A stretch of DNA of 64,000 bases, from contig NZ_CP058579.1 in assembly GCF_013402875.1 (NCBI RefSeq), forward strand, positions 3,286,001 through 3,350,000, read 5' to 3'. Positions 1 to 64,000 of the stretch are shown in pieces. The stretch's first letter is position 1; each line of letters opens with the position of its first letter. The notes under the pieces are model-generated. The model searched no databases. It saw only the letters and a list, made by a program, of their open reading frames with translations, and was not told the origin of the DNA. The translations under genes were made by a program, and so were the position numbers. This DNA comes from Halorarum salinum (lineage in GTDB: Archaea; Halobacteriota; Halobacteria; Halobacteriales; Haloferacaceae).

Positions 1-186
1 GCCCGCAACCGCGGCATCGACGTCGAACCCGACGTCCCGACCGACCTCCGGGCCGTCGTCGTCCGGTACGACGGGGGTCCGGACCGGTGTACGGTGAGCC
101 CGCGCGACGTCGACGAGGCGCACCGCCTCACCCGCTGGCTCTCCGTCGACGCGGACGTGCTCGTCCCCCTCGAGGCCATGTGCTGA
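1..186 (+). CDS. C-terminal part of a small DUF7511-like haloarchaeal protein (cut by window edge)
   Basis: Only the last 61 residues are present; the reading frame is open at base 1 and stops with TGA at 184-186. The fragment has the pattern VVRYDGGPDRCTVSP, then a Trp-x-Ser-Val-Asp step, and ends LVPLEAMC. A complete 64-residue protein at 55144-55338 has the same layout (RLRYLLDD, TIYSPE, TTWMTAD, ISLDDVR), so the two look related. I associate this pattern with the haloarchaeal DUF7511 family from memory; no function is known to me. The start codon and upstream context lie outside the window. Confidence 0.55.
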   Translation, partial: ARNRGIDVEPDVPTDLRAVVVRYDGGPDRCTVSPRDVDEAHRLTRWLSVDADVLVPLEAMC

Positions 187-206
187 CCCGCCGGTGCCGC
201 CGACGG

Positions 207-998
207 TTACGCCGGCGCAACTCGTCCGGTCCCGCGGTCGTACCGGACGCGCCCGGCCCGTGACAGTTTCTCGAGGTGCGCGACGACGGTCGCCCTGGCG
301 AGGTCCCGGACGCCCGAGAGGTCCTTGTCGTAGGCGGCGTCCAGCACGGCGTCCACGTCGGCCGCGCCCGACCGCACCGCGGCGAGCACCTTCGCCTCGC
401 GGTCGAGGCGGTGGGCGACGAGTCGCTCGCAGGTCGCCCGCGGGTCGTCGACGACCGGGCCGTGGCCGGGGAACAGCGCGGTCGGGTCGCGCGCGTGCAA
501 CCGGCGGAGCGAGGTGAGGTACGCCCGGACGTCGCCCTCCGGCGCCCCGACGACGACACTCCCCTCCGCGACGGCGACGTCGCCGGAGAGGGTTCCGAGC
601 GGCGTCTCGAAGGCGACGTGGTCGGTCGCGTGACCCGGCGTGGCGAGGACGACCGCCGGGCCGACGCGGTCGCCCTCGCGGAAGGTGCGGTCCGGTTCGA
701 CGCCGGTCGCCTCGGCGAACCGACCTTCCCGACACCGGCGGGCCCAGACGGTGGCGCCCGTTTCGGCGGCGTAGTCGGCGACGGCGCCGACGTGGTCGGG
801 GTGTGTGTGCGTGACGGCGACGTGGGCCACGGGCTTTTCCCGGACCGCCGCGTCCAGCGAGTCGGTCCGTCCCGCCGGGTCCACCAGCAGGCTCTCCGGA
901 CCGGCGTCCTCCGAGCCGGCGCCGGTCACGAGGTACGCGTTCGTCTGCCCCGTCGGCGCGCGGGTGGCGACGGGGACGGAGAACCGGTCGACGTACAT
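207..998 (-). CDS. MBL-fold metallo-hydrolase
   Basis: 263 residues. The metallo-beta-lactamase signature THTHPDH is at about residues 63-69. A second metal ligand region, TPGHATDH, lies near the middle and FPGHGPVV follows, all in the usual MBL order. The C-terminal third (after HRLDREAKVLAAV) resembles the winged-helix-like extension of lactamase-B-type hydrolases such as LACTB2/glyoxalase-II relatives. It should be a soluble, zinc-dependent hydrolase of a thioester, phosphodiester or similar bond; the substrate cannot be read from sequence. It lies 3 bases downstream of the radical SAM gene on the same strand, so the two are probably co-transcribed. Confidence 0.85.
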   Translation of the reverse strand: MYVDRFSVPVATRAPTGQTNAYLVTGAGSEDAGPESLLVDPAGRTDSLDAAVREKPVAHVAVTHTHPDHVGAVADYAAETGATVWARRCREGRFAEATGVEPDRTFREGDRVGPAVVLATPGHATDHVAFETPLGTLSGDVAVAEGSVVVGAPEGDVRAYLTSLRRLHARDPTALFPGHGPVVDDPRATCERLVAHRLDREAKVLAAVRSGAADVDAVLDAAYDKDLSGVRDLARATVVAHLEKLSRAGRVRYDRGTGRVAPA

Positions 999-1001
999 CG
1001 G

Positions 1002-2705
1002 TCAGTCCGCCCGCCCGGGCGTCCGGGCGGTCACGTACCCCGGAACCTCCACGCCCGCGGCCTCGGCGACCTCCTCGGTCGAGTCGTACGGCCGGTTCAC
1101 GAGGATGTCCCCCGCGGTCCCCTTGCCCACCCCCGGGATGGCGGTGAGTTCGTCCATCGGGGCGGCGTTGGCGTCGAGCGGGTACGGTACCCCCGTCACC
1201 GAACGGTAGCCCCAGTCGACGACCGCCACGTCGACGGTCCGGCCGAGCTCCCGCTCGCCGGGGATGCCGACGAGGATGGGGTAGGTGCCGAGCTGTCTGC
1301 CGAAGGTCGTGCCGTCCTCGTGGTACTCGAGGTGGACGTCCGGCAGCACGGTTCCGGACGGCATGACGCGCTCGAGCATCGGCCGATCGACGGTCTCCCG
1401 GACCTCCCGCTTGTACCGCTGGAACTCCTTCTTGTGTTCCCGCGCGAGGTCGGCGCCGGTCTCCGCCATCTCGGTCCCCTCGAACGCCATCACCTGCCGG
1501 ATGTTCACCCGGCGGAGCATCAGCCCCTCCTCCATCACGCTGTCCAGGAACTCCCTGTTGTGCGCGAAGGTGTCCTCCGTCTCGCCCTCGAGGCCGTGGA
1601 CCAGGTTGATTCCCGGGAGGAGCTTCGGCAGTCGCGTCCCGCGGTCGTCGTCGGGTCGCCACCCGGCCTCCTCGTTGACCACGCGGACGGCCTCGAGACA
1701 CTCCTCGGCCGAGACGAGGAGGTTGTTCCGCTCGCGCACCTCCGGGTCGGCCGATTCGAGGCCGAAGGCGGCCGTGTCGCCGGCCGTGTCGTGCTCGGCG
1801 ATGATCCGGATCGCCTCGCGGGACGCGTCGGGATGGTCCGTGATGGTGACGGGGTTCATGTTGTCGAGGTGGAGCGTCTCCAGGCCGGGCGCCACCTCGC
1901 GGATGCCGGCGTAGAGCTGTCGGAGCGCGTCCGGGTTCGGCGCCTCGCCGTCGCCGCCGAACGCGAGGATGTCCGCCTGCCGGCCGAGTCGGAAGTGGGC
2001 GACGCCGTGGTCCGAGAGCGCGTCGACCTCCGAGACGACGTCGGGGGCCGTCCGGAAGTCGGGGTCGCCGTACAGCGGTTCCGTGCAGAACGAGCAGCGG
2101 TACGCGCAGCCGCGGGACGTCTCCAGTTCCGCGATGAGGTAGTCCGGGTGGTTCGGGTGCTGCTCGACGACGAACGCCCCGAGGCTCGACCAGCGGGACA
2201 CCTCGTCGTACTCGCGAATCCGGTTGCCGAACCCCTCCAGTCCGTTCCCGACGAGGTCGTAGGCCGCGGCCTCCACGTCGCCCATCGCGACGAAGTCGTA
2301 GTCGAGGTCGTCCCGCTCCATCTCCTGTGCGCCGGCGTTCTCCTCGCCGACGCCGAAGCGGACCGGGCCGCCCAGCAGGGTGACGCCGTCCGCGGTCCAG
2401 GCGAGCTCCCGTACCTCGTCGGGTTCGGCGGGGGTGCCGCCGACGTACTTCCCGGGGACGGTCATCCCCCCGACGTAGACCAGCAGGTCCGCGTCGGCGA
2501 CGTCCGCCCACTTCCGGCGGTCGTCCCGGAGTTCGTCGACGGTGTGGTAGGTGACGTTCGACTCGGGGACGCCCGCGTCGACGAGCGCCCCGGCGGTGAA
2601 CCGGGGGTACGTCGAGACGTACGGCGGGACGCCGAAGTGCGCCGGCTCGTCCACGTAGCCGTCGACGATGGTGACCGAGAGGTCCGTGGGAGCGGGCGCG
2701 GTCAT
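1002..2705 (-). CDS. Radical SAM protein with C-terminal helix-hairpin-helix
   Basis: 567 residues. The [4Fe-4S]/SAM motif CAYRCSFC (Cys 200, 204, 207) follows a 190-residue N-terminal Rossmann-like region that resembles a B12-binding domain, although I see no clear cobalamin-binding DxHxxG. The C-terminus carries a helix-hairpin-helix-like segment (AIPGVGKGTAGDIL, about residue 520), suggesting nucleic-acid contact. The architecture matches a conserved archaeal radical SAM family of unassigned reaction, so an RNA or small-molecule methylthiolation/alkylation role is only a guess. The start ATG (complement of 2703-2705) is well placed, and the downstream MBL hydrolase follows after 3 bases. 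Confidence 0.85.
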   Translation of the reverse strand: MTAPAPTDLSVTIVDGYVDEPAHFGVPPYVSTYPRFTAGALVDAGVPESNVTYHTVDELRDDRRKWADVADADLLVYVGGMTVPGKYVGGTPAEPDEVRELAWTADGVTLLGGPVRFGVGEENAGAQEMERDDLDYDFVAMGDVEAAAYDLVGNGLEGFGNRIREYDEVSRWSSLGAFVVEQHPNHPDYLIAELETSRGCAYRCSFCTEPLYGDPDFRTAPDVVSEVDALSDHGVAHFRLGRQADILAFGGDGEAPNPDALRQLYAGIREVAPGLETLHLDNMNPVTITDHPDASREAIRIIAEHDTAGDTAAFGLESADPEVRERNNLLVSAEECLEAVRVVNEEAGWRPDDDRGTRLPKLLPGINLVHGLEGETEDTFAHNREFLDSVMEEGLMLRRVNIRQVMAFEGTEMAETGADLAREHKKEFQRYKREVRETVDRPMLERVMPSGTVLPDVHLEYHEDGTTFGRQLGTYPILVGIPGERELGRTVDVAVVDWGYRSVTGVPYPLDANAAPMDELTAIPGVGKGTAGDILVNRPYDSTEEVAEAAGVEVPGYVTARTPGRAD

Positions 2706-3117
2706 GTGAGGGCGTGGGCGCGCGAGGGGCTAAAGACGTGCGGTCTCCGCGACCGGCGCGCGACGCGAGCCCCCTCGTGGGGCTCTCGTGAGCGAAGCGA
2801 ACGAGAGCACGCGGGTCGAGCGCAGCGAGTCCCGCGAAGCGAGCACGACGCGCGCGAGGGACGAGCACCGGAGCGCGACCGTAGGGAGCGCGAGGAGCGC
2901 AGGCGCGGTCCCCCGGGTCGACGGCCGCGGGGGCTTTCGAGGAACGCCCCGCGACTGGCCCGACCTCGGAACCGACAGCCACGGGGACTTTCGAGCACTG
3001 CGCCGCGACGACCGAACCGACTCGGGAGCCGAGCGCCGGAGGGCCTTCCGGGGACCGAACGCCGCGTCACCCTCCACCCCCACGTCGTTTATGCCCTGCC
3101 CGCCCCTATCGCCGTCC
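2706..3117. repeat. Gene-free spacer with haloarchaeal GAGCGAAGCGAGC-type repeats
   Basis: This is 412 bases between divergent genes. Bases about 2787-2870 are a run of imperfect copies of GAGCGAAGCGA / GAGCGCAGCGAG / GCGAAGCGAGCACG, some flanked by inverted arms (CTCGT...ACGAG). Such short purine-rich palindromic repeats are common in haloarchaeal intergenic DNA. Further on, the phrase GGGGxCTTTCGAGGA/GGGGACTTTCGAGCA recurs around 2932 and 2983. A TATA-like TTTATG at about 3088-3094 is 25-30 bases before the ATG at 3118. Open frames crossing the spacer read as Arg/Ser-rich noise and are not credible genes. Confidence 0.6.
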
Positions 3118-3276
3118 ATGCCAGCCACGAAGGAGGTCAAGTGCACGAGTTCGGACTGCGAACTGGACATGTTCGAGAACCACTACACCTACGACGTCGC
3201 CGAGGACCACACGGTCGCGGACCTCTCGTGTCCGATGTGTGGCGGCACGGACTGTCTCGAGGTCATCGAGCTATGA
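3118..3276 (+). CDS. Small zinc-finger protein (DUF7559-like)
   Basis: 52 residues, MPATKEVKC at the start. Four cysteines form two pairs: C9 and C14 (CTSSDC), then CPMC near residue 39 with a further Cys in TDCLE. This is a compact zinc-ribbon-like arrangement. The sequence matches a short, strongly conserved haloarchaeal family that I recall as DUF7559; its function is unknown. A TTTATG box about 27 bases upstream supports a leaderless start. Its stop overlaps the ATG of the Hsp20 gene (ATGA), so the two are translationally coupled. Confidence 0.75.
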   Translation: MPATKEVKCTSSDCELDMFENHYTYDVAEDHTVADLSCPMCGGTDCLEVIEL

Positions 3277-3941
3277 CCGGCCGTGGGGACCGTGCGAGCG
3301 GCCTGAAGTCGGTCGGCAGGTCGGCCGTCTCGACGGTCGTCGACCGGATCGGCCGCGGGATGGGGAAGGTCCAGGAGCGCACCCCGCTCCCGTACGACCT
3401 CCTCGAGAGCGCCGACGCCTACCTCGTCGTGTTCGACGCGCCCGGCGCGACCCGGAGCGACGTGCAGGTCCGGTTCCACGAGGGCGCCGTCGAGGTGCGC
3501 GTCGACCGCTTCCGGGACTTCCGCGAGGGGTTCGAGATGCGGTTCCCCGGCCGGGGGCTGGCGCTCGACGGCCGGGCGGAACTACCCCCTCACGCCTCCG
3601 TCGACGCCTCCGCCGCGTCGGCGACGCTGACCGACCACGGGACGCTCCGCGTGCGCGTTCCGAAGCGGGAGGCTGAGGGCGGAACTACGGTCGCCATCGA
3701 CGCCGAGGAGGAAGCCGGGCCCCGGGAGGACGAACGGGTCGACTCGGCGGGCGAGGAGGCGAGCGAGACGGACGAGGAGTGGGAGAAACCGGTCGGCGAG
3801 GCGGTCGGGATGGGCGAACCCGAGGACGAGTCCGAAACCCTCGAGGAGTCCGGCGGGTCCGACGGGGACGAGGGCCCCGAGGAGTTCGAAGGTCCCGACG
3901 AGTACGAGGAGTCGGCCGACGGCGAGTCCGACGAGGAGTAG
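3273..3941 (+). CDS. Hsp20/alpha-crystallin family protein with acidic tail
   Basis: 222 residues. After a basic N-terminus, residues about 40-140 form an alpha-crystallin domain (YDLLESADAYLVVFDAPG, then DVQVRF and a closing GTLRVRVPKRE), the hallmark of small heat-shock chaperones. The last 75 residues are an unusually long, almost purely Glu/Asp/Ser/Gly tail that is probably disordered and suited to high-salt cytoplasm. It would bind unfolding proteins as an oligomer. The ATG at 3273 overlaps the stop of the zinc-finger gene. A longer in-frame extension upstream exists but reads as low-complexity Arg-rich noise and was rejected. Confidence 0.85.
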   Translation: MTGRGDRASGLKSVGRSAVSTVVDRIGRGMGKVQERTPLPYDLLESADAYLVVFDAPGATRSDVQVRFHEGAVEVRVDRFRDFREGFEMRFPGRGLALDGRAELPPHASVDASAASATLTDHGTLRVRVPKREAEGGTTVAIDAEEEAGPREDERVDSAGEEASETDEEWEKPVGEAVGMGEPEDESETLEESGGSDGDEGPEEFEGPDEYEESADGESDEE

Positions 3942-5078
3942 CTACGGACGGTCGCCCCCCGTCTCGACGGCCATCCCCTCGCGGATCTCGAACTCCTCCT
4001 CGCCCGTGAACCGCGCCGGGTCGAACGGGTCGATCCCCGCCGACTCCCCGAGGATCCAGTCGGCGATCGCCTCGCCGGTCGCCGGCGCGCGCATGAACCC
4101 GTGGCCCTGCCACCCCGCGGCGACGTAGACGCCCTCGCGTATCTCGCCCAGCAGCGGGTCGCCGTCCGGCGTCGCCGTACAGAGCCCGGCCCAGGCCCGC
4201 TCGACGACCGGTTCGTGGGACGCACGGCGACCCAGCGCGTCGCCGAGGTCCGCCCGGAACCAGTCGTCGGCCCCCCGGTCCCAGTCGTCCGGGTCCGCCT
4301 CCTCGGGGACGGTGCCGTCGCCGCCCAGCAACCCGGTCGGGTGCGGCCGGAAGTAGACGCCCGCGGAGGCGTCGTAGCACATCGGGCCGTCGTAGGCGGC
4401 GCGGGAGGTGAGCGCCTGCACGCGGTACGACTTCAACGGGACCGGGATGCCGGCGTCGGCGAGCACCTCCTTCGTGTGTGCGCCCGCGGCCACGAGGACG
4501 GCGTCGTACTCGTCCGTCGGGGACGCCGACGGGGTGCACGCGACGACTCCCGGCCCGCCGGGGTCGACGGCGACGGGTTCGTTCGCCCGGATCTCGGCCC
4601 CGGCTTCCCGTGCTAGCCCGAGCATCGCCTCCACGTACGAACCGGGATCCGTCCAGCCGGCGTTGGTCGCGACGGCCGCGGCGGCGACGTCGTCGCTTCG
4701 GAGCGCGGGGAAGCGGTCCCCGAGGTCCGCGGGAGCGACCGTCTCGACTGGTCGGCCGTGCGACCGCATCCGCTCGGCGCTGGCACCGATGGCCTCCGCG
4801 AGCTCGGCGTCCCCCGCGCGAGCGAGCATCACGTACGGGCACTCGTTGAACTCGAACCCTCGGGTCCCGGAGAGCGCGCGGAAGCGCTCCATCGCCCTCG
4901 CGCCGAGCCGTGCGTCCACGTCCTCTGCGTAGGCGTCGTAGAGCACGCCGGCCGCGCGACCCGAGGCGCCGGAGCCCGGCTCCCCCCGGTCGTGGACCGT
5001 CACCGCCGCCCCGCTCGCCGCGAGGTCGCGGGCGGCGGTGAGCCCCACCGCGCCCGCGCCGACGACCGCGACCCTCAT
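3942..5078 (-). CDS. FAD-dependent oxidoreductase, D-amino-acid/glycine oxidase type
   Basis: 378 residues from the chosen start MRVAVVGAGAVGL, whose GxGxxG is the FAD-binding Rossmann motif. A C-terminal WAGLCTATPDGDPLLGEI followed by GWQGHGFMRAP is typical of the DAO family (glycine/sarcosine oxidase, D-amino-acid dehydrogenase). It probably oxidises an amine or amino acid; the substrate is unknown. Starts upstream (to 5126) would add a low-complexity MDGKAPDDGAMDDGAT segment produced by local repeats, so I prefer the ATG at 5078. It lies downstream of, and on the same strand as, the creatininase-family gene. Confidence 0.85.
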   Translation of the reverse strand: MRVAVVGAGAVGLTAARDLAASGAAVTVHDRGEPGSGASGRAAGVLYDAYAEDVDARLGARAMERFRALSGTRGFEFNECPYVMLARAGDAELAEAIGASAERMRSHGRPVETVAPADLGDRFPALRSDDVAAAAVATNAGWTDPGSYVEAMLGLAREAGAEIRANEPVAVDPGGPGVVACTPSASPTDEYDAVLVAAGAHTKEVLADAGIPVPLKSYRVQALTSRAAYDGPMCYDASAGVYFRPHPTGLLGGDGTVPEEADPDDWDRGADDWFRADLGDALGRRASHEPVVERAWAGLCTATPDGDPLLGEIREGVYVAAGWQGHGFMRAPATGEAIADWILGESAGIDPFDPARFTGEEEFEIREGMAVETGGDRP

Positions 5079-5091
5079 CGTCGCACCGTCG

Positions 5092-5165
5092 TCCATCGCG
5101 CCATCGTCGGGCGCCTTCCCGTCCATCGAACCATCACCGACCGCCTTCCCGTCCGTCGTTCCCTC
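5092..5165. repeat. Short direct repeats between two co-oriented genes
   Basis: The phrase GCCTTCCCGTCC followed by A/G-TCG occurs twice (about 5111 and 5142), and CCATCG/CCATCA elements occur several times. The block contributes only low-complexity residues if it is read as an extension of the oxidase gene. It is probably replication slippage. Confidence 0.5.
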
Positions 5166-5931
5166 ATCGATGAGGTTCTGGCAGGAGCGCGTCGAACGGC
5201 TGCTCCGTGAGCCAGCCGACGAGCGCGTCGAGTTCGCTCACCGCCTGCTCGTACAGCTTCCGTCCCTTCTCGGCGCTCCCGTCGGTCGGCCGGCCGGCCA
5301 CGCCGGACTCGGAGAAGTCGGTTACGTCGAAGCCGACCTCGGCGCCGTGGACCGACCGCCCCCACGAGTCGGCCGCCCCGGCCTCCGCCTCCTCGAGCGC
5401 CGCCTCGCGGACGAGGTCCCCGGCGAGGTGGGCGACCATCGACGTCTCCATCCCGTCGGCGTGGCCGATGTCGGACTGACCGAACAGTTCCTCGTCGAGG
5501 CCGTCGAGGCTCGACCACCAGTTCCAGGGCGCGGCGAACGCGAGCCGATCGGTCCGGAGCCGTCGGGCGCACCGCGAGAGCGCGTCGACGTTGCCGCCGT
5601 GGCCGTTGACGACGACCGCCTTCCGGACGCCGTGGCTCGCCATCGACGCGAGTATCTCGCCGACGTAGTCCTCGAACGTCTCCGGGTCGGCCCAGAGCGT
5701 CCCGTCGAACTGGCGGTGGTGCGTGGACACCCCGACCGGGACGGTCGGGAGGACGGCCACGTCCTCGCGGTCGATCCCCCGGGCGACGGCCTCGGCCGCG
5801 AGGAAGTCGGTGCCGAGCGGGAGCGCCGGACCGTGCTGTTCGACCGAACCGGTCGGGAGCACCGCGACCTCGACCTCGCCGTCGAACAGGTCGCCCGCGC
5901 CGGTCGTCGTCTGCTCGTGCAGGAGTCGCAT
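5164..5931 (-). CDS. Creatininase-family amidohydrolase
   Basis: 255 residues from MRLLHEQ. Family marks are LPTGSVEQHGPALPLGTD near residues 26-44 (His/Asp metal ligands) and VVNGHGGNVDAL, the GHGGN metal/active-site motif, near 130. The family includes creatininase, the archaeal formamide hydrolase ArfB of flavin/F420 biosynthesis and MftE. Sequence alone does not choose among these, though ArfB-like activity is plausible in an F420-using haloarchaeon. An earlier ATG at 5955 adds only MASRGPGG and is less likely. An FAD oxidoreductase follows about 85 bases downstream on the same strand. Confidence 0.85.
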   Translation of the reverse strand: MRLLHEQTTTGAGDLFDGEVEVAVLPTGSVEQHGPALPLGTDFLAAEAVARGIDREDVAVLPTVPVGVSTHHRQFDGTLWADPETFEDYVGEILASMASHGVRKAVVVNGHGGNVDALSRCARRLRTDRLAFAAPWNWWSSLDGLDEELFGQSDIGHADGMETSMVAHLAGDLVREAALEEAEAGAADSWGRSVHGAEVGFDVTDFSESGVAGRPTDGSAEKGRKLYEQAVSELDALVGWLTEQPFDALLPEPHR

Positions 5932-6014
5932 ACCCCCGGGTCCGCGGGAAGCCACTTAGCCGGTCGGGTAGCGATCCGTGGACCGGGACGGAGCGACCGC
6001 GGGAACCGGACGCC

Positions 6015-6806
6015 CTACCGAAGCGTCTCGACGCCCGCGGCCGGATAGCCGACGACGTGGTCGGCGCCGGCGTCCTTCAGCGCCCCCACGCGCTCGCCGA
6101 TCGCGTCGGCGTCGCCGACCAGCGCGAAGTCCCGAACCGCCTTCGAGAGCACCTCGCGGGCCCGCCCCCGTGCGGTCGAGTCGGTCGCCGCGTCCTCCGG
6201 GAGCGCCCGGCGGACCGGGTTCCGGCGGGCGGCGTAGGCCCCCACGGCGTCGAGCACGGCGTCCTCGTCGTCGGAGGGGACCGTCGGGGCGTACACCGCC
6301 AGGTCGCCGTCGAAGCCGGCGGCCCGCAGCGCGCGGAGGTCACGCTCGGTCGAGCGCGAGAGGAGTTCGTACTGGGTGCCGCCGGCCGCGAGCGCGACTC
6401 GCTCGACGCCCTCGGTGCCGACCCAGGGGTCGGCGGCGGCCTCCACCGCGTCGCCGAGTCGCGGGGCGACCGCCCGCGCCGCCTCGCGGTCGGTGAGGTA
6501 GGCGGCGTGGCCGGCGACGAGCACCCGCCGGACGCCCGCGGGGAGCCTCCGGGCGAGCGAGTCGTCGCCGTGTGGGTCGAAGCCGTCCGCCCGAACCGGC
6601 GTGGTGAGTCGGACCTCCCGCTCGCCGATCAGGTCCGCGAGGCGGTCGAACGCCGGGAGGGCGTCCCGGCCCTCGTAGTCGACGCAGACGAGGTCGTACG
6701 GGAGGTCCGCCGCGACCCCGACGTCGCACTCGGTCGGCTTGAGCGCCACCCCGTCGAGTCCCGTCCGCGCGGCGACGCTCCCGTCGCTCCCCGTGACGGT
6801 TCTCAT
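6015..6806 (-). CDS. Conserved haloarchaeal protein, TIM-barrel-like with a luciferase-like tail
   Basis: 263 residues, MRTVTGSDGSV at the start. I do not recognise a named enzyme. The C-terminal part (VLSKAVRDFALVGDADAIGERVGALKDAGADHVVGYP) strongly resembles the end of F420-dependent luciferase-like monooxygenases/Mer, where the same phrase closes the barrel. The N-terminal half lacks the usual LLM start and has alternating strand/helix segments (LVCVDYEG, RVLVAGHAAYL). It may be a divergent or truncated LLM-fold protein. Its ATG overlaps the stop of a 17-codon ORF (ATGA) that follows a good promoter, suggesting a coupled leader. Confidence 0.6.
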   Translation of the reverse strand: MRTVTGSDGSVAARTGLDGVALKPTECDVGVAADLPYDLVCVDYEGRDALPAFDRLADLIGEREVRLTTPVRADGFDPHGDDSLARRLPAGVRRVLVAGHAAYLTDREAARAVAPRLGDAVEAAADPWVGTEGVERVALAAGGTQYELLSRSTERDLRALRAAGFDGDLAVYAPTVPSDDEDAVLDAVGAYAARRNPVRRALPEDAATDSTARGRAREVLSKAVRDFALVGDADAIGERVGALKDAGADHVVGYPAAGVETLR

Positions 6807-6856
6807 CGGTCGCTCCCCCCCTGGGCGTCGCTGTCGGTCGTGAGTTCCCGGTTCAT
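6803..6856 (-). CDS. Candidate 17-residue upstream ORF coupled to the LLM-like gene
   Basis: ATG at 6856 reads MNRELTTDSDAQGGSDR and stops at TGA 6805-6803, overlapping the next ATG (6806) by four bases. It lies in the transcript predicted from the TATA box at 6931-6941. No Shine-Dalgarno sequence is seen. It could be a genuine micro-ORF that delivers ribosomes to the next gene, or simply leader RNA. Confidence 0.35.
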   Translation of the reverse strand: MNRELTTDSDAQGGSDR

Positions 6857-6869
6857 CCGGCAGGAACGG

Positions 6870-6911
6870 TCAGAACGGTCGCGGAACGCGATCCATCGCC
6901 TGTGCGGCCAT
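6870..6911 (-). CDS. Candidate leaderless 13-residue micro-ORF
   Basis: ATG at 6911 encodes MAAQAMDRVPRPF and then TGA. It sits about 26 bases downstream of the TATA element at 6931-6941, exactly where a leaderless haloarchaeal start is expected. It is the first ATG of the predicted transcript. This makes it either a leader peptide or the first half of a gene broken by a frameshift before 6856. Confidence 0.35.
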   Translation of the reverse strand: MAAQAMDRVPRPF

Positions 6912-6930
6912 GGTGCAACCGAATCGGGTC

Positions 6931-6941
6931 TCCCGTATAAG
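6931..6941 (-). promoter_or_regulatory. TATA box driving the 6911-6015 transcript
   Basis: On the minus strand the sequence reads CTTATACGGGA. Its centre is about 26 bases before the ATG at 6911, the usual distance to a leaderless start in haloarchaea. Confidence 0.6.
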
Positions 6942-7145
6942 CGTGGCGTCCGCGACAGAATCGACGGCCGGCGGGCGGACCGGAGGCGCCGTTCGACTCG
7001 GCACTCATGATCCCGAAACACCCCGTTCCGGCGGACTCGCCGCGTCTGACGGCGGTTCGCCGGCGACGCGACGCGGGGGGGAGTCGGGCACTCGTCTCCG
7101 TAGTTCCGCGGAATCTATGTAGCCAGAACGACCACACATATCAAG

Positions 7146-7153
7146 ATATAAAA
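7146..7153 (+). promoter_or_regulatory. TATA box of the phnD-phnC-phnE operon
   Basis: ATATAAAA is centred about 27 bases before the phnD ATG at 7177, indicating a leaderless transcript. The 120 bases further upstream are comparatively AT-rich and could hold a regulator site; I see no clear palindrome. Confidence 0.7.
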
Positions 7154-7176
7154 CCGATGAAGGGTTTGCTCCGTCC

Positions 7177-8271
7177 ATGCCCCACAACCGGTGGTCGGCT
7201 AATCGGCGCACCTTCCTCAAAACGACTGGAGCGGCCGGAATCGCGGGCCTCGCTGGCTGTACCGGTGGCGAGGACGGCGGGAACGGCGGCGACTCCGGCA
7301 ACGGCGACGACTCCGGCAACGGCGACGACTCCGGAAACGGCGACGACTCCGGAAACGGCGAGACGACCAGCCAGGTCGAGAGCACCGCCGAGGCGCAGTT
7401 CATCCTGAACCCCGCCGAGGCCGACGTCGAGATCGAACAGCAGTACCAGCCGATGTTCGAGTACCTCGAGTCCGAGGTCGACGTCGAGATCGAGAGCGAC
7501 CGCGCGGAGAGCTACACCGCGACCCTGCAGTCGATGCGCAACGACCAGGGCGAGATCGCGGACATCTCCCCCTCGGCGGTCATCGCGGGCGAGGGCGTCG
7601 TCGACGTCGTCGGCATCCGCGTCGCCTACGGCGCGGCCCAGTACTTCTCGACGATCACGACGATGGCCGACAGCGAGTACGAGTCGCTGAGCGACCTCGA
7701 GGGCGAGCAGGTCAACCTCGGCGACATCCTCTCCGTGTCCGGCACCCTCGTGCCGCTCGTGATGCTGAAGCAGGCCGGGCTCGACGTCGGCAACGCGCCC
7801 GACGGCGACGCCGTGGACTTCGAGGCCGCCTACTCCGACCACACGACCGCGCGCGAGCAGATGGTGAACCGCGGGGACGTCGCGGCCGCCGGCACGGGCG
7901 CCTTCTCCTCGGCGCCGTACGTCCCGCAGTCCGACTTCGAGGCCGAGTCCGAGACGTTCGTGGAGATCTCCGCCGAGTACGAGAACGCCGGCAGCGCCAT
8001 CGAGGAGGAGGGCGTCGAGCTCGACCTGCTCGCCGTCTCCGACCCGATCCCGCGCGCTCCCCTCGTGACCCGGAGCAACTGGGACAGCCCCGTCAAGGCC
8101 GAGATCGAGGAGGCCATCCTGAACGTCACCGAGGAGGACCTCTCGCACGGCGACGACTACGACGGCGAGCCGCTCTGGTTCACCGGCGTCAACGAGGGTA
8201 GCTTCGACGACTACCAGCCGATCGCCGACGTGATGGACGAGCTCGGGCTCGAGTTCGAAGACCTTTCCTGA
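7177..8271 (+). CDS. phnD: Phosphonate/phosphate-type ABC transporter substrate-binding lipoprotein
   Basis: 364 residues. The N-terminus is a twin-arginine lipoprotein signal: NRRTFLKTTGAAG, then the lipobox LAGC. A Gly/Asn/Asp/Ser linker of four 18-base repeats (7285-7356) separates the anchor from the binding domain. The mature part (AQFILNPAEADVEIEQQYQPMFEYLE, then DISPSAVIAG) matches the PhnD family, which captures phosphonate, phosphite or phosphate esters outside the cell for the PhnC/PhnE importer encoded next. A TATA box lies 27 bases upstream. The ligand is not decided by sequence, and no C-P lyase genes are in the window. Confidence 0.9.
   Translation: MPHNRWSANRRTFLKTTGAAGIAGLAGCTGGEDGGNGGDSGNGDDSGNGDDSGNGDDSGNGETTSQVESTAEAQFILNPAEADVEIEQQYQPMFEYLESEVDVEIESDRAESYTATLQSMRNDQGEIADISPSAVIAGEGVVDVVGIRVAYGAAQYFSTITTMADSEYESLSDLEGEQVNLGDILSVSGTLVPLVMLKQAGLDVGNAPDGDAVDFEAAYSDHTTAREQMVNRGDVAAAGTGAFSSAPYVPQSDFEAESETFVEISAEYENAGSAIEEEGVELDLLAVSDPIPRAPLVTRSNWDSPVKAEIEEAILNVTEEDLSHGDDYDGEPLWFTGVNEGSFDDYQPIADVMDELGLEFEDLS
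7285..7356 (+). repeat. Four tandem 18-bp repeats in the phnD linker
   Basis: Four consecutive 18-base units, consensus GGCGACGACTCCGGCAAC, encode (GDDSGN)-type repeats just after the lipobox. The first unit has GGC for GAC, and the last two have GGAAAC. Copy number probably varies between strains by slippage and would change tether length. Confidence 0.85.
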
Positions 8272-8300
8272 CGGTCCATCATACCCATTTTCGAGGCTAA

Positions 8301-9074
8301 ATGAGCCGCATTACTGTCGACGGGGTGACGAAGACGTTCGGCGAGACCGTCGCGCTCGACGACGTCTCGTTCGAGATACCGGACGGCGAGTTCGTCATCG
8401 TGCTCGGCGTCTCCGGGTCCGGGAAGTCCACGCTTCTCCGGTGTATGAACGGGCTGGCGGCGCCGACCGAGGGAACGGTCACGGTGGACGGCGAGGAGGT
8501 GACCGGGCCGCGCGCCGACGTGGCGATGATCTTCCAGCAGCACAACATCATCGGCCAGATGACCGCCTTCTCCAACGCGCTCACCGGGTCGCTGAACCGG
8601 ACCGGGTTCTTCGAGAGCCTCCTCCAGTTCCAGGATCGCGAGGACAAGTACCAGGCGCTGGAGGCGCTCGACACGGTCGGGCTGCTGGACGAGGCCCAGC
8701 AGACCGCCCGACGCATGTCCGGCGGCCAGCAGCAGCGCGTCGGCATCGCGCGGGCGCTGGTCCAGAACCCGAACATCATGCTCGCCGACGAACCGGTCGC
8801 GAGCCTCGACCCGGGGAGCTCCCAGCAGGTGATGGGGTACCTGCGGACGGCCGCCGAGGAGCGCGGCCTCACCGCGCTCATCAGCCTCCACCAGGTGAAC
8901 CTCGCCAGGAAGTTCGGCCAGCGGTTCATCGGCCTCCGGGACGGCGAGAAGGTGTTCGACGGCTACCGGGACGAGTTCTCCATGGACGTCATCGACCGCA
9001 TCTACGGCGACATCGACACGGAGGGCATGTTCGAGGCCGAGGACGCGACGGACGACGAGGAGGCCGTCGCATGA
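8301..9074 (+). CDS. phnC: Phosphonate ABC transporter ATP-binding protein
   Basis: 257 residues. Walker A is GVSGSGKST (residues 36-44), the ABC signature is MSGGQQQRVGIARAL and Walker B is IMLADEPVASLD, followed by a switch His in ISLHQVN. The protein powers import through PhnE of the ligand caught by PhnD. The start is the ATG at 8301, 29 bases after the phnD stop. Its stop overlaps the ATG of phnE (ATGA), indicating tight coupling. The C-terminus is acidic, as in many haloarchaeal ATPases. Confidence 0.92.
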   Translation: MSRITVDGVTKTFGETVALDDVSFEIPDGEFVIVLGVSGSGKSTLLRCMNGLAAPTEGTVTVDGEEVTGPRADVAMIFQQHNIIGQMTAFSNALTGSLNRTGFFESLLQFQDREDKYQALEALDTVGLLDEAQQTARRMSGGQQQRVGIARALVQNPNIMLADEPVASLDPGSSQQVMGYLRTAAEERGLTALISLHQVNLARKFGQRFIGLRDGEKVFDGYRDEFSMDVIDRIYGDIDTEGMFEAEDATDDEEAVA

Positions 9075-10198
9075 ACGGCGACGGCCCGACCCCCGAGGAC
9101 GGGGCCGACGCCCCGGAGTCGGACGGGTCCCCGGACGCGAGAACCGACGGCGGCGCGACCGACGGCGTGGACCCGCGCGTCCGCGAGCGGTTCGAGGACA
9201 TCGTCTTCGCGCGGCGGGTCCGCGCCGCGGGCTACGCGATGCTGTTCGTCGTCGTCGGCTACCTGTTCTACAAGGCCCTGCAGGCCGTCGAGTGGTTCGA
9301 GGCGGAGATGTCCCAGTACGTGGGGACCTTCGTCGAGGCGCTCGGCGACTTCTTCCCGTTCATCGTCTCCGTCGACGGCTTCCCGTTCGTCTGGTTCGAC
9401 CCGAGGGGCTTTCTCGAGTACTGGGCGTTCATGCAGGAGCGGAACCTCATCTACGACTCCGAGTTCTTCGCGGAGGCGGGGGGCTTCCTGGAGTACCCGA
9501 TCGTCCTCCTGACCGGCCCCGGGGGGCCGCTCGGCATCCTTGGCGAGGCCGGCGTCACCCTCTCGATGGCCATCGCCGGCACCGTCATGGGCTTCCCGCT
9601 CGCGCTCGCGTTCGGCATCCTCGGCTCCGAACGGGTGCTCCCGTTCCCGTTCAACTTCCTCTTCCGCGGCGTGATGTCCTCCATCCGTGCCATCCCGGCG
9701 CTCGTGTGGGCGCTCATCTACGTCCCCCTCGGCGGCATCGGGCCGACGACTGCGACGCTCGCGATCGCGACCGACACCATCGGAAACCTCGGCCGGCTGT
9801 ACACCGACGAACTGGAGGAGATCGAGGACGGCCCCATCGAGGCGATGGAGACGACGGGCGCCGACAAGCCCCAGACCATCGTCTTCGGGATGCTCTCGCA
9901 GGTGACGACGCCGTTCATCGCGTGGACGCTGTACATCTTCGAGATCAACGTCCGCATCGCGGTCACGCTCGGCATCATCGGCGGCGGGGGGCTCGGACAG
10001 ATCCTCTCGGTCCAGCAGGGGCTGTTCGCGTTCACGAACATGATGGCGACCATCCTCGTCATCATGATCCTCATCATCTCCGTCGAGATGTTCTCCCAGC
10101 GGCTCCGGTCGTACCTCCGCGGCGACGACGAGGCGCAGGGGCTGATCCAGCTCGTCGTCGGCTTCCCCCAGCGGATGGCCGAAGCCGTGCTGAAGTAG
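9071..10198 (+). CDS. phnE: Phosphonate ABC transporter permease
   Basis: 375 residues. The start ATG overlaps the phnC stop. About 35 acidic residues precede the first membrane helix (GYAMLFVVVGYLFYKAL, near residue 58). Five further hydrophobic segments follow, and the cytoplasmic EAA-like loop (PIEAMETTGADKPQTIVFGML) docks PhnC. The rest matches the BPD transporter inner-membrane domain. The protein forms the membrane channel of the importer as a dimer. A GC palindrome plus T6 just downstream would end the operon. Confidence 0.92.
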   Translation: MNGDGPTPEDGADAPESDGSPDARTDGGATDGVDPRVRERFEDIVFARRVRAAGYAMLFVVVGYLFYKALQAVEWFEAEMSQYVGTFVEALGDFFPFIVSVDGFPFVWFDPRGFLEYWAFMQERNLIYDSEFFAEAGGFLEYPIVLLTGPGGPLGILGEAGVTLSMAIAGTVMGFPLALAFGILGSERVLPFPFNFLFRGVMSSIRAIPALVWALIYVPLGGIGPTTATLAIATDTIGNLGRLYTDELEEIEDGPIEAMETTGADKPQTIVFGMLSQVTTPFIAWTLYIFEINVRIAVTLGIIGGGGLGQILSVQQGLFAFTNMMATILVIMILIISVEMFSQRLRSYLRGDDEAQGLIQLVVGFPQRMAEAVLK

Positions 10199-10208
10199 TC
10201 GACCGCGG

Positions 10209-10226
10209 CCGCCCGGGCGGTTTTTT
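10209..10226 (+). terminator. Palindrome plus T-tract after phnE
   Basis: A perfect 12-base palindrome CCGCCCGGGCGG (10209-10220) is followed directly by TTTTTT (10221-10226), eleven bases after the phnE stop. Archaeal termination needs mainly the T-tract; the stem may help or may be chance in this GC-rich DNA. Confidence 0.6.
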
Positions 10227-10288
10227 CGGTTCCGCGGGTCACGCTCGACCGACGACGGCTATTTGGCGGCGCGGGACGACCGGCCGAC

Positions 10289-10441
10289 ATGGACATCAGC
10301 AACGTCCTCGGCGAGCGACTCACCGCCGAGGAGGACGGCGGCCGCGACGTCGTCCAGTCGAGCCGGCTCGCCTCCATCCTCGTCCTCCTCGCCATGCTCG
10401 GCTCCTTCTTCCTCGTGCTGGTCGTCCTGAGTTACGTGTAG
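10289..10441 (+). CDS. Tiny single-helix membrane protein, copy 1 of a tandem pair
   Basis: 50 residues, MDISNVLGERL at the start. An acidic polar half is followed by one C-terminal transmembrane helix (about residues 29-48) ending VVLSYV. The next gene (10515-10667) has the same length, the same MDI start and the same helix ending, so the two are paralogues. Function is unknown; C-tail anchored mini-proteins of this sort often attach to larger membrane complexes. They follow the phn operon but are separated from it by a likely terminator, so a link with PhnE is only a possibility. Confidence 0.65.
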   Translation: MDISNVLGERLTAEEDGGRDVVQSSRLASILVLLAMLGSFFLVLVVLSYV

Positions 10442-10514
10442 GACGGGATCGGCGTGTCGAACGGAACCCACGTTCACCCAACAGGTATGTATCGGGGGCT
10501 CGTTCGAACGGGAC

Positions 10515-10667
10515 ATGGACATCGGTCCGATCATCGGCGGTGACGGGAGGGGCGCCGGCAGACCCGGCGACGGGTTCGTGGAGTCCGACCGCCTCCGGAC
10601 GGTGCTCGTGCTCGTCGGGTTTCTCGCCCTCTTCTTCGGCGCGCTGGTGGTCGTCAGCTACCTGTAG
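10515..10667 (+). CDS. Tiny single-helix membrane protein, copy 2 of a tandem pair
   Basis: 50 residues, MDIGPIIGGDG at the start. A Gly/Arg/Asp-rich N-half precedes the phrase ESDRLRTVLVLVGFLALFF and the helix ends VVVSYL. It aligns end-to-end with the 50-residue protein 73 bases upstream (QSSRLASILVLL...VVLSYV). The spacing and AT-richer stretch between them (GTATGTAT at about 10486) allow it its own promoter. No known domain is recognised. Confidence 0.65.
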   Translation: MDIGPIIGGDGRGAGRPGDGFVESDRLRTVLVLVGFLALFFGALVVVSYL

Positions 10668-10705
10668 CGCGCTGTCGGCGTCCCCGGAGCGGACGATCGG
10701 CGTCC

Positions 10706-11305
10706 CTATAGCGGGTAGTCGGCGTCGGGGTCGACGACGCGGTCGACCTCCTCGGGCATCCGCCAGTCGGTCGTCAGTTCGAGCAACTGGACGAGCATGC
10801 GGCCGGTCGCGCCCCAGACGGTGTAGCCGTCGACGTGGAAGAAGTGGAGTCGCACCTCGCCGTAGTGGCTGTGGTCCCGGCGCTCCGACTCGTAGTTCGA
10901 GAGGTCCGTGAGGTCCGAGACCGCGAGCACCGCGATCTCGGCGACCTCGCCGTCGTTCGGCAGGTAGGTCCGGTCCGGCACCGTGCCGACGAACGGCGTC
11001 ACCGCGAACTCGGAGGTCGTCGGCACGTCGTCGAGGCGGCCGACCACGTCGACCTCCGTCGGCCGGAGTCCGATCTCCTCCTCGGCCTCGCGCAGCGCCG
11101 TCGCACGGAGGTCCTCGTCCGCCGACTCGACGCCGCCGCCGGGAAAGCTCATCTGGCCCGGGTGGCTGCTGAGGTGTTCGGCCCGCTTCGTGAACAGGAC
11201 ATGGTCCTCGCCGTCGCGGTCGACGACGGGGGCGAGCACCGCCGCTCGTCGCTCCGCGTCCGAGACCGTCACCGGCGCGTGCCTGCGAACCCCGTCGAGG
11301 TCCAT
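10706..11305 (-). CDS. NUDIX hydrolase, CoA-pyrophosphatase type
   Basis: 199 residues from MDLDGVRRH. The Nudix box GGGVESADEDLRATALREAEEEIG is present (key residues G, RE..EE and G), preceded by HLSSHPGQMSFPGG, which is the extension diagnostic of NudL/CoA pyrophosphatases. It would hydrolyse CoA or a related nucleotide diphosphate in the cytoplasm. A much longer upstream frame exists but is Arg/Gly noise on the strand opposite a spacer. It is convergent with the tiny membrane-protein genes. Confidence 0.85.
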   Translation of the reverse strand: MDLDGVRRHAPVTVSDAERRAAVLAPVVDRDGEDHVLFTKRAEHLSSHPGQMSFPGGGVESADEDLRATALREAEEEIGLRPTEVDVVGRLDDVPTTSEFAVTPFVGTVPDRTYLPNDGEVAEIAVLAVSDLTDLSNYESERRDHSHYGEVRLHFFHVDGYTVWGATGRMLVQLLELTTDWRMPEEVDRVVDPDADYPL

Positions 11306-11436
11306 GGGGCCACTGCGCGGGCGTCGCCCTTGAACGTTGTAGTCGACTCCGCCCCGTGCGTCGACCGGACCGCCGGTCGGCCCCCTCCGTCGGTCGTCGA
11401 CCGGGTGGTCGACGCCGCTCGGACGCGAGACTCGCC

Positions 11437-12576
11437 TCAGGCGTCGGAGTCGGTCGAAACGCCCCCCTCCGCCGCCGCGGTGAGGTCCTCCGCCGCCGCG
11501 TCGAACGCCTCGTCCCGGTCCACCGGCGCGTCCCGCCACGGGGGGAGCCGGGTGTCCTCGCCGGGCGGACCGACGGCGTCGGCGTAGGTGTGCACCTGCG
11601 CGCGCTCGTCCTCGAGGTCGTACTCGAAGCCGTTGAACGCCGCGTCCGCCGCGTACGCCCGGAGGAACGACCCGGCCGCCTCGCGGTAGCGGTCCGGGAG
11701 CGTCGCGTAGTCGGGTTCCACCCCGCGCTCCTCGACCGCCCGGAGCAGCGCGGCGCCCACCGACCGGCTCATGTCCGAGAGCCCCGTCGGTCCGGAGACC
11801 GCCCGGTGGTCGTGGGCGTAGCTCCCGAGGTCCACCTGCGCGGATCCCTCGAAGCCGACCGCCCGGAACGCGTCTGCGAGGGTGCCGACCTCCAGCCCCC
11901 ACCCCCGCTGGACGCGGAGGGAGGCGGCCACCTCGCTCGTCGTCGCGAACTCGCCGGCGAGCGCGTAACGGAACGAGTCGAGGTACGCGAGCAGCGGATC
12001 CGCGTGGGCGTCCCGGAGCGCCCGTACGAGCGGCGCGTAGAACAGTCGAAACAGCCGGCCGTACAGCTTCCCGTCCTCGACCCGGGCGTAGTAGCCCTTC
12101 GAGAAGTCGAAGCCGTGCGCGAGCGGGAACAGCAGGCGGCGGACGTACGCCCGCGAGTAGGAGGTGGTGTCAGCGTCGTGGAGGACGACGTACTCCTCCT
12201 CCAGCGCCCGGCCGAGCGCGAGCCAGACGTCCCGTCCCTTCCCCCGCTCCCCGTTCACGCCCTCGTCCGCGAGAAGCTCCCCGAGCCGGGGGCCGTCACA
12301 CCAGACGACCTCCAGCGGGAGGTCGAAGCCCTCGAGCCACGCCCGCACGTCACCGACCCGCTCCGGCGAGGCCCGGAGCGGGACGACGACCCGGGCGGGC
12401 GCGAGCGCCTCCAGTTCCGCGAGGACGCGTTCGGCGGCGAGCCCCTCGTACTCCCGCTCGGTCATCGGCACGACGACCGCGGCCCGGTCCACGGGCGCCG
12501 GCGGGGCGGCGGCCGCGTCCCGCGCGTCCTCCCGGAAGTCGTGGAGGGTCGCGACCCGCTCCTGTACGTACTCCAT
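11437..12576 (-). CDS. Glycosyltransferase, glucosyl-3-phosphoglycerate synthase-like
   Basis: 379 residues. A GT-A Rossmann fold is indicated by VDRAAVVVPM, the DxD-like HDADTTSYSRAYVRRLLFPL (metal/nucleotide-sugar binding) and GWGLEVGTLADAF, a signature of GT81 glucosyl-3-phosphoglycerate/mannosyl-3-phosphoglycerate synthases. These make the phosphorylated precursor of glucosylglycerate, a compatible solute. No cognate phosphatase is adjacent, so the product in this organism is uncertain. A TTTATG box lies about 28 bases upstream on the minus strand, consistent with a leaderless start. Confidence 0.75.
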   Translation of the reverse strand: MEYVQERVATLHDFREDARDAAAAPPAPVDRAAVVVPMTEREYEGLAAERVLAELEALAPARVVVPLRASPERVGDVRAWLEGFDLPLEVVWCDGPRLGELLADEGVNGERGKGRDVWLALGRALEEEYVVLHDADTTSYSRAYVRRLLFPLAHGFDFSKGYYARVEDGKLYGRLFRLFYAPLVRALRDAHADPLLAYLDSFRYALAGEFATTSEVAASLRVQRGWGLEVGTLADAFRAVGFEGSAQVDLGSYAHDHRAVSGPTGLSDMSRSVGAALLRAVEERGVEPDYATLPDRYREAAGSFLRAYAADAAFNGFEYDLEDERAQVHTYADAVGPPGEDTRLPPWRDAPVDRDEAFDAAAEDLTAAAEGGVSTDSDA

Positions 12577-12669
12577 CGCCCCACCGTCCGGCCGTGCGGC
12601 GCATAAAGCCGGTGTTACGCGGGCCGGGAGACGATCCGGTCCGTTTCCGGCGGCAGGTCGAGCCGCGTC

Positions 12670-12686
12670 GAAGAAAATAATTCTTC
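12670..12686. promoter_or_regulatory. GAAGAA-N5-TTCTTC inverted repeat upstream of the DUF3311/symporter pair
   Basis: A perfect six-base inverted repeat (12670-12675 and 12681-12686) with an AT spacer lies in the 172-base region between divergent genes. It is about 63 bases before the ATG at 12749. The setting suits an operator that controls the transporter. Confidence 0.4.
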
Positions 12687-12748
12687 AATGCCCCCCTTTG
12701 CTGGCTGCAATAGTAAGGTTTAGGACACGCGGCTACGATCGGCCTTCG

Positions 12749-12973
12749 ATGACGCGAACGTGGACGGATTACCTCTGGGGGCTCGCCCTCGCGACGCTCG
12801 TCGCGCTGGCGGTGCCCTGGTTCCTGTGGCGTGACGCGACGACGGTCGCGGGGCTCCCGGTGTGGCTCTGGTGGCACGTCGGCTGGATGGCACTGGCGTC
12901 GGCGACGTTCTACGGGTTCACGCGCGGGGCGTGGGACCGCTGGATCGACGCGGAGGCGATCCGGCATGGCTGA
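12749..12973 (+). CDS. DUF3311 small membrane protein, symporter partner
   Basis: 74 residues with two hydrophobic helices (about 10-27 and 38-58), WWHVGWMALASATFYGFTRGAWDR being typical of DUF3311. DUF3311 genes are usually found directly before a sodium:solute symporter and are thought to be an accessory subunit. Here too the ATG of the symporter lies inside the end of this gene (8-base overlap). Transcription probably starts from the AT-rich region at 12670-12722. Confidence 0.85.
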   Translation: MTRTWTDYLWGLALATLVALAVPWFLWRDATTVAGLPVWLWWHVGWMALASATFYGFTRGAWDRWIDAEAIRHG

Positions 12974-14444
12974 ACTCGCCGTCCCGCTCGGGGTGGTCGT
13001 CGGCTACCTGGGCGTCGCGCTCGCGGTGGGATTGCTGGCCTATCGGCTCACGGACCGGACCGCCGAGGACTACTACCTCGCGAGCAGGTCGATGGGGACG
13101 GTCGTGCTGCTGTTCACGACGTTCGCGACGCTGCTGTCGGCGTTCACCTTCTTCGGCGGCCCCAACGTCGCCTATTCGGCCGGCCCCGAGTGGATCCTCG
13201 TGATGGGGCTGATGGACGGCGTGCTGTTCGCGGTCCTGTGGTACGTCGTCGGCTACAAGCAGTGGCTCGTCGGGAAGGAACACGGCTACGTGACGCTCGG
13301 GGAGATGCTCGGGGACCGGTTCGGCTCCCGGCTCCTCCGCGGGCTCGTGGCCGGCATCGGGCTCGCGTGGCTGTTCCCGTACGTGATGCTCCAGCAGGTC
13401 GGCGCCGGCCAGGCGGTCGTCGGCCTCACCGACGGCGCGGTCCCCTACTGGGCCGGCGCGGCGCTCATCACGGCCTTCATGGTGCTGTACGTCGGGCTCG
13501 CGGGGATGCGCGGGGTCGCCTGGACCGACACCGTCCAGGGGCTGTTCATGCTCGGGGTCGTCTGGCTCGCCGTCGCCTGGGTTCTCTCGGCGGCGGGCGG
13601 GTTCGGCTCGGTCTCCACGGCGCTGGCGACGAACGAACCCGAGTTCCTCGCGCTCGGCGGCGGCCTGTACACCCCCCAGTACGTGCTCTCGACGGCGGTG
13701 GTCATCGCCTTCGGCGTGACGATGTTCCCGCAGGTGAACCAGCGCTTCTTCGTCGCGAAGGACGCCGCCACGCTGAAGCGCTCGTTCGCGCTCTGGCCCG
13801 TGCTCGTCCTGCTGCTTTTCGTCCCGACGTTCCTCCTCGGCACGTGGGCGGCGGGGCTCGGCGTCGCGGTGCCGGACGGGAGCAACGTCGTCCCCGTGCT
13901 GCTGCGAGAGTACACCCCCGTCTGGTTCGCGGCGCTGGTCGTCGCGGGCGCGATGGCGGCGATGATGTCCTCCTCGGACTCGATGCTGCTCTCGGGCGCG
14001 TCCTACTTCACCCGCGACGTCTACCGCCCGTTCGTCGCCCCCGACGCCTCGGCGGCCCGGGAGGGGTGGGTCGGGCGCGTGGGCGTCGCGGCCTTCGCGG
14101 GGCTCACGTTCCTCGCGTCGCTCGTCTCGGGCGCCGGCACGGGGCTCGACTTCCTCGTCACGCTCGGGGACACCGCCTTCGGCGGGTACGCCCAGTTGAC
14201 GATTCCGGTCGTGCTCGCGCTCTACTGGCCCGGGGTGACGCGCACGGGACTGACCGCCGGCGTGGTCGTCGGACAGGTCGTCTACCTCGCGCACGTGTTC
14301 CTCCCGCTCCCCCCGACCTACCTCACGTGGGACTTCGCGCTCTGGTGCATGCTTCTCGGGTTCGTCGTGACGGTCGGCGCGTCGGTCGCGACGTCGCCGG
14401 CGCCCGGGGAGGACGCCGCGAAGTTCGGCGTCTCCGCGGATTAG
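12966..14444 (+). CDS. Sodium:solute symporter (SSS family)
   Basis: 492 residues with about 13 membrane helices. SSS features include EDYYLASRSMG near the start, GPNVAYSAGPEW, FPQVNQRFFVAKDA and MMSSSDSMLLSGASYFTRDVYRP, the last being the Na+-binding region of the PanF/MctP/PutP group. Given its DUF3311 partner it likely carries a monocarboxylate, pantothenate or similar small solute with Na+. The start ATG at 12966 overlaps the DUF3311 gene. Its stop overlaps the stop of the convergent cupredoxin gene. Confidence 0.9.
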   Translation: MAELAVPLGVVVGYLGVALAVGLLAYRLTDRTAEDYYLASRSMGTVVLLFTTFATLLSAFTFFGGPNVAYSAGPEWILVMGLMDGVLFAVLWYVVGYKQWLVGKEHGYVTLGEMLGDRFGSRLLRGLVAGIGLAWLFPYVMLQQVGAGQAVVGLTDGAVPYWAGAALITAFMVLYVGLAGMRGVAWTDTVQGLFMLGVVWLAVAWVLSAAGGFGSVSTALATNEPEFLALGGGLYTPQYVLSTAVVIAFGVTMFPQVNQRFFVAKDAATLKRSFALWPVLVLLLFVPTFLLGTWAAGLGVAVPDGSNVVPVLLREYTPVWFAALVVAGAMAAMMSSSDSMLLSGASYFTRDVYRPFVAPDASAAREGWVGRVGVAAFAGLTFLASLVSGAGTGLDFLVTLGDTAFGGYAQLTIPVVLALYWPGVTRTGLTAGVVVGQVVYLAHVFLPLPPTYLTWDFALWCMLLGFVVTVGASVATSPAPGEDAAKFGVSAD

Positions 14445-15427
14445 GTCCCCCTTCCCCGCCGTCGCTCGGTGGCCGCCCGGCGGCCCGACGCCACGTCCGT
14501 CAGGTCGGTCCACGCGACGGTCCCCGCCGCGAGGACGTTCCCGGGGTCGAGTTCCGGCGCGTTCAGCACCCGCTGATTGATGGGGGAGACGCCGGACTCC
14601 TCCGGAGGACGTTCCGGATACGCCTCCGGCGGGTCCTCCGACCCCTCGCCGGCGACGACCGCCCGTACCACCATCCCGAGTCCGTCGTGTGGGAGACACA
14701 GCATGTCGTACACGCCGGGTTCCTCGAACCGGTAGTACCAGGAGTCGCCCTCCAGAACCGGCGGCGAGGAGAACCCGGGGACGCCCTCCGGGACCCGCCG
14801 TTGGAAACCGAAGAAGCGCGGGTGGTACGCGGTGACCGTGTGGATGTCCTCGACCGTCACGAACTCGACCGTGTCGCCGGGCTGGAGGCTGATGCCGACC
14901 GGGTCGAAGTAGAAGTCCGGGACCCCCTCGTCGCCCTCCATCGACGGGGTCACGGTGGCCGTCCCGTCCGACGGCGTCCCGACGTCCGCCTCCCCGGTCG
15001 GCGGGGGCGAGCCCGTTTCGGTCGTCACCTCGGTTCCTGACGGCGTCCCGGCCGTCGGGGCTTCGGTGCCGGCGTCCGGTTCGGGTCGGCCCCGAAAGAC
15101 GACGTCGGCGTCGTCCACGCGCATCTCCACCGTCACGACGGGGGCGACGTCCTCCGGTTCGCCCCCGTCACCCTCCGACTCGGCGACCCGCAGGTAGCCG
15201 GAGTATCGATCGAGGCAGGGAGCACATCGCTCCCCGGTCGTCGCCCCGTCGCCATCGGTCCCGCCCCCATCGCCCTCGCCGTCCTCCTGGACGTTCGCCC
15301 GCCCGTACTGGCTCGCCAGCCCGATCGACGATCCCGCCCCGAGCGCCAGCAGCACCGGTCTGCGGCGGAACGCGCCGAAGCCGCCGCCGCTGGACGTGAC
15401 GTCGTCGTCGGTTTGCTTTCGTGTCAT
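14441..15427 (-). CDS. Secreted cupredoxin (plastocyanin/halocyanin-like) with Thr/Pro/Ser linker
   Basis: 328 residues from MTRKQTDDD. A hydrophobic Tat-like leader (FRRRPVLLALGAGSSIG) is followed by a low-complexity Glu/Gly/Thr/Pro region. The cupredoxin domain begins at about residue 185: GISLQPGDTVEFV, His in EDIHTVTAYHP, and the copper loop MLCLPHDGLGM with Cys, His and Met ligands. It should be an extracytoplasmic type-1 copper electron carrier. A ligand-like CAPC pair at about residue 75 may form a disulfide. Longer upstream frames cross an Arg/Ser spacer and were rejected. Confidence 0.8.
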   Translation of the reverse strand: MTRKQTDDDVTSSGGGFGAFRRRPVLLALGAGSSIGLASQYGRANVQEDGEGDGGGTDGDGATTGERCAPCLDRYSGYLRVAESEGDGGEPEDVAPVVTVEMRVDDADVVFRGRPEPDAGTEAPTAGTPSGTEVTTETGSPPPTGEADVGTPSDGTATVTPSMEGDEGVPDFYFDPVGISLQPGDTVEFVTVEDIHTVTAYHPRFFGFQRRVPEGVPGFSSPPVLEGDSWYYRFEEPGVYDMLCLPHDGLGMVVRAVVAGEGSEDPPEAYPERPPEESGVSPINQRVLNAPELDPGNVLAAGTVAWTDLTDVASGRRAATERRRGRGT

Positions 15428-15747
15428 CGCGTCCGTCCCCTTGTTCGGCGACGGGCATTGTGATGTGGTAACTATTGACACGACGGGGCAGCTTACCGCG
15501 ACGGTCGGGAACCGGAGTCCGGCGGTCGGTAAGACGAGTAATCCAAGGCAGTCCTCGGTCGCGCCGGAGGCCACGGGGCCCGACCGAACGGGAGACGGGG
15601 CGCGACCGACGAGGGGAGACACCGAGCGCGGAGCACCGGCCGGTACGGACCGCCTACGACGCTTCGTTCGGTCGGCGTCGCGAGCCGACCAGCGTCCGGC
15701 GGGCGACTCTGTTGGCATTTATACCGACGGGACCCCCGTTACCACGT
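15428..15747. other. 320-base divergent promoter region
   Basis: This lies between the cupredoxin gene (minus) and the HFX_2341-type regulator (plus). It contains the plus-strand TATA box at 15718-15724. A GC-to-AT change near 15460-15485 (TGTGATGTGGTAACTATTGACAC) probably holds the minus-strand promoter. No credible gene is seen. Confidence 0.5.
15718..15724 (+). promoter_or_regulatory. TATA box of the HFX_2341-family regulator
   Basis: TTTATAC is centred about 27 bases before the ATG at 15748, so the transcript should be leaderless. Confidence 0.65.
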
Positions 15748-16665
15748 ATGCAGACGCACGTCGTCCCGGTCGGCTTCGACTACGACCGGCTCATCGCGCC
15801 GCTGGTCCGCGACCAGCTCGACGTGGACCGGGTCGTCCTCCTCGAGGGCGCGGTGGGGAGCGAGGCCAACGTCGAGTACTCCCGGACCCTCGCCAGGAAG
15901 CTCGAGGCCGACTTCGGCAACCTGCTCGGCGCCGAGACCGAGCGCGTCGCCGTGGCCGACGTGTACGACTACGACGCCGCCTTCGAACAGGCGTACGACC
16001 TCATCAACTCCGAACTCGACGCCGGCGCGGAGGTGTGGGTGAACGTCTCCGCGATGCCCCGGCCCGTCTCGTTCGCGTTCGCCACCGCGGCCCACTCGAT
16101 CACGCTGGAGCGGCAGGCGGACCGCGACCGCATTCACACCTACTACACCGCCCCCGAGAAGTACCTCGAGACCGAACTCGCCGAGGAACTCCGTGCCGGG
16201 CGGGACCTCCTCGCGGACCTCCGGTCGGGCGAGGACGTGGACGAGGAGCGCGTCGTCGAACGCCTTCGCGCGGCCGGCGACCTCCTGGAGGAGTTCGACG
16301 AGCGCGGCGTGACCATCGGCGCCAAGGAGATCGACGGGAGCCACGTCGTCGAACTCCCGGTCGCCTCCTTCTCGAACGTGAAGCCGTTCGAGGAGGTGAT
16401 CCTCTTCGAACTCGGCGAACACGGCGAGTTCGAGTCGGTGAGCGACCTCGCCAAGGCGCTCGCCGAGGAGTTGAACGAGGAGTACACCGACGCGTTCCGC
16501 TCGAAGGTCATCTACAACGTCGACCGGCTCGGCCCCGGCGGGAAGGGGTACGTCGAACAGGAGTCCGCCGGCAAGTCCTACCGGACCCAGCTCTCGCGCA
16601 TCGGGGAGCTGTGGGTCAGGGCGCACCACCAGGACGAGGAGGGCGAGCTGGGCGAAGCCGAGTGA
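15748..16665 (+). CDS. HFX_2341/DUF6293-family regulator (CARF-like domain plus winged helix)
   Basis: 305 residues. The N-terminal half is a Rossmann-like CARF-type domain: MQTHVVPVGFDYDRLIAPL, a VVLLEG strand and VWVNVSAMPRPVSFAFATAAHS, the ligand-loop region. The C-terminal half (FEEVILFELGEHGEFESVSDLAKAL) is a winged helix followed by RTQLSRIGELWVRA. CARF domains in relatives bind nucleotides, including cyclic oligoadenylates in CRISPR-linked proteins. Here no CRISPR genes are present and the ligand is unknown. It is divergent from the cupredoxin gene, which it might control. Confidence 0.8.
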   Translation: MQTHVVPVGFDYDRLIAPLVRDQLDVDRVVLLEGAVGSEANVEYSRTLARKLEADFGNLLGAETERVAVADVYDYDAAFEQAYDLINSELDAGAEVWVNVSAMPRPVSFAFATAAHSITLERQADRDRIHTYYTAPEKYLETELAEELRAGRDLLADLRSGEDVDEERVVERLRAAGDLLEEFDERGVTIGAKEIDGSHVVELPVASFSNVKPFEEVILFELGEHGEFESVSDLAKALAEELNEEYTDAFRSKVIYNVDRLGPGGKGYVEQESAGKSYRTQLSRIGELWVRAHHQDEEGELGEAE

Positions 16666-16710
16666 CCGCCCGGGAACGGTGACGAACCCGGAGCGAGGCG
16701 GTCGAACCGA

Positions 16711-18756
16711 CTACTCCCGCAGGTGGCCGTCGAGGAACGGCAGCACTCGACCCATCGCGTCCCGCCACGTCGCGGGCTCCCGGAACATGTGGTCCTCCCC
16801 CGGGTAGTATGCCGTCTCGAACTCCGCGCCGCGGTCCACCAGCTCGTCCACGAGCAGGTCCATCTGCTCGAAGTGGACGTTCGGGTCGTCGGTGCCGTGG
16901 AGCGCGAACAGCGGCGCGTCGAGGTCGCCGGCGAACTCGCACGGGGAAGCGACCTCGTAGGCCTCCGCCGTCCCGGGGTCGTCGGGGCCGCCGCCGAACT
17001 GGGCCCGGAACCGCCGGGCCGCGCCCCAGCCGAACGACTCCGCGTAGCGGACCCACTCGCGCCAGTCCCAGATGCCGGCGAAGTTGACGGCGGCGTCGTA
17101 GGCGTCCGTCTTCGTCGCGACCGCGTTCGCCAGGAAGCCGCCGTAGCTCAGCCCCCACAGCCCCACACGGTCGCCCACCTCGGGACGCCCGCGGAGGAAC
17201 TCGGCCGCGCGGACGCAGTCGTCCACGTCGTCGACGCCGATGGCGCCGGCGACGCCCTGCTCGAACTCGTGCCCGTAGCCGATGCCGCCGCGGTAGTTCA
17301 GTTCGAGGACGGCGTAGCCGCGCGAGACGAGGACGTGGTTGAACAGGTGGAAGAACGCGTACGACCGCATGTGGTGGAACCCCCGGCGCATCTGGCGGAC
17401 CGGGCCGCCGTGGCACCACACCACCGCGGGACGGTCGTCGCCGGCCCACGCCCCGTCCTCCCCGTCGGGGAGGTAGAGGTACCCCCGAACCGTCTCCCCG
17501 CCCGTCCCGTCGAACGACACCGGTTCGGGCTCCGGGAACGCCGAGAGGCGCTCGCGGTCGGGGTACGCGTCGGAGACGCGGACGTAGGGGTCGTCCGCGT
17601 CGGACCGCCCCTCGGCGCCCGACTCCAGCGCGCACACGTCGGCCGGTTCGGTCCGTCCCGCACGGACGCACAGCAGTCGGTCGTTCGCCCCCCAGTCCAC
17701 CGAGTGGACGTTCGCCGACTCGTCCACGACGCGTTCGACGGTCCCCTCCCGGTCGGCCACGTGGAGCCTGCGCTCCCCGGCGTCCGCCTCGTTCGTCACG
17801 AAGGCGACGCGCTCGCCGTCGGGCGACCACGCCGGCAGGTCCGTCGCGTCCCCGCGTGCCTCGAACGCGCCCTCGGTGACGCGGACGACGCCCTCCCCGT
17901 CGAACCCCGGGGCGGCCTCGCCGTCCGCATCGCTCGCGACCGCTGCCCGACGCGCGCCGGCGTCGACGAGGTAGAGGTGGGCGTGGCCGTCGCGGTCCGA
18001 GAGGCAGGCGAACCAGCCGTCGTCGGCCCCGACGGGGGTCGGCTCGACACAGACCACGTCCGACGTCTCCGAGAGCAGCGTGACGCCCGGCCCGTCGTCG
18101 ACGCCGACGCGGACCGACCGGAACCGGCGGGCAGACGCGTCCGTGTCGTCCAGCGCGTAGACGAGGTGGTCCGGGCCGACCCAGTCGTAGCCGGCGACGA
18201 CGCGGTCGTTCGGCGGCCGCCAGCCGCGGACGTGCTCCCCCAGGTCCACGTCGTACACGACGAGTTCGCCGGGACCGTCGTCCGCGTCGCGGACCGTCGC
18301 GACCAGTTCGTCGTCCGGTGAGACGGCCAGCGGCGCGACGCCGAACGGCGTGCTCCGGACGTCGGTCAGCAGTTCGGCCACGCCGCCGTCAGCGAGGTCG
18401 TGGCCCCAGACCGAGCAGTCACGGACGTACAGCAACCGGTCGGGGCCGGCCCACGTCACGCCGGCGTGGTCGGCGTCCGCCGACGCGAGCGTGCGCGACT
18501 CGCCCGTCGAGACGTCGCGGAGGGTCACGTCGCCGTCGGCCGCCAGCGCGACCCCGTCGGGGTGGCCGGGGCGCCAGTCGAACCCGCCGACCGGGCCGGG
18601 GACGGCGGTCGGGTCGCCGCCGGGGGCGCCGTGCGCGAACGTCGTCTCCCCGTCCCCGAACCGGAGGTAGCCCGCGCGCGAGGCGTCGTCGTTCCACGCC
18701 GGCGCGGAGACGGTCCGGAGCGAGAGCGCGTCCTCGACGGAGAAGTCGGCGTCCAT
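16711..18756 (-). CDS. S9-family peptidase (prolyl oligopeptidase/acylaminoacyl peptidase type)
   Basis: 681 residues. The first about 400 residues form WD40/TolB-like beta-propeller repeats (WSPDGERVAFVTNEAD and similar). The C-terminal alpha/beta-hydrolase domain has the nucleophile in GLSYGG (Ser at about 537), Asp in HGTDDPNV (about 624) and His in GEDHMF (about 656), plus the oxyanion segment WCHGGPVRQM. It would cleave short peptides in the cytoplasm; no signal peptide is seen. A minus-strand TTTAAG box about 27 bases upstream supports the ATG at 18756. Confidence 0.9.
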   Translation of the reverse strand: MDADFSVEDALSLRTVSAPAWNDDASRAGYLRFGDGETTFAHGAPGGDPTAVPGPVGGFDWRPGHPDGVALAADGDVTLRDVSTGESRTLASADADHAGVTWAGPDRLLYVRDCSVWGHDLADGGVAELLTDVRSTPFGVAPLAVSPDDELVATVRDADDGPGELVVYDVDLGEHVRGWRPPNDRVVAGYDWVGPDHLVYALDDTDASARRFRSVRVGVDDGPGVTLLSETSDVVCVEPTPVGADDGWFACLSDRDGHAHLYLVDAGARRAAVASDADGEAAPGFDGEGVVRVTEGAFEARGDATDLPAWSPDGERVAFVTNEADAGERRLHVADREGTVERVVDESANVHSVDWGANDRLLCVRAGRTEPADVCALESGAEGRSDADDPYVRVSDAYPDRERLSAFPEPEPVSFDGTGGETVRGYLYLPDGEDGAWAGDDRPAVVWCHGGPVRQMRRGFHHMRSYAFFHLFNHVLVSRGYAVLELNYRGGIGYGHEFEQGVAGAIGVDDVDDCVRAAEFLRGRPEVGDRVGLWGLSYGGFLANAVATKTDAYDAAVNFAGIWDWREWVRYAESFGWGAARRFRAQFGGGPDDPGTAEAYEVASPCEFAGDLDAPLFALHGTDDPNVHFEQMDLLVDELVDRGAEFETAYYPGEDHMFREPATWRDAMGRVLPFLDGHLRE

Positions 18757-18818
18757 ACCCGCCGGTCGCGGACGTCCGGCTTAAACGTCGGCCCCGGGGC
18801 GGAACGGGCCGGTTCCGC

Positions 18819-19913
18819 TCAGAAGTCCAGCCCGCGGGGGGCGGCCGAGGGCGCGAGCGGACTCGCGGGGAGTCGGTCCGGGATGACCGCCGCGTTGAAC
18901 GCCGAGGGCGCCACGTCGTTGGGGCCCGCCGGGTAGAACAGCGACGCGAGCGTCTGGAGCTGTGACCGACCGACGCCCAGTTCGAACTGCCCGCCGCCGT
19001 ACAGCGAGACGTCGCGCGCCTCGGCCCACTCGATCGTCTCGGACAGCGACCGGACCGAGCCGAACCGGGAGGGCTTCACGTTCAGCCACCGCGGCTCGAA
19101 CGGCAGCGCCTCGACGCTCTCGACGCCGGTGATCGGGTAGTCCCACGAGACGCGTCCCTCCTGGCCCTCGAGGACGGGGCGGGTCTCCGCGGTGAGCCGT
19201 GGGTCCTCGACGACCGCCCCGGGGAACGCGGCCAGCACGCGCTCGTAGAACTCCGGGTCGGGCGCCTGGTCCACGTCGGTCCCCTCGTAGAGCCCCTTCA
19301 GGTCGAGGATGCGAACCCGATCCGCGGGCAGGCCGTCGAACACCGCGTCGGGCCAGTCGCTCGTTGGGTCCAGTTTGAACTCGATCCCGGGGACGCGCTC
19401 GACCAGGGCGTCGACGCGGTCGGTCGTCGGCGGGTCGCCCAGCCGCGTCGAGGCGACGAACCGGACGGGCTCGCGGTCCCGTCCCACGGAGTCGCCGAGG
19501 TGGGTGTCGACCTGGCGGAGCGCCAGGTCGAGCGCCGCGCTCTCCACGGCCCAGCGGCGGTACGGCCGGCCGGTCTCCCGTTCGGGCTCGCCCCGCGGGA
19601 ACAGGTCGGCGTCCGCCAGGAACCCGGAGAACTCCGCGAACGTCCAGTCGCCGACCAGGGCCGAGAAGTCAGCCGCGGCGTCGCCGTCGGCGGGGACGGC
19701 CGCGGCGGTGGCGCCGGTCGGGTCCGCGAACAGCGCGTCGTGGTCCGGCGCGTCGTAGGTGACGTCCTCGCCCCGCCCCAGTTCGCCGCCCCCGCGGAGC
19801 CTGAACGTGGTCGTCACGCGTTCGAAGCCGGAGGAGGTGTCGCTCGCGCGCCGCCGCAGGCCGACCGACTCGATCGAGAGCGGGAGGTCGGCGACCGCGT
19901 CGAAGAGTGCCAT
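18819..19913 (-). CDS. Enolase-superfamily protein (mandelate racemase/muconate-lactonizing type)
   Basis: 364 residues. An N-terminal capping domain is followed by a barrel with the superfamily's acidic metal ligands: Asp in RILDLKGLY, Glu in VVEDPRL and a third acidic region near WDYPITGVES, then LNVKPSRFG, whose Lys matches the second catalytic lysine. The first catalytic KxK is not obvious: FKLDPTSDWP has one Lys. Dipeptide epimerase, o-succinylbenzoate synthase and sugar-acid dehydratase all belong to the superfamily, and I cannot choose. The start has a minus-strand CTTAAT-like box nearby. Confidence 0.75.
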   Translation of the reverse strand: MALFDAVADLPLSIESVGLRRRASDTSSGFERVTTTFRLRGGGELGRGEDVTYDAPDHDALFADPTGATAAAVPADGDAAADFSALVGDWTFAEFSGFLADADLFPRGEPERETGRPYRRWAVESAALDLALRQVDTHLGDSVGRDREPVRFVASTRLGDPPTTDRVDALVERVPGIEFKLDPTSDWPDAVFDGLPADRVRILDLKGLYEGTDVDQAPDPEFYERVLAAFPGAVVEDPRLTAETRPVLEGQEGRVSWDYPITGVESVEALPFEPRWLNVKPSRFGSVRSLSETIEWAEARDVSLYGGGQFELGVGRSQLQTLASLFYPAGPNDVAPSAFNAAVIPDRLPASPLAPSAAPRGLDF

Positions 19914-19981
19914 ACCGACCCCTCGACCGCCGGGACCTTAATCGGTCGTCCCCGCGGTCCCGGTCGGTCGCCCGCCGGACC

Positions 19982-20749
19982 TCAGTCGGTCGCCCCCGCG
20001 GCGGCCGCCTTCGCGCGGTTCGTCGCGACCGCGAGCAGCGTCGCGGTCACGGTGAGCGTCACCGCGCCCGCGGCCGCGAGCGCGTGGATCTCGGGCGGGT
20101 GCGTGAAGCCGCCGGCCGCGGCGTCGTACGCCTGTCCGGGGACGAGCGTGTGGTGGGGCGTTCCGACCACCGGGACGACGTAGTCGACGAGGTCGTTCAG
20201 GCCGTACCACGCGGCCGCGACCGCGACGGCGCGGAGCGGGAACGCCGAGAAGCGGTGGATCAGGAACGCCTCCAGCACCATCGCGAGATGCGAGAAGAAC
20301 AGGAACAGGTACATCGGAACCGCCGTGCTCGCGAGGAAGCCGTCCGCGAACGCCAGCAGGACGAACGGCGTCCAGAGCCCGAGCTTCCAGCAGCCGAAGA
20401 ACGCGAGCGCGTTCCAGTACTCGCTCGGCCTGCCGAGCCACCACAGCCCCAGCGCGACCGCGATGAACAGCGTCGCCACGGGGCTGTCCGGGACGAACGC
20501 CCACATGACGGCCGGCTCCCCCGAGAACTGGCCGGCGATCAGCGGCTCGGAGGCCGGAACCGGGCGGAGGCCGTAGTACCAGAAGCCGAACGCGGTCCCG
20601 ACGAGGTTGATCAGCGCGATGACGCCCGCGAACCGGAGGCCGAAGTTCTCCAGCCAGCGGGGGAGGGGCGCGACGTACCGCGGGAGGTCGTCCGGTTCGG
20701 GGAGTCCGTCGGCGGCGAACAGCGCCCGAACGTCGGCGGCGGAGTCCAT
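19982..20749 (-). CDS. DUF1405 integral membrane protein, copy 1
   Basis: 255 residues with about six helices. Typical DUF1405 phrases are GFWYYGLRPVPAS, WKLGLWTPFVLL, MYLFLFFSHLAMVLEAFLI and LNDLVDYVVPVVGTPHHTLVP. A second member of the same family lies at 21825-22535 and shares the order Y-Y, WKxGxWT/WLLKTGAWT, SHLAM/THLAF and NDLVDY/NDLFDY. The function is unknown. It is separated from the next co-oriented gene by 300 bases of repeats. Confidence 0.8.
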   Translation of the reverse strand: MDSAADVRALFAADGLPEPDDLPRYVAPLPRWLENFGLRFAGVIALINLVGTAFGFWYYGLRPVPASEPLIAGQFSGEPAVMWAFVPDSPVATLFIAVALGLWWLGRPSEYWNALAFFGCWKLGLWTPFVLLAFADGFLASTAVPMYLFLFFSHLAMVLEAFLIHRFSAFPLRAVAVAAAWYGLNDLVDYVVPVVGTPHHTLVPGQAYDAAAGGFTHPPEIHALAAAGAVTLTVTATLLAVATNRAKAAAAGATD

Positions 20750-20796
20750 GCGGAGTCTGGCGAAGCGACGGACCGGCCCGACATAGCGGTGGCGGT

Positions 20797-20859
20797 CCCG
20801 TTCCGCCGAGGCACTCGTCCCGTTCCGCCGAGGTCCTCGTCCCGTTCCGCCGGACTCGT
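20797..20859. repeat. 22-bp tandem repeat, about 2.8 copies
   Basis: The units are CCCGTTCCGCCGAGG followed by CACTCGT, then TCCTCGT; a third copy is shortened (CCCGTTCCGCCG then GACTCGT). This is probably a slippage repeat upstream of the DUF1405 gene. Confidence 0.75.
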
Positions 20860-20993
20860 CGCGCTTCGCCCCGGTCGCTCGTGCGGGCCCGGTCGCTCGC
20901 GCGGGAACCGTCCGGTCCCGGCCGATCAGTATCGGTCGTCGAGTTCCAATCGGTCCGTCGCGGCCGCGAGGCCGACCCAGTGCACGCCCAAAT

Positions 20994-21033
20994 GAACCGT
21001 CAGCGTCGAAAACCGAACCGTTAGCGCCGAAAA
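20994..21033. repeat. 19-bp direct repeat
   Basis: GAACCGTCAGCGTCGAAAA is repeated as GAACCGTTAGCGCCGAAAA with two bases between (17 of 19 identical). It lies just 3' of the minus-strand gene ending at 21050, so it may be part of its 3' end region. Confidence 0.65.
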
Positions 21034-21049
21034 ACGTCGTTCGATACGG

Positions 21050-21568
21050 TCACTCCCGGCGGACCGTGGACCCCAGCCCCTTGAACGCCAGCGCGGCCCC
21101 GACGACGAACACGATGGTCGCGAGGTAGATGGGGCCGAGGTGGGTCACCCAGTCGTGGGCGAACGCGTCCGCGGTGTAGTGCATCGGGAGCGCGAGCGCC
21201 AGACCCACGACCGCGGCCGCGACGGCGGTCGCCCACGCCCAGCGCAGGCCGCGACGAACGCCGTACCAGGCCAACGCCGTGACGGCGATCCCCGTGGAGA
21301 TGATGAACGCCGCGGTCGCCACGTGGAGGTGGGTGATGTAGTACATGATGGCCGGGTCGATCGCGTTCAGCTCCGCGCTCGTGATTCCGTTCAGCGTCGC
21401 GACCCCAAGTTCGAAGCCGGAGCCGACGAACGCGAGCGCGAGGAATGCCGCCCCGTAACCGACGAACGCGATGCCCGCAAGCGCCATCAGCAGCGAGCCG
21501 AACCGAAGGCTGCGATCCACTTCTAGCGCCGTTTCGTGCCTGTCAACGGTTGTTCGTTCCATGCTCAT
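21050..21568 (-). CDS. Four-helix membrane protein of unknown function
   Basis: 172 residues (or 170 from the second ATG, MERTT). There are four strongly hydrophobic segments at about residues 26-50, 75-95, 107-125 and 140-162. The second begins IMYYITHLHVATAAF with two His, and the third is followed by MHYTADAFAHDWVTHLGPIY, which is rich in His. These could bind heme or metal, but no known motif is met. It is flanked on both sides by DUF1405 genes, and the one to the right is divergent. It is possibly part of one membrane system with them. Confidence 0.6.
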   Translation of the reverse strand: MSMERTTVDRHETALEVDRSLRFGSLLMALAGIAFVGYGAAFLALAFVGSGFELGVATLNGITSAELNAIDPAIMYYITHLHVATAAFIISTGIAVTALAWYGVRRGLRWAWATAVAAAVVGLALALPMHYTADAFAHDWVTHLGPIYLATIVFVVGAALAFKGLGSTVRRE

Positions 21569-21824
21569 GGTAATCGTCCAGATGGAAGCGTCACGAGGGG
21601 ATAAAGAGCGCTTGACGGATGAGGGCGGAATGAGCCACGATCGTGGCCGCTTCGGGATCGATACGCGCTCGGGGGCCGGTTACGCGTGGGAGGCCGGGCG
21701 TCCGGTTCTCCCCCGAGACGCCTCCTCGGCGAGGGACGCGAACCCGTCGAAGCGGTACGGGGTCGGCGAGCTCGAGCGGTCGGGGACCGGGAGGGCTATC
21801 CCACCCCCGTCCGAACCGGCGGGC

Positions 21825-22535
21825 GTGCCACCGGACGAGTTCGTCCCGCGCGACCTGGCGGCGTTCTACCTCACGACACCGTGGACGGTCGCGCTGTTGC
21901 TCCTCGCGAACGGGCTGGCGTTCCTCGTCGGCGTAAGGTACTACGTCGAGACGCTCCCCGCGGTGCCGACGTACGCGTGGCCGCTGTACGGCGACTCGCC
22001 CACCGCCGTCGCGCTCGGGACGCTGGTGCTGGCGGCGGTGATTCCCTTCGCGGGCCGACGGCTGGCGGACGTGCCGCGGAACCGCCTGCTCGACGCGCTG
22101 GTGACGCTCGCGGTCGTCTGGCTCCTGAAGACGGGGGCGTGGACGTTCCTCGCGCTCAACGTCCCGCTGGTCAGGCCCGACCTCCCGGCCGACCTGTACG
22201 TCGGCTTCGGCCCGGACTCGCTGTGGGCCTACTGGGGCATCCTCCTCACCCACCTCGCGTTCCTCCTGTGGGCGGGCGTGCTCGCACACGTCGGCCGGAC
22301 GAGCCGTCGGCTGCTCGCGGGGGCGCTCGTCCTCGCGCTCGCGAACGACCTCTTCGACTACGGCTTCCTTCTCGGCCTCCCGCTGGCGAACTACCCGCCG
22401 GTCCGGTACGAACCCGGGTGGCTGCTCGCGGCCGGGAGCGTGGCCGCCTCGCTCGCGGCCGTCGCCGTCGCGGCACGACTGCTCCCGCGACGGGACGCGG
22501 CGGGGCCGGGACGGGTCGAGTCCCGGACGCCGTGA
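21825..22535 (+). CDS. DUF1405 integral membrane protein, copy 2
   Basis: 236 residues from a GTG start (VPPDEFVPRDLAAFYL). About six helices, with AFLVGVRYYVETLPAVPT, WLLKTGAWTFLAL, LTHLAFLLWAGVLAH and ANDLFDYGFLLGLPLANYPPVRYEP aligning with copy 1 at 19982-20749. Earlier in-frame ATGs (for example 21630) would add a polar, low-complexity 65-residue leader, so I chose the GTG where family similarity begins; this is uncertain. It is followed 95 bases later by an ArsR-type regulator. Confidence 0.75.
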   Translation: MPPDEFVPRDLAAFYLTTPWTVALLLLANGLAFLVGVRYYVETLPAVPTYAWPLYGDSPTAVALGTLVLAAVIPFAGRRLADVPRNRLLDALVTLAVVWLLKTGAWTFLALNVPLVRPDLPADLYVGFGPDSLWAYWGILLTHLAFLLWAGVLAHVGRTSRRLLAGALVLALANDLFDYGFLLGLPLANYPPVRYEPGWLLAAGSVAASLAAVAVAARLLPRRDAAGPGRVESRTP

Positions 22536-22597
22536 TTCCGGAACCCGGACGACACGACCGGTGGAGGTCCACGCCTTCACGGGATCGCGACGAACGG

Positions 22598-22605
22598 CTT
22601 ATATG
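22598..22605 (+). promoter_or_regulatory. TATA box of the ArsR-type regulator
   Basis: CTTATATG is centred 28 bases before the ATG at 22630 and decides that start over the upstream in-frame GTG/ATG codons. Confidence 0.7.
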
Positions 22606-22629
22606 TCGCGGGTCGCTTACCTCACGTGT

Positions 22630-23298
22630 ATGGACTCGGCGGTACTGCTGGATCTCCTGGGCAACGAGAACCGCCGACGCATCCTCCGGCTGCTCTCGCA
22701 CAAGTCCTGTTACGTGACCGAAATCTCCGAGTACCTCGGGGTGTCGCCGAAGGCGGTCATCGACCACCTCTCGCGGCTGGAGGAGGCGGGGCTCGTCGAG
22801 AGCCACACCGACTCCAGGCGGCGCAAGTACTTCCACATCTCCCGGGACGTCCGGCTGGAGGTGAACGTCTCCCGGCACGGGTTCGGCGTCAAGAGCGCCT
22901 ACCCCGCGAACCCGGGGCTCGACATCGACGGCCGCTGCCCGCACATGAGGCTCGACGACCACGTTCCGGACGGGACGCCCGCGGATCGGGACGACCTGGC
23001 GGAGCTGGCGACCGAGTTCGACCGCCTGCAGGAACTGGAGAACGAACTGTCGCTCGCCCAGCGGTGGATCCACGGCCGCATGACCGAGACGCTCGACCGG
23101 CTGAACGAACGACTCGGCGTGGACGCGGACTCGCGGTTCTTCGCGGAACTGCTCGCGGCGGTGGTCGCCACCGACGGCTCGACGTCGGCGGTGGCCGAGA
23201 CGGTCGGCGCCGACCGGCCGACCGTCGAGGAGGGGCTCCGTCGGCTCGAGAGCGGGGGTCTGCTCCGGAAGGGCGGCGACTCCTGGGCGCTCGCGTAG
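22630..23298 (+). CDS. ArsR-type winged-helix transcriptional regulator
   Basis: 222 residues from MDSAVLLDLLGNENRRRILRLL, a classic ArsR/DUF7342-like wHTH start. The recognition helix is at CYVTEISEYLGVSPKAVIDHLSRLEEAGLV and the wing at SHTDSRRRKYFHIS. A second helical/wHTH-like part (VAETVGADRPTVEEGLRRLESGGLL) closes the protein. GRCPHMRLDDH near residue 100 holds a Cys and two His that could sense metal or redox. The TATA box at 22598 makes it leaderless. Targets are unknown; the DUF1405 gene upstream is on the same strand. Confidence 0.85.
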   Translation: MDSAVLLDLLGNENRRRILRLLSHKSCYVTEISEYLGVSPKAVIDHLSRLEEAGLVESHTDSRRRKYFHISRDVRLEVNVSRHGFGVKSAYPANPGLDIDGRCPHMRLDDHVPDGTPADRDDLAELATEFDRLQELENELSLAQRWIHGRMTETLDRLNERLGVDADSRFFAELLAAVVATDGSTSAVAETVGADRPTVEEGLRRLESGGLLRKGGDSWALA

Positions 23299-23325
23299 GT
23301 CGTCCGCCGCGCCGGGTTCCCCGTT

Positions 23326-23835
23326 CTAGACGTCCCTCGTCAGCCCGTCACGCAGGTCGCGCCCGAAGTAGTAGCCGGTGAGCGACAGCAGGAAGCCGAC
23401 GGTCGTCCCGACGCCGACGAGCGGGACGCCGTACTCGGAGACGAGCGAGGACCCGACGACGAACCCGCCGGTCGTGAGCGTGCTCAGGATGAACACCCCG
23501 GCGGCCGTGAGCGCCCCCGCGGCGCCGACCTCGAGGTACGAGCGGCGCGAGCGGAGCAGCCCCAGGAGGAACGCCCCGACCGCCAGACCGAGATAGCGGG
23601 TGAACCCGCCGACCAGCGGGACCGCGCTGCCGGCGACGAGGCCGGCGACGCACGCGAGGAGCGCGAACAGGAACCCGCGGAGGGTGACCGGCGACCGGCC
23701 GAGCAGGCGGCCTCGGGTCCGCGAGGAACCCGAGTCCCCCGAGGGGGCGGTCTCCTCACGCTCGCCGTCCCCCGACCCGGCGTCGCCCACGTCGCGCTCG
23801 GCGAGTTCCTTGAGCTCCTCGACGCTGTTTCCCAT
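23326..23835 (-). CDS. Membrane protein with four helices, DUF456-like
   Basis: 169 residues from MGNSVEELKELAERDVGD. A charged N-terminal tail of about 50 residues (Glu/Asp/Ser/Arg) precedes four helices at about residues 53-72, 78-95, 102-124 and 132-152. The glycine-rich packing (GLVAGSAVPLVGG, TVGFLLSLTGYYFGRDL) resembles DUF456 or related small exporters, but I am not certain of the family. It is divergent from gatD and shares a 115-base promoter region. A start at 23862 (MATGAPGSG) is possible. Confidence 0.6.
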   Translation of the reverse strand: MGNSVEELKELAERDVGDAGSGDGEREETAPSGDSGSSRTRGRLLGRSPVTLRGFLFALLACVAGLVAGSAVPLVGGFTRYLGLAVGAFLLGLLRSRRSYLEVGAAGALTAAGVFILSTLTTGGFVVGSSLVSEYGVPLVGVGTTVGFLLSLTGYYFGRDLRDGLTRDV

Positions 23836-23950
23836 GCCCGACCCTGGTGCGCCGGTCGCCATGATTCTTGTGTCCTCCTCCGCGGCCGAACCCGTCCGGG
23901 GCGAACCCCACAAGGGCAGTTTGAAGTCCGACGGCGCACCACTCCCGGGT

Positions 23951-25207
23951 ATGACACCGAGCCCGGGAGACCGCGTCCGCGTCACCCACGCGGACGTGAC
24001 CGACGAGGGCGTGCTCATGCCCTCCTCGGACGCGGACCACCTGGTCGTGAAGCTCGAGGGGGGCTACAACGTCGGCATCGCCCGCGCGGACGCCGACGTC
24101 GACGTCCTCGAACGTGACGCCCACGAGGTCGGCGGGGACGGGGACGACGGGGCCGCCTCCGAGGTCGAGTTCGACGACGACCTGCCGACCGTCTCGCTCA
24201 TCTCCACCGGCGGCACCATCGCCTCGACGGTCGACTACCGCACCGGCGCCGTGACGGCGCAGTTCGACGCCGAGGACGTGCTCAGAGCGGTCCCGGACCT
24301 CGCGGGGCGGGCGAACTACCGCGGACGCGTCGTCGCGAACATCCTCTCGGAGAACATGGACCCGGAGGTGTGGCAGGAGCTCGCACGCGCGGTCCACGAG
24401 GAGATCGAGGCCGGCGCGGACGGCGTCGTCGTGATGCACGGCACCGACACGATGCAGTACTCGGCATCGGCGCTGTCGTTCATGCTCGACACCCCGGTCC
24501 CGGTCGTGTTCACGGGGAGCCAGCGGTCGGCGGACCGGCCCTCCTCGGACAACGTGATGAACGCGGTCTGTGCGGTCGAGGCGGCGAAGTCCGACTGCGC
24601 GGAGGTGCTGGTCTGCATGCACGGGACGCCCTCGGACGACTACTGCGCGCTCCACCGCGGCACGCGCGTCCGGAAGAACCACACCTCACGGCGCGACGCG
24701 TTCGAGACGGTCGGGGGCGACCCCATCGGCAGGGTCGACTACGAGTCGGAGGCGGTCTCCTTCGACGGGCGGAAGGGGTTCCGCGAGCGCGGCGCCGTCG
24801 ACCTCGACGTCGCGCCCGACCTCGAATCGGAGGTGGAACTCGTGAAGTTCACGCCCGGCATGGACCCGGCGGCGTTCGACTACCTCGACGGGAAGGCCGG
24901 CGTCGTCGTCGAGGGGACGGGGCTCGGTCACGTCCACACGGACCTCGTTCCCCGGATCCGGGAGCTCGTCGACGGGGGCGCGACCGTCGCCATGACGAGC
25001 CAGTGTCTCGAGGGCCGCGTGTGCGACCGCGTGTACGACACCGGCCGCGACCTGCTCGACGCGGGCGTCGTCGAGGCCGGCGACACCCTCCCCGGGACGG
25101 CGAAGGTGAAGCTGATGTGGGCGCTCGCGAACGTCGGGAACCCGGCGGAGGCGATGGGGCGCGGCCTCGCGGGCGAACTCACCGAGGAGTCGAAGCCGTG
25201 GGTCTGA
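23951..25207 (+). CDS. gatD: Glu-tRNA(Gln) amidotransferase subunit D
   Basis: 418 residues. An N-terminal SH3-like barrel (GDRVRVTHADVTDEGVLMPSS) is followed by an asparaginase domain with the catalytic threonines in ISTGGTIAS (about residue 85) and MHGTDTMQYSAS (about 162), then a Lys region in RVRKNHTSRRDAF. GatD liberates ammonia from Gln/Asn for GatE, which amidates Glu-tRNA(Gln); archaea lacking a Gln-tRNA synthetase depend on it. gatE is not in the window. The next gene begins inside the last ten bases. Confidence 0.93.
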   Translation: MTPSPGDRVRVTHADVTDEGVLMPSSDADHLVVKLEGGYNVGIARADADVDVLERDAHEVGGDGDDGAASEVEFDDDLPTVSLISTGGTIASTVDYRTGAVTAQFDAEDVLRAVPDLAGRANYRGRVVANILSENMDPEVWQELARAVHEEIEAGADGVVVMHGTDTMQYSASALSFMLDTPVPVVFTGSQRSADRPSSDNVMNAVCAVEAAKSDCAEVLVCMHGTPSDDYCALHRGTRVRKNHTSRRDAFETVGGDPIGRVDYESEAVSFDGRKGFRERGAVDLDVAPDLESEVELVKFTPGMDPAAFDYLDGKAGVVVEGTGLGHVHTDLVPRIRELVDGGATVAMTSQCLEGRVCDRVYDTGRDLLDAGVVEAGDTLPGTAKVKLMWALANVGNPAEAMGRGLAGELTEESKPWV

Positions 25208-26142
25208 GCGGGTCGACGTCGGACCCGGCGTTCACGGTCAGGCAGGCCCGCGCCGCCGACGAGGACGCGGTCGTCGCGTTCACCGGCGACACGTGGGGCG
25301 ACCGGCACGGCGATTACATCCCGGACGTGTTCGCCCGCTGGGTCGAGACCGACGGGCCCGACCAGCGGACCTTCGTCGTCGACGTGGACGACGGCGCGGA
25401 CGTGGCCGGGGTCATCCAGGGCGTCATGCTCACCGACACGGAGGCGTGGGCCCAGGGGATGCGCGTGAACCCGGCGTACCGCGGCAGGGGGCTCTCGCCG
25501 GGGCTCTCGTACGCCCTGATGGACTGGGCTCGGGGGAGGGGCGCCGCAGTCTGCCGGAACATGGTGTTCTCCTGGAACGTCGCCGGCCTCGGCCAGTCGC
25601 GGGCGGTCGGCTTCGAACCGGCCACGGAGTTCCGCTGGGCGCGGCCCGACCCCGACGCGGACGCGGCGCCCGACCTCGACGTGTCGGCCGACCCGGCCGC
25701 CGCGTGGGCGTGGTGGACCGCGAGCGACGCCCGGTCCCACCTCCGCGGGTTGGCGATGGACGCCGAGGAGTCGTGGGCCTGCTCCGAACTCCGCCGCGAG
25801 CAACTCCGCGAGGCCGCCGACGACGACCGCCTGTTCGTCGTGAACGACGGCGGGACGCGGGGGTTCAGCTACCGCGCGTACGACGACGAGCGCGAGGCGG
25901 ACGACGGCGGCACCCGGACCTGGGGGGTATACGGCGTCGGCGCCTGGGAGACCTCCGAGGCGGCGCGGGCGGTCCTCCGCGCGGTCGCGCGGGACGCCGG
26001 CCGGCAGGGGTACGACGACGTCCGCGTCCTGATCCCCGAGGGCGTCCGCCCGGTGAGCGACGTGGCCGCGGCGAGGGAGGGCGTCTCCGAGGAACCGGAC
26101 TTCGTGATGAGCGCCGACCTGACCGACCCCGACGTCGCCTGA
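25198..26142 (+). CDS. GNAT-family N-acetyltransferase
   Basis: 314 residues from a GTG start that overlaps the gatD stop by ten bases. The N-terminal GNAT fold has FTVRQARAADEDAVVAF, a strand DVAGVIQGVML and the acetyl-CoA loop MRVNPAYRGRGLSPGLS (R-G-x-G-L-type). The C-terminal half (after DLDVSADPAAAW) looks like a second, degenerate GNAT-like unit. It would acetylate an amine; the acceptor is unknown. Its coupling to gatD is common in haloarchaea but unexplained. Confidence 0.85.
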   Translation: MGLSGSTSDPAFTVRQARAADEDAVVAFTGDTWGDRHGDYIPDVFARWVETDGPDQRTFVVDVDDGADVAGVIQGVMLTDTEAWAQGMRVNPAYRGRGLSPGLSYALMDWARGRGAAVCRNMVFSWNVAGLGQSRAVGFEPATEFRWARPDPDADAAPDLDVSADPAAAWAWWTASDARSHLRGLAMDAEESWACSELRREQLREAADDDRLFVVNDGGTRGFSYRAYDDEREADDGGTRTWGVYGVGAWETSEAARAVLRAVARDAGRQGYDDVRVLIPEGVRPVSDVAAAREGVSEEPDFVMSADLTDPDVA

Positions 26143-26217
26143 AGCCGGGGAGCCGCGGTCGTGGACGACCGGTAGGCGGCCACTGCCTATTTGTCCTCGC
26201 GTCCTCTCCATCCCTCC

Positions 26218-26442
26218 ATGCTCGCGAGCGTCCCGCTACAGATGCCCGGCGGCGTCGAACTGCTGGCGTTCAACCTCGTCGTCGCGCTGCTCGTGGGATA
26301 CTTCATCTACCGGGACGCGCAGGGACGGACCGACAGCCCCGAACTCTGGGCAGTCGGGCTCGCCGCCGCCTCCCTGTTCCTCTCGCTCGTCGGCTTCGTC
26401 CTCGCGTACGTCGTCTACTACCTCGTCGTCGTGCGCGACTGA
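26218..26442 (+). CDS. Small two-helix membrane protein, copy 1 of a tandem pair
   Basis: 74 residues. Pattern: PGGVELLAFNLVVALLVGYFIYRDAQGR, then SPELWAVGLAAASLFLSLVGF, giving two helices around a short charged loop. The next gene has the same skeleton (PGGAELL, YWVYQDATARG, LWALG), so this is a tandem duplication. I recall many haloarchaeal two-TM mini-proteins of this kind (phospholipase_D-nuclease N-terminal-like), none with a proven function. Confidence 0.65.
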   Translation: MLASVPLQMPGGVELLAFNLVVALLVGYFIYRDAQGRTDSPELWAVGLAAASLFLSLVGFVLAYVVYYLVVVRD

Positions 26443-26486
26443 GCGGAGTCGGCGGATTGATGTGGCGGGGCGGGGATCGTTCGGCC

Positions 26487-26729
26487 ATGGTCCCCCTCTT
26501 CGGTGCGATCCCCGGCGGCGCGGAACTGCTGATCGTCTTCCTCCTGTTCGGCGTCCTCGGGCTGCTCGTCCCGGTCGGACTCGCCTACTGGGTGTACCAG
26601 GACGCCACCGCGCGCGGGAACGACGACGCGACGCTCTGGGCGCTCGGGACGGTGCTCGCCGGGCTGTTCGTGTTCGTCGTCGGCGCGCTGGCGGTCGCCG
26701 GGCTCTACGTGCTCGTCGGCCGGGAGTGA
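26487..26729 (+). CDS. Small two-helix membrane protein, copy 2 of a tandem pair
   Basis: 80 residues, MVPLFGAIPGGAELL at the start. Two helices (about 13-36 and 48-75) flank a YWVYQDATARGNDDATLWALG loop, matching the neighbouring 74-residue protein 45 bases upstream. The two share the loop pattern Y-x-Y-x-DA-x-x-R, best explained by tandem duplication. Function unknown; possible TA-like or membrane-complex subunit roles are speculative. Confidence 0.65.
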   Translation: MVPLFGAIPGGAELLIVFLLFGVLGLLVPVGLAYWVYQDATARGNDDATLWALGTVLAGLFVFVVGALAVAGLYVLVGRE

Positions 26730-26778
26730 TCGGTCCCGTCACGACCCGGTCGCGGCCGAATCGGGACCGGGAGACGGG

Positions 26779-27231
26779 TTAGACCCGCACGACCCACGCC
26801 CGGTACCCCTCCGGCCGCCCGTACACATCGCGGAAGGCCCGCTCCAGGAAGTCCGCGAGCCGGTTCGCGTCCGAGCGCGCCGAGATCCGGACGTTCGTCC
26901 CCTCCGCATCCTCGGGCGACTCCATCCCGTCGATGCGGAACTCGGGGTACTCCTCCAGCAGTTCGTTCAGCCGGTCGAGCTCCCCGTCAGTGCAGTCGAG
27001 GTTGAACGTCTTCTCCGCGAACTGGATCCACGGCGGCGCCCGCGGTTCGTCGGGGGCGGGTTCCCCCTCGCCGCCGTCGGCTCCGCCGGCGTCCTCCCCG
27101 AACTCCACCGCCTGCGCGGGTTCCCGCGCCTCGACCGTGAGGAAGGCGCTCCCGCGGGTCCGATGGGCGGTCACGGCGTCCGCGAACAGCTTCCGGCGCT
27201 CGGTCGGTTCGTCGGCGTCGAAACGGGTCAT
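26779..27231 (-). CDS. Conserved haloarchaeal protein of unknown function
   Basis: 150 residues from [16 protein letters not shown]. It is soluble and strongly acidic. The C-terminal half ([69 protein letters not shown]) has a regular helix-strand-helix-strand look and is probably the conserved domain. No catalytic motif is recognised. It is divergent from adk, with the shared spacer 27232-27370 carrying the adk TATA box. Confidence 0.6.
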
Positions 27232-27341
27232 GCGTCGTGGTACGGCCGAACGCGATAAAAACCGGGCGCTCCGGTCAGGGAGGTCGGGGGTCGGACGTGA
27301 CGGCCGGGCGTCCAGGGCAAGCCGGGCGCCTTTCAGCACTC

Positions 27342-27349
27342 CTTTTACC
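27342..27349 (+). promoter_or_regulatory. TATA box of adk
   Basis: CTTTTACC is centred 26 bases before the adk ATG at 27371 (leaderless arrangement). Confidence 0.65.
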
Positions 27350-27370
27350 GTGGCGGCGGACGGTTCCGAT

Positions 27371-27997
27371 ATGGGCGACCACCGAATCCTGCTGCTCGGT
27401 CCGCCGGGCGCCGGCAAGGGGACACAGAGCAAGAACCTCGCCGAGGCGTACGGCCTCGACCACATCACGACCGGCGACGCGCTCCGGGCGAACAAGGAGA
27501 TGGAGACGGAGTACGGGACCCCCGGCGAGTACATGGACGCCGGCGAACTCGTCCCGGACCCGGTGGTCAACGAGATCGTCGTCACGGCCCTCGAGGACGC
27601 CGACGGCTTCGTGCTCGACGGCTACCCCCGGAACGTCGAACAGGCGGAGTACCTCTCCGAACAGACCGCCCTCGACACCGTCGTCTTCCTCGACGTGCCC
27701 GAGGAGGAACTGGTCGAGCGGCTCACCGGCCGCCGGGTGTGTTCCGAGTGCGGCGCGACCTACCACGTCAAGTTCGACCCGCCCGAGGAGGAGGGAGCCT
27801 GTGACGAGTGCGGCGGCGAACTCGTCCAGCGCGAGGACGACACCGAGGAGACCGTCCGCGAACGGCTGCGCGTCTACCGGGAGAACACCGAACCCGTCGT
27901 CGAGCACTACCGCGAGGAGGGCACGCTCGTCGAGGTGGACGGCGAGGGAACTCCGGACGAGGTGTTCGAACGGCTGCGCGACGTCGTCGAAGGGTGA
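27371..27997 (+). CDS. adk: Adenylate kinase
   Basis: 208 residues. The P-loop is GPPGAGKGT (residues 10-18) and the AMP-binding region is [11 protein letters not shown], with FVLDGYPRN following. The LID domain holds a zinc site of four cysteines (C124, C127, C144, C147), as in long-LID adenylate kinases. It converts AMP plus ATP into two ADP. In haloarchaea adk commonly stands beside secY and a DUF106 gene; here DUF106 follows 88 bases later but secY is not upstream. Confidence 0.95.
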
Positions 27998-28085
27998 AGC
28001 GAGGGGTCGAGGGCGGCCGGTATCGGCCGCACGCGTCGAGTCGATAGTACAACCTTCATAGGGGCCGACCGCTTACGCCGTTTCA

Positions 28086-28976
28086 ATGGCACGTATCGAA
28101 GCGCGCGTCCGGGAGCTCACGAAGGATCCCGAGATGCGCGAGGCCATCGAACTCGTCCTCGAGCGCGCGGAGGGCGGCGAGATCCAGTGGGTCGACGTGC
28201 GCGAGGAGCTCTCGAGCGGCCAGTGGGGCCGGCTCATCGAGCGGGGGATCCTCGAGGACGGGGAGGCCGGGTTCGCCCTGGCCGACCGCGACGCCATCGA
28301 GGACGGGCTCGAGACGGGCGAGGACGAACTCCCGGACGCGCCCGACGCCGAGGGAGCCTCGTGGAGCAAGTGGGACAAGGGGGCGGGCGCGGTCACCGTG
28401 CTGTTCTTCGTCGGCTACTCGTACGGTCCGGTCCGCGACGTCATCGGCGGCGGGATGGACGTCCTGCTCGGCCCGCTCCAGGAGGCGCTCCCGCTGTACG
28501 CCGTCATCATGGTCATCGCGACGCTGACCGGGCTCTACTCGACGCTCCTGCGTGCGAACCTCATGGACATGGAGCGGATGTCCGCCTACCAGGACCGGAT
28601 GAAGGACATCCAGAGCCGCATGAAGGAGGCCCGCGAGCGCGGCGACGACGACGCGATGGACCGCATCCAGGACGAACAGATGGACGCGATGGGCGACCAG
28701 CTCGGCATGTTCAAAGAGCAGTTCCGCCCGATGGTGTGGATCATGGTGTTCACCATCCCCTTCTTCCTCTGGCTCTACTGGAAGATCGGCTTCCGCGGCG
28801 CCAGCGGCGACCCGAACGCGGAGTTCGCGGACGTGGTGCTCCCGATCGCGGGACAGGTCGCCTGGACGGACGGCATCTTCATCATGCCGACGTGGATCAT
28901 CTGGTACTTCCTCTGCTCGATGGCGTTCACCCAGATCATCCAGAAGGGGCTCAACATCCAGATGAGTCCCACCTGA
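28086..28976 (+). CDS. DUF106 family membrane insertase-like protein (EMC3/TMCO1/Oxa1 superfamily)
   Basis: 296 residues. A soluble acidic N-terminus (1-95) precedes helices at about 98-118, 135-155, 218-238 and 262-285. The cytosolic amphipathic stretch MERMSAYQDRMKDIQSRMKEARERGDDDAMDRIQDEQMDAMGDQ is the coiled-coil hairpin typical of DUF106, which is an archaeal relative of Oxa1/YidC and EMC3. It probably helps insert membrane proteins at the translocon. The usual following genes (cmk, truB) are absent: decayed DNA begins right after its stop. Confidence 0.88.
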   Translation: MARIEARVRELTKDPEMREAIELVLERAEGGEIQWVDVREELSSGQWGRLIERGILEDGEAGFALADRDAIEDGLETGEDELPDAPDAEGASWSKWDKGAGAVTVLFFVGYSYGPVRDVIGGGMDVLLGPLQEALPLYAVIMVIATLTGLYSTLLRANLMDMERMSAYQDRMKDIQSRMKEARERGDDDAMDRIQDEQMDAMGDQLGMFKEQFRPMVWIMVFTIPFFLWLYWKIGFRGASGDPNAEFADVVLPIAGQVAWTDGIFIMPTWIIWYFLCSMAFTQIIQKGLNIQMSPT

Positions 28977-28984
28977 GACGACGT

Positions 28985-29330
28985 AGATCAAGCGATCGAT
29001 CCTCTTTCACGCCCCCGCCCGCCTCGGGATCCGCTTCCGGCTCGATCACGGGCCGGCCGTCCGCCGACCCCTCCGGCAGCGGCTCGTCGAGCAGCCGGCC
29101 GAGCGCCGCTCGCCCCGACGCGCGTAGTCGCTTCGATCCCGTAGCGGAACGGGACGCACGGTCCCGCCGTGAGCACCAGCACGACCAGCGCGACGTCGCC
29201 CGACGTCACCGCCGACCGGCGCGTCCGTGTCCTCCCCGTCGCCTGGGACGTCGACCCCCGTCGAGTCGTCGGGGAAGGCCACGGCGCCGTCCTCGTCCGT
29301 TTCGTCCGCGGGTCGTGCCCTCCGGCAAGG
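28985..29330 (-). pseudogene. Frameshifted remnant of a small membrane protein gene
   Basis: On the minus strand three successive frames each make sense only in part. The first is an acidic start (ADETDEDGAVAFPDD, about 29320-29220). In another frame comes a helix (SGDVALVVLVLTAGPCVPFRYG, about 29200-29130). In a third reading comes ALGRLLDEPLPEGS and VIEPEADPEAGGGVKEDRS (about 29110-28990). Joined by two single-base shifts, they give one plausible protein of about 110 residues with one membrane helix. No single open frame carries all parts, so the gene is broken (or the assembly has errors). Confidence 0.45.
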
Positions 29331-29492
29331 AGGTACGTAGTGGCTGGTTCCTCGGCACTGCCTGAAACGAGCATCGACTCTCACGATCGTTCAGGGTCCG
29401 AAGCGCGTGTCTCACTGGGTCATTCACTCGTCGTGACCACCCCGTGTCAACGCCCAGCGATTTCCGCTTCTCATTAATTGAACGTCATGTAG

Positions 29493-29506
29493 CCTAAAAA
29501 ATTAGG
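29493..29506. promoter_or_regulatory. Palindrome CCTAAAAAATTAGG upstream of the wHTH gene
   Basis: A perfect inverted repeat (CCTAA-N4-TTAGG) lies 40 bases before the ATG at 29546 in AT-rich DNA. It is placed like a regulator site overlapping the promoter, possibly for autoregulation by the wHTH product. Confidence 0.45.
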
Positions 29507-29545
29507 GGTCAACTTCAACGGAGATTCATAACTATGGGATGGTAA

Positions 29546-29998
29546 ATGGAACTCAGCCTCGAACGAATTCGTCGGAAGGTGTCCGAGACCCCATTGGGAG
29601 CATTCGTGTCAGTCGAGCGCTCTGCGGAGTCATGGAACGGCTCCGAAACTCCGACCGAGCAGCACGATCCCGAGCTGGAGGGTGTTCTCGGCGACTACGA
29701 CCCGAGTAACCTGTGTAGCCAGAGGGGTTTTCTCTTCGAACTCGGGGTAACTCCCGACGTCTTCTTCCGTAATCTGATCGAGTACAACGGCGGCTCGCTT
29801 CCACAGAAGGAGTTCGGTACGTACACGAACTTGTCGAGTTCGACGATCAGCCGTCTCCTCGGGGAGATGGAGGACGATGGACAGATCGTCCGGGTGAAGG
29901 TCGGGCGGGAGAAACTGGTCTTCATCCCGGAACACGCCCCGTCGGACGGGTTCCCTTCCGACGACGCCGACGGTCCCCCGCTCGAGAGGGTTGATTGA
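29546..29998 (+). CDS. Winged-helix DNA-binding protein (MarR/DUF7343-like)
   Basis: 150 residues. The core FELGVTPDVFFRNLIEYNGGSLPQKEFGTYTNLSSSTISRLLGEMEDDGQIVRVKVGREKLVFIPE is a canonical wHTH: helix 3 is LSSSTISRLLGEMEDDG and the wing is IVRVKVGREKLVFI. The N-terminal 45 residues are polar without a known domain, and the tail is acidic. It is likely a local transcription regulator; the palindrome just upstream may be its operator. A HalOD1 gene follows 21 bases later on the same strand. Confidence 0.75.
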   Translation: MELSLERIRRKVSETPLGAFVSVERSAESWNGSETPTEQHDPELEGVLGDYDPSNLCSQRGFLFELGVTPDVFFRNLIEYNGGSLPQKEFGTYTNLSSSTISRLLGEMEDDGQIVRVKVGREKLVFIPEHAPSDGFPSDDADGPPLERVD

Positions 29999-30019
29999 GA
30001 CGGCTCACGTAACAGTTCC

Positions 30020-30364
30020 ATGCCCAACGATACCGAGGGCTTCGTGGACACGTACGCCCCAGAGCAAGAGCGGACGCTCCCCGAAGCCGTCACCGAGGCC
30101 GTAGCGCAGCACGGAGACGCGGACCCCGCTACGACCGACTTCGTGCTCTACGAGTACGTCGACCACGATGCACTTTGCCGACTCTTCCGAGACGACGGCA
30201 GCCAGCACCTCCTCGTCCAGTTCGTCGCCGACGACGTGCAGGTCACCCTCCGGGGCGGCACGGAGGTCGACGTTCACGTCGAGAGCCCACCACCGGATCG
30301 CTCTCGCGGATGTACCCGGACGGCCACAAGCAACGGGCCGTTCCACGACCCACACGGTTCGTGA
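30020..30364 (+). CDS. HalOD1 output-domain protein
   Basis: 114 residues. The central 75 residues match HalOD1: LPEAVTEAVAQHGDADPATTDFVLYEYVDHDALCRLF followed by LLVQFVADDVQVTLRGGTEVDVHVE, i.e. helix, Y/LxxxVDxDAL, then beta strands. The last 25 residues (after PPPDRS) do not look conserved and may be read-through beyond the true domain. HalOD1 is a haloarchaeal output domain often joined to response-regulator or PAS proteins; stand-alone forms are of unknown role. Three more copies occur in this window. Confidence 0.8.
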   Translation: MPNDTEGFVDTYAPEQERTLPEAVTEAVAQHGDADPATTDFVLYEYVDHDALCRLFRDDGSQHLLVQFVADDVQVTLRGGTEVDVHVESPPPDRSRGCTRTATSNGPFHDPHGS

Positions 30365-30466
30365 TGGCAGGAAGTCCGCCGTACACTATTCGACACCCAC
30401 TGACGGGAACTCGTTCGTCCAGTGCAGCGAAGTGTAGATCGGAGGAGGGAACCGAACGGCGTCGTC

Positions 30467-30808
30467 TTATGCCGTCACGGTGTCGAAGACGGGTTCCGGG
30501 TCCGTGGGCTCGGTCGCATCACAGACGCGGATCCGGCCGTCGGCGCGGACGAACACGTTCCACGTGTCGAATTGGAAACTGAGGACCGTGTCCGCGTTCC
30601 CAGGCCCATCGCGGCGGGAGAACAGCTGGTTGAGCGCGTCGGTGTCCACGACGTCGTACAGGGAGGGAAGGTCGGTCGCATCGACGCCTTCCGCCTCCGC
30701 GAGAGCGCCGATGAGCGCCTCGACGGGCGATCGGTCGCTCTCGACGTGATAGCGCGCGTCAACGACCGGCGTACAGCCTCGATACAGCGTCAGTGGCCCG
30801 GATGTCAT
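30467..30808 (-). CDS. HalOD1 output-domain protein
   Basis: 113 residues from MTSGPLTLYRG. Core: SPVEALIGALAEAEGVDATDLPSLYDVVDTDALNQLF then DTVLSFQFDTWNVFVRADGRIRVCD, the HalOD1 pattern with the VDTDAL step and final beta hairpin. A TTTACG box about 29 bases upstream on the minus strand supports this start over the long Arg/Ser-rich extension. It is convergent with the HalOD1 gene at 30020-30364. Confidence 0.8.
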   Translation of the reverse strand: MTSGPLTLYRGCTPVVDARYHVESDRSPVEALIGALAEAEGVDATDLPSLYDVVDTDALNQLFSRRDGPGNADTVLSFQFDTWNVFVRADGRIRVCDATEPTDPEPVFDTVTA

Positions 30809-31543
30809 CGACGTCACTTGCAGGTACACCGACGTAAATCCTTTCCACAATGAACGTTCATCAAGTCCGGAAATCGGCCGGTAGACCGCGTCAATGCCAC
30901 CCACGAGGGAACTGGGAAGGCCTACTTCGTGAGAAGTTCCCGGCGGAGGAATCACTAGGATGGTGAACGAGGAGACGGATGAAGCACACCGACCGCGTGG
31001 CCGACGTTGCTCGGTCGACGGGAACGGCGTGAATGGAACTCGAGGAGAAGAGCGTCCAAGGCGACCGATGGACGAAGCGGCCGTACGAACGGAGCGAACG
31101 GTGACCGAGCGTCTGCGGAGGGGCGAGGAGCGATCGGTTCGATTCGACCTGGGCGTTCCCGCAGGCACTCGCTACTTCGACGTCCAGGTGTTCCCCCTGA
31201 AGCCGGTTCGGGACCAACGCGCAGTCTGGCAGCAGTCGCCGATATCACCGATGAACGGCGGCCACGGGATCCGCAAAAGGAACCGGTTCACAGGTGAAAA
31301 GGGGCTGTTCGGACGCTCCGGTCGTTCGAGAGGGGTGAAGCCCCGACGAAAGGTACACCGACGAAGGAGATCGTCGATATCGTCCGACGCGTCGTTCTCG
31401 TCGAGAAAGTACAAATAGCTGCTACGAAGGCCACGCGAACCAATCAGGCGGCCACGCTCCGAGGTCGTGGTGGTCGCTTCCGTTCGAGCGCCGCTTCAGT
31501 TACCCGGCGAGTTTAAAAACCTCGTAGCGAACGATTCCGGAGA
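30809..31543. other. 735-base gap with decayed coding DNA
   Basis: Apart from the promoter of the minus-strand HalOD1 gene (about 30830-30840) and the broken PAS-domain remnant (31068-31297), nothing intact is supported. Two 17- and 23-codon frames (ATG at 30976 and 31033) are present, but nothing suggests they are translated. The segment closes with a TTTAAAAA promoter at about 31511-31518. Confidence 0.5.
31068..31297 (+). pseudogene. Frameshifted PAS-domain fragment of a sensor protein
   Basis: One frame reads MDEAAVRTERTVTERL, then GEERSVRFDLGVPAGTRYFDVQVFPL and RDQRAVW, the second half of a PAS domain. The expected following phrase, VADITDERRPRD (compare the usual RDITERK), continues in the next frame at about 31225-31297. 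A single indel near 31220 joins them. No histidine kinase, GAF or Bat-type domain follows, so this is a remnant of a larger sensory gene. Confidence 0.5.
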
Positions 31544-31728
31544 ATGCCGACGCCGGCCGACGTCATCAGCGTGCTGATGGTGCTCGAGTTCGTGGTGATG
31601 TCCTCGGTAGTGCTTCTCCTGGTTCCCCTCGACGTTGCAGCCCCCTCATCCCGCTGCTCCTGGTCCTCCTGATCGTTCTGAGGTCGTATCGGTCGTGGTC
31701 CGTCCCTCCCTCCCGCACCTGCCGTGGC
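31544..31728 (+). pseudogene. Small two-helix membrane protein split by a frameshift
   Basis: ATG at 31544 lies 29 bases after a TTTAAAAA box. The frame gives MPTPADVISVLMVLEFVVMSSVVLLLVPLDV, a good first helix, then ends at 31672 after serine-rich noise. In the next frame the second helix PLIPLLLVLLIVLRSYRSW follows exactly where it should. A one-base indel near 31637-31650 would restore one protein. As it stands the product is a 42-residue single-helix peptide. Confidence 0.45.
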
Positions 31729-32574
31729 TCAATGGTACCTCGAAAGGCGGGCGCTCCACGGAGTCCCGTTTTGACGTATCTTCCCCGTGGCCGTCTTTCG
31801 CAGGTACGTCAGGACTGGCCGCCCCCGGGGGTGCGTGTAGAGGTCGCCGAGTTCGCTCTCGGAGAGCCGTACCGGTTCGTCATCCGCGTTCCGGAGCGTT
31901 CGGATTCCCTCGGCGAGCATGCCTTCGGAGGCCGCGTACAGTCGGGACTTGACGGCGCCCCACGTCGGAGCGTTGGCGATGTCAACGCGGCGCTCGGCGA
32001 GGATCTCGCCGCCGTCGAGCGTCTCGGTGATGCGCTGGAGGGTGACCCCCGCCGTCTCCCGGCCGTGGACGTACTCCCAGAACCCCATCGGTTGGCCGCG
32101 GTACTCGCGGAAATCCCCGTGGTGGAAGCTCAACACCCCCATCGTGGGCGCAGAGAGCGCCTCGCCGACGAGGAATCCGAAACCGAATCGGAGTGCTACG
32201 TCCGTCCCGGCCAGTCGGTCGACGGCCCGTCCGGGGAGCTGATTCTTCCAGCCGTCCGCGGTAACTGGATCACAGGTCAGCCACTCCGGGTCCTCCAGGC
32301 CCTCAAGGTCGCGGACCGGGACCTGCTCGACCGCATCGGGTTCGTCCGCGAGGAGTTCGATGCCGGCCGCGACCGGCCCCCACTCCCGCAGTTCGACGAG
32401 GCGCCGGACGGCGTCGACGGGTGATCGCTCCCCCGTGGACGCCTCCTCGATCACGAGGACGACCTCCGCGGACGTCTCGTCGAGCATTCGTTCGGTCGCC
32501 GTAGCGGCCCACTTCGCGAGCGTCGGTCCGCTCGTAAGCAGCGCGATTCGGATCCGGCGTGGTGTTTCTGACAT
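31729..32574 (-). CDS. Formyltransferase-fold protein (methionyl-tRNA formyltransferase-like)
   Basis: 281 residues from MSETPRR. The C-terminal half has the formyltransferase core: a strand DVALRFGFGFLVGEALSAPTMGVLSFHHGDFREYRGQPMGFWEYVHGRETAGVTLQRITETLDGGEIL. The usual catalytic NxHxxxxPxxRG appears as SFHHGDFREYRGQP, which keeps the His, Arg-Gly and Asp positions but lacks the usual Asn. It probably transfers a formyl or similar one-carbon group to an amino sugar or amine. Such genes occur in surface-glycan islands; no glycan genes are next to it here. Confidence 0.7.
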   Translation of the reverse strand: MSETPRRIRIALLTSGPTLAKWAATATERMLDETSAEVVLVIEEASTGERSPVDAVRRLVELREWGPVAAGIELLADEPDAVEQVPVRDLEGLEDPEWLTCDPVTADGWKNQLPGRAVDRLAGTDVALRFGFGFLVGEALSAPTMGVLSFHHGDFREYRGQPMGFWEYVHGRETAGVTLQRITETLDGGEILAERRVDIANAPTWGAVKSRLYAASEGMLAEGIRTLRNADDEPVRLSESELGDLYTHPRGRPVLTYLRKTATGKIRQNGTPWSARLSRYH

Positions 32575-33119
32575 GAATGGTTCCCCGTCTTCGACCCGCG
32601 TCGGCGTGTGAGGTGATGCACGTGGCGTCGATAATCGGGGAGGTTGCAGAGGAAGGAGTGACTTGAGGTTTGGCCGGCTTTTCAGCCGCTGAAAGCGCCG
32701 ATTTCGACGCCGCAAGTCATCGGATCGGCCCGTTCACCGAACGTACGGGCGACCTCGAATTCGAACTCATCGTCGTCAGTGTGGTCCCCGTACTTCGCGG
32801 CGCGTCTCGTCCGACCGTGGACCGTCGGACGTCCGAGGCTCTCGGTCTGAAAGCAGGATTTCCGGACGCGACGAACCTCCGGGACCGCGACGACGATGCG
32901 GCTCGCAGGAAGGTGTGGCCCAGCCAGGACGACGTGATGTGGCTCTTGCGTGCGGCCTCGACGAAGGAGCAGCGCATCGAGTTCGCGCTCGGCGTGCGAC
33001 GTGGGTTTCGTTCGAAGGAAGCCCTGGACGCCGCTGCTTTCGTCCCCCGTCGCGGCGCCGCCGTCGGCGCGAACGCCCCGTCGAACCCGTCGTTCGTGCC
33101 GGTGCGCCGTCGACCGCGG
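32575..33119. other. 545-base gap without a recognisable gene
   Basis: Open frames run through both strands, including a plus-strand frame from about 32670, but begin only with TTG or read as Arg/Ser-rich noise. No motif, promoter pair or family similarity supports a gene. It may be decayed coding DNA, in keeping with the remnants to its left. Confidence 0.4.
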
Positions 33120-33494
33120 CTACGAGAGGTGCGCGGTGACGTCGGTCGAGGAGACCATCCCGACGTAGTCGTCGTCGACGACCGGGAGGTGCTTGATGCC
33201 GTAGGTGATCATCATCGCCGCGGCCTCCTCCAGGTAGAGCTCCGGCGCGGCGGTCTCCACGTCGGTCGTCATCACGTCGGAGACCCGCAGTTCCGAGGTG
33301 TCCCGGCCGTCGGCGACGGCGTCGAGCACGTCCGTACTGCTGATGATGGACCGCGGCGTGGTGAGAACGACCAGCGCGCTGATCTCCTCGTCCCGCATCC
33401 GCCGCGCGGCTTCCCGCACCGAGGCGTCCTTCGGGATCGTCTCCAGGGGCGTGGACATCACGTCCTCGACCGTCGTCCTCCGTTCTTGGCTCAT
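33120..33494 (-). CDS. CBS-domain pair protein
   Basis: 124 residues made of two CBS motifs: VEDVMSTPLETIPKDASVREAARRMRDEEISALVV, then VSDVMTTDVETAAPELYLEEAAAMMITYGIKHLPVVDDDYVGMVSSTDVTAHL. A CBS pair forms a Bateman module that senses adenosine nucleotides or SAM. Stand-alone CBS proteins are abundant in haloarchaea and probably act by binding other enzymes. It is divergent from the carotenoid operon; the 226-base spacer holds the crtD promoter. Confidence 0.9.
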   Translation of the reverse strand: MSQERRTTVEDVMSTPLETIPKDASVREAARRMRDEEISALVVLTTPRSIISSTDVLDAVADGRDTSELRVSDVMTTDVETAAPELYLEEAAAMMITYGIKHLPVVDDDYVGMVSSTDVTAHLS

Positions 33495-33688
33495 GTCGGA
33501 GGAAACGGTGGCGAAGGGTAAGGTGTTTCCCCTCCTTCAGGTGGGCAACTCCGGACCGCCGGCCCTGCGTGGAGAGGTCACGGTCGCGCTCGCTCGTCGG
33601 CATTCGGAACGACGGGGAGGCCCCGACGTCCGCCGGCCGATACACGACGAGCAAAACGGACCGGGAGCGACGTCCGGGGGCCGCCCAC

Positions 33689-33695
33689 CTTTATG
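33689..33695 (+). promoter_or_regulatory. TATA box of the crtD-lyeJ-cruF operon
   Basis: CTTTATG is centred 29 bases before the crtD ATG at 33721. It is the only good promoter before the three carotenoid genes, so they are likely one transcript. Confidence 0.65.
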
Positions 33696-33720
33696 CGCCC
33701 CGCATCCGTAACACGGTTCC

Positions 33721-35217
33721 ATGCGCGAGCCCCGGGACCTGTCGGCGCTCGCCGGCGACGAGGTGGTCGTCGTCGGTGGCGGCTTCGGCGGGCTCTCGAC
33801 GGCCTGTTACCTCGCGGACGCGGACGCCGACGTCACCCTGCTGGAGAAGAACGGCGGCCTCGGCGGACGAGCCTCCACGCTGGAGGCCGACGGGTTCCGG
33901 TTCGACATGGGGCCGTCGTGGTACCTCATGCCCGACGTGTTCGAGACGTTCTTCGGCCACTTCGACCGGGAGCCCGCGGACTACTACACCCTCTCACGGC
34001 TCGACCCCCACTACCGCGTCTTCTTCAAGGACGGCGACGAGGTCGACGTGGTGCCCGACCGGGCGTCGAACCGGGAGACGTTCGAGTCGTACGAGGCGGG
34101 CGCGGGCGAGGCGTTCGAGGAGTACCTCGCGAAGGCCAGGGAGAACTACGAGGTCGGGATGGAACACTTCGTCTACGAACACCGCGAGCGCCTCCGGGAC
34201 TTCCTCGACCTCGACGTGCTCCGCCACGCCCGGGGGCTCTCGCTGCTCGGGACGATGCAGGGTCACGTGGAGGGCTACTTCGATAATCCGAAGCTCCAGC
34301 AACTGATGCAGTACTCGCTGGTGTTCCTCGGCGGGTCGCCCCACAACACGCCGGCGCTGTACAACCTGATGAGCCACGTCGACTTCGAACTCGGCGTCCA
34401 CTACCCCGACGGCGGCATCGGGGCCGTCGTCGACGGCATCGCGGCGCTCGGCACGGAACTCGGGGTCGAGTACGTCACCGACGCCCCGGTCGCGGCCATC
34501 CACGGCGCCTGGGGCGGGTTCGCCGTCGAGACCGAGTCGGGCGACCGCCACCTCGCGGACCGGGTCGTCTCCGACGCCGACTACGCCCACACCGAGCAGG
34601 AGCTGTTGCCGCCCGGGAAACGCCAGTACGACGCCGACTACTGGGACTCCCGGACGTACGCCCCCTCCGCGTTCCTCTGCTACTGGGGCGTCGAGGGCGA
34701 CGTCGACCCCCTCGCCCACCACTCGCTCGTGCTCCCGACCGACTGGGACGGCCACTTCGCGGACGTCTTCGACGACCCGACCTGGCCGGACGACCCGGCC
34801 TACTACCTCTGTGCTCCCTCCCGGACGGACGATTCGGTCGCCCCGGAGGGCCACAGCGCGCTCTTCGCGCTCGTGCCCGTCGCGCCCGGACTCGACGACG
34901 CTCCGGAGCGGCGGGAGCGCTACCGGGAGTTCATCCTCGACGACGTCGCCCGACACGCGGGCGTCGACCTCCGGGGCCGCATCGTCCTCGAGGAGACGTT
35001 CAGCGTCTCCGAGTTCGCGGACCGGTACAACGCGCGGAACGGCACGGCGCTCGGGCTGGCACACACCCTCCGGCAGACGGCGCCGTTCCGCCCCGGACAC
35101 CGTTCCTCGGCGGTCGACGGGCTCTACTTCACCGGCTCGTACACCACCCCCGGCATCGGCGTCCCGATGTGTCTGATCAGCGGGTTGCTCACCGCGGAGG
35201 TCATGGCGCGTGAGTGA
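33721..35217 (+). CDS. crtD: Carotenoid 3,4-desaturase (CrtI/CrtD family)
   Basis: 498 residues. The FAD-binding motif VVVGGGFGGLSTACYL is at about residues 16-32 and GGRASTLEADGFRFDMGPSW follows. The C-terminal carotenoid-oxidoreductase signature is YFTGSYTTPGIGVPMCLISG. The family includes phytoene desaturase CrtI; its place directly before lyeJ and cruF points to the haloarchaeal CrtD, which inserts the 3,4 double bond during bacterioruberin synthesis. I infer this from context, and phytoene desaturation remains a possible alternative. It ends three bases before the GTG of lyeJ. Confidence 0.88.
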   Translation: MREPRDLSALAGDEVVVVGGGFGGLSTACYLADADADVTLLEKNGGLGGRASTLEADGFRFDMGPSWYLMPDVFETFFGHFDREPADYYTLSRLDPHYRVFFKDGDEVDVVPDRASNRETFESYEAGAGEAFEEYLAKARENYEVGMEHFVYEHRERLRDFLDLDVLRHARGLSLLGTMQGHVEGYFDNPKLQQLMQYSLVFLGGSPHNTPALYNLMSHVDFELGVHYPDGGIGAVVDGIAALGTELGVEYVTDAPVAAIHGAWGGFAVETESGDRHLADRVVSDADYAHTEQELLPPGKRQYDADYWDSRTYAPSAFLCYWGVEGDVDPLAHHSLVLPTDWDGHFADVFDDPTWPDDPAYYLCAPSRTDDSVAPEGHSALFALVPVAPGLDDAPERRERYREFILDDVARHAGVDLRGRIVLEETFSVSEFADRYNARNGTALGLAHTLRQTAPFRPGHRSSAVDGLYFTGSYTTPGIGVPMCLISGLLTAEVMARE

Positions 35218-35220
35218 GCC

Positions 35221-36111
35221 GTGACCTCGAACCCGTCCACGCCGGGAGCGCCCGCCTCCCGGGTCGGCGCGCTCGTCGCCGCCTCCCGGCCGCGGTTCTG
35301 GCTCTACCTCGCCGGGCCGGTGCTCGTCGGCCTCGCCTTCGGCGCCCCGTCGGTCCCGGCGCTGTTCGACCCCCGGAACTGGCTCCTGTTCGGCTACTTC
35401 CTCGTCCCGGCGAACGTCCTGCTGTACGGCGTCAACGACGTGTTCGACCGCGAAGTGGACGCGGGGAACCCGAAGAAGGACCCGGCGGAGGGGCGGGAGG
35501 TCCGCTACCGTGGCGGCCCGTCGATCCCGCTCGCCGTCGTCGCCTCGGCGCTGCTCGGACTCGGGCTGTTCCCGCTCGCGCCGGCGGCCGCGTGGCCGTA
35601 CCTGGCGGGGTTTCTCCTCCTCGGCGTCGGCTACAGCGCGCCCCCGGCGCGGTTCAAGTCCCGACCGCCGCTCGACTCGCTCTCGAACGGCCTCTACGTC
35701 CTCCCCGGCGCGGCTGCCTACGCGACGGTCGCGGGCGCACACCCCCCCGCGGCGGCGCTCGTCGGCGCCTGGCTCTGGGCGATGGCGATGCACACGTTCT
35801 CCGCCGTTCCCGACGTCGGCCCGGACCGGGATGCCGGAATCGAAACGACCGCGACGGTCCTCGGGGAGCGGCACGCCCTCGCCTACTGCACCGCGTGCTG
35901 GCTGCTCGCGGCGGTCGCGTTCGGCGCCGTCGACCCGCGCCTCGGCGTCCCGCTTCTGATCTACCCGGCGCTCGCGGTCGGCGTCGCGTGGACCGACGTC
36001 GACGTGGCCCGGGCGTACTGGTGGTACCCCGCGATCAACGCGACCGTCGGGGCCGTGCTAACGATCGGCGGGCTCTCGCGTCTCGTCCCGCCGGGGGCGG
36101 CGCTGCCGTGA
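35221..36111 (+). CDS. lyeJ: Lycopene elongase (UbiA-type prenyltransferase)
   Basis: 296 residues from a GTG start. The UbiA family motif NDVFDREVDAGNPKKDP (Asp-rich, Mg/prenyl diphosphate binding) is at about residues 76-92, and the second, DVGPDRDAGIETTATVLG, at about 199-216. There are eight to nine membrane helices. LyeJ adds C5 units to both ends of lycopene, giving C50 dihydroisopentenyl-dehydrorhodopin type intermediates. Genes on either side (crtD, cruF) complete the bacterioruberin pathway. Confidence 0.88.
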   Translation: MTSNPSTPGAPASRVGALVAASRPRFWLYLAGPVLVGLAFGAPSVPALFDPRNWLLFGYFLVPANVLLYGVNDVFDREVDAGNPKKDPAEGREVRYRGGPSIPLAVVASALLGLGLFPLAPAAAWPYLAGFLLLGVGYSAPPARFKSRPPLDSLSNGLYVLPGAAAYATVAGAHPPAAALVGAWLWAMAMHTFSAVPDVGPDRDAGIETTATVLGERHALAYCTACWLLAAVAFGAVDPRLGVPLLIYPALAVGVAWTDVDVARAYWWYPAINATVGAVLTIGGLSRLVPPGAALP

Positions 36112-36172
36112 GCCGTCGCCGTCGGACGCCCGGGGCCGCAGGCCGACCCGTCGGACGGGCCGGAGGCTCCCG

Positions 36173-37033
36173 ATGAGCGCCGTCACCGCGTCGCTCCGCG
36201 AGCGGTTGCCCGACGGCCGACGGGAGGCCGAGGCGCGCCTCGACGCGCTCGTCCGCGGGAACCGGTTCACCATCTCGGTGTTCTTCCCGCTGAACGGCGC
36301 CGTCCTGCTGCTCGCGAGCGCGGAGGGGCTGCTCCCCCCGCCGCTGGCGTTCAACGGGGCGCTCATCCTGCTGGGGACGCTCGTGATGCGCTCGCCGCTC
36401 CTCGTCGGAATCGCGCCAGTGACGGGTCGACGGGTGCTGGCCGGGTCCGGCCTGCTGTCGCTGTACGCGTACGCCGTCGAGTACGTCGGCGTCCGGACCG
36501 GGTGGCCGTACGGGCCGTTCCACTACGGCGTCGACCTCGGCCCGACCCTCGCGGGCGTCCCGGTCGGGCTCCCGGTGTTCTTCCTGCCACTCGTCGCGAA
36601 CGCGTACCTGCTGTGCCTGCTGCTGCTCGGCCGCCTCGCCGAACGGCCGGCGGTCCGACTCGGCGCCGTCGTCGCGCTCGTGCTGGCGATGGACGTGGTG
36701 CTCGATCCCGGCGCCGTCGGACTGGGGTTCTGGGTGTACGAGGCCGTCCCTCCCGGGGGCGGCTTCTACGGCGTCCCGGCCTCCAACTTCGCGGGCTGGG
36801 TGCTCTCCACGAGCGTCGCGACCGCGACGCTCGACCGGATCCTCGACCGGGCGGCCCTGCGCGAGCGGCTGGCCGACTGCGAGTTCGCGCTCGACGACGT
36901 GGTGAGCTTCGTCCTGCTCTGGGGAGCCGTGAACGCCTGGTTCGGCAACCTGGCTCCCGTCCTCGTCGCGACCGCCATCGGTGCCGGCCTCGCGTGGTCG
37001 GGTCGGTTCGACGCGTCGCTGCTGTGGCCGTGA
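36173..37033 (+). CDS. cruF: Bisanhydrobacterioruberin hydratase (CruF)
   Basis: 286 residues with about seven to eight helices. The CruF/DUF422 signature is clear: YAYAVEYVGVRTGWPYGPFHYGVDLGPTLAGVPVGLPVFFLPL, then DVVLDPGAVGLGFWVYEA and YGVPASNFAGWVLSTS. CruF hydrates the C50 chain ends to give bacterioruberin, the red membrane pigment. It begins 61 bases after lyeJ in the same operon, and the phytoene synthase gene is convergent just downstream. Confidence 0.9.
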   Translation: MSAVTASLRERLPDGRREAEARLDALVRGNRFTISVFFPLNGAVLLLASAEGLLPPPLAFNGALILLGTLVMRSPLLVGIAPVTGRRVLAGSGLLSLYAYAVEYVGVRTGWPYGPFHYGVDLGPTLAGVPVGLPVFFLPLVANAYLLCLLLLGRLAERPAVRLGAVVALVLAMDVVLDPGAVGLGFWVYEAVPPGGGFYGVPASNFAGWVLSTSVATATLDRILDRAALRERLADCEFALDDVVSFVLLWGAVNAWFGNLAPVLVATAIGAGLAWSGRFDASLLWP

Positions 37034-37078
37034 CGGTGGACGCCCCGGAGGCCGACCGCGCGGGGACGCGGTCGGCGC

Positions 37079-38032
37079 TCAGGGGACCGACAGCCGCTCG
37101 CGCGACCCGCCGTGGACGTCGGCCGTCCCGTCGTACTGCACCGCGCTCGCCCGTCGGAAGGCGGCCTCCGGGTCCCGCGTCCGCACCCACGCGAGGGACG
37201 TCCTCGCGAGCAGGAACGCCTTCCGGGCGGTCCCCAGCGAGGGCGTCCTCGTCAGCGTGTCGTACCCCAGCGAGCGGACGAGTCGGTGGTGGTCGGCGTA
37301 CAGCACCGCCGCGAACAGGACGGCGAACCGGCAGTCGGACGGCAGGAGTTCGATCCCGGCGACGCCGTCCCTGTACAGCGATTCCGCCCGCAGGAGCTCG
37401 TGTCTGATCGCCGCGGCGACGGAGCCGTCGAACTCGAGCCGACGGACCTGTGCGACGGTGGCGCCGTGCTCGGCGAGCGTCTCCGCCGGGAGGTACACCC
37501 TGTCGCGTTCGACGACGTCCTCGCCCACGTCGCGGACGAAGTTCGTGAGCTGGAACGCCTCCCCCAGCGCGGTGGCGTGAGGTATCGCGGCGTCCGGGTC
37601 CTCCGGCTCCATGACCGCGGTCATCATCCGACCGACCGCGCCGGCGGAGCCGTCCATGTACGCGCTCAGGTCGCCGTACGTCTCGTACCGGCGGGTCTCG
37701 ACGTCCGAGGCCATCGCATCGAGGAACGCCCTCACGTCCCCGTCGGCGATGCCGAACTCATCGCGGACGTCCGCGAACGCCGAGAGCACCGGGTCGGCGG
37801 TCTCGACGTGACCGAGCGCCGCGGCGCGGAGTCGGCTCAGTTCGGCCCGCTGTTCGGCCGGCGGTCCGGGGTCGGGGTCGTCGACCACCTCGTCCGCGAG
37901 CCGGAAGAAGGCGTACATCACGTACGTCGGGTGGCGGACCCGCTCGGGGAGCACCCGCGTGGCGAAGTGGAACGTCCTGCCGGTCCGCCGCTGGATCCGT
38001 TTGCTCCGCGCGATCGGATCCGCGTCGTTCAT
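37079..38032 (-). CDS. crtB: Phytoene synthase
   Basis: 317 residues. The squalene/phytoene synthase motifs are FHFATRVLPERVRHPTYVMYAFFRLADEVVDDPD (first Asp-rich region, about residues 21-54) and ALGEAFQLTNFVRDVGEDVVERDRVYLPAE (second Asp-rich region). It condenses two geranylgeranyl diphosphates into phytoene, the entry to all carotenoids here. The gene is convergent with cruF (45 bases between stops), so it is transcribed separately from the late pathway genes. The minus-strand promoter is not obvious in the 60 bases upstream. Confidence 0.92.
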   Translation of the reverse strand: MNDADPIARSKRIQRRTGRTFHFATRVLPERVRHPTYVMYAFFRLADEVVDDPDPGPPAEQRAELSRLRAAALGHVETADPVLSAFADVRDEFGIADGDVRAFLDAMASDVETRRYETYGDLSAYMDGSAGAVGRMMTAVMEPEDPDAAIPHATALGEAFQLTNFVRDVGEDVVERDRVYLPAETLAEHGATVAQVRRLEFDGSVAAAIRHELLRAESLYRDGVAGIELLPSDCRFAVLFAAVLYADHHRLVRSLGYDTLTRTPSLGTARKAFLLARTSLAWVRTRDPEAAFRRASAVQYDGTADVHGGSRERLSVP

Positions 38033-38165
38033 GGCCCGACCCGGCGACGCCTCGCCCGGTCGCGGCGGTGCCCTCCGCGCATCGAGTGGCTAGATACGTC
38101 GGCGGCACCGACCATAACAGTTGGTGGCGGCCGGAACGCGTCGATCCGGCGCCGGCGGCGTCCGA

Positions 38166-38333
38166 TCAGTGGAAGAACGTGTCCGAACAGTCCATCACGA
38201 CCCCGTGCCGTGGACAGACGTACTTGCAGTGGCGGTGCTCCATCGAGACGCCACACAGCGGGCAGGGGCGCGTTCGTACCGATCCGTCCTCGCCCGCGTC
38301 ATCCATCACCCCCGCTTCGTCCCGTCCGGACAT
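38166..38333 (-). CDS. Zinc-ribbon mini-protein beside crtB
   Basis: 55 residues, MSGRDEAGVMDD at the start. After an acidic lead come CPLC (residues 24-27), then C36, C40 and H43 (HCKYVCPRHG) and C49: enough for one or two zinc sites in a treble-clef/ribbon shape. Such haloarchaeal zinc-finger mini-proteins are numerous and some affect motility, biofilm or lipid traits; this one is unstudied as far as I know. It stands between crtB (same strand) and the divergent sulfite-oxidase-like gene. The 45-residue protein at 55490 has a related CPLC...CPEHG core. Confidence 0.65.
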   Translation of the reverse strand: MSGRDEAGVMDDAGEDGSVRTRPCPLCGVSMEHRHCKYVCPRHGVVMDCSDTFFH

Positions 38334-38364
38334 GAGTGTTCGGCCTGCCGCGTCCGCGCCACTG

Positions 38365-38371
38365 CTTTACC
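38365..38371 (+). promoter_or_regulatory. TATA box of the membrane sulfite-oxidase-like gene
   Basis: CTTTACC is centred 26 bases before the ATG at 38394 and supports that start. Confidence 0.6.
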
Positions 38372-38393
38372 GACCGGGCACCTACACGGACCG

Positions 38394-39917
38394 ATGCGCA
38401 AGCCGACGGTGTCGCTGACGCTCGTCGCGCTCGCCTCCGGGACGGGCGTCCTCGCCGGGTCGTTCCTCGCCGCGGGGTTCACGGACCGGTGGGTGGTCCT
38501 CGCGCTCGCCCGGACGGCCTTCTTCCTCGCGCCGGACGCGCTGGTCGCGTTCGGCATCCAGCGGCTCGGAGACGCCGCACAGCCGCTGCTCGTCGCGGGT
38601 GCCGCGCTGGCCGGGGTCCTCCTGTTCGGCGCGCTCGCGCTGGGGACGCTGTCGGGCGGACGGGCGCTCGACCGCGAACCGGCGGAGACCGCGTTCGCGG
38701 TGGGGGCCGTGCAGGCGGTCGCCGCGTTCGCGCTCGCCGTCGCGCCCGTCCCAGCGCTGGCGGGAGGCGCGGTGGGCGCCGCCGTGGCCGGGCTCGGCGG
38801 CCCGGGGACGACCGAGGGCGTCGACGTCGCCCGCCGCGACCTCCTTCGGTCGGCCGGCGGGGCCGCAATCGCGGTCGGGGTGGCGGCAGCCCTCGGTGTC
38901 GGACGGGCCGGTGGGCCGGGTGGCGGCGACGACGTCCCCGACGGTCCGGTCGAGGACCCGCTCGTCCGGCGACTCCTCGGGACCGCGGCGGAGCGTTCGC
39001 TCGCCGTCGCCGACGTCGAACCGCTCGTCTCGGAGGAGTTCTACCGGGTGGACATCAACCCGTCCGACCCGGAGGTCGACGCGGACTCGTGGGGGCTCCG
39101 CGTCGGCGGGGCAGTGGAGACGGAGCGCCGGTACGACCTCGCCGACCTCGCCGGGCGCCCCGCCGAGCACCGGTTCGTCACGCTCCGATGCGTGGGCGAG
39201 CGGCTGAACGGCACCAAGATGGACACGGCGCTGTGGACCGGCGTCCCGATGGCGAACGTCCTGGCGGAGGTCGGCGTCCCCGAGGACGAACCGTGCTGCG
39301 TGTTCCTCCGGGCGGCCGACGGCTACTACCAGGAGTTCCCGCTCGAGGCGCTCGAGTCGGCGTTGCTCGCCTACCGGATGAACGGCCGGCCGCTCCCCAC
39401 GGCCCACGGCCACCCGGTGAGGGTGCTCGTCCCGGGCCACTGGGGCGAGATCAACGTCAAGTGGCTCACCGAGATAGAGGTGATCCGCGAGGAGCGCCGG
39501 GGCTACTGGGAGGAGCGCGGTTGGAACGGGACCGGGCCGGTCAACACGGTCGCGAAACTGCACGGCGTCGAGACGGCGGACGGACGCGTGACCGTCGGCG
39601 GCCACGCCTACGCGGGCACCCGCGGGGTCGCCGCCGTGGAGGTGTCCACCGACGGCGGGGACGCGTGGACGGAGGCGGAGTTGTCCGAGCCGCTTCCGGG
39701 TTCGACTTCGGCCGACGCCGACCCCGAGGGGGAGGACCCGGAAGCGGGCGAGGCGGCGGACGCCTGGCGGATGTGGCGCCACGAGTACCGGGCCGACGAC
39801 CCCCACGAGGTCGTCGTCCGGGCCGTCGAGGCGGACGGGACCGTCCAGCCCGCCGAGGAGGCGGACGCCTTCCCGAACGGCGCGAGCGGCTGGGTCTCCA
39901 GGGACGTCTCCCCCTGA
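38394..39917 (+). CDS. Molybdopterin oxidoreductase (sulfite-oxidase/MsrP-like) with N-terminal four-helix membrane domain
   Basis: 507 residues. Residues 1-135 form four helices. An internal twin-arginine-like stretch follows (DVARRDLLRSAGGAAIAVGVAAALG, about 145-170). From about 215 the Mo-pterin domain appears: FYRVDINPSDPEVDADSWGLRVGG and TLRCVGERLNG, whose Cys (266) is the expected Mo ligand, then VRVLVPGHWGEINVKWLTEIEV. The C-terminal part is the Mo-co dimerisation-like Ig fold. It would oxidise or reduce a sulfur compound on the outer face of the membrane; the electron partner is unknown. Confidence 0.85.
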   Translation: MRKPTVSLTLVALASGTGVLAGSFLAAGFTDRWVVLALARTAFFLAPDALVAFGIQRLGDAAQPLLVAGAALAGVLLFGALALGTLSGGRALDREPAETAFAVGAVQAVAAFALAVAPVPALAGGAVGAAVAGLGGPGTTEGVDVARRDLLRSAGGAAIAVGVAAALGVGRAGGPGGGDDVPDGPVEDPLVRRLLGTAAERSLAVADVEPLVSEEFYRVDINPSDPEVDADSWGLRVGGAVETERRYDLADLAGRPAEHRFVTLRCVGERLNGTKMDTALWTGVPMANVLAEVGVPEDEPCCVFLRAADGYYQEFPLEALESALLAYRMNGRPLPTAHGHPVRVLVPGHWGEINVKWLTEIEVIREERRGYWEERGWNGTGPVNTVAKLHGVETADGRVTVGGHAYAGTRGVAAVEVSTDGGDAWTEAELSEPLPGSTSADADPEGEDPEAGEAADAWRMWRHEYRADDPHEVVVRAVEADGTVQPAEEADAFPNGASGWVSRDVSP

Positions 39918-39956
39918 ACCGGAGGCATTATTAACGGTCGAAATAGATTTAGTAAT

Positions 39957-40817
39957 ATGTCGGACGGGACCGTCGGGTGGTCGGTGGGCGAGGGACGGGG
40001 AGGGGCGACGCTCCTGGGCGGGGCGAGCACCGCCCTGCTCGTCGTCGCCTCCGGGCTCGCGTGGGGAGCCGGACGCGAGAAGCTGTTCGGGATCGCCTGG
40101 GTGGCGTTCCTGGGGATGGCGCTCGCCGGCTGGCTCGGCGCCCGTGCGCCCCGCGAGAACGCGGGCGCGCTCGTGTGGGGCTACGGACTCGCCAGCGGCG
40201 CGATGGTGACGAGCGCCGCCGTCTTCCTGCTCCCGCAGGCGATCGGCCAGCATGCGACCTACGGGGGATTCGGCGTCGCGCTCGGCCTGCTCTCCGGCTT
40301 CGGCGCCCACACGCTCGGCCACCGCCTCGCGCACCTGAACCTGCCGCTCGACCGGACGCTCGCGGCACTGACCGCCCACGCCGTCGCGGCGGGGGCGATA
40401 ATCGGCATCATCTACGGCAACATGCCCGACCTGGGGCCGTTGCTGGGGCTCGCCATCGTCTCCCACAAGGGACCCGCCGGCTACGCGGCGGTGAGCCGCT
40501 ACGCCCGCCGGGGCGGGAACTGGCGCGCCATCCTCCTCCCGGCGGCCGGCGTCGGAGTCGCGGCGGCGGCCTCCTCCTTCCTCGCGCTCCCGGCCTCAGC
40601 ACCGGTCCGGGGCGTCGTCTTCGGCTTCGCGACCGGCGTGTTCCTCCACGTGGCGATGGACTTCCTCCCTGAGTGCGAACTCGGGAGCGAGGTCCACGAG
40701 TCGCTCGCCCACGAGGGCGACGCCCACGCGGTGCTCGATCGACTGCGCGTCCACGCCGTCGCCAGCACCGCGGTCGGCGGGCTCGCGGTGTTTCTCGCCT
40801 GGTTCGTCGTCGCCTGA
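39957..40817 (+). CDS. ZIP-family metal transporter
   Basis: 286 residues with about eight helices. Metal-path residues typical of ZIP are seen: LTAHAVAAGAIIGIIYGN and LGLAIVSHKGPAGYAA (helix IV/V His pairs), HTLGHRLAHLN before them, and HVAMDFLPECELGSEVHESLAHEGDAH near the end. It probably moves zinc, iron or manganese. The start lies just after an AT-rich run (GAGGCATTATTAACGG...TTTAGTAATATG) that should be the promoter. A universal stress protein gene is convergent downstream. Confidence 0.82.
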   Translation: MSDGTVGWSVGEGRGGATLLGGASTALLVVASGLAWGAGREKLFGIAWVAFLGMALAGWLGARAPRENAGALVWGYGLASGAMVTSAAVFLLPQAIGQHATYGGFGVALGLLSGFGAHTLGHRLAHLNLPLDRTLAALTAHAVAAGAIIGIIYGNMPDLGPLLGLAIVSHKGPAGYAAVSRYARRGGNWRAILLPAAGVGVAAAASSFLALPASAPVRGVVFGFATGVFLHVAMDFLPECELGSEVHESLAHEGDAHAVLDRLRVHAVASTAVGGLAVFLAWFVVA

Positions 40818-40861
40818 GCCGGGTCGGGGCCGGCGAACGGCAGCGACCGTTCCGACCGATC

Positions 40862-41284
40862 TCACCGGACGACCGTGACCGTGCCGGGTGCGCGGCGGAC
40901 CACCTGCTCGGCGACGCTCCCGAGCAGCACGCGCGACACGCCGGTCCGCCCGTGGCTTCCGAGTACGACGTGGTCGAACCCGTGCTCCTCCGCGTAGTCG
41001 ACGATGCCCCGGGCCGGGTGGCCGACGATCGTGTCCGTCGTGACGTCGATGCCCTCGGCGTCGGGGTGCTCCAGCAGTTCCTCGAACAGTTCCTCGGCCC
41101 GTCGCTCACCCCTCGCGATGACCTCGTCCCAGTCGACGAGGGGACCGGTCTCGAAGGCACCGGTGTACCGCTCCGGGTTGACGACGTGCAGGAGCGTGAT
41201 CGGCTCGTCGGCGTGCCCGTGGAACGCGTACTCCGCCGCCCTCCGACCGGGGTCGGAGTCGTCGCACGCGACCAGCACTGCCAT
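40862..41284 (-). CDS. Universal stress protein (UspA family)
   Basis: 140 residues, a single Usp domain: MAVLVACDDSDPGRRAAEYAF at the start and the ATP-binding loop LGSHGRTGVSRVLLGSVAEQVVRRAPGTVTVVR at the end (G-x2-G-x9-G-S/T pattern). It likely binds ATP and responds to stress. Three further Usp domains or proteins are in the window. Confidence 0.92.
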   Translation of the reverse strand: MAVLVACDDSDPGRRAAEYAFHGHADEPITLLHVVNPERYTGAFETGPLVDWDEVIARGERRAEELFEELLEHPDAEGIDVTTDTIVGHPARGIVDYAEEHGFDHVVLGSHGRTGVSRVLLGSVAEQVVRRAPGTVTVVR

Positions 41285-41490
41285 GCCCGTAGTTCGCGCC
41301 GCCCCGAGATAAAGCCGGGAGGTGCCCCCGGGGGGCGAGGCGGGACGGGGAGCGGACGAACGTCTCGGCGGGGGCCGTGCGGATCATCGACCGTCCCGCC
41401 ACGTCCCGGTGACGTCGGCGCCACCCGGTGAACCCCACGTCCGCGAAGCTATATCAGGGTCACCCGCCAACGTCCGATACTGACTCGTCA

Positions 41491-41574
41491 ATGAGCGACG
41501 CCCACCACGACCGCCGGACGGCCCCGACCCCACGGGACCTCGCCCGACGTGGACGGCCGGCGGGGTTCCGATGA
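41491..41574 (+). CDS. Candidate 27-residue upstream ORF coupled to the VOC gene
   Basis: ATG at 41491 reads MSDAHHDRRTAPTPRDLARRG and ends with TGA overlapping the ATG of the next gene (ATGA at 41571). A CTATATC box at about 41449-41455 puts the transcript start near 41478, so this would be its first ORF. It is basic, with no known domain. It may be translated and coupled, or only 5' leader. Confidence 0.35.
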   Translation: MSDAHHDRRTAPTPRDLARRGRPAGFR

Positions 41575-42410
41575 CGCGGACGGCCGCCGTCCCGGACGCC
41601 GCACGCATCGGCCGCACGGCGCTCCGCGTCGCCGACCTCGGGGCGACGACCGCCTTCTACCGAGACGTCGTCGGCCTGACGGTCCAGTCGAAGGGCGAGG
41701 CGACGGCGACGCTCGGCGCCGGCGGGACGCCGCTGCTGGTGCTCGAGGGGGACGAGGAAGCGCCCCTCCGTTCCCGCGACGGGACGGGACTGTTCCACAA
41801 CGCGTTCAGGCTCCCCTCGAGGGGTGCGCTGGGCGGGGCGCTCGACCGGATCCGGGACCGGTGGACCCTCGACGGCGCCTCCGACCACCTCGTGAGCGAG
41901 GCCCTCTACCTCGCCGACCCCGAGGGGAACGGCGTGGAGGTGTACTGGGACAAACCTCGGGAGGAGTGGCCGCGTGCGGACGACGGGACGGTGCGGATGG
42001 ACACGCTGCCGCTCGATCCGGAGGCCGTCGCCGCGGGATCGGACGGGGCCCCGGAGGCGCCCCCCGGAACGACGGTCGGACACGTCCACCTGGAGGTGTC
42101 CTCGATCGACGCGACGCGGGCGTTCTACGTCGACACGCTGGGGTTCGACGTCCAGTTCGAGTCGGGGAGCGTGCTGTTTCTCGCGGCGGGGGACTACCAC
42201 CACCACATCGGCGCGAACACGTGGAACGGCCGGTCGCAACCTGCCGACGGCCGCGGACTGGCGTGGTTCGAGATCGTTCTGCCGGACGAGGCGGCGCTCT
42301 CGTCGCTCCGCCGCGGGCTGGCGGACGCCGACGTGGCGGTCACGGAACTCGACGACGGCGTCGAGGTAGCCGACCCGGACGGGATCCGCGTCCGACTCCG
42401 GGCCGAGTAG
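41571..42410 (+). CDS. VOC-family protein, catechol 2,3-dioxygenase/CatE-like
   Basis: 279 residues consisting of two VOC halves: IGRTALRVADLGATTAFYRDVVGLTV near the start and VGHVHLEVSSIDATRAFYVDTLGFDVQF at about 165. The metal ligand His is in VGHVHLEV, a His pair in YHHHIGANTW and a Glu in WFEIVLPD. This matches CatE-type extradiol dioxygenases and glyoxalase-like enzymes; the substrate is not determined. A micro-ORF precedes it in the same transcript. Confidence 0.85.
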   Translation: MTRTAAVPDAARIGRTALRVADLGATTAFYRDVVGLTVQSKGEATATLGAGGTPLLVLEGDEEAPLRSRDGTGLFHNAFRLPSRGALGGALDRIRDRWTLDGASDHLVSEALYLADPEGNGVEVYWDKPREEWPRADDGTVRMDTLPLDPEAVAAGSDGAPEAPPGTTVGHVHLEVSSIDATRAFYVDTLGFDVQFESGSVLFLAAGDYHHHIGANTWNGRSQPADGRGLAWFEIVLPDEAALSSLRRGLADADVAVTELDDGVEVADPDGIRVRLRAE

Positions 42411-42452
42411 TCCGGCCCGTCGCCGGAGCCGTTCCCGAACGGAAACCCGGCC

Positions 42453-42767
42453 TCACCTGATCCGGCGCACCTGCACGGCGATGCCGTAGCCCGAGAGCAG
42501 CAGCAGGACGAGGTTGAACGCCGCGTGGAACAGCGAGCGGTACTCGTGGACGATCCACTGGTCGATGGTCGAGGAGGCCGCGAGGTAGAATCGCAGGCCG
42601 GCGACCACCGCGAGCAGCACCAGCGCGACGAGCGCGGCGCGGTTCAACAGCCCCGTCAGGTCGCGACCGGCGCTCTCGCCCGGGGCGTCGTGCCCGGCGG
42701 TCGCGCCGCCGGTCGCGGTCCGTTCCTCGTGCTGGTCCGTCGAATCGTGAGTTGGCGTGTCAGTCAT
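42453..42767 (-). CDS. Two-helix membrane protein co-operonic with the DUF7490 gene
   Basis: 104 residues. The first 36 residues are polar and acidic, followed by helices at about 42-62 (RAALVALVLLAVVAGLRFYLA) and 78-98 (FHAAFNLVLLLLSGYGIAV). The middle loop HEYRSLFHAAFN is conserved-looking. Its ATG overlaps the stop of the DUF7490/PGF-CTERM gene, so the two are co-translated. Function is unknown. Confidence 0.65.
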   Translation of the reverse strand: MTDTPTHDSTDQHEERTATGGATAGHDAPGESAGRDLTGLLNRAALVALVLLAVVAGLRFYLAASSTIDQWIVHEYRSLFHAAFNLVLLLLSGYGIAVQVRRIR

Positions 42768-43771
42768 TCGGATCTCCTCCGTGTGAGCAGCGCGCTCGCG
42801 AGCAGCGCGACGACCGCCAGCGCGGCCGTGAACCCGGGCGTGTCGACGTCCGTCTCCCGTCTCGCCCCGTCCTCGCTCCCGCCTCGTTCGGCCCCGTCGT
42901 CCGTGAAGTCGCCGACCTCGAACTCCACCTCGCGCTCGGTCTCGTTCGCGGAGATGGTCTCCCGGGGGTCGAGGTTGGCCACCGAGCGGGCCGAGTCGAC
43001 GAGCACGCCGTCCCTGTACAGCGCGGCGTCGACGTAGTAGTTGTACTCCGAGGGGACGGTGAGCGTCGTCTCGGCGTTCGCGGTCCGACCGGGCCTGATG
43101 GCGCCGGCGTCGACGCTCGCCCGGTCGGCGACGAGGTTCGAGTCGGCCTGCCGGAGGACGAGCTCGACCCGGAGGTCGCCGCTCTCCCCGTCGCCGCCGT
43201 TCGTGAGCGAGGCCGCCACGCGCAGGGTCGTCCGGTCGTCCTCGACGGAGTCGACCGACACGGCCAGCGGGGGAACCACGTCGCTCACCGTGAAGCGGAC
43301 GTCCGTCTCGGCGTACGCCGGCGCGAGCGCGTTCACCCCCCGCACCTCCGTCGAGCTGCGGTCGACGCGCTCGCCGTCGCGGAAGACGACCGTCTCCAGT
43401 TCGTAGCCGCCCTCGCGGTCGACCCGGAGGGTGGCGTTCACCGGCACCGACCCGTCGCCCTCCATCGTCCCCACGTCGACGGTCCGCTCGTCGGTCAACA
43501 GCCCGGACTCGGCGTCGTAGGCTCGGTAGCGGACCGTGACGTTCTCGGTCGGGTTACCCCCGTGGTCGACGCGGCCGTGCAGTCGGAGTTCGGCGGTAGC
43601 GCCGGAGATCTCGCCGGGCGCGACCGCGACCTCCTCCACGCTCACGCGGCCGGGCCGGACCGGGTCGTCCTCGGCGGGGGACGCGAGGACGCCGGGCCCG
43701 ACGAGGGCGGCGAGGAGGGCGATCGCGAGCACGCCGGCGGCGCCGGCCGCCAGCAGTCTCTCGCGTGACAT
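42764..43771 (-). CDS. Surface protein with DUF7490-type repeats and PGF-CTERM anchor
   Basis: 335 residues. A signal-anchor (ERLLAAGAAGVLAIALLAALVGPGVLA) is followed by beta-rich repeats (ATAELRLHGRVDHGGNPTENVTVRYRAYDAESG; LRVELVLRQADSNLVADRASV) typical of DUF7490. The C-terminus is a sorting signal of the PGF-CTERM kind: TPGF, hydrophobic stretch, then RRR. ArtA (archaeosortase) would cut and lipid-link it at the cell surface. Role unknown, probably a cell-envelope or binding protein. It forms an operon with the two-helix protein downstream. Confidence 0.8.
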   Translation of the reverse strand: MSRERLLAAGAAGVLAIALLAALVGPGVLASPAEDDPVRPGRVSVEEVAVAPGEISGATAELRLHGRVDHGGNPTENVTVRYRAYDAESGLLTDERTVDVGTMEGDGSVPVNATLRVDREGGYELETVVFRDGERVDRSSTEVRGVNALAPAYAETDVRFTVSDVVPPLAVSVDSVEDDRTTLRVAASLTNGGDGESGDLRVELVLRQADSNLVADRASVDAGAIRPGRTANAETTLTVPSEYNYYVDAALYRDGVLVDSARSVANLDPRETISANETEREVEFEVGDFTDDGAERGGSEDGARRETDVDTPGFTAALAVVALLASALLTRRRSE

Positions 43772-43900
43772 GCTCGCGGCTTCTCGAACCCGCGGTAAAT
43801 GCTTTGTGCGATGACACGGCGCGACGGAGTCCGGTGGTAGCGTCGTCGGCCGGGCGGAGTCGGCGGTATCGTTATCGGCCGGGCGGACCCACTTCGTGGC

Positions 43901-44299
43901 ATGCTGTTCGTACTCGCGACCGACTCGGTCCACACGAGCGAGCTCCTCTGTGGCTACCTGCGCGTCCGCCTGCAGGAGGGCGACGAGGTCCACGCGGTGA
44001 ACTCGAAGCGGGGCGGCGACAGGACGGACGCCGACGAGATGCGCGAGGGCGAGGACGCCCTGGAGGCGGTCGAGCAGCGTCTGGCGGACGTGGTCCCCGT
44101 CGAGGTCCACCAGTACGTGCGGGGGAACGACCCCGCCGAGGACGTGCTCGCGCACGCCGGGAAGGTGGACGCCGACGAACTCGTCGTCGGCATCCGGAAG
44201 CGGAACCCGACCGCGAAGGTGGTGTTCGGCAGCGTCGCCCAGGACGTGCTGTTGCGCTCGAACCTGCCGATGCGCGTCGTTCCGCGGGAGTCGGCGTGA
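43901..44299 (+). CDS. Universal stress protein
   Basis: 132 residues. The N-terminus is MLFVLATDSVHTSELLCGYL. The nucleotide loop ELVVGIRKRNPTAKVVFGSVAQDVLLRSNLPMRVVPR is a variant Usp motif with I-R-K-R in place of the usual G-S-H-G. It starts 130 bases from the divergent PGF-CTERM gene. Cys in LLCGYL is unusual but not diagnostic. Confidence 0.85.
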   Translation: MLFVLATDSVHTSELLCGYLRVRLQEGDEVHAVNSKRGGDRTDADEMREGEDALEAVEQRLADVVPVEVHQYVRGNDPAEDVLAHAGKVDADELVVGIRKRNPTAKVVFGSVAQDVLLRSNLPMRVVPRESA

Positions 44300-44514
44300 G
44301 TTCGTGACGGGAAGTGGCGGTCGGTCGCGGTCGTGCTCGGCGGATTCCTTCCCTCACGTCGGGATGGGTTCTACCGCCACGGCATCCTCGAAATCCCCTC
44401 CAGCGCCAACCCGAGATCACCGAGCGAGCTACCGTTCGATTCCACTGCCCGAATCGGCACGCCCGCTCGCGTCTTGTCGAAACTCCCTTGGACACGGGTG
44501 ACGGTACTCGACCC

Positions 44515-44994
44515 ATGTCCACGGACGCCCTCGACGAACTCGATTTCGGCATCCTCCATCTGCTCCAGGAGGATGCCCGCAACACGTCGCCGGTCGACAT
44601 GGAGGAGCTCCTGCCCGTCTCCGATACGACCATCCGGAATCGGATCGAGAAGCTGGAGGAGCGGGGCGTCATCAAGGGATACGTCCCGTTGATCGACTAC
44701 GAAGCGGCCGGCTTTCCACTGCGCGTCAAACTCGTCTGCACCGCTCCCGTCCGGGAGCGGTCAGCGCTTGCCGGGGAGGTGCTACAACTGTCCCACGTCG
44801 TCGACGTCGAGGAGATGTTGAGTGCCCGCGAGAACATCCGCGTCCAGGTCGTGACGAACAAGTCGGAGGAACTCAACGAAGTAACGTCCCAGTTGGACGC
44901 GCTGGGCCTCACGATCGAGCGGGAGAGCATCCTGCGGGAAACTCACTCGCGCCCCTTCAACCATTTCGGCGAGAACATGGTCTCGAACGAATAG
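44515..44994 (+). CDS. Lrp/AsnC-family transcriptional regulator
   Basis: 159 residues from MSTDALDELDFGILHLLQEDARNTS. The N-terminal wHTH (VDMEELLPVSDTTIRNRIEKLEERGVIKGYVPLIDYEAAGF) leads into the RAM/AsnC ligand-binding fold (LRVKLVCTAPVRERSALAGEVLQLSHVVDVEEML). It probably senses an amino acid or other small ligand. The 215-base upstream gap shows no gene. It marks the left end of the AT-richer accessory stretch to 49377. Confidence 0.85.
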   Translation: MSTDALDELDFGILHLLQEDARNTSPVDMEELLPVSDTTIRNRIEKLEERGVIKGYVPLIDYEAAGFPLRVKLVCTAPVRERSALAGEVLQLSHVVDVEEMLSARENIRVQVVTNKSEELNEVTSQLDALGLTIERESILRETHSRPFNHFGENMVSNE

Positions 44995-45077
44995 CGAGTC
45001 CCCTCCGAGGTTACGTTATACCGGGTAAGCTTCGAATATTCAACCCCTTATATATTGTAAAGGTCGTCGAGCCAGAT

Positions 45078-45089
45078 AATTGGACAATT
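45078..45089. promoter_or_regulatory. Palindrome AATTG-GA-CAATT next to the HalOD1 promoter
   Basis: A perfect five-base inverted repeat sits immediately upstream of the TATA-like CTTTTACC (about 45090-45097), which is 27 bases before the ATG at 45121. This position overlaps the BRE, so a bound repressor would block transcription. Confidence 0.45.
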
Positions 45090-45120
45090 CTTTTACCGTC
45101 TGCAAACTTGCGGGCGGTCG

Positions 45121-45384
45121 ATGGAGCCACCGAGAGAAACGCAACCTGTCGCTCGGGAGGATGTTATCATACATCGAATCGTGTCCGCGATCTCGGAGGC
45201 TGCCAACGTCGCCACCACCGAACTGTCGACGCCACTCGACGAGGTCGTGGATGCTGACGGGCTCGTCCAGTTACTTTCCAACGGCGACGAGACGATTCGT
45301 GTCACGTTCCAGTACCAGCAGTACGTAGTCGAGGCACACGGTGACGGCGTCGTCGAGGTCACCGATTCCGGGGGTGGGGACTGA
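45121..45384 (+). CDS. HalOD1 output-domain protein
   Basis: 87 residues, essentially only the domain: IHRIVSAISEAANVATTELSTPLDEVVDADGLVQLLSNGDETIRVTFQYQQYVVEAHGDGVVEV. The DxVDADGL step and terminal beta hairpin are diagnostic of HalOD1. A TATA box and an overlapping palindrome stand just upstream. The next gene, encoding a small Cys protein, starts one base after its stop. Confidence 0.85.
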   Translation: MEPPRETQPVAREDVIIHRIVSAISEAANVATTELSTPLDEVVDADGLVQLLSNGDETIRVTFQYQQYVVEAHGDGVVEVTDSGGGD

Positions 45385-45385
45385 G

Positions 45386-45586
45386 ATGTACTACTGTGTC
45401 TGTCAGACCTGCAGGGAGGACGACCTCGTCGAGGAGTTCGAGCGGGCACAGGAGTACTTCAACGAGCATGCGGAACGGCGGTGTGAGGTCGAGATCGTCA
45501 ACGTCGAATTCGCCGACGAGCAGCGGAGGCCCGACCCACCGAGATCCACCCCCTCGCCGGAGAGCGCGCCACCCGCGGACGAATAG
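45386..45586 (+). CDS. Small cysteine protein co-operonic with HalOD1
   Basis: 66 residues, MYYCVCQTCREDDLVEEFERAQEYFNEHAERRCEVEIVNVE followed by a Pro/Ser tail. Three N-terminal Cys (CVCQTC), the HAERRC segment and the EIVNV strand match a widespread haloarchaeal family of one-domain zinc-binding-like proteins. It lies one base after the HalOD1 stop, so the two are surely co-transcribed. Function unknown. Confidence 0.7.
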   Translation: MYYCVCQTCREDDLVEEFERAQEYFNEHAERRCEVEIVNVEFADEQRRPDPPRSTPSPESAPPADE

Positions 45587-45686
45587 AAGACCGTCGGGCG
45601 TCGTCACCCGAGAGTTCCTTTCCGACCTTCCGTTCGCGTGACGGACACTGAGAAGAATCTGCGAAGTCACTGACGTTGAGCACCAA

Positions 45687-46067
45687 TTAGTCGTAGTGGT
45701 GTGGCAGGACTTGTATCTCGCCCTGCTCGATGAGGACCCTGACGGCGTACCCTCGACAACACGTCTCAAATGGCCGGGTGACCGAATCCTGGTTGGTATC
45801 CACGTAGAGACGATATCTCGTATCGTTCGCTAACAAACCTTCTCGTCGTAACTCCTCTCCGGACGCGAGCGTAGCTGAGTGATTAAGGACGGTTGTACTC
45901 TTGCCGAGATCCGAGAGGGAAAGGTCAATCTGCACCGACTGCGACTGCAAATTCGCCACCTGCAGATTACTCCGATACAACAGATTGCTACTGAAGAGAC
46001 CAATGGTACCGATTCCAGCCGCTCCAGTTACCCCACCAGCCAGAAGTTTCCGCCTGCTCACAGTCAT
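45687..46067 (-). CDS. Probable exported protein with Tat-like signal, unknown function
   Basis: 126 residues from MTVSRRKLLAGGVTGAAGIGTIGLF, a short twin-arginine-like leader (SRRKLL) and hydrophobic core without a lipobox Cys. The mature part is short and beta-rich (LQVANLQSQSVQIDLSLSDLGKSTTVLNHSATL, YRLYVDTNQD, YAVRVLIEQGEIQVLPH) with a CC pair (ETCCRGYA). A CATTTATT box about 27 bases upstream on the minus strand chooses this ATG over 46079. No family is recognised. Confidence 0.6.
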   Translation of the reverse strand: MTVSRRKLLAGGVTGAAGIGTIGLFSSNLLYRSNLQVANLQSQSVQIDLSLSDLGKSTTVLNHSATLASGEELRREGLLANDTRYRLYVDTNQDSVTRPFETCCRGYAVRVLIEQGEIQVLPHHYD

Positions 46068-46614
46068 TTTCTCAACCATCTCTGCAACTCAATAAATGTC
46101 TTCTGCGCCAAATCACCTACAACTACACAAGAGATACCTCTATTACCTGTACTGAGCGTTCGAACGATGTTGGCACGGGGAGTGGATTCCAGACAGCGGT
46201 GCACGAACCAGCCGCCAAGCAGGTCTGCTTACCTAGCGGTGATGGCTGCAAAGTAAGCCTGTTCCGTCAGTTCGTGAAGAGGGTTCGAGTTCTCAGGACC
46301 GACAGTCGGGACCCGCGTCGAAGTCACCACCGGAACGACTCTCGGAGACGGACGGCCAACCCCTCTTCGACGGCATGTCGGGGCGTGCATCTTTCTACTT
46401 CCCAACTCTGGAGTTCGTTCAATAATTCCCGAAGTAAGGGAGTTCAGGCGAAATGGTTGTTTGAAACTCATTTATGGATGTGATAATAAAAAGCAATGGG
46501 AGTTTTAGAGAAGACGGCTCGTAAATCTCCGGCTTCAGCCGACTCGTTCACATCGTGTTGTGGTCGGTGCGGCCCGCACGGCGGTCACGAGTTCACCCTA
46601 TCAACACCGACAAC
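46068..46614. other. 547-base gap in AT-richer accessory DNA
   Basis: It carries the promoter of the minus-strand exported protein (46090-46100), a ten-base palindrome CGTTCGAACG at 46157-46166, and an AT-rich stretch at 46450-46510 that could start transcription to the right. Short frames are present, but none has a convincing start or similarity. Confidence 0.45.
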
Positions 46615-48375
46615 ATGAACCAGAATAACTCGGAGCCCGACTCCACCACAGAGCTGGGGCAAGACGATGACGCATCGACCGAGAACCACACGGATGCTAC
46701 CGAACCAATGGATTCGAACGAGAAGGTCTCGTTATCAAGGCGGGATACGTTGGCGTCGACCGCGGGATTCGGAGGGCTCGGGTTACACTCGCTTGTCGGA
46801 GGCGGTGGATCTCGTGCACTACGGAGTGAGTCCCCTCTACAGCTTACAAACCCTGGTTCCTATCCATGGCGGCAAGTTGCAACCCTGCTTCCGGATTTCA
46901 CTCGCCATGACGTCGAATCGGTTGCAGTGAGTGGTGACAACGCTGTTCTCGCTGGGTCCGAAGGAATCTTCTTCGATCGACGGGATGGCGAATGGAATCG
47001 AGACACGAACGTTCGCCCGGATATCGTCACACGGGACGTCGCTTTCGGTGTGGCTGCTTCGCTGAGTGGGGACACGGCGGTTATCGGAGCTCCGTACGAT
47101 ACTCCTACGTTTTCGGGGAGCGTGTACGTATACCGTCGACGGAATGGCGAGTGGACCCGGGAGACAAAGCTCGTTCCCGATGATGTCCGGGCAGGCGGCC
47201 GATTCGGACAATCCGTTGCGGTCAGTGGGAACACTGCTGTTATCGAAGCAAGAGGCTATGCAGGAGAGCTGGGAGCAGTATATGTGTTCAGTCGTCAAGG
47301 AGGTCAGTGGAGTCGAGAGGCGAAACTGGGTCCCAACGACGTGGAAGAGGAGCACGTGATGGGACGGTCGGTTGCAATCAGCGAGAATACGATTGTCATC
47401 GGAGTGTATGATAACGTATCGGGTGATGCGTATGTCTTCAGTCGCCAGAATGGACAATGGGAGCGTACAACGACACTGCATCCCGATGGAAAATCCTCCT
47501 ACAAGTTCGGGAACGCCGTGGCGGTGAACGAGGACACCGCCCTAATTGGGGCGATCGAGGACAATGGGTTTCGGGGGGCAGTGTACGTCTTCAACCGCTC
47601 CGGCGGCAGTTGGGATTCGGAAACGAAACTACGGCCGAACGATCCTCACCCAAGTAGCTGGTTTGGGCAGGCAGTTTCCATAGATGGAAACAGCGCCCTC
47701 GTCGGGGCACCTGGAGACCTATTCACCGTCGAGAATGGGGGCACCGCCGGACCTAAAAGTCTTCCTGGGTCAGCGTACGTGTTCGCTCGTGAAGATGGAG
47801 ACTGGACTCAATCCGGGAAACTGACTCCAATGTCCGAACAGTACGAGCGATTTGAGGAATTCGGCGCAACGGTTGCACTCAGCGAGGCCACGGCTCTCAT
47901 CGGTGCGTCACAAGACAAAGATCAAGAATTCGACCAAGCCTTGATGTTCAACTACGGAGGATATCAGGGTGAGACGTCCGAGCTCGTACCTGAATCGAGC
48001 ATCGAGTGTGGAGGGATGATCGAGTGCCACCTCGGGGACGATAGCGGCAGTGGACAGGACTCAACCGGATTCCCGTACGCTGATCATTTCTACGACGTTT
48101 ATTCGTTTTCGGGGAAACAACACGACATCGTGACGATCTCGATGGATATTGACTATTCAGGAGGCCGTACGGGCGAATCCCGCAATCCATACCTGATTTT
48201 ACTTGATCCGAGCCAAGGTGTCGTTGCTGCAGATGATGATAGCGGCCTGAGAAAGAACGCGCTCATCGCGACAGAACTCCCTGAAGATGGCGAGTACACG
48301 ATCGTTGCAACAAGTACTGAACCCGGACAAAAATTCGAATATTCGATCAGGCTCGGATGTGAGAACCCTGAATAG
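46615..48375 (+). CDS. Secreted seven-repeat FG-GAP beta-propeller with C-terminal PPC-like domain
   Basis: 586 residues. A Tat signal (LSRRDTLASTAGFGG) follows an acidic lead; starting at the second ATG (46708) would give a more usual leader. Seven repeats of the kind FGQSVAVSGNTAVIEA...GAVYVFSRQGGQW fill residues about 95-450, which fits a seven-bladed propeller. The end (HFYDVYSFSGKQHDIVTISMDIDY...DPSQGVVAADDDSG...YTIVATSTEPG) resembles the pre-peptidase C-terminal beta-sandwich. It probably acts as an extracellular adhesion or binding protein. GC content is visibly below the core genes. Confidence 0.8.
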   Translation: MNQNNSEPDSTTELGQDDDASTENHTDATEPMDSNEKVSLSRRDTLASTAGFGGLGLHSLVGGGGSRALRSESPLQLTNPGSYPWRQVATLLPDFTRHDVESVAVSGDNAVLAGSEGIFFDRRDGEWNRDTNVRPDIVTRDVAFGVAASLSGDTAVIGAPYDTPTFSGSVYVYRRRNGEWTRETKLVPDDVRAGGRFGQSVAVSGNTAVIEARGYAGELGAVYVFSRQGGQWSREAKLGPNDVEEEHVMGRSVAISENTIVIGVYDNVSGDAYVFSRQNGQWERTTTLHPDGKSSYKFGNAVAVNEDTALIGAIEDNGFRGAVYVFNRSGGSWDSETKLRPNDPHPSSWFGQAVSIDGNSALVGAPGDLFTVENGGTAGPKSLPGSAYVFAREDGDWTQSGKLTPMSEQYERFEEFGATVALSEATALIGASQDKDQEFDQALMFNYGGYQGETSELVPESSIECGGMIECHLGDDSGSGQDSTGFPYADHFYDVYSFSGKQHDIVTISMDIDYSGGRTGESRNPYLILLDPSQGVVAADDDSGLRKNALIATELPEDGEYTIVATSTEPGQKFEYSIRLGCENPE

Positions 48376-48642
48376 AAACTCAAGCGAGTCTTCGGTCCCC
48401 GGCGTGACGCCAAGTGGCAGCGGAGCGTTGGATGTCAGTGCTACAGTGAGAACGTCGGTCGCTGTCGGGGTTCCTCGCATTCCGGACGCGACGGTCGATT
48501 CCACGTCTCGTGTTTCGCCCAAGCCATTACAGCCGGCGGTAACAATGAGCAGAAATAAGAGCGCCGGGAGATCGTGACGCTTGGATAATAGGTTCGCATT
48601 GGAGTGCGCCGATGAGTGCTTTCCCTGTACATAGCCTTCCAT
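48376..48642 (-). pseudogene. Truncated lipoprotein gene fragment
   Basis: ATG at 48642 leads to SKRHDLPALLFLLIVTAGC, a good lipoprotein signal with lipobox TAGC, then a Thr/Ser-rich mature start (DVESTVASGMRGTPTATDVLTVAL). Past about 48376 the frame runs antisense into the FG-GAP coding sequence and no longer looks like protein. I read it as the 5' end of a lost lipoprotein gene; a real short lipoprotein ending at 48199 is the alternative. Confidence 0.35.
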
Positions 48643-48789
48643 CAGTCAGCCGCACGGGGCCACTTCCGAGAATCACCTAGTCGCGGTAACCGTCCGTCTG
48701 AATTGGCCTATCCACAGCCAATCCTGCTACTAGACATCTTCAACGACGAGTGATTGAATCCACCGCTAAACAGGCCTGCGAACTGGTTT

Positions 48790-49086
48790 TCAAGTTGCGT
48801 GGGAGGCGGACTCGGCAGGTTCGATACCGACTGTGTTCTCGCTGATCAGGACATGGTAGTCAGAGATCGTGAGCGAGATGGCGGTGAGGGCGTCGTTCCC
48901 GACGAGAGCGTCAAGCGCGTCAGTACCGACGTGCTCGCTAAGGGGAGTCTCGAGTACGTCTGCTGCCTTCCTCGGTTCGCCGTTTTCGAAGACGGCCATG
49001 GTTTCGATGATGGCCACACTCGGTGAGACAGTCGACCAATCATATTGGCGTTGCACTCCCTCAAATTGCGCGAAGTTGGGGGTCAT
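48790..49086 (-). CDS. HalOD1 output-domain protein
   Basis: 98 residues. STVSPSVAIIETMAVFENGEPRKAADVLETPLSEHVGTDALDALVGNDALTAISLTISDYHVLISENTVGIE follows the HalOD1 layout: helix, P-L-x-x-x-V-x-T-D-A-L, then the hairpin. The N-terminal 15 residues are variable. An AT-rich stretch (ACATAATAACG, minus strand) about 40 bases upstream may be the promoter. It is the fourth HalOD1 protein in the window and is adjacent to no sensor kinase. Confidence 0.75.
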   Translation of the reverse strand: MTPNFAQFEGVQRQYDWSTVSPSVAIIETMAVFENGEPRKAADVLETPLSEHVGTDALDALVGNDALTAISLTISDYHVLISENTVGIEPAESASHAT

Positions 49087-49377
49087 ACGGCTGAGTCAAT
49101 GCCGAAGACGGATGGGAGTATCGTTATTATGTGTACAGTAAGAATTCCCAATCAATCCCAACCCAACCAATCGATTCGGGCTTCACCTGTACGTAGCGAC
49201 GATCGGTGTCGAACCCGTCGTCGGTCGAGGGTTCGACGGAGCCTCACCGTTGCGAGCGTCAGCGTGGCCGATGGGATCCCTTCCGATCGAAAACTGCCGT
49301 CCGCTCGCCTCCCTAGCCGACTCGCTCGCGTCGCGCGCGCCGCCACATCGGTGATCGAGCCGAGCGGCGAGACGTCG

Positions 49378-50607
49378 CTACTCCAGCAGTTCGGCCGCGA
49401 GCGCGGGCACGAACATCCCCACGTCGGTGACCATCCCGACCGCCTGCGCGGAGCCCCGGTCGAGGAGCTGGGTCACCGTCGCGGGGTTGATGTCCACGCA
49501 GACGACCTTCGTCGTCGAGGGGAGGCAGTTCCCCACCGCGACCGAGTGGAGCAGCGAGGAGAGCATCAGCACCAGGTCGGCCTCGTGGGCCTGCTTCCGG
49601 ATGGCGTCCTGGGCCTCCACCGCGTCCGTGATGGTGTCGGGCAGGGGGCCGTCGTCGCGGATCGACCCCGCGAGCACGAACTCCCGGTCGTTGGTCACGC
49701 ACTCGTACATCACGCCCTCCCCGACGAGCCCCTCCTCGACCGCCGCCTCGATGCCGCCCGCGCGGGCCACCTGGCTGATGGTGTAGATGTGGTGCTTGTG
49801 GCCCTTCCGCGGGTGCTCCATCGTCTCCACGTCCATCCCCAGCGACGTGCCGTACATCGACCGCTCCATGTCGTGGACCGCGAAGCCGTTGCCGGCGGAG
49901 ACGGCGTCGACGTACCCCTCGCGGACCAGGTGCGCCAGCGCCGGCCCCGCGCCGGAGTGGATGACCGCCGGGCCGGCGACGACGAGCACGTCCCCGCCCT
50001 CGGCCTTCGTCTCGGCGACCGACTCCGCGATCCGGCGGATGAGCGACTCGGACGGCCGCTCGGCCGACACGCCCCCGCGCATGAACCCGAACGGTCCCGA
50101 CGAGCCACGCGGACGCTCGGGGGGCTTGACCCGGATTCCGGCGTCGCCCGTCACGACCCGGTCGCCCGCCTCGATGGCGTTCAACACCTTCGTCCGCGCC
50201 CGCACCGACCCGTCCTCCGCCTCGGAGACCACGATGGCACAGTCCATCTCGATCCCCCCGACGGGCACCCACTCGCCGTCGACGCGGACGTCCGTCGGGT
50301 GGTTCGTCGTCGAGTAGAAGCCGTCCGGGACGACCCGGTCGCCCGGTGCGGGTTCGAGCGTCGCGTCGGTCGCCGCCGCCAGCGTCGCGCCGGACTGGTG
50401 GAGTTCGTGGAGGATGGGGTGGAGCGTCGCCTCGTCGGGGGCGAACACCCGGAGCCTGCAGTAGGACGCCTCGTCGCTGTGCTTTCCGACGTCGAACTCC
50501 TCGACCTCGAACTCCCCGCCCATGTCCATCACGACGGTGAATGCCCGTTCCATCAGCCCGGAGTCGATGATGTGGCCCTCGAGTTCGACCACCTCGCTCG
50601 TGCTCAT
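49378..50607 (-). CDS. TIGR00300-family protein, archaeal ornithine cyclodeaminase-like
   Basis: 409 residues. The N-terminal about 100 residues form the LOR/SDH conserved region (VELEGHIIDSGLMERAFTVVMDMGGEFEVEEFDVGK). The C-terminal part is a Rossmann-like domain with GDVLVVAGPAVIHSGAGPALAHLVREGYVDAVSAGNGFAVHDMERSMYGTSLGMD and HPRKGHKHHIYTISQVARAGG. Relatives include the ornithine cyclodeaminase of methanogens and the C-terminal part of cyanobacterial AgrE, which turn ornithine into proline and ammonia. The assignment to that activity is by family. It could provide proline. Confidence 0.85.
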   Translation of the reverse strand: MSTSEVVELEGHIIDSGLMERAFTVVMDMGGEFEVEEFDVGKHSDEASYCRLRVFAPDEATLHPILHELHQSGATLAAATDATLEPAPGDRVVPDGFYSTTNHPTDVRVDGEWVPVGGIEMDCAIVVSEAEDGSVRARTKVLNAIEAGDRVVTGDAGIRVKPPERPRGSSGPFGFMRGGVSAERPSESLIRRIAESVAETKAEGGDVLVVAGPAVIHSGAGPALAHLVREGYVDAVSAGNGFAVHDMERSMYGTSLGMDVETMEHPRKGHKHHIYTISQVARAGGIEAAVEEGLVGEGVMYECVTNDREFVLAGSIRDDGPLPDTITDAVEAQDAIRKQAHEADLVLMLSSLLHSVAVGNCLPSTTKVVCVDINPATVTQLLDRGSAQAVGMVTDVGMFVPALAAELLE

Positions 50608-50752
50608 ACCTCCCCGTCAGGCCGCGAGGTTGAAAAGGTAGCTCCGGCGGCGAGTTCGGCGGGTCGGGGGCGCGTGGTGGAACGACGGGGCTGACGCGTG
50701 GTCGGGCGACGGCGACCGGCGGGTCCACGAGAGCGGTGGGACGACGACGCCG

Positions 50753-51718
50753 TCACAGCGTCGCGCGCAGGAACGCGAGCTGGTGGTCGACGAGTTCCGG
50801 GAACGCGTCCCCGTGGACGTCGAAGTGACCCATCCGCTTCGCGACGAGCGTCGGGTCCGGGAGCGCCTCGACCAGGCCCGCGACGGCGGAGAACGGGACG
50901 ACCGCGTCCGCGGTGCCGGCGACGACGAGCGTGGGCGCGCGCACGTCCTCGGCCGACTCGACGGGGCGGTACCGCGGGAGCGCGAGGAGGGTCCGCGCGG
51001 GCGTCCGGTTCCGCCAGCGCGACTCGCGCGGGACGAGCCGGAGGTACCCCTCCTTCGCGCCGGGTTCGTTCAGCGCGGCGAACTCGTCCGGCGCGCCGAA
51101 CACCTTCACGTGGTGGGGCCGGCCGACGAGCGAGCCGACCCGGTCGCGGAGCCCCGCGCCGGCCGCGCGCAGGAGGTACCGCTTCGACTTCGTCCGCAGG
51201 AGCGTCCGGCCGTCGACGAACGGCGCCTGCGCGAGCACGGCGTCCACGTCGCGTCGCTCGGCGGCCACCCGGATGACGTGACCGCCCGAGAGCGACGTCC
51301 CCCACAGGGCCCGGCTCCCGCCCACCTCGTCCAGGTCGTCGACCCGGTCGAGGGCGGCGTGCCAGTCGTCGAGCTGTCGGCCGGGCAGGACGACGGCCTC
51401 GCCCTCCGAGCCGTCGAAGCCGCGGTAGTCGAAGGTGAGGGCGGCGTAGCCCGCCTCCGCGAACCGTTCGGCGTAGCGTTCGAGCCCGAAGCTCGCCTCG
51501 GCGGCGAAGCCGTGCGCCATGACGACGACCGGCGCGTCGTCGGCACTGGCCGGCAGGTAGAGGGTACCGGCGCAGGCGTCGCCGTCGGATCGGAAGGTGA
51601 CCCGGCGGGTCGCGTACGCCTCCCGCGAGGGGGACCCCCCGCGTCCGGCGCCTCGTCGGGTTCCGGCGCCCCCGGCGCGGCGTCCGGAGCCGCCCCCTCC
51701 GGCGTGGTCGCGGGTCAT
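50753..51718 (-). CDS. Alpha/beta hydrolase
   Basis: 321 residues. The first 40 are Gly/Arg/Ala-rich (GGGGSGRRAGGAG), probably disordered. The fold begins ADDAPVVVMAHGFAAEASFGLERYAERF. The nucleophile elbow is GTSLSGG (Ser), the acid is in VVAGTADAVVPF and the His is in RMGHFDVHGDAF. It resembles dienelactone-hydrolase/BAAT-like esterases. Its ATG overlaps the stop of the 113-residue protein upstream, so the two are translated together. Confidence 0.88.
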   Translation of the reverse strand: MTRDHAGGGGSGRRAGGAGTRRGAGRGGSPSREAYATRRVTFRSDGDACAGTLYLPASADDAPVVVMAHGFAAEASFGLERYAERFAEAGYAALTFDYRGFDGSEGEAVVLPGRQLDDWHAALDRVDDLDEVGGSRALWGTSLSGGHVIRVAAERRDVDAVLAQAPFVDGRTLLRTKSKRYLLRAAGAGLRDRVGSLVGRPHHVKVFGAPDEFAALNEPGAKEGYLRLVPRESRWRNRTPARTLLALPRYRPVESAEDVRAPTLVVAGTADAVVPFSAVAGLVEALPDPTLVAKRMGHFDVHGDAFPELVDHQLAFLRATL

Positions 51719-52056
51719 GGCTCCTCCAGCGTGTCGAGCACGCGCGCGGAGAACTCCTCCTCCGAGATGCGGTACGCCGAGAGCGCCTCGATCCACTCGG
51801 GGTCGAGCCGCCAGTACCCCTGCACGTCCCCGGGCGCCCTGATCACGGTCGCCTCCACGGGGACGGGGTCCCAGGCGCCGTCGTCCGCCAGGTCGATGAG
51901 GGTGTTGCAGACGCGACCCATCTCGCCGTGGTTCACCGACGCGCCGGGGAAGGCGGTCAGGTACGTCACGTCGAGGACGTCGCCGCGGGAGACGGACTCG
52001 ACGCTTATCGCGTTGCTCCGCAGCGCCGCCTCCACACCCGTCAGGTCGCCGGGCAT
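51715..52056 (-). CDS. Conserved haloarchaeal protein co-operonic with the alpha/beta hydrolase
   Basis: 113 residues from MPGDLTGVEAALRSNAISVESV. Middle phrases VLDVTYLTAFPGASVNHGEMGRVCNTLIDLADDGAWDPVPVEATVIRAPGDVQGYWRLDPEWIEAL suggest an alpha/beta fold with one Cys. It is not a family I can name. The stop overlaps the hydrolase start (ATGA). Longer upstream starts (to 52173) add residues that look non-conserved and were not used. Confidence 0.65.
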   Translation of the reverse strand: MPGDLTGVEAALRSNAISVESVSRGDVLDVTYLTAFPGASVNHGEMGRVCNTLIDLADDGAWDPVPVEATVIRAPGDVQGYWRLDPEWIEALSAYRISEEEFSARVLDTLEEP

Positions 52057-52275
52057 GCTCGACAGTTCCGCGGCGCGTGACTTACCGGTTCCGGGGACAA
52101 AACGGACGGCGAGGCCCGGGGGCTGGGGGGATGACATGTCAGAGGCACACGTGCCCGCCGGACCTGTCGCCACCCGAACGAGTGGATTCCCGGGACTTAA
52201 TCCCTCGGTGAAGCGGAGTTCACCACACGTTATGATTCTTATGTGTCGTGGCCGAGCGAAGCGACTCGTGGCCCG

Positions 52276-54519
52276 TCACCGACCGAGGAGCCGTTCCCGG
52301 AGCGAGCCGTGGCGGGGACGCTCGGCGAGCAGGACCGAGCAGTCGACGTCGTCGACGACCGTCATCGGGATGGCGCCGCCGACGAGGCGTCGGATGAGCC
52401 CCTCCCTGGTCGCGCCGATGACCATGAGCGAGCAGTCGGCCGCCGTGCGCCGGATCGCCTCCTCGACGTCCCCCGTCTCGACGACGCGGTCCGCGTCCTC
52501 GAGCCCCCGTTCGGCCGCCCAGGTCTCGAGGAACGACTCGCCCTCGGCCCGGTCGTCCGCGACGTGGAGCAGGGTCACCTCCGAACCGAACGCGTCGCGA
52601 AGGTGTCGTGCCGTCTCGGCGGCGAGGTCCGAGTCGGGGCCGCCCGCGGTCGGGACGAGCACGCGCGAGGGGTCGAACCCGCGGTCGCGCAACACGAGGA
52701 AGTCGCACGGGAGCCGCTCGGTCAGGTCGTCGAGCGCCCCCTCGACGCGTCCCGGCGAGCCGTGGCTGTCCGGCCCCCACCCCATCACCACGAGGTCGGC
52801 GTCCTTCGTCCGGGCGGCGTCGAACACCTCCTCGAACGCCCGGTGGGAGATGACGGTGCTCGTCTCGACCTGCACGCCCATCCCCTCGGCGTCGATGCGG
52901 GCCCGTTCGAGCAGTTCGCCGGCGTAGTCGTCGAAGGAGTCGACGTGGTCGGCCGCGTACGACAGCGACGTCTGGTCGGGCACCGAGACGATGTGGACCG
53001 CCTCGAGGACGCCGCCCCGGCGGCTCGCGACCGCCGCCCCGAGCCTGACGAGGTCCCGCTCGGTCTCGGGGTTCGCGAGCGGGACCATCACCCGGAACTC
53101 CCCGCCGTCCGGCTGGGCGGCGGTCACGGCCGACACCGCCGGCTCCGGCATCTCGTCGGCTCGCGAGAGCACGTACTCCGTCAGTTCGCCCCGCGCAGTC
53201 GTCCGGGACCGGGCGTACGCGAGATACCAGAGCACGGCGAACGCGACGAACCCGGCGCCGACGAGGATCACCGTCGGCTCGATGAAGGCGATGAGCCCGA
53301 ACGAGAGGACGGCGCCGAGGATCGGCGTGGCCGGGTAGAGCGGGACGCGGTAGGAGGGGTCGTAGTCGGCCACGTCGGCCTCCCGCATCACCAGGAGCGC
53401 CAGGTTGAGCAGCCCGTAGATGATCAGGTGGAGGATGCTCCCCAGCGTGGAGAGGGTGTTCACGTCCGCGACGGCGATGAAGAGGAGGATGAACCCGCCC
53501 GTGACGGCGATGGCCCGGTACGGCGTGCCGAACCGCGGGTGGACCTCGTTCAGTTCGGGGGTGACGATGCGGTCGCGACCCATCGCGAAGTTGATGCGCG
53601 AGGAGGCAAGGATGGAGGCGTTCGCCGAGGACGCGGTCGCGAGCAGCCCCCCGACCAGCATCGCCACGGCGCCGAGGGGGCCGAGGACGAGCCGTGCGAC
53701 CTCCACGACGGCGATGTCGCCGCCGCCGAGCCCAGCGATGTACCCCTGTTCGACGGCCGCACTCATCACGAACAGCACGAGCGCGTAGATGAGCGTCACG
53801 ATGAGGACGCTCCCGATGACCGCCCGGGGGAGGTTCCTGTCCGGGTCCTTGATCTCCTCGGCGACGCTCGTGATCTGGACGAAGCCGAGGTACGAGACGA
53901 AGATCAGCCCGGTCGTCGTCAGCATCGGCGACACGCCGGTTCCGGCCGGGACGTTCGAGAGGTCGGCCCGGAGCGACCCGGCGACCGTGAACGCCGCGAG
54001 GATGAGCACGAGCACGCCGACGATGACGTTCTGGAGCCGTCCGGTCTCCTTGGCGCCGACGTAGTTGACGAGCACGAACAGCGTGGCGGCGGCCAGCGCG
54101 ACGCCCGTCGTCCCGACGGGGACGCCCACGGTCAGGCCGGCCACCGGGCCGAGGGTGAGTTCGCCGCCGGTGATGGCGACGACGTACTGGCCGAAGCCGA
54201 CCATGTAGAACGCGCTGGCGAACGCGAGCCCCATCCAGTTGGCCCACCCGGCGATCGAGCCGAAAAGCGGCCCCAGCGCGCGGTTGACGTAGAAGTACGC
54301 CCCGCCGGAGCGCGGCATCGCGGTCCCGAGTTCCGACGCCGAGAAGGCGGTGAGCAGCGCGATGACGCCCCCGAGCACGAACGAGCCGATGGCGAACGAG
54401 CCCGCCCGGGTGATCGCCTCCCCCGGGAGCACGAAGATGCCGGCGCCGATCATCGTCCCGACGCCGATGGTGAGCGCGGCGAACGGGCCGAGGTCCTTCG
54501 CCAGTTCCTGATCGCTCAC
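52276..54519 (-). CDS. APC-family amino-acid permease fused to two universal stress domains
   Basis: 747 residues from a GTG start. Residues about 10-430 form twelve helices with APC marks (GVGTMIGAGIFVLPGEA; AYFYVNRALGPLFGSIAGW; ILASSRINFAMGRD). Two Usp domains follow: about 470-610 (FRVMVPLANPETERDLVRLG) and 618-735 (SRVLVPTAGGPDSDLAAETARHL ... IGATREGLIRRLVGGAIP). Such permease-Usp fusions are common in haloarchaea; the Usp part may gate transport by nucleotide binding. The separate Usp gene 52 bases upstream is part of the same unit. The substrate is probably a cationic or neutral amino acid. Confidence 0.9.
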   Translation of the reverse strand: MSDQELAKDLGPFAALTIGVGTMIGAGIFVLPGEAITRAGSFAIGSFVLGGVIALLTAFSASELGTAMPRSGGAYFYVNRALGPLFGSIAGWANWMGLAFASAFYMVGFGQYVVAITGGELTLGPVAGLTVGVPVGTTGVALAAATLFVLVNYVGAKETGRLQNVIVGVLVLILAAFTVAGSLRADLSNVPAGTGVSPMLTTTGLIFVSYLGFVQITSVAEEIKDPDRNLPRAVIGSVLIVTLIYALVLFVMSAAVEQGYIAGLGGGDIAVVEVARLVLGPLGAVAMLVGGLLATASSANASILASSRINFAMGRDRIVTPELNEVHPRFGTPYRAIAVTGGFILLFIAVADVNTLSTLGSILHLIIYGLLNLALLVMREADVADYDPSYRVPLYPATPILGAVLSFGLIAFIEPTVILVGAGFVAFAVLWYLAYARSRTTARGELTEYVLSRADEMPEPAVSAVTAAQPDGGEFRVMVPLANPETERDLVRLGAAVASRRGGVLEAVHIVSVPDQTSLSYAADHVDSFDDYAGELLERARIDAEGMGVQVETSTVISHRAFEEVFDAARTKDADLVVMGWGPDSHGSPGRVEGALDDLTERLPCDFLVLRDRGFDPSRVLVPTAGGPDSDLAAETARHLRDAFGSEVTLLHVADDRAEGESFLETWAAERGLEDADRVVETGDVEEAIRRTAADCSLMVIGATREGLIRRLVGGAIPMTVVDDVDCSVLLAERPRHGSLRERLLGR

Positions 54520-54571
54520 GGGGGGCCACCTCCGGCCTCACGGTCGGAGCACTCCGCGCGCGCGAGGGACG

Positions 54572-55009
54572 TCACGCGTCGACGTCCCCCCGTGGCAGGC
54601 TGACCACCGGAACCTCCGACTCGGTGACGAGGCGGAGCGAGACGTCCCCCGAGAGGTAGCGGACGAGTCGGCCGCCCTCGCGCGGCGAGAAGGCGATGGC
54701 CGTGGCGTCAGCGTCCGCTGCCGCGCCGAGGATCCCGTCGACGACGTCCGTGTCGAACGCCAGTCGGCCCTCGACCGCCGGCCCGCCCGCGCCGACCGCG
54801 TCCTCGAAGGCCGCGATCGACTCGTCGCCGACCTCCTCCCGCTGTTCGACGCCCGCCTTGTCGGGGGCGCCGCCGGCCTTCTCGATCACGTGTACGACGA
54901 CGACCGTCCCGACGTCCGGCAGGTACGGCCCGAGCGCGCGGGCGGTCGTCCGGGCGTCCTCCGGCGTCGCGACGGGGACGACGACCGCCTCGAGCAGCGG
55001 TCGCGTCAC
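54572..55009 (-). CDS. Universal stress protein
   Basis: 145 residues from a GTG start. It opens EAVVVPVATPEDARTTARALGPYL and ends DATAIAFSPREGGRLVRYLSGDVSLRLVTESEVPVVSLPRG. The usual G-S-R-G loop is changed to S-P-R-E-G-G, so nucleotide binding may be altered. It stands 52 bases before the permease-Usp fusion on the same strand and is probably co-transcribed with it. Confidence 0.85.
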   Translation of the reverse strand: MTRPLLEAVVVPVATPEDARTTARALGPYLPDVGTVVVVHVIEKAGGAPDKAGVEQREEVGDESIAAFEDAVGAGGPAVEGRLAFDTDVVDGILGAAADADATAIAFSPREGGRLVRYLSGDVSLRLVTESEVPVVSLPRGDVDA

Positions 55010-55143
55010 CTCGAACCACAGCGAGGGAGACGGCCCTCGCTGAACGGGGTCGATCGTGGATACATGGTCGGCGACACGACGGCGGGCCGTTTAAACTGTC
55101 GGTACTTCGTCCCGTGGGCGCGGCGAGCGGGAACCGGACGACG

Positions 55144-55338
55144 CTATCGGACGTCGTCGAGACTGATCGCCGTCCCGGCGTCGGCGGTCATCCAGGTGGT
55201 CTCGAGCGACTCCGGCGAGTAGATGGTCACCGAGGTCGGACTGTCCCCGTCGTCGAGGAGGTATCGGAGTCGAAACTCGGGCAGTTCCGCGAGCGTGGGG
55301 TCCCGTTCGGCCAACGCGGGCCCGTCGGTCGTGTTCAT
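55144..55338 (-). CDS. Small DUF7511-like haloarchaeal protein
   Basis: 64 residues from MNTTDGPALAERDP. Pattern: FRLRYLLDDGD, VTIYSPESLETTWMTADAGTAISLDDVR. The same order (RY-D, C/T-T-hydrophobic-x-P, W-x-x-A/V-D, closing L-x-x-hydrophobic) is seen in the fragment at 1-186. I link it with DUF7511 from memory; function unknown. A GGTTAAGTAC promoter about 26 bases upstream supports the ATG. Confidence 0.6.
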   Translation of the reverse strand: MNTTDGPALAERDPTLAELPEFRLRYLLDDGDSPTSVTIYSPESLETTWMTADAGTAISLDDVR

Positions 55339-55489
55339 CGACGGAAACGGAACCGTCGCCGTACTTAACCCCTCGGCGCCGCCTCTCACGTCTGAGACTC
55401 GGAGCGGGCCGGCGACCCGTCGCCGTCGCGTCCGACGCCGCGGACCGCGTGGAAAACGTGAAGTACCGTCGACACGAGACGGAACCAGG

Positions 55490-55627
55490 ATGGGAGAGAC
55501 GGCGTTCGCGACGCACTGTCCGCTCTGCGGGACCGAACTGACGGTGGCCGCAGAGGCCTACAGGACGCGGGTCAGGTGCCCCGAACACGGGCGAATCCAG
55601 GTCGACGTGTATCGGTTCGGGACGTAG
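55490..55627 (+). CDS. Zinc-ribbon mini-protein
   Basis: 45 residues, MGETAFATHCPLCGTELTVAAEAYRTRVRCPEHGRIQVDVYRF. CPLC and CPEH supply three Cys and one His, a single zinc-ribbon. The 55-residue protein at 38166 has the same CPLC...C-P-x-H-G core. It lies divergent from the small DUF7511-like gene and is the last core-like gene before the AT-rich element. Confidence 0.6.
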   Translation: MGETAFATHCPLCGTELTVAAEAYRTRVRCPEHGRIQVDVYRFGT

Positions 55628-55929
55628 ACCGCTCGGTCGGGAGACTGCGAGTTCCGGGAGCGGACGGGGAGCGGAAGAGCGTGGGGACGGTTCGTCCGGT
55701 CAGTCCGAGCCGAACATCTGGCGCATCAAGCAAAAAGTAGCAACAATTTACTAACAAATAGGATAAAATATCCACTACTGGGTCGTTCCTCCAGTATAAG
55801 TTAGACCGACAACGACTCGACGGCCATCCCTGCGTCTTCCGCCCGAGACCAGCATTCGACTAAGTGAACGGAAAGTTGCGACCGTACATATACCGTGAAA
55901 TCGGATTTTCGGGGTCAGGCGGAGACTGA
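55628..55929. other. 302-base boundary between core and AT-rich element
   Basis: Up to about 55725 the DNA is GC-rich. From about 55735 (GCAAAAAGTAGCAACAATTTACTAACAAATAGGATAAAATATCC) base composition drops sharply and stays low to the window end. No tRNA gene or integrase is seen at this junction, and I could not identify a direct-repeat attachment site. Confidence 0.5.
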
Positions 55930-57654
55930 CTACTGCTTTTTACCCCTGACAGTTTCCTCGGGCATGTGTCTCGCCTTCACCTTCCGCCATCGCCACTGAA
56001 CAACTAGGAGAATTCCAAGAAGGAGGCTACTTGTGAAGAGTCCGATTAAGAAAACTTGGCCTGCGGACTCCCACCAAGCGAGTGTGAGTGCGCCTAAATT
56101 CACAAGCAGTGTGGATGCCAACACGAATTCCGGTTCATAATCGAACTGTCGTCGTATCCACATACTTGCATCCTCAAAGTAGAGTAAGATAGCACAACAC
56201 AATGGCAAAATAAAGATGACTCCGCCAATATGCAGTGCAAGGGTTAGCCCGTCCACCTGCCAAGTTACTGCGGTGAAAAACACCGCAACACCAGCACTTT
56301 GAATGATACAATTCACCATGATTGTCCTCGATTCCGAGTAGGGGGATTGAGGGGGGTGGGTCTGAGTCCAGCGCAGTGACCAGAACAAGAAAAGCCCCCC
56401 ACCTACCCAGAAAATCGCGTACACGAGGAGAACCGCGTAGGACTCAGCGCTGGTAGAGGCGAGTTGACTTAGCCACGCAATGAACGGGAAGATTAAGAGA
56501 TACACCGACGCTGGCAGCATCCCCCACCGAGGTCGAGTCTTGAGGTGCCTGGCGGCGTTAGCATCGAACCCCTCTTCGCTGAGGCCATGTGTCTGCTCCC
56601 ATGCTGTGACGAACGCGGGAAGTCGGCACAGTTCAATCCGCCAGAACCATGCCCCGTAGATTCCGAAGACTACGAGGACTCCGGCGACTGAGAGTGTGAG
56701 AAGTTGAAGCACACTCGTTCCCCCGATTAGGCTGAAAGTCCCAATCAGCACACTGGTTGCTGCCAGCACCATGAGTGCCGGATATATGAAATTGGCGAGT
56801 ACGGCAGCCAATGCGAAGTATCCTTTAAAATTGTGAATCCGTGGACTCGATACAATCTCCACAATCACCGATTCCGAATCAATGGCGGCGATGATGCCGT
56901 CCGAACTATCTACTGCTCTGAATCGCGACGCGATATACGGGCCGACCAGCACACCACCGAGCAACGCCAATTCAGGTAACGGATAGTAAAAACCGATGAC
57001 CGGGAGGAACACCCCGACAATGAGGAAGGGGGTGATTATCGTCAGGGGGACTACTCCCCGAAATAGGAGAGTCTCTATTACCTCCCACCACCATGAAACA
57101 GTGCCCCGCAGAGCGTGTTCTGCCACTGCGTACTCGTGTTTTACATCAGCTATGGGTCTCCGCTTTAGCATCGCCACTAGATGAAGCCCATATTGGTGTG
57201 GATATGCGTCGTCCTGTCGAAAATGAACGAAGTACGTATCGATAACCACTATCGAAACCATGATTGTAGGAAAGAGAACCTCCAATTGGCTGAGATTCTC
57301 AATATGAGGCGCAGACGGGTGAATTCCACCAAACAATGCTGAAAACGCTAGCGACGTGCCGGCGAGGATGGCCTGTAAACTGGAGGTTGGTATTACGGCT
57401 GGAAGGATGTGCAGTACCTTGCCAGCGAAGAGGTAGATTGTGTAAAAGAACAGTAAATTTGAGGAGAGGAGACCGAACACCGCAAACATCTCAAATTCAT
57501 GGGTTAATAAGGAAATCAGCGCAAGGAGACCGACTTTGTGCCGCTCTGTGACTTGGAAAGGAAGTCGTCTCCTGATGAGATTGCGAAATCTACGGTGAAG
57601 GGCGTTGATGAAGTCGCGTTGCACCGTTACTCTCCCTATGCTATTTCTTATCAC
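55930..57654 (-). CDS. Orphan polytopic membrane protein
   Basis: 574 residues from a GTG start. I count about 12-13 helices, from VGLLALISLLTHEFEMFAVFGLL near residue 42 to VFLIGLFTSSLLLGILLVVQW near 545. A soluble loop with TYFVHFRQDDAYPHQYGLHLVAMLKRR (about 160-190) and a basic N-terminus face the cytoplasm. No transporter signature is recognised. Codon use and GC content differ from the core genes, as for the whole segment. It is the leftmost gene of the putative element, with nothing co-oriented close to it. Confidence 0.6.
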   Translation of the reverse strand: MIRNSIGRVTVQRDFINALHRRFRNLIRRRLPFQVTERHKVGLLALISLLTHEFEMFAVFGLLSSNLLFFYTIYLFAGKVLHILPAVIPTSSLQAILAGTSLAFSALFGGIHPSAPHIENLSQLEVLFPTIMVSIVVIDTYFVHFRQDDAYPHQYGLHLVAMLKRRPIADVKHEYAVAEHALRGTVSWWWEVIETLLFRGVVPLTIITPFLIVGVFLPVIGFYYPLPELALLGGVLVGPYIASRFRAVDSSDGIIAAIDSESVIVEIVSSPRIHNFKGYFALAAVLANFIYPALMVLAATSVLIGTFSLIGGTSVLQLLTLSVAGVLVVFGIYGAWFWRIELCRLPAFVTAWEQTHGLSEEGFDANAARHLKTRPRWGMLPASVYLLIFPFIAWLSQLASTSAESYAVLLVYAIFWVGGGLFLFWSLRWTQTHPPQSPYSESRTIMVNCIIQSAGVAVFFTAVTWQVDGLTLALHIGGVIFILPLCCAILLYFEDASMWIRRQFDYEPEFVLASTLLVNLGALTLAWWESAGQVFLIGLFTSSLLLGILLVVQWRWRKVKARHMPEETVRGKKQ

Positions 57655-57834
57655 GGTTCCCCCATTAATGTAGTTGTGCGTTAGATAATGTGGATTTGAT
57701 ATGTGCGCTTATCAATCTATGTCGTAATCAATTGGTCAATTCCCTATGACGGGGCCCTCTCGGCCACCTCAAATCATGAGAGCAGGAAATTACCGGCAGT
57801 GGCTCGCCCCGTTCAGCGAAGCCGTGGAGTGTCC

Positions 57835-57948
57835 TCACCCATTCCGTGAGTCGAGGGTGTCCAATTCGAAGTCCGTCCACAATTCATCCGGAAGTAGATG
57901 GTCCACCTGACGCCTGCGGAGGTAGACCGGCAGTTCGGGGTTGATGGT
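57835..57948 (-). pseudogene. Possible remnant of an unidentified gene
   Basis: Between two stops the minus strand reads TINPELPVYLRRRQVDHLLPDELW and then TDFELDTLDSRNG, which has normal protein composition, unlike the neighbouring frames. There is no start codon, and the frame closes after 37 codons, with a similar piece (GIEGTPGPLTELEGQAI) before the upstream stop. It is likely a decayed gene; I cannot name the family. Confidence 0.3.
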
Positions 57949-58146
57949 TTAGATGGCCTGTCCTTCGAGTTCAGTGAGGGGCCCAGGTGTCCCCTCGATA
58001 CCAAGATACCTATAATTTGTAGACCCCGTTGCTCCGTTTCAATTTAGATGTGACTCTGAGGGGTAGAACCGCCTCGATTACACACCTCGTACCGAGTGAA
58101 GATTCACGGGTTAGGCTCATAGAGAGGGGTCGTGAGGCGGGGGTAG

Positions 58147-58176
58147 ATGGGTGAAAATGGGTGAATGGATGGGTAG
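58147..58176. repeat. Three ATGGGT(GA/AG) direct repeats, iteron-like
   Basis: ATGGGTGAA at 58147-58155 and again at 58157-58165, then ATGGGTAG at 58169-58176. Spacings are 10 and 12 bases, about one helix turn, as for cooperative protein binding. Partial copies occur nearby (GGGTAG at 58141). Confidence 0.6.
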
Positions 58177-58262
58177 CCAATAACGGGTTTCTAACCCACC
58201 TAGTCCCATCGAAAACAATAAGTATACATATTGGCTTCAGGTTTCTCAGATGGTTACAAAAC

Positions 58263-58291
58263 GGGTGATTCCAAGGGGGATAGAATCACCC
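58263..58291. repeat. Nine-base inverted repeat GGGTGATTC / GAATCACCC
   Basis: Perfect arms (58263-58271 and 58283-58291) are separated by 11 bases. The arms contain GGGTGA, the same core as the direct repeats 90 bases upstream. It lies just before the CCTATAGGG promoter element of the 63-residue ORF. Confidence 0.6.
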
Positions 58292-58304
58292 ATCTAGGAG
58301 CATA

Positions 58305-58313
58305 CCTATAGGG
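58305..58313 (+). promoter_or_regulatory. TATA-like element of the 63-residue ORF
   Basis: CCTATAGGG is centred about 26 bases before the ATG at 58335. It follows the inverted repeat at 58263-58291 by 13 bases, an operator-like arrangement. Confidence 0.5.
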
Positions 58314-58334
58314 TACTTCAACGTTTCTACATGT

Positions 58335-58526
58335 ATGTTCAACGAAGAGAAGTGGGAACTGGCTGCATGGCTCTTGAATGCTCGCGGGTATCTGAAGAAG
58401 GGGGACATCCCCAATGAGTACACGGCGGAGGAACTCGTAGAGATGGGCTTGCTTCGACAGGAGGGAGACCGATACGTCCCCGGAGAACGCGCTGAGCTTC
58501 ACATGGAAGCTGCTAGGGAAGAGTAA
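58335..58526 (+). CDS. Small acidic protein of the element, unknown function
   Basis: 63 residues, MFNEEKWELAAWLLNARGYLKKGDIPNEYTAEELVEMGLLRQEGDRYVPGERAELHMEAAREE. The helix-rich first half and a short strand pair (QEGDRYVPG) suggest a mini winged-helix or adaptor fold, which could suit a DNA-binding regulator, but no family is recognised. TATA and operator-like repeats precede it. The opposite-strand frame here is a shadow. Confidence 0.55.
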   Translation: MFNEEKWELAAWLLNARGYLKKGDIPNEYTAEELVEMGLLRQEGDRYVPGERAELHMEAAREE

Positions 58527-58779
58527 CCGTTTAGTGAAGTACTTTCGCTGCTCTGTTGAAACCCTGTTTTCAGACACAACTCAGTGAAAGACAACCACAA
58601 GTTTGTCTGCAAACCGAGTACTAGAACGGTTGTTAGATGAACTTACGTCAATTGGTGTGTCTTGAATATAAGACACCCACCAGGTAGCGATTAGAGGATT
58701 ATATTCAGGATGAATAAACGTTTTATAGCTCAACCAAGTCGAGAATTATTCATAATAACCATATCTATCGCTGAGATGA

Positions 58780-59343
58780 CTATTCAGGGATATGTATGGC
58801 GATAAATTGCATAATGAATCCAAGTGAGAGGAGTACGAACCCAAACCACTTGATGACTGCAGGCCGTTGTATTTCCCGGAATTGGTCATATTCCGACTGT
58901 ACTCCGGGTGGTTCACCAATAGCCCGCTTACTGAGGTCCGCATTTTTCACATCCTTTCCCCGTTTAATGGCATTCAGATGAGCATTGATACCATCTTTTT
59001 CTCTCTTCAATGGTGGGTTGAGTAGATAGAAGAGCATCAGTAAACGCTTAGATAGTGAGATTCTCTTGCGCTTAAGATACCATAACAACTGAGCAAGGAC
59101 ACCTGTGCCCGCTACCGCGTCGTACGAAATCAACATTGCACCGATTATGTCGTAAGCCAGTCCGATAGAAGTAATGGCATCTGAGTTTAGCAGAATCGGT
59201 TGAATAGCTGGAAACACTTTGAATAAGACGGCTAAGCCAACTAAAAATATACTTAATCCCCCACCGAGGGCTAATATTACCCCGGTGAACGAAAGAAATG
59301 CCGGTAGAGAGTTATATCCATTTGAGGTCATCAACATCGCCAT
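58780..59343 (-). CDS. Membrane protein of the element, unknown function
   Basis: 187 residues from the ATG at 59343 (a GTG at 59352 is possible). Helices lie at about residues 15-40 (FLSFTGVILALGGGLSIFLVGLAVLF), 55-85 and 165-183 (FGFVLLSLGFIMQFIAIHI). The central soluble part KRKRISLSKRLLMLFYLLNPPLKREKDGINAHLNAIKRGKDVKNADLSKR is very basic. Low GC and A/T-ending codons mark it as foreign. About 115 bases separate it from the next co-oriented gene. Confidence 0.6.
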   Translation of the reverse strand: MAMLMTSNGYNSLPAFLSFTGVILALGGGLSIFLVGLAVLFKVFPAIQPILLNSDAITSIGLAYDIIGAMLISYDAVAGTGVLAQLLWYLKRKRISLSKRLLMLFYLLNPPLKREKDGINAHLNAIKRGKDVKNADLSKRAIGEPPGVQSEYDQFREIQRPAVIKWFGFVLLSLGFIMQFIAIHIPE

Positions 59344-59458
59344 CTTACTCACCCCAATTGTAATTAACTAATAGGTTTGCAGGGAATTCAGAATGCGAAA
59401 TTTCGATTCTCTCAACATCTCCGAAGTTGAGCTGACCGTTAATCGGTTAAGATGACTA

Positions 59459-59797
59459 CTAGCTGCTTCCCTCTTTCTCGTGATTCCAAAACTCCCAAGC
59501 GACAACTACCTCCACGTTGCACTTGACGCAGTATCCTACGAGGTTTCGTACGTTTTCAACATGGATTAGAGCCACGATAGACGAGTCAGGTGGGAGGACG
59601 AACTCATTAAACTGAGTCCGCATCCACCTCGCCCTGGGGCCCAACTGCACGACTCCAACACGCGCACCGTCCACCTCCACGTGCTTGTCGAGACGGACGA
59701 CTACACTCTGACCCGTCGCCCGGACTCGACCGCGCAGTCGAGGGTTGGTCGCTGTCCCGACAAACTCAACGAACGGGGACTCCGACGAGGTGCTCAT
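59459..59797 (-). CDS. Unknown protein translationally coupled to MCM
   Basis: 112 residues, MSTSSESPFVEFVGTATNPRLRGRVRATGQSVVVRLDKHVEVDGARVGVVQLGPRARW, then a CVKC pair near residue 90. It is beta-rich, with an OB- or SH3-like look in the first 60 residues. Its ATG overlaps the MCM stop (ATGA), so it is made together with the helicase and might be a replication partner. No family is recognised. Confidence 0.6.
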   Translation of the reverse strand: MSTSSESPFVEFVGTATNPRLRGRVRATGQSVVVRLDKHVEVDGARVGVVQLGPRARWMRTQFNEFVLPPDSSIVALIHVENVRNLVGYCVKCNVEVVVAWEFWNHEKEGSS

Positions 59798-61848
59798 TCG
59801 AAATCACCAGTGTACAGCTTTCCGTCGTCCTGCTTCACCCCTGACTTCGAGGGGTCTCCAATTTTGCCGTTTACGAACTGCTGGAGGTTGGCTCTTTTCT
59901 CATTTGTCTCCTCGGTGAGAGCATCCATTACTTCACTACGGTCTACACCTCCATCTTCATCAGCAAGATTGCGGATGGTTTCGCGGAGAATCTGAATCTT
60001 CTCTCTGACTGGAGCCGACTCGCCGGAGAGAACGTCCATATCCAACTGGCCCTTCTCATTGGTCATCATCAGTGTCATCCACGTGTCCATCATGTGGATT
60101 GCTCGCTCCGCATCCTCTAGGTCTACTGTATAAGATAGGCGGATTCGAGCAGACGCTTCGGCGAGTCGGATAGCCGAGTAGAACTGGCGGACGCCGACAG
60201 CAGTCCGGATACCGTCCGAACTATTGCGGAGAGAGACCCACCACTCGTGAATCTCGTCGCCCGCCTCGTCCGTCATCTCGGGGTCGATGGTGCGTGCGTG
60301 AGCTACGTACTTCGTCATCCGCTCTGGGGAGATGTACTCGTGAGCCTCGCCTTTCACACGGTTCAGAATCGAGTCTGCGATGGCGTTGTCCCGCTCCTCA
60401 TCGGGTTTGTTCACGAACGGGACAATGACATCCATCCGGTCCCAGACGACATCGTTGATGTTTATCTGGTTCTTCAGCGGTGTCGAAAGGTCGAACCGGG
60501 AGTGGTCGGGGTTGGCGACGAGAAGCGCGCCGCACCGAGTCGGGAGCGTCGCGCGGATGTCGTGCTTCGCGACGGAGACCTCCTGCTCTTCGAGCGGCTC
60601 TTGGAGGCAGTTCCGAACTGACTCCCTACCCTTGTCCAGTTCGTCGAGGACGATGAGGCCGCCGTCCGCCTTCACGAACGCACCGCCCGTCAGGGTCGCC
60701 TTCGTGGTATCGAAGTCATCTTCGTAGCTGATAGAGGCGGTGAGGCCAGCTTGTGTGGCGTTGTCTGCGCTCTGGTAGACAGACTTCGGGGCGATTTTGG
60801 CGATGTACTTGGCGAGGTCGGACTTCCCGGTACCTGGGTCACCGACGTACGCCACGTGGATGTTCACCCGTTCCTTCTGGTCGTCCGTATCACGACGAAC
60901 ACCGCCGACGAGCTGGTAGAGGCCAGCCATCCGCGCAAGCTGGTAGTCGCCCTTGATGGACGGAGCGATGGACTCAGAGAGCGTCTCGAACACGTCCCCC
61001 GAGGAAGCAATCTCCTCGTGCTTGGCGCGGTCCTCATCCGTGAGTTCGACGCCGTTGTACCCTCGGTCGTGGTGTTTGATGCCGACCACTTGCAGGAAGT
61101 GCTTCGAGTTCTTGTCGTCGTCCTCCGTCGCCCGGAGGATAGCCGTCACCGTGACGGTCTCTCCGGACTCAACCTCGTTCACGAGTCGGCAATTCAGGTC
61201 TGCTCGCAGTTCCGCCGGATTCGGCGTGGACGCGAGCGTGTGGAGGTCTTGAAGGATGACCTGCTGACGGTCAACGATGTCGCCCTGCTGAGCGAGGTGG
61301 TCGAACCACTTGCGCGCCTTATTGTTGCAGTCCTTGGAGGTGCACTCCCGTGGGTAGTCCAGTTCCCCTGCCGCGCGGGACTGCCGACGGGTCATCTTGT
61401 GGCCGCAGTCAGCGCACTGGAAGACTGCGTAGATGTGTCGGTCGTACACATCCGTCCGCTTCATCACTCGCGCCTCAACCGATACGAGTGTCCCTACCGA
61501 CGATGCGCGTAGGTCTTCGAGTCGCTGGTGAGATGGGAACTCCCCGACGAGGTGGACATCCGTGTCGTTCTCGTAGCAATCCCGAGCAGCCAGCGTGAGG
61601 TGGAAGAGGAGGGTGTCCGGGTGGGAGACGAAATCATCGAGAACCTCATCTCCAACGGGCTTTGAGATATCATCCGCCGTCCCCATGATGACGCCATCGA
61701 CTGGCTCTAGGCCACTGACAACTTGCTTGAGGGTAGACTCAGCCTTGGGGTCCGGTCCGTGAGCGCCGAACAGGAGCGGGCTGGTTACCTCCTCGTCGCT
61801 CGGGGAGGGCGATACGTCCGTCTGGGCGTCATCTTGCTGGGATGACAT
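59794..61848 (-). CDS. mcm: MCM replicative helicase encoded by the element
   Basis: 684 residues. The N-terminal domain has a zinc site (C145, C148, C169, C174) and the OB-fold. The AAA+ core has Walker A GDPGTGKS (336-343), Walker B GLIVLDELDKG (about 397-407) and the MCM box SRFDLSTPL with DRMDVIVPF. The C-terminal region ends in a wHTH-like segment (NEKRANLQQFVNGKIGDPS). Usual MCM Walker A is GDPGTAKS; here the Ala is Gly. An AGTAAAGG promoter on the minus strand lies 26 bases upstream. It would unwind the element's own DNA. Confidence 0.92.
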   Translation of the reverse strand: MSSQQDDAQTDVSPSPSDEEVTSPLLFGAHGPDPKAESTLKQVVSGLEPVDGVIMGTADDISKPVGDEVLDDFVSHPDTLLFHLTLAARDCYENDTDVHLVGEFPSHQRLEDLRASSVGTLVSVEARVMKRTDVYDRHIYAVFQCADCGHKMTRRQSRAAGELDYPRECTSKDCNNKARKWFDHLAQQGDIVDRQQVILQDLHTLASTPNPAELRADLNCRLVNEVESGETVTVTAILRATEDDDKNSKHFLQVVGIKHHDRGYNGVELTDEDRAKHEEIASSGDVFETLSESIAPSIKGDYQLARMAGLYQLVGGVRRDTDDQKERVNIHVAYVGDPGTGKSDLAKYIAKIAPKSVYQSADNATQAGLTASISYEDDFDTTKATLTGGAFVKADGGLIVLDELDKGRESVRNCLQEPLEEQEVSVAKHDIRATLPTRCGALLVANPDHSRFDLSTPLKNQININDVVWDRMDVIVPFVNKPDEERDNAIADSILNRVKGEAHEYISPERMTKYVAHARTIDPEMTDEAGDEIHEWWVSLRNSSDGIRTAVGVRQFYSAIRLAEASARIRLSYTVDLEDAERAIHMMDTWMTLMMTNEKGQLDMDVLSGESAPVREKIQILRETIRNLADEDGGVDRSEVMDALTEETNEKRANLQQFVNGKIGDPSKSGVKQDDGKLYTGDFE

Positions 61849-61871
61849 ACTATCAGTTGTGCGGGGGGAGA

Positions 61872-61879
61872 GTAAAGGT
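61872..61879 (-). promoter_or_regulatory. TATA-like element of the MCM gene
   Basis: Minus strand CCTTTACT is centred about 27 bases before the MCM ATG at 61848, consistent with a leaderless transcript. Confidence 0.5.
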
Positions 61880-62083
61880 ATATCGGCATTCTGATATGAA
61901 GTGTATTAAAACCATTCGAAATCGGGGGGTCGGGGGGGTTACCCCCCATTTGACCCCCATTAGATGGACGATAGAGAATTTGTACCTTCAACCATACATA
62001 AACCGATTGGTGGAAATCCAGAGGGAGGGTTCAGGACGAGTCTCTTAGAGATTCGATGTTCAAGACACCAAACTTTTACGTTG

Positions 62084-62095
62084 CTTGTTAACAAG
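62084..62095. repeat. 12-base palindrome CTTGTTAACAAG
   Basis: A perfect palindrome follows ACTTTTACG (62072-62080), a TATA-like sequence. It could be an operator or a binding site in an origin region. Confidence 0.55.
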
Positions 62096-62410
62096 TAACA
62101 AAGTAAAAACTTCCTCTAGATACCCCTAATCCCCCCCTCCCCCCACCTTGGAAGCAGATTTGGTAGGGAGAAATCCCTATCCCTATGAATTCGGCAGAAT
62201 AAGGGGGGTCTGTAAGGGGTCTGTTCGGCACCCCCCCTTACCCCGGCATAGAAGGACTTAAGCAGTCGGAAGTCTTACATATATTCGTTCAGAAACCGCC
62301 ATCCTTCGTCGGGGTCGGCCATCTCTGGACGAGTCAATCTTGCTGGGAACCGGCGGGCGGGGAATCCCCGCTCGCTGCTCTCGTTCACTTGCCTGAGCTG
62401 TGGCTGCAGT

Positions 62411-62446
62411 AGTACATCTGTGCGTCAGTACGCCAGTACATCTGTG
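62411..62446. repeat. Direct repeat AGTACATCTGTG, 24-base period
   Basis: Two identical 12-mers at 62411-62422 and 62435-62446. A related inverted phrase (ACATCCAGATGT) lies at about 62511-62522. Confidence 0.55.
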
Positions 62447-62727
62447 TGGTAATGCAGTTTACTGTCGAGGTGTCTATCCGGTAATCTTCCCAGCAATCCA
62501 GTCAGACATACATCCAGATGTGCAGAAACAGAACCAGACAGAAGCAACGACGACAACCCGCGTGCAAGGATATCAGCAACGCACGCGGGCCAACAAGAAT
62601 CCCAACCGAACGTGATGCAGTATCGACCAGGGCGGTCAATCGAGTGTGTTAGCTATCCTGTGTGCGACTCCCGGTGATGGGTCATCGCACGAGTATACCA
62701 ACGCGGACTATCAGCATAAGCGGGGTC

Positions 62728-62928
62728 TCAACTCCCATCCTCATGCGGGATGACTAGGGCGTCTGTAGCCTCGTTCGTCGGTGTCCTCTGTAGCGAATCC
62801 TTGAACTCTCGCCGCCGGAGGAACTCGTCAAAATCCTCTCCGAACACTTCCTCCACGTCCTCTTCGGTCGCTTCGCCTAGGCAGTACTGGCGGTACACCC
62901 GTTCTTTCGCTTCCTCGTTGCCGGTCAT
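62728..62928 (-). CDS. Small acidic protein of the element, unknown function
   Basis: 66 residues from MTGNEEAKERVYRQYCLGEATEEDVEEVFGEDFDEFLRRREFKDSL. All-helical with strong charge; similar short proteins act as antitoxins or DNA-binding adaptors, but I see no known motif. A CTTTTACC box about 22 bases upstream on the minus strand supports this start over a longer frame to 63102. Confidence 0.55.
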   Translation of the reverse strand: MTGNEEAKERVYRQYCLGEATEEDVEEVFGEDFDEFLRRREFKDSLQRTPTNEATDALVIPHEDGS

Positions 62929-63125
62929 GGCCAAGTCACTTGTTGGTAAAAGTGTTGACTCGTTCAAAGGCGTTTTGTCGGCTGTGAATAGAGGTATTCG
63001 AGTTCGAAACCAGTAGAGAATAGGCTTACAGCGGAAATGTACGCTTGAACCGGTTCTGAGACCAGTATCTAACGAACACATGGTAAATCTGAAATATAAC
63101 AAGGACCGGTGAGTGGGTCGTCCTG

Positions 63126-63353
63126 ATGGAGCTTGATATCACCGGCGAGGGTGGATACTCCGACCTGACGATGGGACTCGATGCGACTACGACGCTGGCC
63201 ATCATCCCTACTGAGACGCAGGTCCGGGTGAGCCTCACATCACGTGCCGGTCACGGAGAGATGGGTCTTGGCGTCGGTCTCACTGCAGAGGAGGCGCGGG
63301 ACGTGGGCGAGCAACTCCTCGCTCACGCGACCCTTCTGAACGAGAACGATTAA
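63126..63353 (+). CDS. Small beta-rich protein of the element, unknown function
   Basis: 75 residues, MELDITGEGGYSDLTMGLDATTTLAIIPTETQVRVSLTSRAGHGEMGLGVGLTAEEARDVGEQLLAHATLL. Strands are followed by one helix, with the end (GLTAEEARDVGEQLLAHA) reading like a conserved helix that fixes residues to a sheet. An AAATATAACAAGG promoter is about 30 bases upstream. No family is recognised. The HEPN-type ORF follows 26 bases later on the same strand. Confidence 0.55.
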   Translation: MELDITGEGGYSDLTMGLDATTTLAIIPTETQVRVSLTSRAGHGEMGLGVGLTAEEARDVGEQLLAHATLLNEND

Positions 63354-63379
63354 ATAAATGACAACGCACTGGGCAGACA

Positions 63380-64000
63380 ATGAAAATGAAACTCAGCTTC
63401 TCACCTGTTCATCTTCACGCCGCGAAAGCTCTCTCTTTGGAGGTGGAGGAGATTGAAGCAGCGTTAGCCCAGGGGGAGGAAGATGAGTTCGCAAAAGGAG
63501 AGATACCCGTACGGATGATTCATGATGGCTATGCAGCTAATGCCATCATCAGTTCGACCGCGTTCTTGGAAGCCTCTGTCAACGAGGTCTTCGATTTAAT
63601 GATGACCGCAGCCGAAGGGTGGGAAAGAGCTGGAAAAGATTGGACCGGCACCATGGACGGGGAAGTAATCCTCTACCGTGTGTTACTCGGACTTCGTGAT
63701 GTTGACAAGTATTGGTTCAAGAACAAGAACTCGTTGAAGAAGTATCAACTCCTACTTGTTCACACCGGACGTGAACCCTTTGACACAGGGGAAGGGCTCT
63801 ACCAGCGCGTCAATACGGTCCGTAGATTGCGAAACGACCTCATTCACTTTGAGCCAGATTGGTATGACAGTAAGGAGGAAATCAGTCCACCTGGAAGCAT
63901 CCCGAATGGCTTGGATTTCAATCCATTCTATGAGACAACCCGTGACCCGAAATCCTTCCTTTCTCACGAGATTGTGGATTGGGCCATCGAATCCTGCGCA
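63380..64000 (+). CDS. HEPN-motif protein, cut by window end
   Basis: 207 codons are present without a stop. From MKMKLSFSPVHLHAAKAL the protein is mainly helical. The segment YQRVNTVRRLRNDLIHFEPDW contains R151-N-D-L-I-H156, the Rx4H motif that forms the active site of HEPN ribonucleases, placed at the start of a helix after a long helix bundle as in the RNA-cleaving members. HEPN proteins often serve as toxins or antiviral effectors. In this element it may be a defence or addiction gene, or a non-nuclease structural HEPN. The C-terminal end is unseen. Confidence 0.6.
   Translation, partial: MKMKLSFSPVHLHAAKALSLEVEEIEAALAQGEEDEFAKGEIPVRMIHDGYAANAIISSTAFLEASVNEVFDLMMTAAEGWERAGKDWTGTMDGEVILYRVLLGLRDVDKYWFKNKNSLKKYQLLLVHTGREPFDTGEGLYQRVNTVRRLRNDLIHFEPDWYDSKEEISPPGSIPNGLDFNPFYETTRDPKSFLSHEIVDWAIESCA

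Follow-up and report, generated by a model that had tools for sequence, protein, structure and literature searches.

We tentatively read the 680-bp gap at 57655-58334 of the window (the whole stretch of 64,000 nucleotides of the Halorarum salinum genome analyzed here, positions 3,286,001 to 3,350,000 of contig NZ_CP058579.1) as the control region of a haloarchaeal integrative element lodged in the 3' end of secY. Copies of the motif A[CT]GGGTGA, a tandem pair and a further pair forming a dyad, stand in this gap upstream of the likely promoter of a small acidic ORF, p63, and would form a putative operator bound by a regulator encoded on the element, for which the winged-helix-like p63, acting at its own promoter region, would be the best candidate. 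We infer that a protein binds the motif, that p63 is this binder and that binding controls transcription, and we regard the reading as a whole as possible, somewhat short of probable. The gap also holds an ORB-type box at 58080-58098, which the earlier sequence-only reading of this DNA missed and which is a stronger feature than the repeats; it suggests that there is a separate Orc1 signal here and that the gap may also serve replication. Taken alone, the repeats are modest, and the interest lies mainly in a lone Orc1 box beside an element-borne MCM. The setting outweighs the repeats: a set of secY-targeting elements, of which two have both an MCM and boxes matching an Orc1 clade that they do not themselves encode.

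An integrative element in secY

The element is 16.2 kb long (16,165 bp) and is inserted in the 3' end of secY. Its parts include:

55710-55728: left att repeat CCGAACATCTGGCGCATCA, 19 bp, repeated exactly and in direct orientation at L014:7875-7893, within the 3' end of secY
58335-58526, plus strand: p63, an acidic ORF of 63 residues, weakly winged-helix-like, a candidate regulator
59794-61848, minus strand: MCM-type replicative helicase of the element, assigned by a family match

At 55.5 kb the GC content drops from about 0.7 to 0.4-0.6, and the lower level continues until about 8 kb past the end of the window. Beside the left att, on the minus strand, the original last codons of secY can still be read by eye (MRQMFGSD, then a stop). 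A tyrosine integrase at L014:6002-7114 (PF00589, E 1.2e-10, and a match to PF02899) adjoins secY together with a 206-aa gene, and a BsuBI/PstI-type restriction enzyme and an N6 methylase occupy L014:3251-5922. With its tyrosine integrase, direct att repeats at both ends and restored target gene, this is an integrative element, several of whose proteins have no family match.

The integrase is matched at E up to 1e-20 in 54 of 392 genomes of the order, a count that includes the H. salinum genome itself, and at 53-67% identity in seven genomes besides H. salinum. The integrase and a gene of the 206-aa type directly follow secY in six of these seven stretches (L156-L161), and in the seventh (L162) secY was not found. 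We read these stretches as a group of haloarchaeal secY-targeting integrative elements. SNJ2-like and other haloarchaeal integrative elements, as an excerpt of a review presents them (PMC8371274), likewise have an integrase, att direct repeats and a restored target gene end, but differ in their target, which here is the 3' end of secY; secY is not mentioned in that excerpt. Nor do haloarchaeal elements in secY appear in titles or abstracts among the papers listed.

The helicase is an accessory MCM like those of BJ1 and HJTV-4, none of which is close: identity to haloarchaeal virus and plasmid MCMs (BJ1, HJTV-4 and others) is 25-31% among the best 20 of 25 plasmid records and all 16 phage records, and the best relative, at 39%, is found in G058. 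Searches by short exact peptides, which reach close relatives only, returned no match to the element's MCM or to p112 in viral contigs and none to the integrase in GTDB contigs, and p112 had no match in the plasmid collection.

A motif cluster upstream of p63

The gap and its signals are as follows:

57655-58334: gap of 680 bp between p574 (minus strand) and p63 (plus strand), holding all signals below
57835-57842, minus strand: further ATGGGTGA copy in the same gap
58080-58098, plus strand: exact ORB-type 19-mer ACACACCTCGTACCGAGTG, followed by AAGATT; linked elsewhere to one Orc1/Cdc6 clade
58144-58174, plus strand: tandem ATGGGTGA, ATGGGTGA, ATGGGTAG, with starts at 58147, 58157 and 58169
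58216-58233: AT-rich, TATA-like stretch CAATAAGTATACATATTG, a putative promoter
58259-58295: dyad whose two arms each carry a further motif copy, A[CT]GGGTGATTC, with a perfect 9-bp core
58302-58313, plus strand: another TATA-like stretch and putative promoter, CCTATAGGG at 58305, which lies about 27 nt 5' of the p63 ATG

The sequence-only reading had described three ATGGGT copies at spacings of 10 and 12, an inverted pair and a 63-residue ORF, and all of these are present. The copies stand at the three tandem starts above, though only the first two are full ATGGGTGA, the third, ATGGGTAG, being imperfect. The inverted pair, GGGTGATTC at 58263-58271 and GAATCACCC at 58283-58291, is a perfect 9-bp match around an 11-nt loop, and because TAGATGGGTGA at 58144-58154 recurs inverted at 58286-58296, the tandem motif is present in the hairpin arms as well. 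The same reading had placed repeats and hairpin together before a TATA element, which is correct for the stretch at 58305 and incorrect for the TATA-like TATACATA at 58223, which has the tandem copies on one side and the hairpin on the other.

A motif search across the element yields seven A[CT]GGGTGA, five of them inside the gap against 0.07 expected there (0 of 500 shuffles), a figure that flatters the motif because it was picked post hoc, after inspection; the two copies at 57315 and 60871 lie within coding sequence. Across the 64-kb window ATGGGTGA, also chosen post hoc, occurs four times against 0.77 expected (0 of 100 shuffles). Exact TAGATGGGTGA is found at three sites in the whole genome, two of them in the gap, and the cluster is therefore the element's own and not a host-wide signal; with one mismatch there are 20 host-genome sites versus 12 in a reversed control, a small excess elsewhere.

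This concentration of the motif argues for an operator, as does the position of the dyad directly upstream of the TATA-like stretch before p63, with arms that share the tandem core. Against it stands the failure to find any region homologous to the gap in 60 close genomes, the genomes of the order or plasmids. The operator layout that had been suggested from the letters is thus plausible in that the motif is both tandem and inverted upstream of p63. The suggestion that the small ORF encodes the binder has a weak winged-helix likeness (best E 0.016) behind it, and the element's other family-less proteins could be the binder in its place.

By composition p63 looks like a coding frame, with a pI of 4.6 and a coding-like codon-position GC, whereas the antisense frame, at pI 9.1, is unlike coding. 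A single-sequence AlphaFold model, with no alignment behind it, has a pLDDT of 71 and a pTM of 0.51. Foldseek places winged-helix proteins high among the matches to this model (IclR, the best, together with MotA, PadR, Sso10a and MarR), in a field where all matches are weak, none falls below E 0.001, and O-methyltransferases and RuvB are mixed in; the model thus gives a weak hint that p63 may be a DNA-binding protein. No family was found for p63 in Pfam (E up to 0.1), NCBIfam or PHROGs (E up to 0.01), no sequence match in the PDB, and no relative in 59 other close genomes or in PLSDB plasmids. The 391 other genomes of the order hold no credible relative, the one match being of 30 residues in G306 at E 0.008, and short exact peptides, which reach close relatives only, gave no match in IMG/VR or GTDB contigs.

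A lone ORB-type box

When 58060-58540 was searched as DNA in 60 genomes, the region matched itself and, in short stretches, G013, G054 and G044. The G013 and G054 matches cover 58080-58106 and lie in repeats beside orc1/cdc6 genes, and that in G044 is 27 bases long. Exact copies of the 19-mer ACACACCTCGNACCGAGTG are present in 12 of 197 genomes, against none for a reversed control; when up to 1 mismatch is allowed, 64 of 392 genomes have it, against a single match for the control. Both counts include H. salinum. These 64 genomes were followed through 29 first-site loci and 15 further stretches, a part of all their sites. Orc1-like sequence lies within the 3-kb locus at 19 of the 29 first-site loci. 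Orc1 loci with at least 60% identity to the G013 protein (six distinct) have 3-5 boxes each at up to 1 mismatch, two of the eight at 50-59% have one box, and among those below 50% none of 50 has a box, with one box at L166, where Orc1 is truncated. The box thus appears, from these comparisons of sequence, to track one Orc1/Cdc6 clade.

A count by site gives a similar but looser picture. Of our 91 distinct sites, which come from 58 loci mostly chosen for the presence of the box, 63 have Orc1-like sequence within 1 kb: in 52 cases its identity to the reference Orc1 is at least 60%, in 2 it is 50-60% and in 9 below 50%, the last 2 + 9 running against a strict clade picture. At the other 28 there is no Orc1-like sequence within 1 kb, and since 11 of these 28 lie in stretches of 3.1 kb or less, the linkage of box and Orc1 may be undercounted. 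AAGAT directly follows 7 of the 91 sites, as it follows the element box, and all seven are within 1 kb of Orc1-like sequence.

The box raises the possibility that the element, once excised, starts its replication in the gap, with Orc1/Cdc6 acting in trans on the ORB at 58080-58098 and the element's MCM being loaded there; the G-rich repeats and an AT-rich stretch near 58195-58254 would help opening. We think this unlikely, yet it has several points in its favor. The 19-mer is exact and tracks one Orc1 clade, it is followed by the AAGAT that elsewhere stands near Orc1-like sequence in every case, and the element carries an MCM, as does the other MCM-bearing secY element found, L156, which has two near-boxes and no Orc1 match. 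An excerpt of PMC3936714 further reports that Haloarcula hispanica origin plasmids replicate without cdc6 in cis. In the same excerpt, however, the H. hispanica origins depended on a co-located cdc6, and oriC1 was impaired when either ORB was lost, whereas the element has a single box in 55001-72500, even at 5 mismatches, and no inverted partner for it. A tblastn search with the clade Orc1 found no match in the element, and the genome's own Orc1s fall outside the clade (best E 3e-37, 41% over 220 residues). Of the features of an Orc1/Cdc6-dependent origin, the gap thus has an ORB of the clade and has neither two inverted ORBs around an AT-rich stretch nor an adjacent orc1/cdc6. The AT content near 58195-58254, at 0.57-0.65, is no higher than that of 57675-57735, and the G-rich gap at 61849-62727 before mcm is another candidate for an origin. 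Around boxes elsewhere, GGGTGA shows no clear excess: 74 origin-box stretches of other loci contain 29 copies, where shuffles gave 22.9 on average and 34 at most, and a tie between ATGGGTGA and those boxes was dropped on this count. Finally, since 28 of the 91 sites are without Orc1-like sequence within 1 kb, a box need not be an origin.

The plasmid pHTUR04 of Haloterrigena turkmenica has the same 19-bp box beside HTUR_RS24735, in one exact and several 1-2-mismatch copies. There the boxes stand upstream of the plasmid's Orc1/Cdc6 gene, in groups opposed to each other, whereas the H. salinum element has one box and no Orc1. According to an excerpt of PMC3528665, pHTUR04 has three orc/cdc6 genes, all with predicted origins, and the type of ORB is linked with the family of Orc.

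Closest to the H. salinum element by its integrase is L156, from G182, which is also the only other stretch among the seven with an MCM (37% identity). Its near-boxes have 1 and 2 mismatches, and the best Orc1 of G182 is at 47%. No MCM match and no box turned up in the six other integrase stretches, of which one is an 8.6-kb fragment and one was not seen beside secY. MCM and box thus seem to go together, in 2 of 2 elements with an MCM versus 0 of 6 without, a pattern that is suggestive only. From it one may imagine the element as an initiator-less replicon, which brings its own MCM and a lone Orc1 box and takes the clade Orc1/Cdc6 from another replicon, an idea that we put forward as a long shot. 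If it were true, the element would replicate only in cells with such a plasmid, or would titrate that initiator, and the adjacent ATGGGTGA switch would decide whether it stays in secY or replicates. A second example would then be the secY element of G182, which carries an MCM and two near-boxes but no Orc1, and an archaeal mobile element could borrow the initiator of another replicon. The 19-bp box itself offers a marker by which one group of haloarchaeal origins is readily searched for.

Some other accounts of the box were set aside. It was dropped as a remnant of an orc1 gene, as the element has no Orc1 match, and as a host-wide signal, as the genome has one exact copy. Two IMG/VR matches to the box lie within open frames and were taken as chance, and matches in a phage collection, at E 3 or worse, were dropped.

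Several observations on related sequences stand apart from these questions. Box-like 19-mers (up to 1 mismatch) occur inside orc1 genes or a remnant at L123:7584, L124:6400, L204:2516, L215:2118 and L218:1159. The flanks of all five read as codons just before GTGKS, so that these copies coincide with the Walker A region; they may reflect chance or a selected internal binding site. Far from any Orc1 gene, the 19-mer also occupies a constant position within dispersed repeats (L119/L120; L227 and L237; L121, L233 and L235). Copies in the same orientation lie 0.5-5 kb apart in L227, L119 and L234, and in L119/L120 the synteny of the two species breaks about 55 bp past the 19-mer. The element box may be a passenger like those in dispersed repeats. 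The 880-bp gap at 61849-62727 contains long runs of G and of C, besides an AT-rich part that is Tn-free.

Chance, RNA and iterons as accounts of the repeats

For the putative operator upstream of p63, a plainer account is that repeats and hairpin are chance picks from a long sequence, in a gap whose promoters are ordinary and which lacks any special motif. When the 16,165-bp element was shuffled 200 times with its dinucleotides preserved, 13.5% of the shuffled elements contained some 6-mer in three copies within 30 nt, 18% an 8-mer in three copies within 150 nt (either strand counting), and 48.5% an inverted repeat of 9 bp whose loop is 3-11 nt. The real element has another cluster of the 8-mer type at 68119 and another such inverted repeat at 71858. 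Because features of this kind are so frequent in shuffles and have second examples in the element, the repeat triplet and the hairpin are each weak alone; conservation was not found, and the third tandem copy is imperfect. Set against this are the one core common to all copies in a single gap, at 5 versus 0.07 expected for a motif chosen post hoc, and the excess of ATGGGTGA in the window. On balance we find chance alone a rather unlikely account.

The hairpin might instead act as minus-strand RNA downstream of mcm-p112-p190, as a 3' end or a structured leader. On the minus strand (58292-58256) it folds at -20.7 kcal/mol (z -6.1), with 15 pairs including G-U, against only -13.6 kcal/mol (z -2.6) on the plus strand, and a short T-rich tail follows it on the minus strand. 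We nevertheless think such a role improbable: 55600-64000 has no Rfam match at the gathering threshold, a terminator scan returned no terminator-like site, the hairpin lies about 490 nt past the p190 stop, and the tandem copies are left unexplained.

Iteron-controlled plasmid origins have several tandem repeats of about 17-22 bp. The gap resembles them in its short direct repeats near helical spacing (10 and 12 bp), yet its units are too short at 6-8 bp and too few with two full tandem copies, there is no Rep gene, the adjacent p63 has no Rep family match, and neither p63 nor the repeat DNA was matched in plasmids, the latter giving only noise in PLSDB (E 6). The proposal in the sequence-only reading of classic plasmid iterons bound by a Rep-like protein accordingly fails, as far as relatives are findable, because the repeats are not conserved in relatives, and we give it next to no chance.

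A 15-codon frame, MVTKRVIPRGIESPI, runs from 58250 to 58297 on the plus strand; it starts about 27 nt past a TATA-like stretch and spans the hairpin, and could be a leader peptide or chance.
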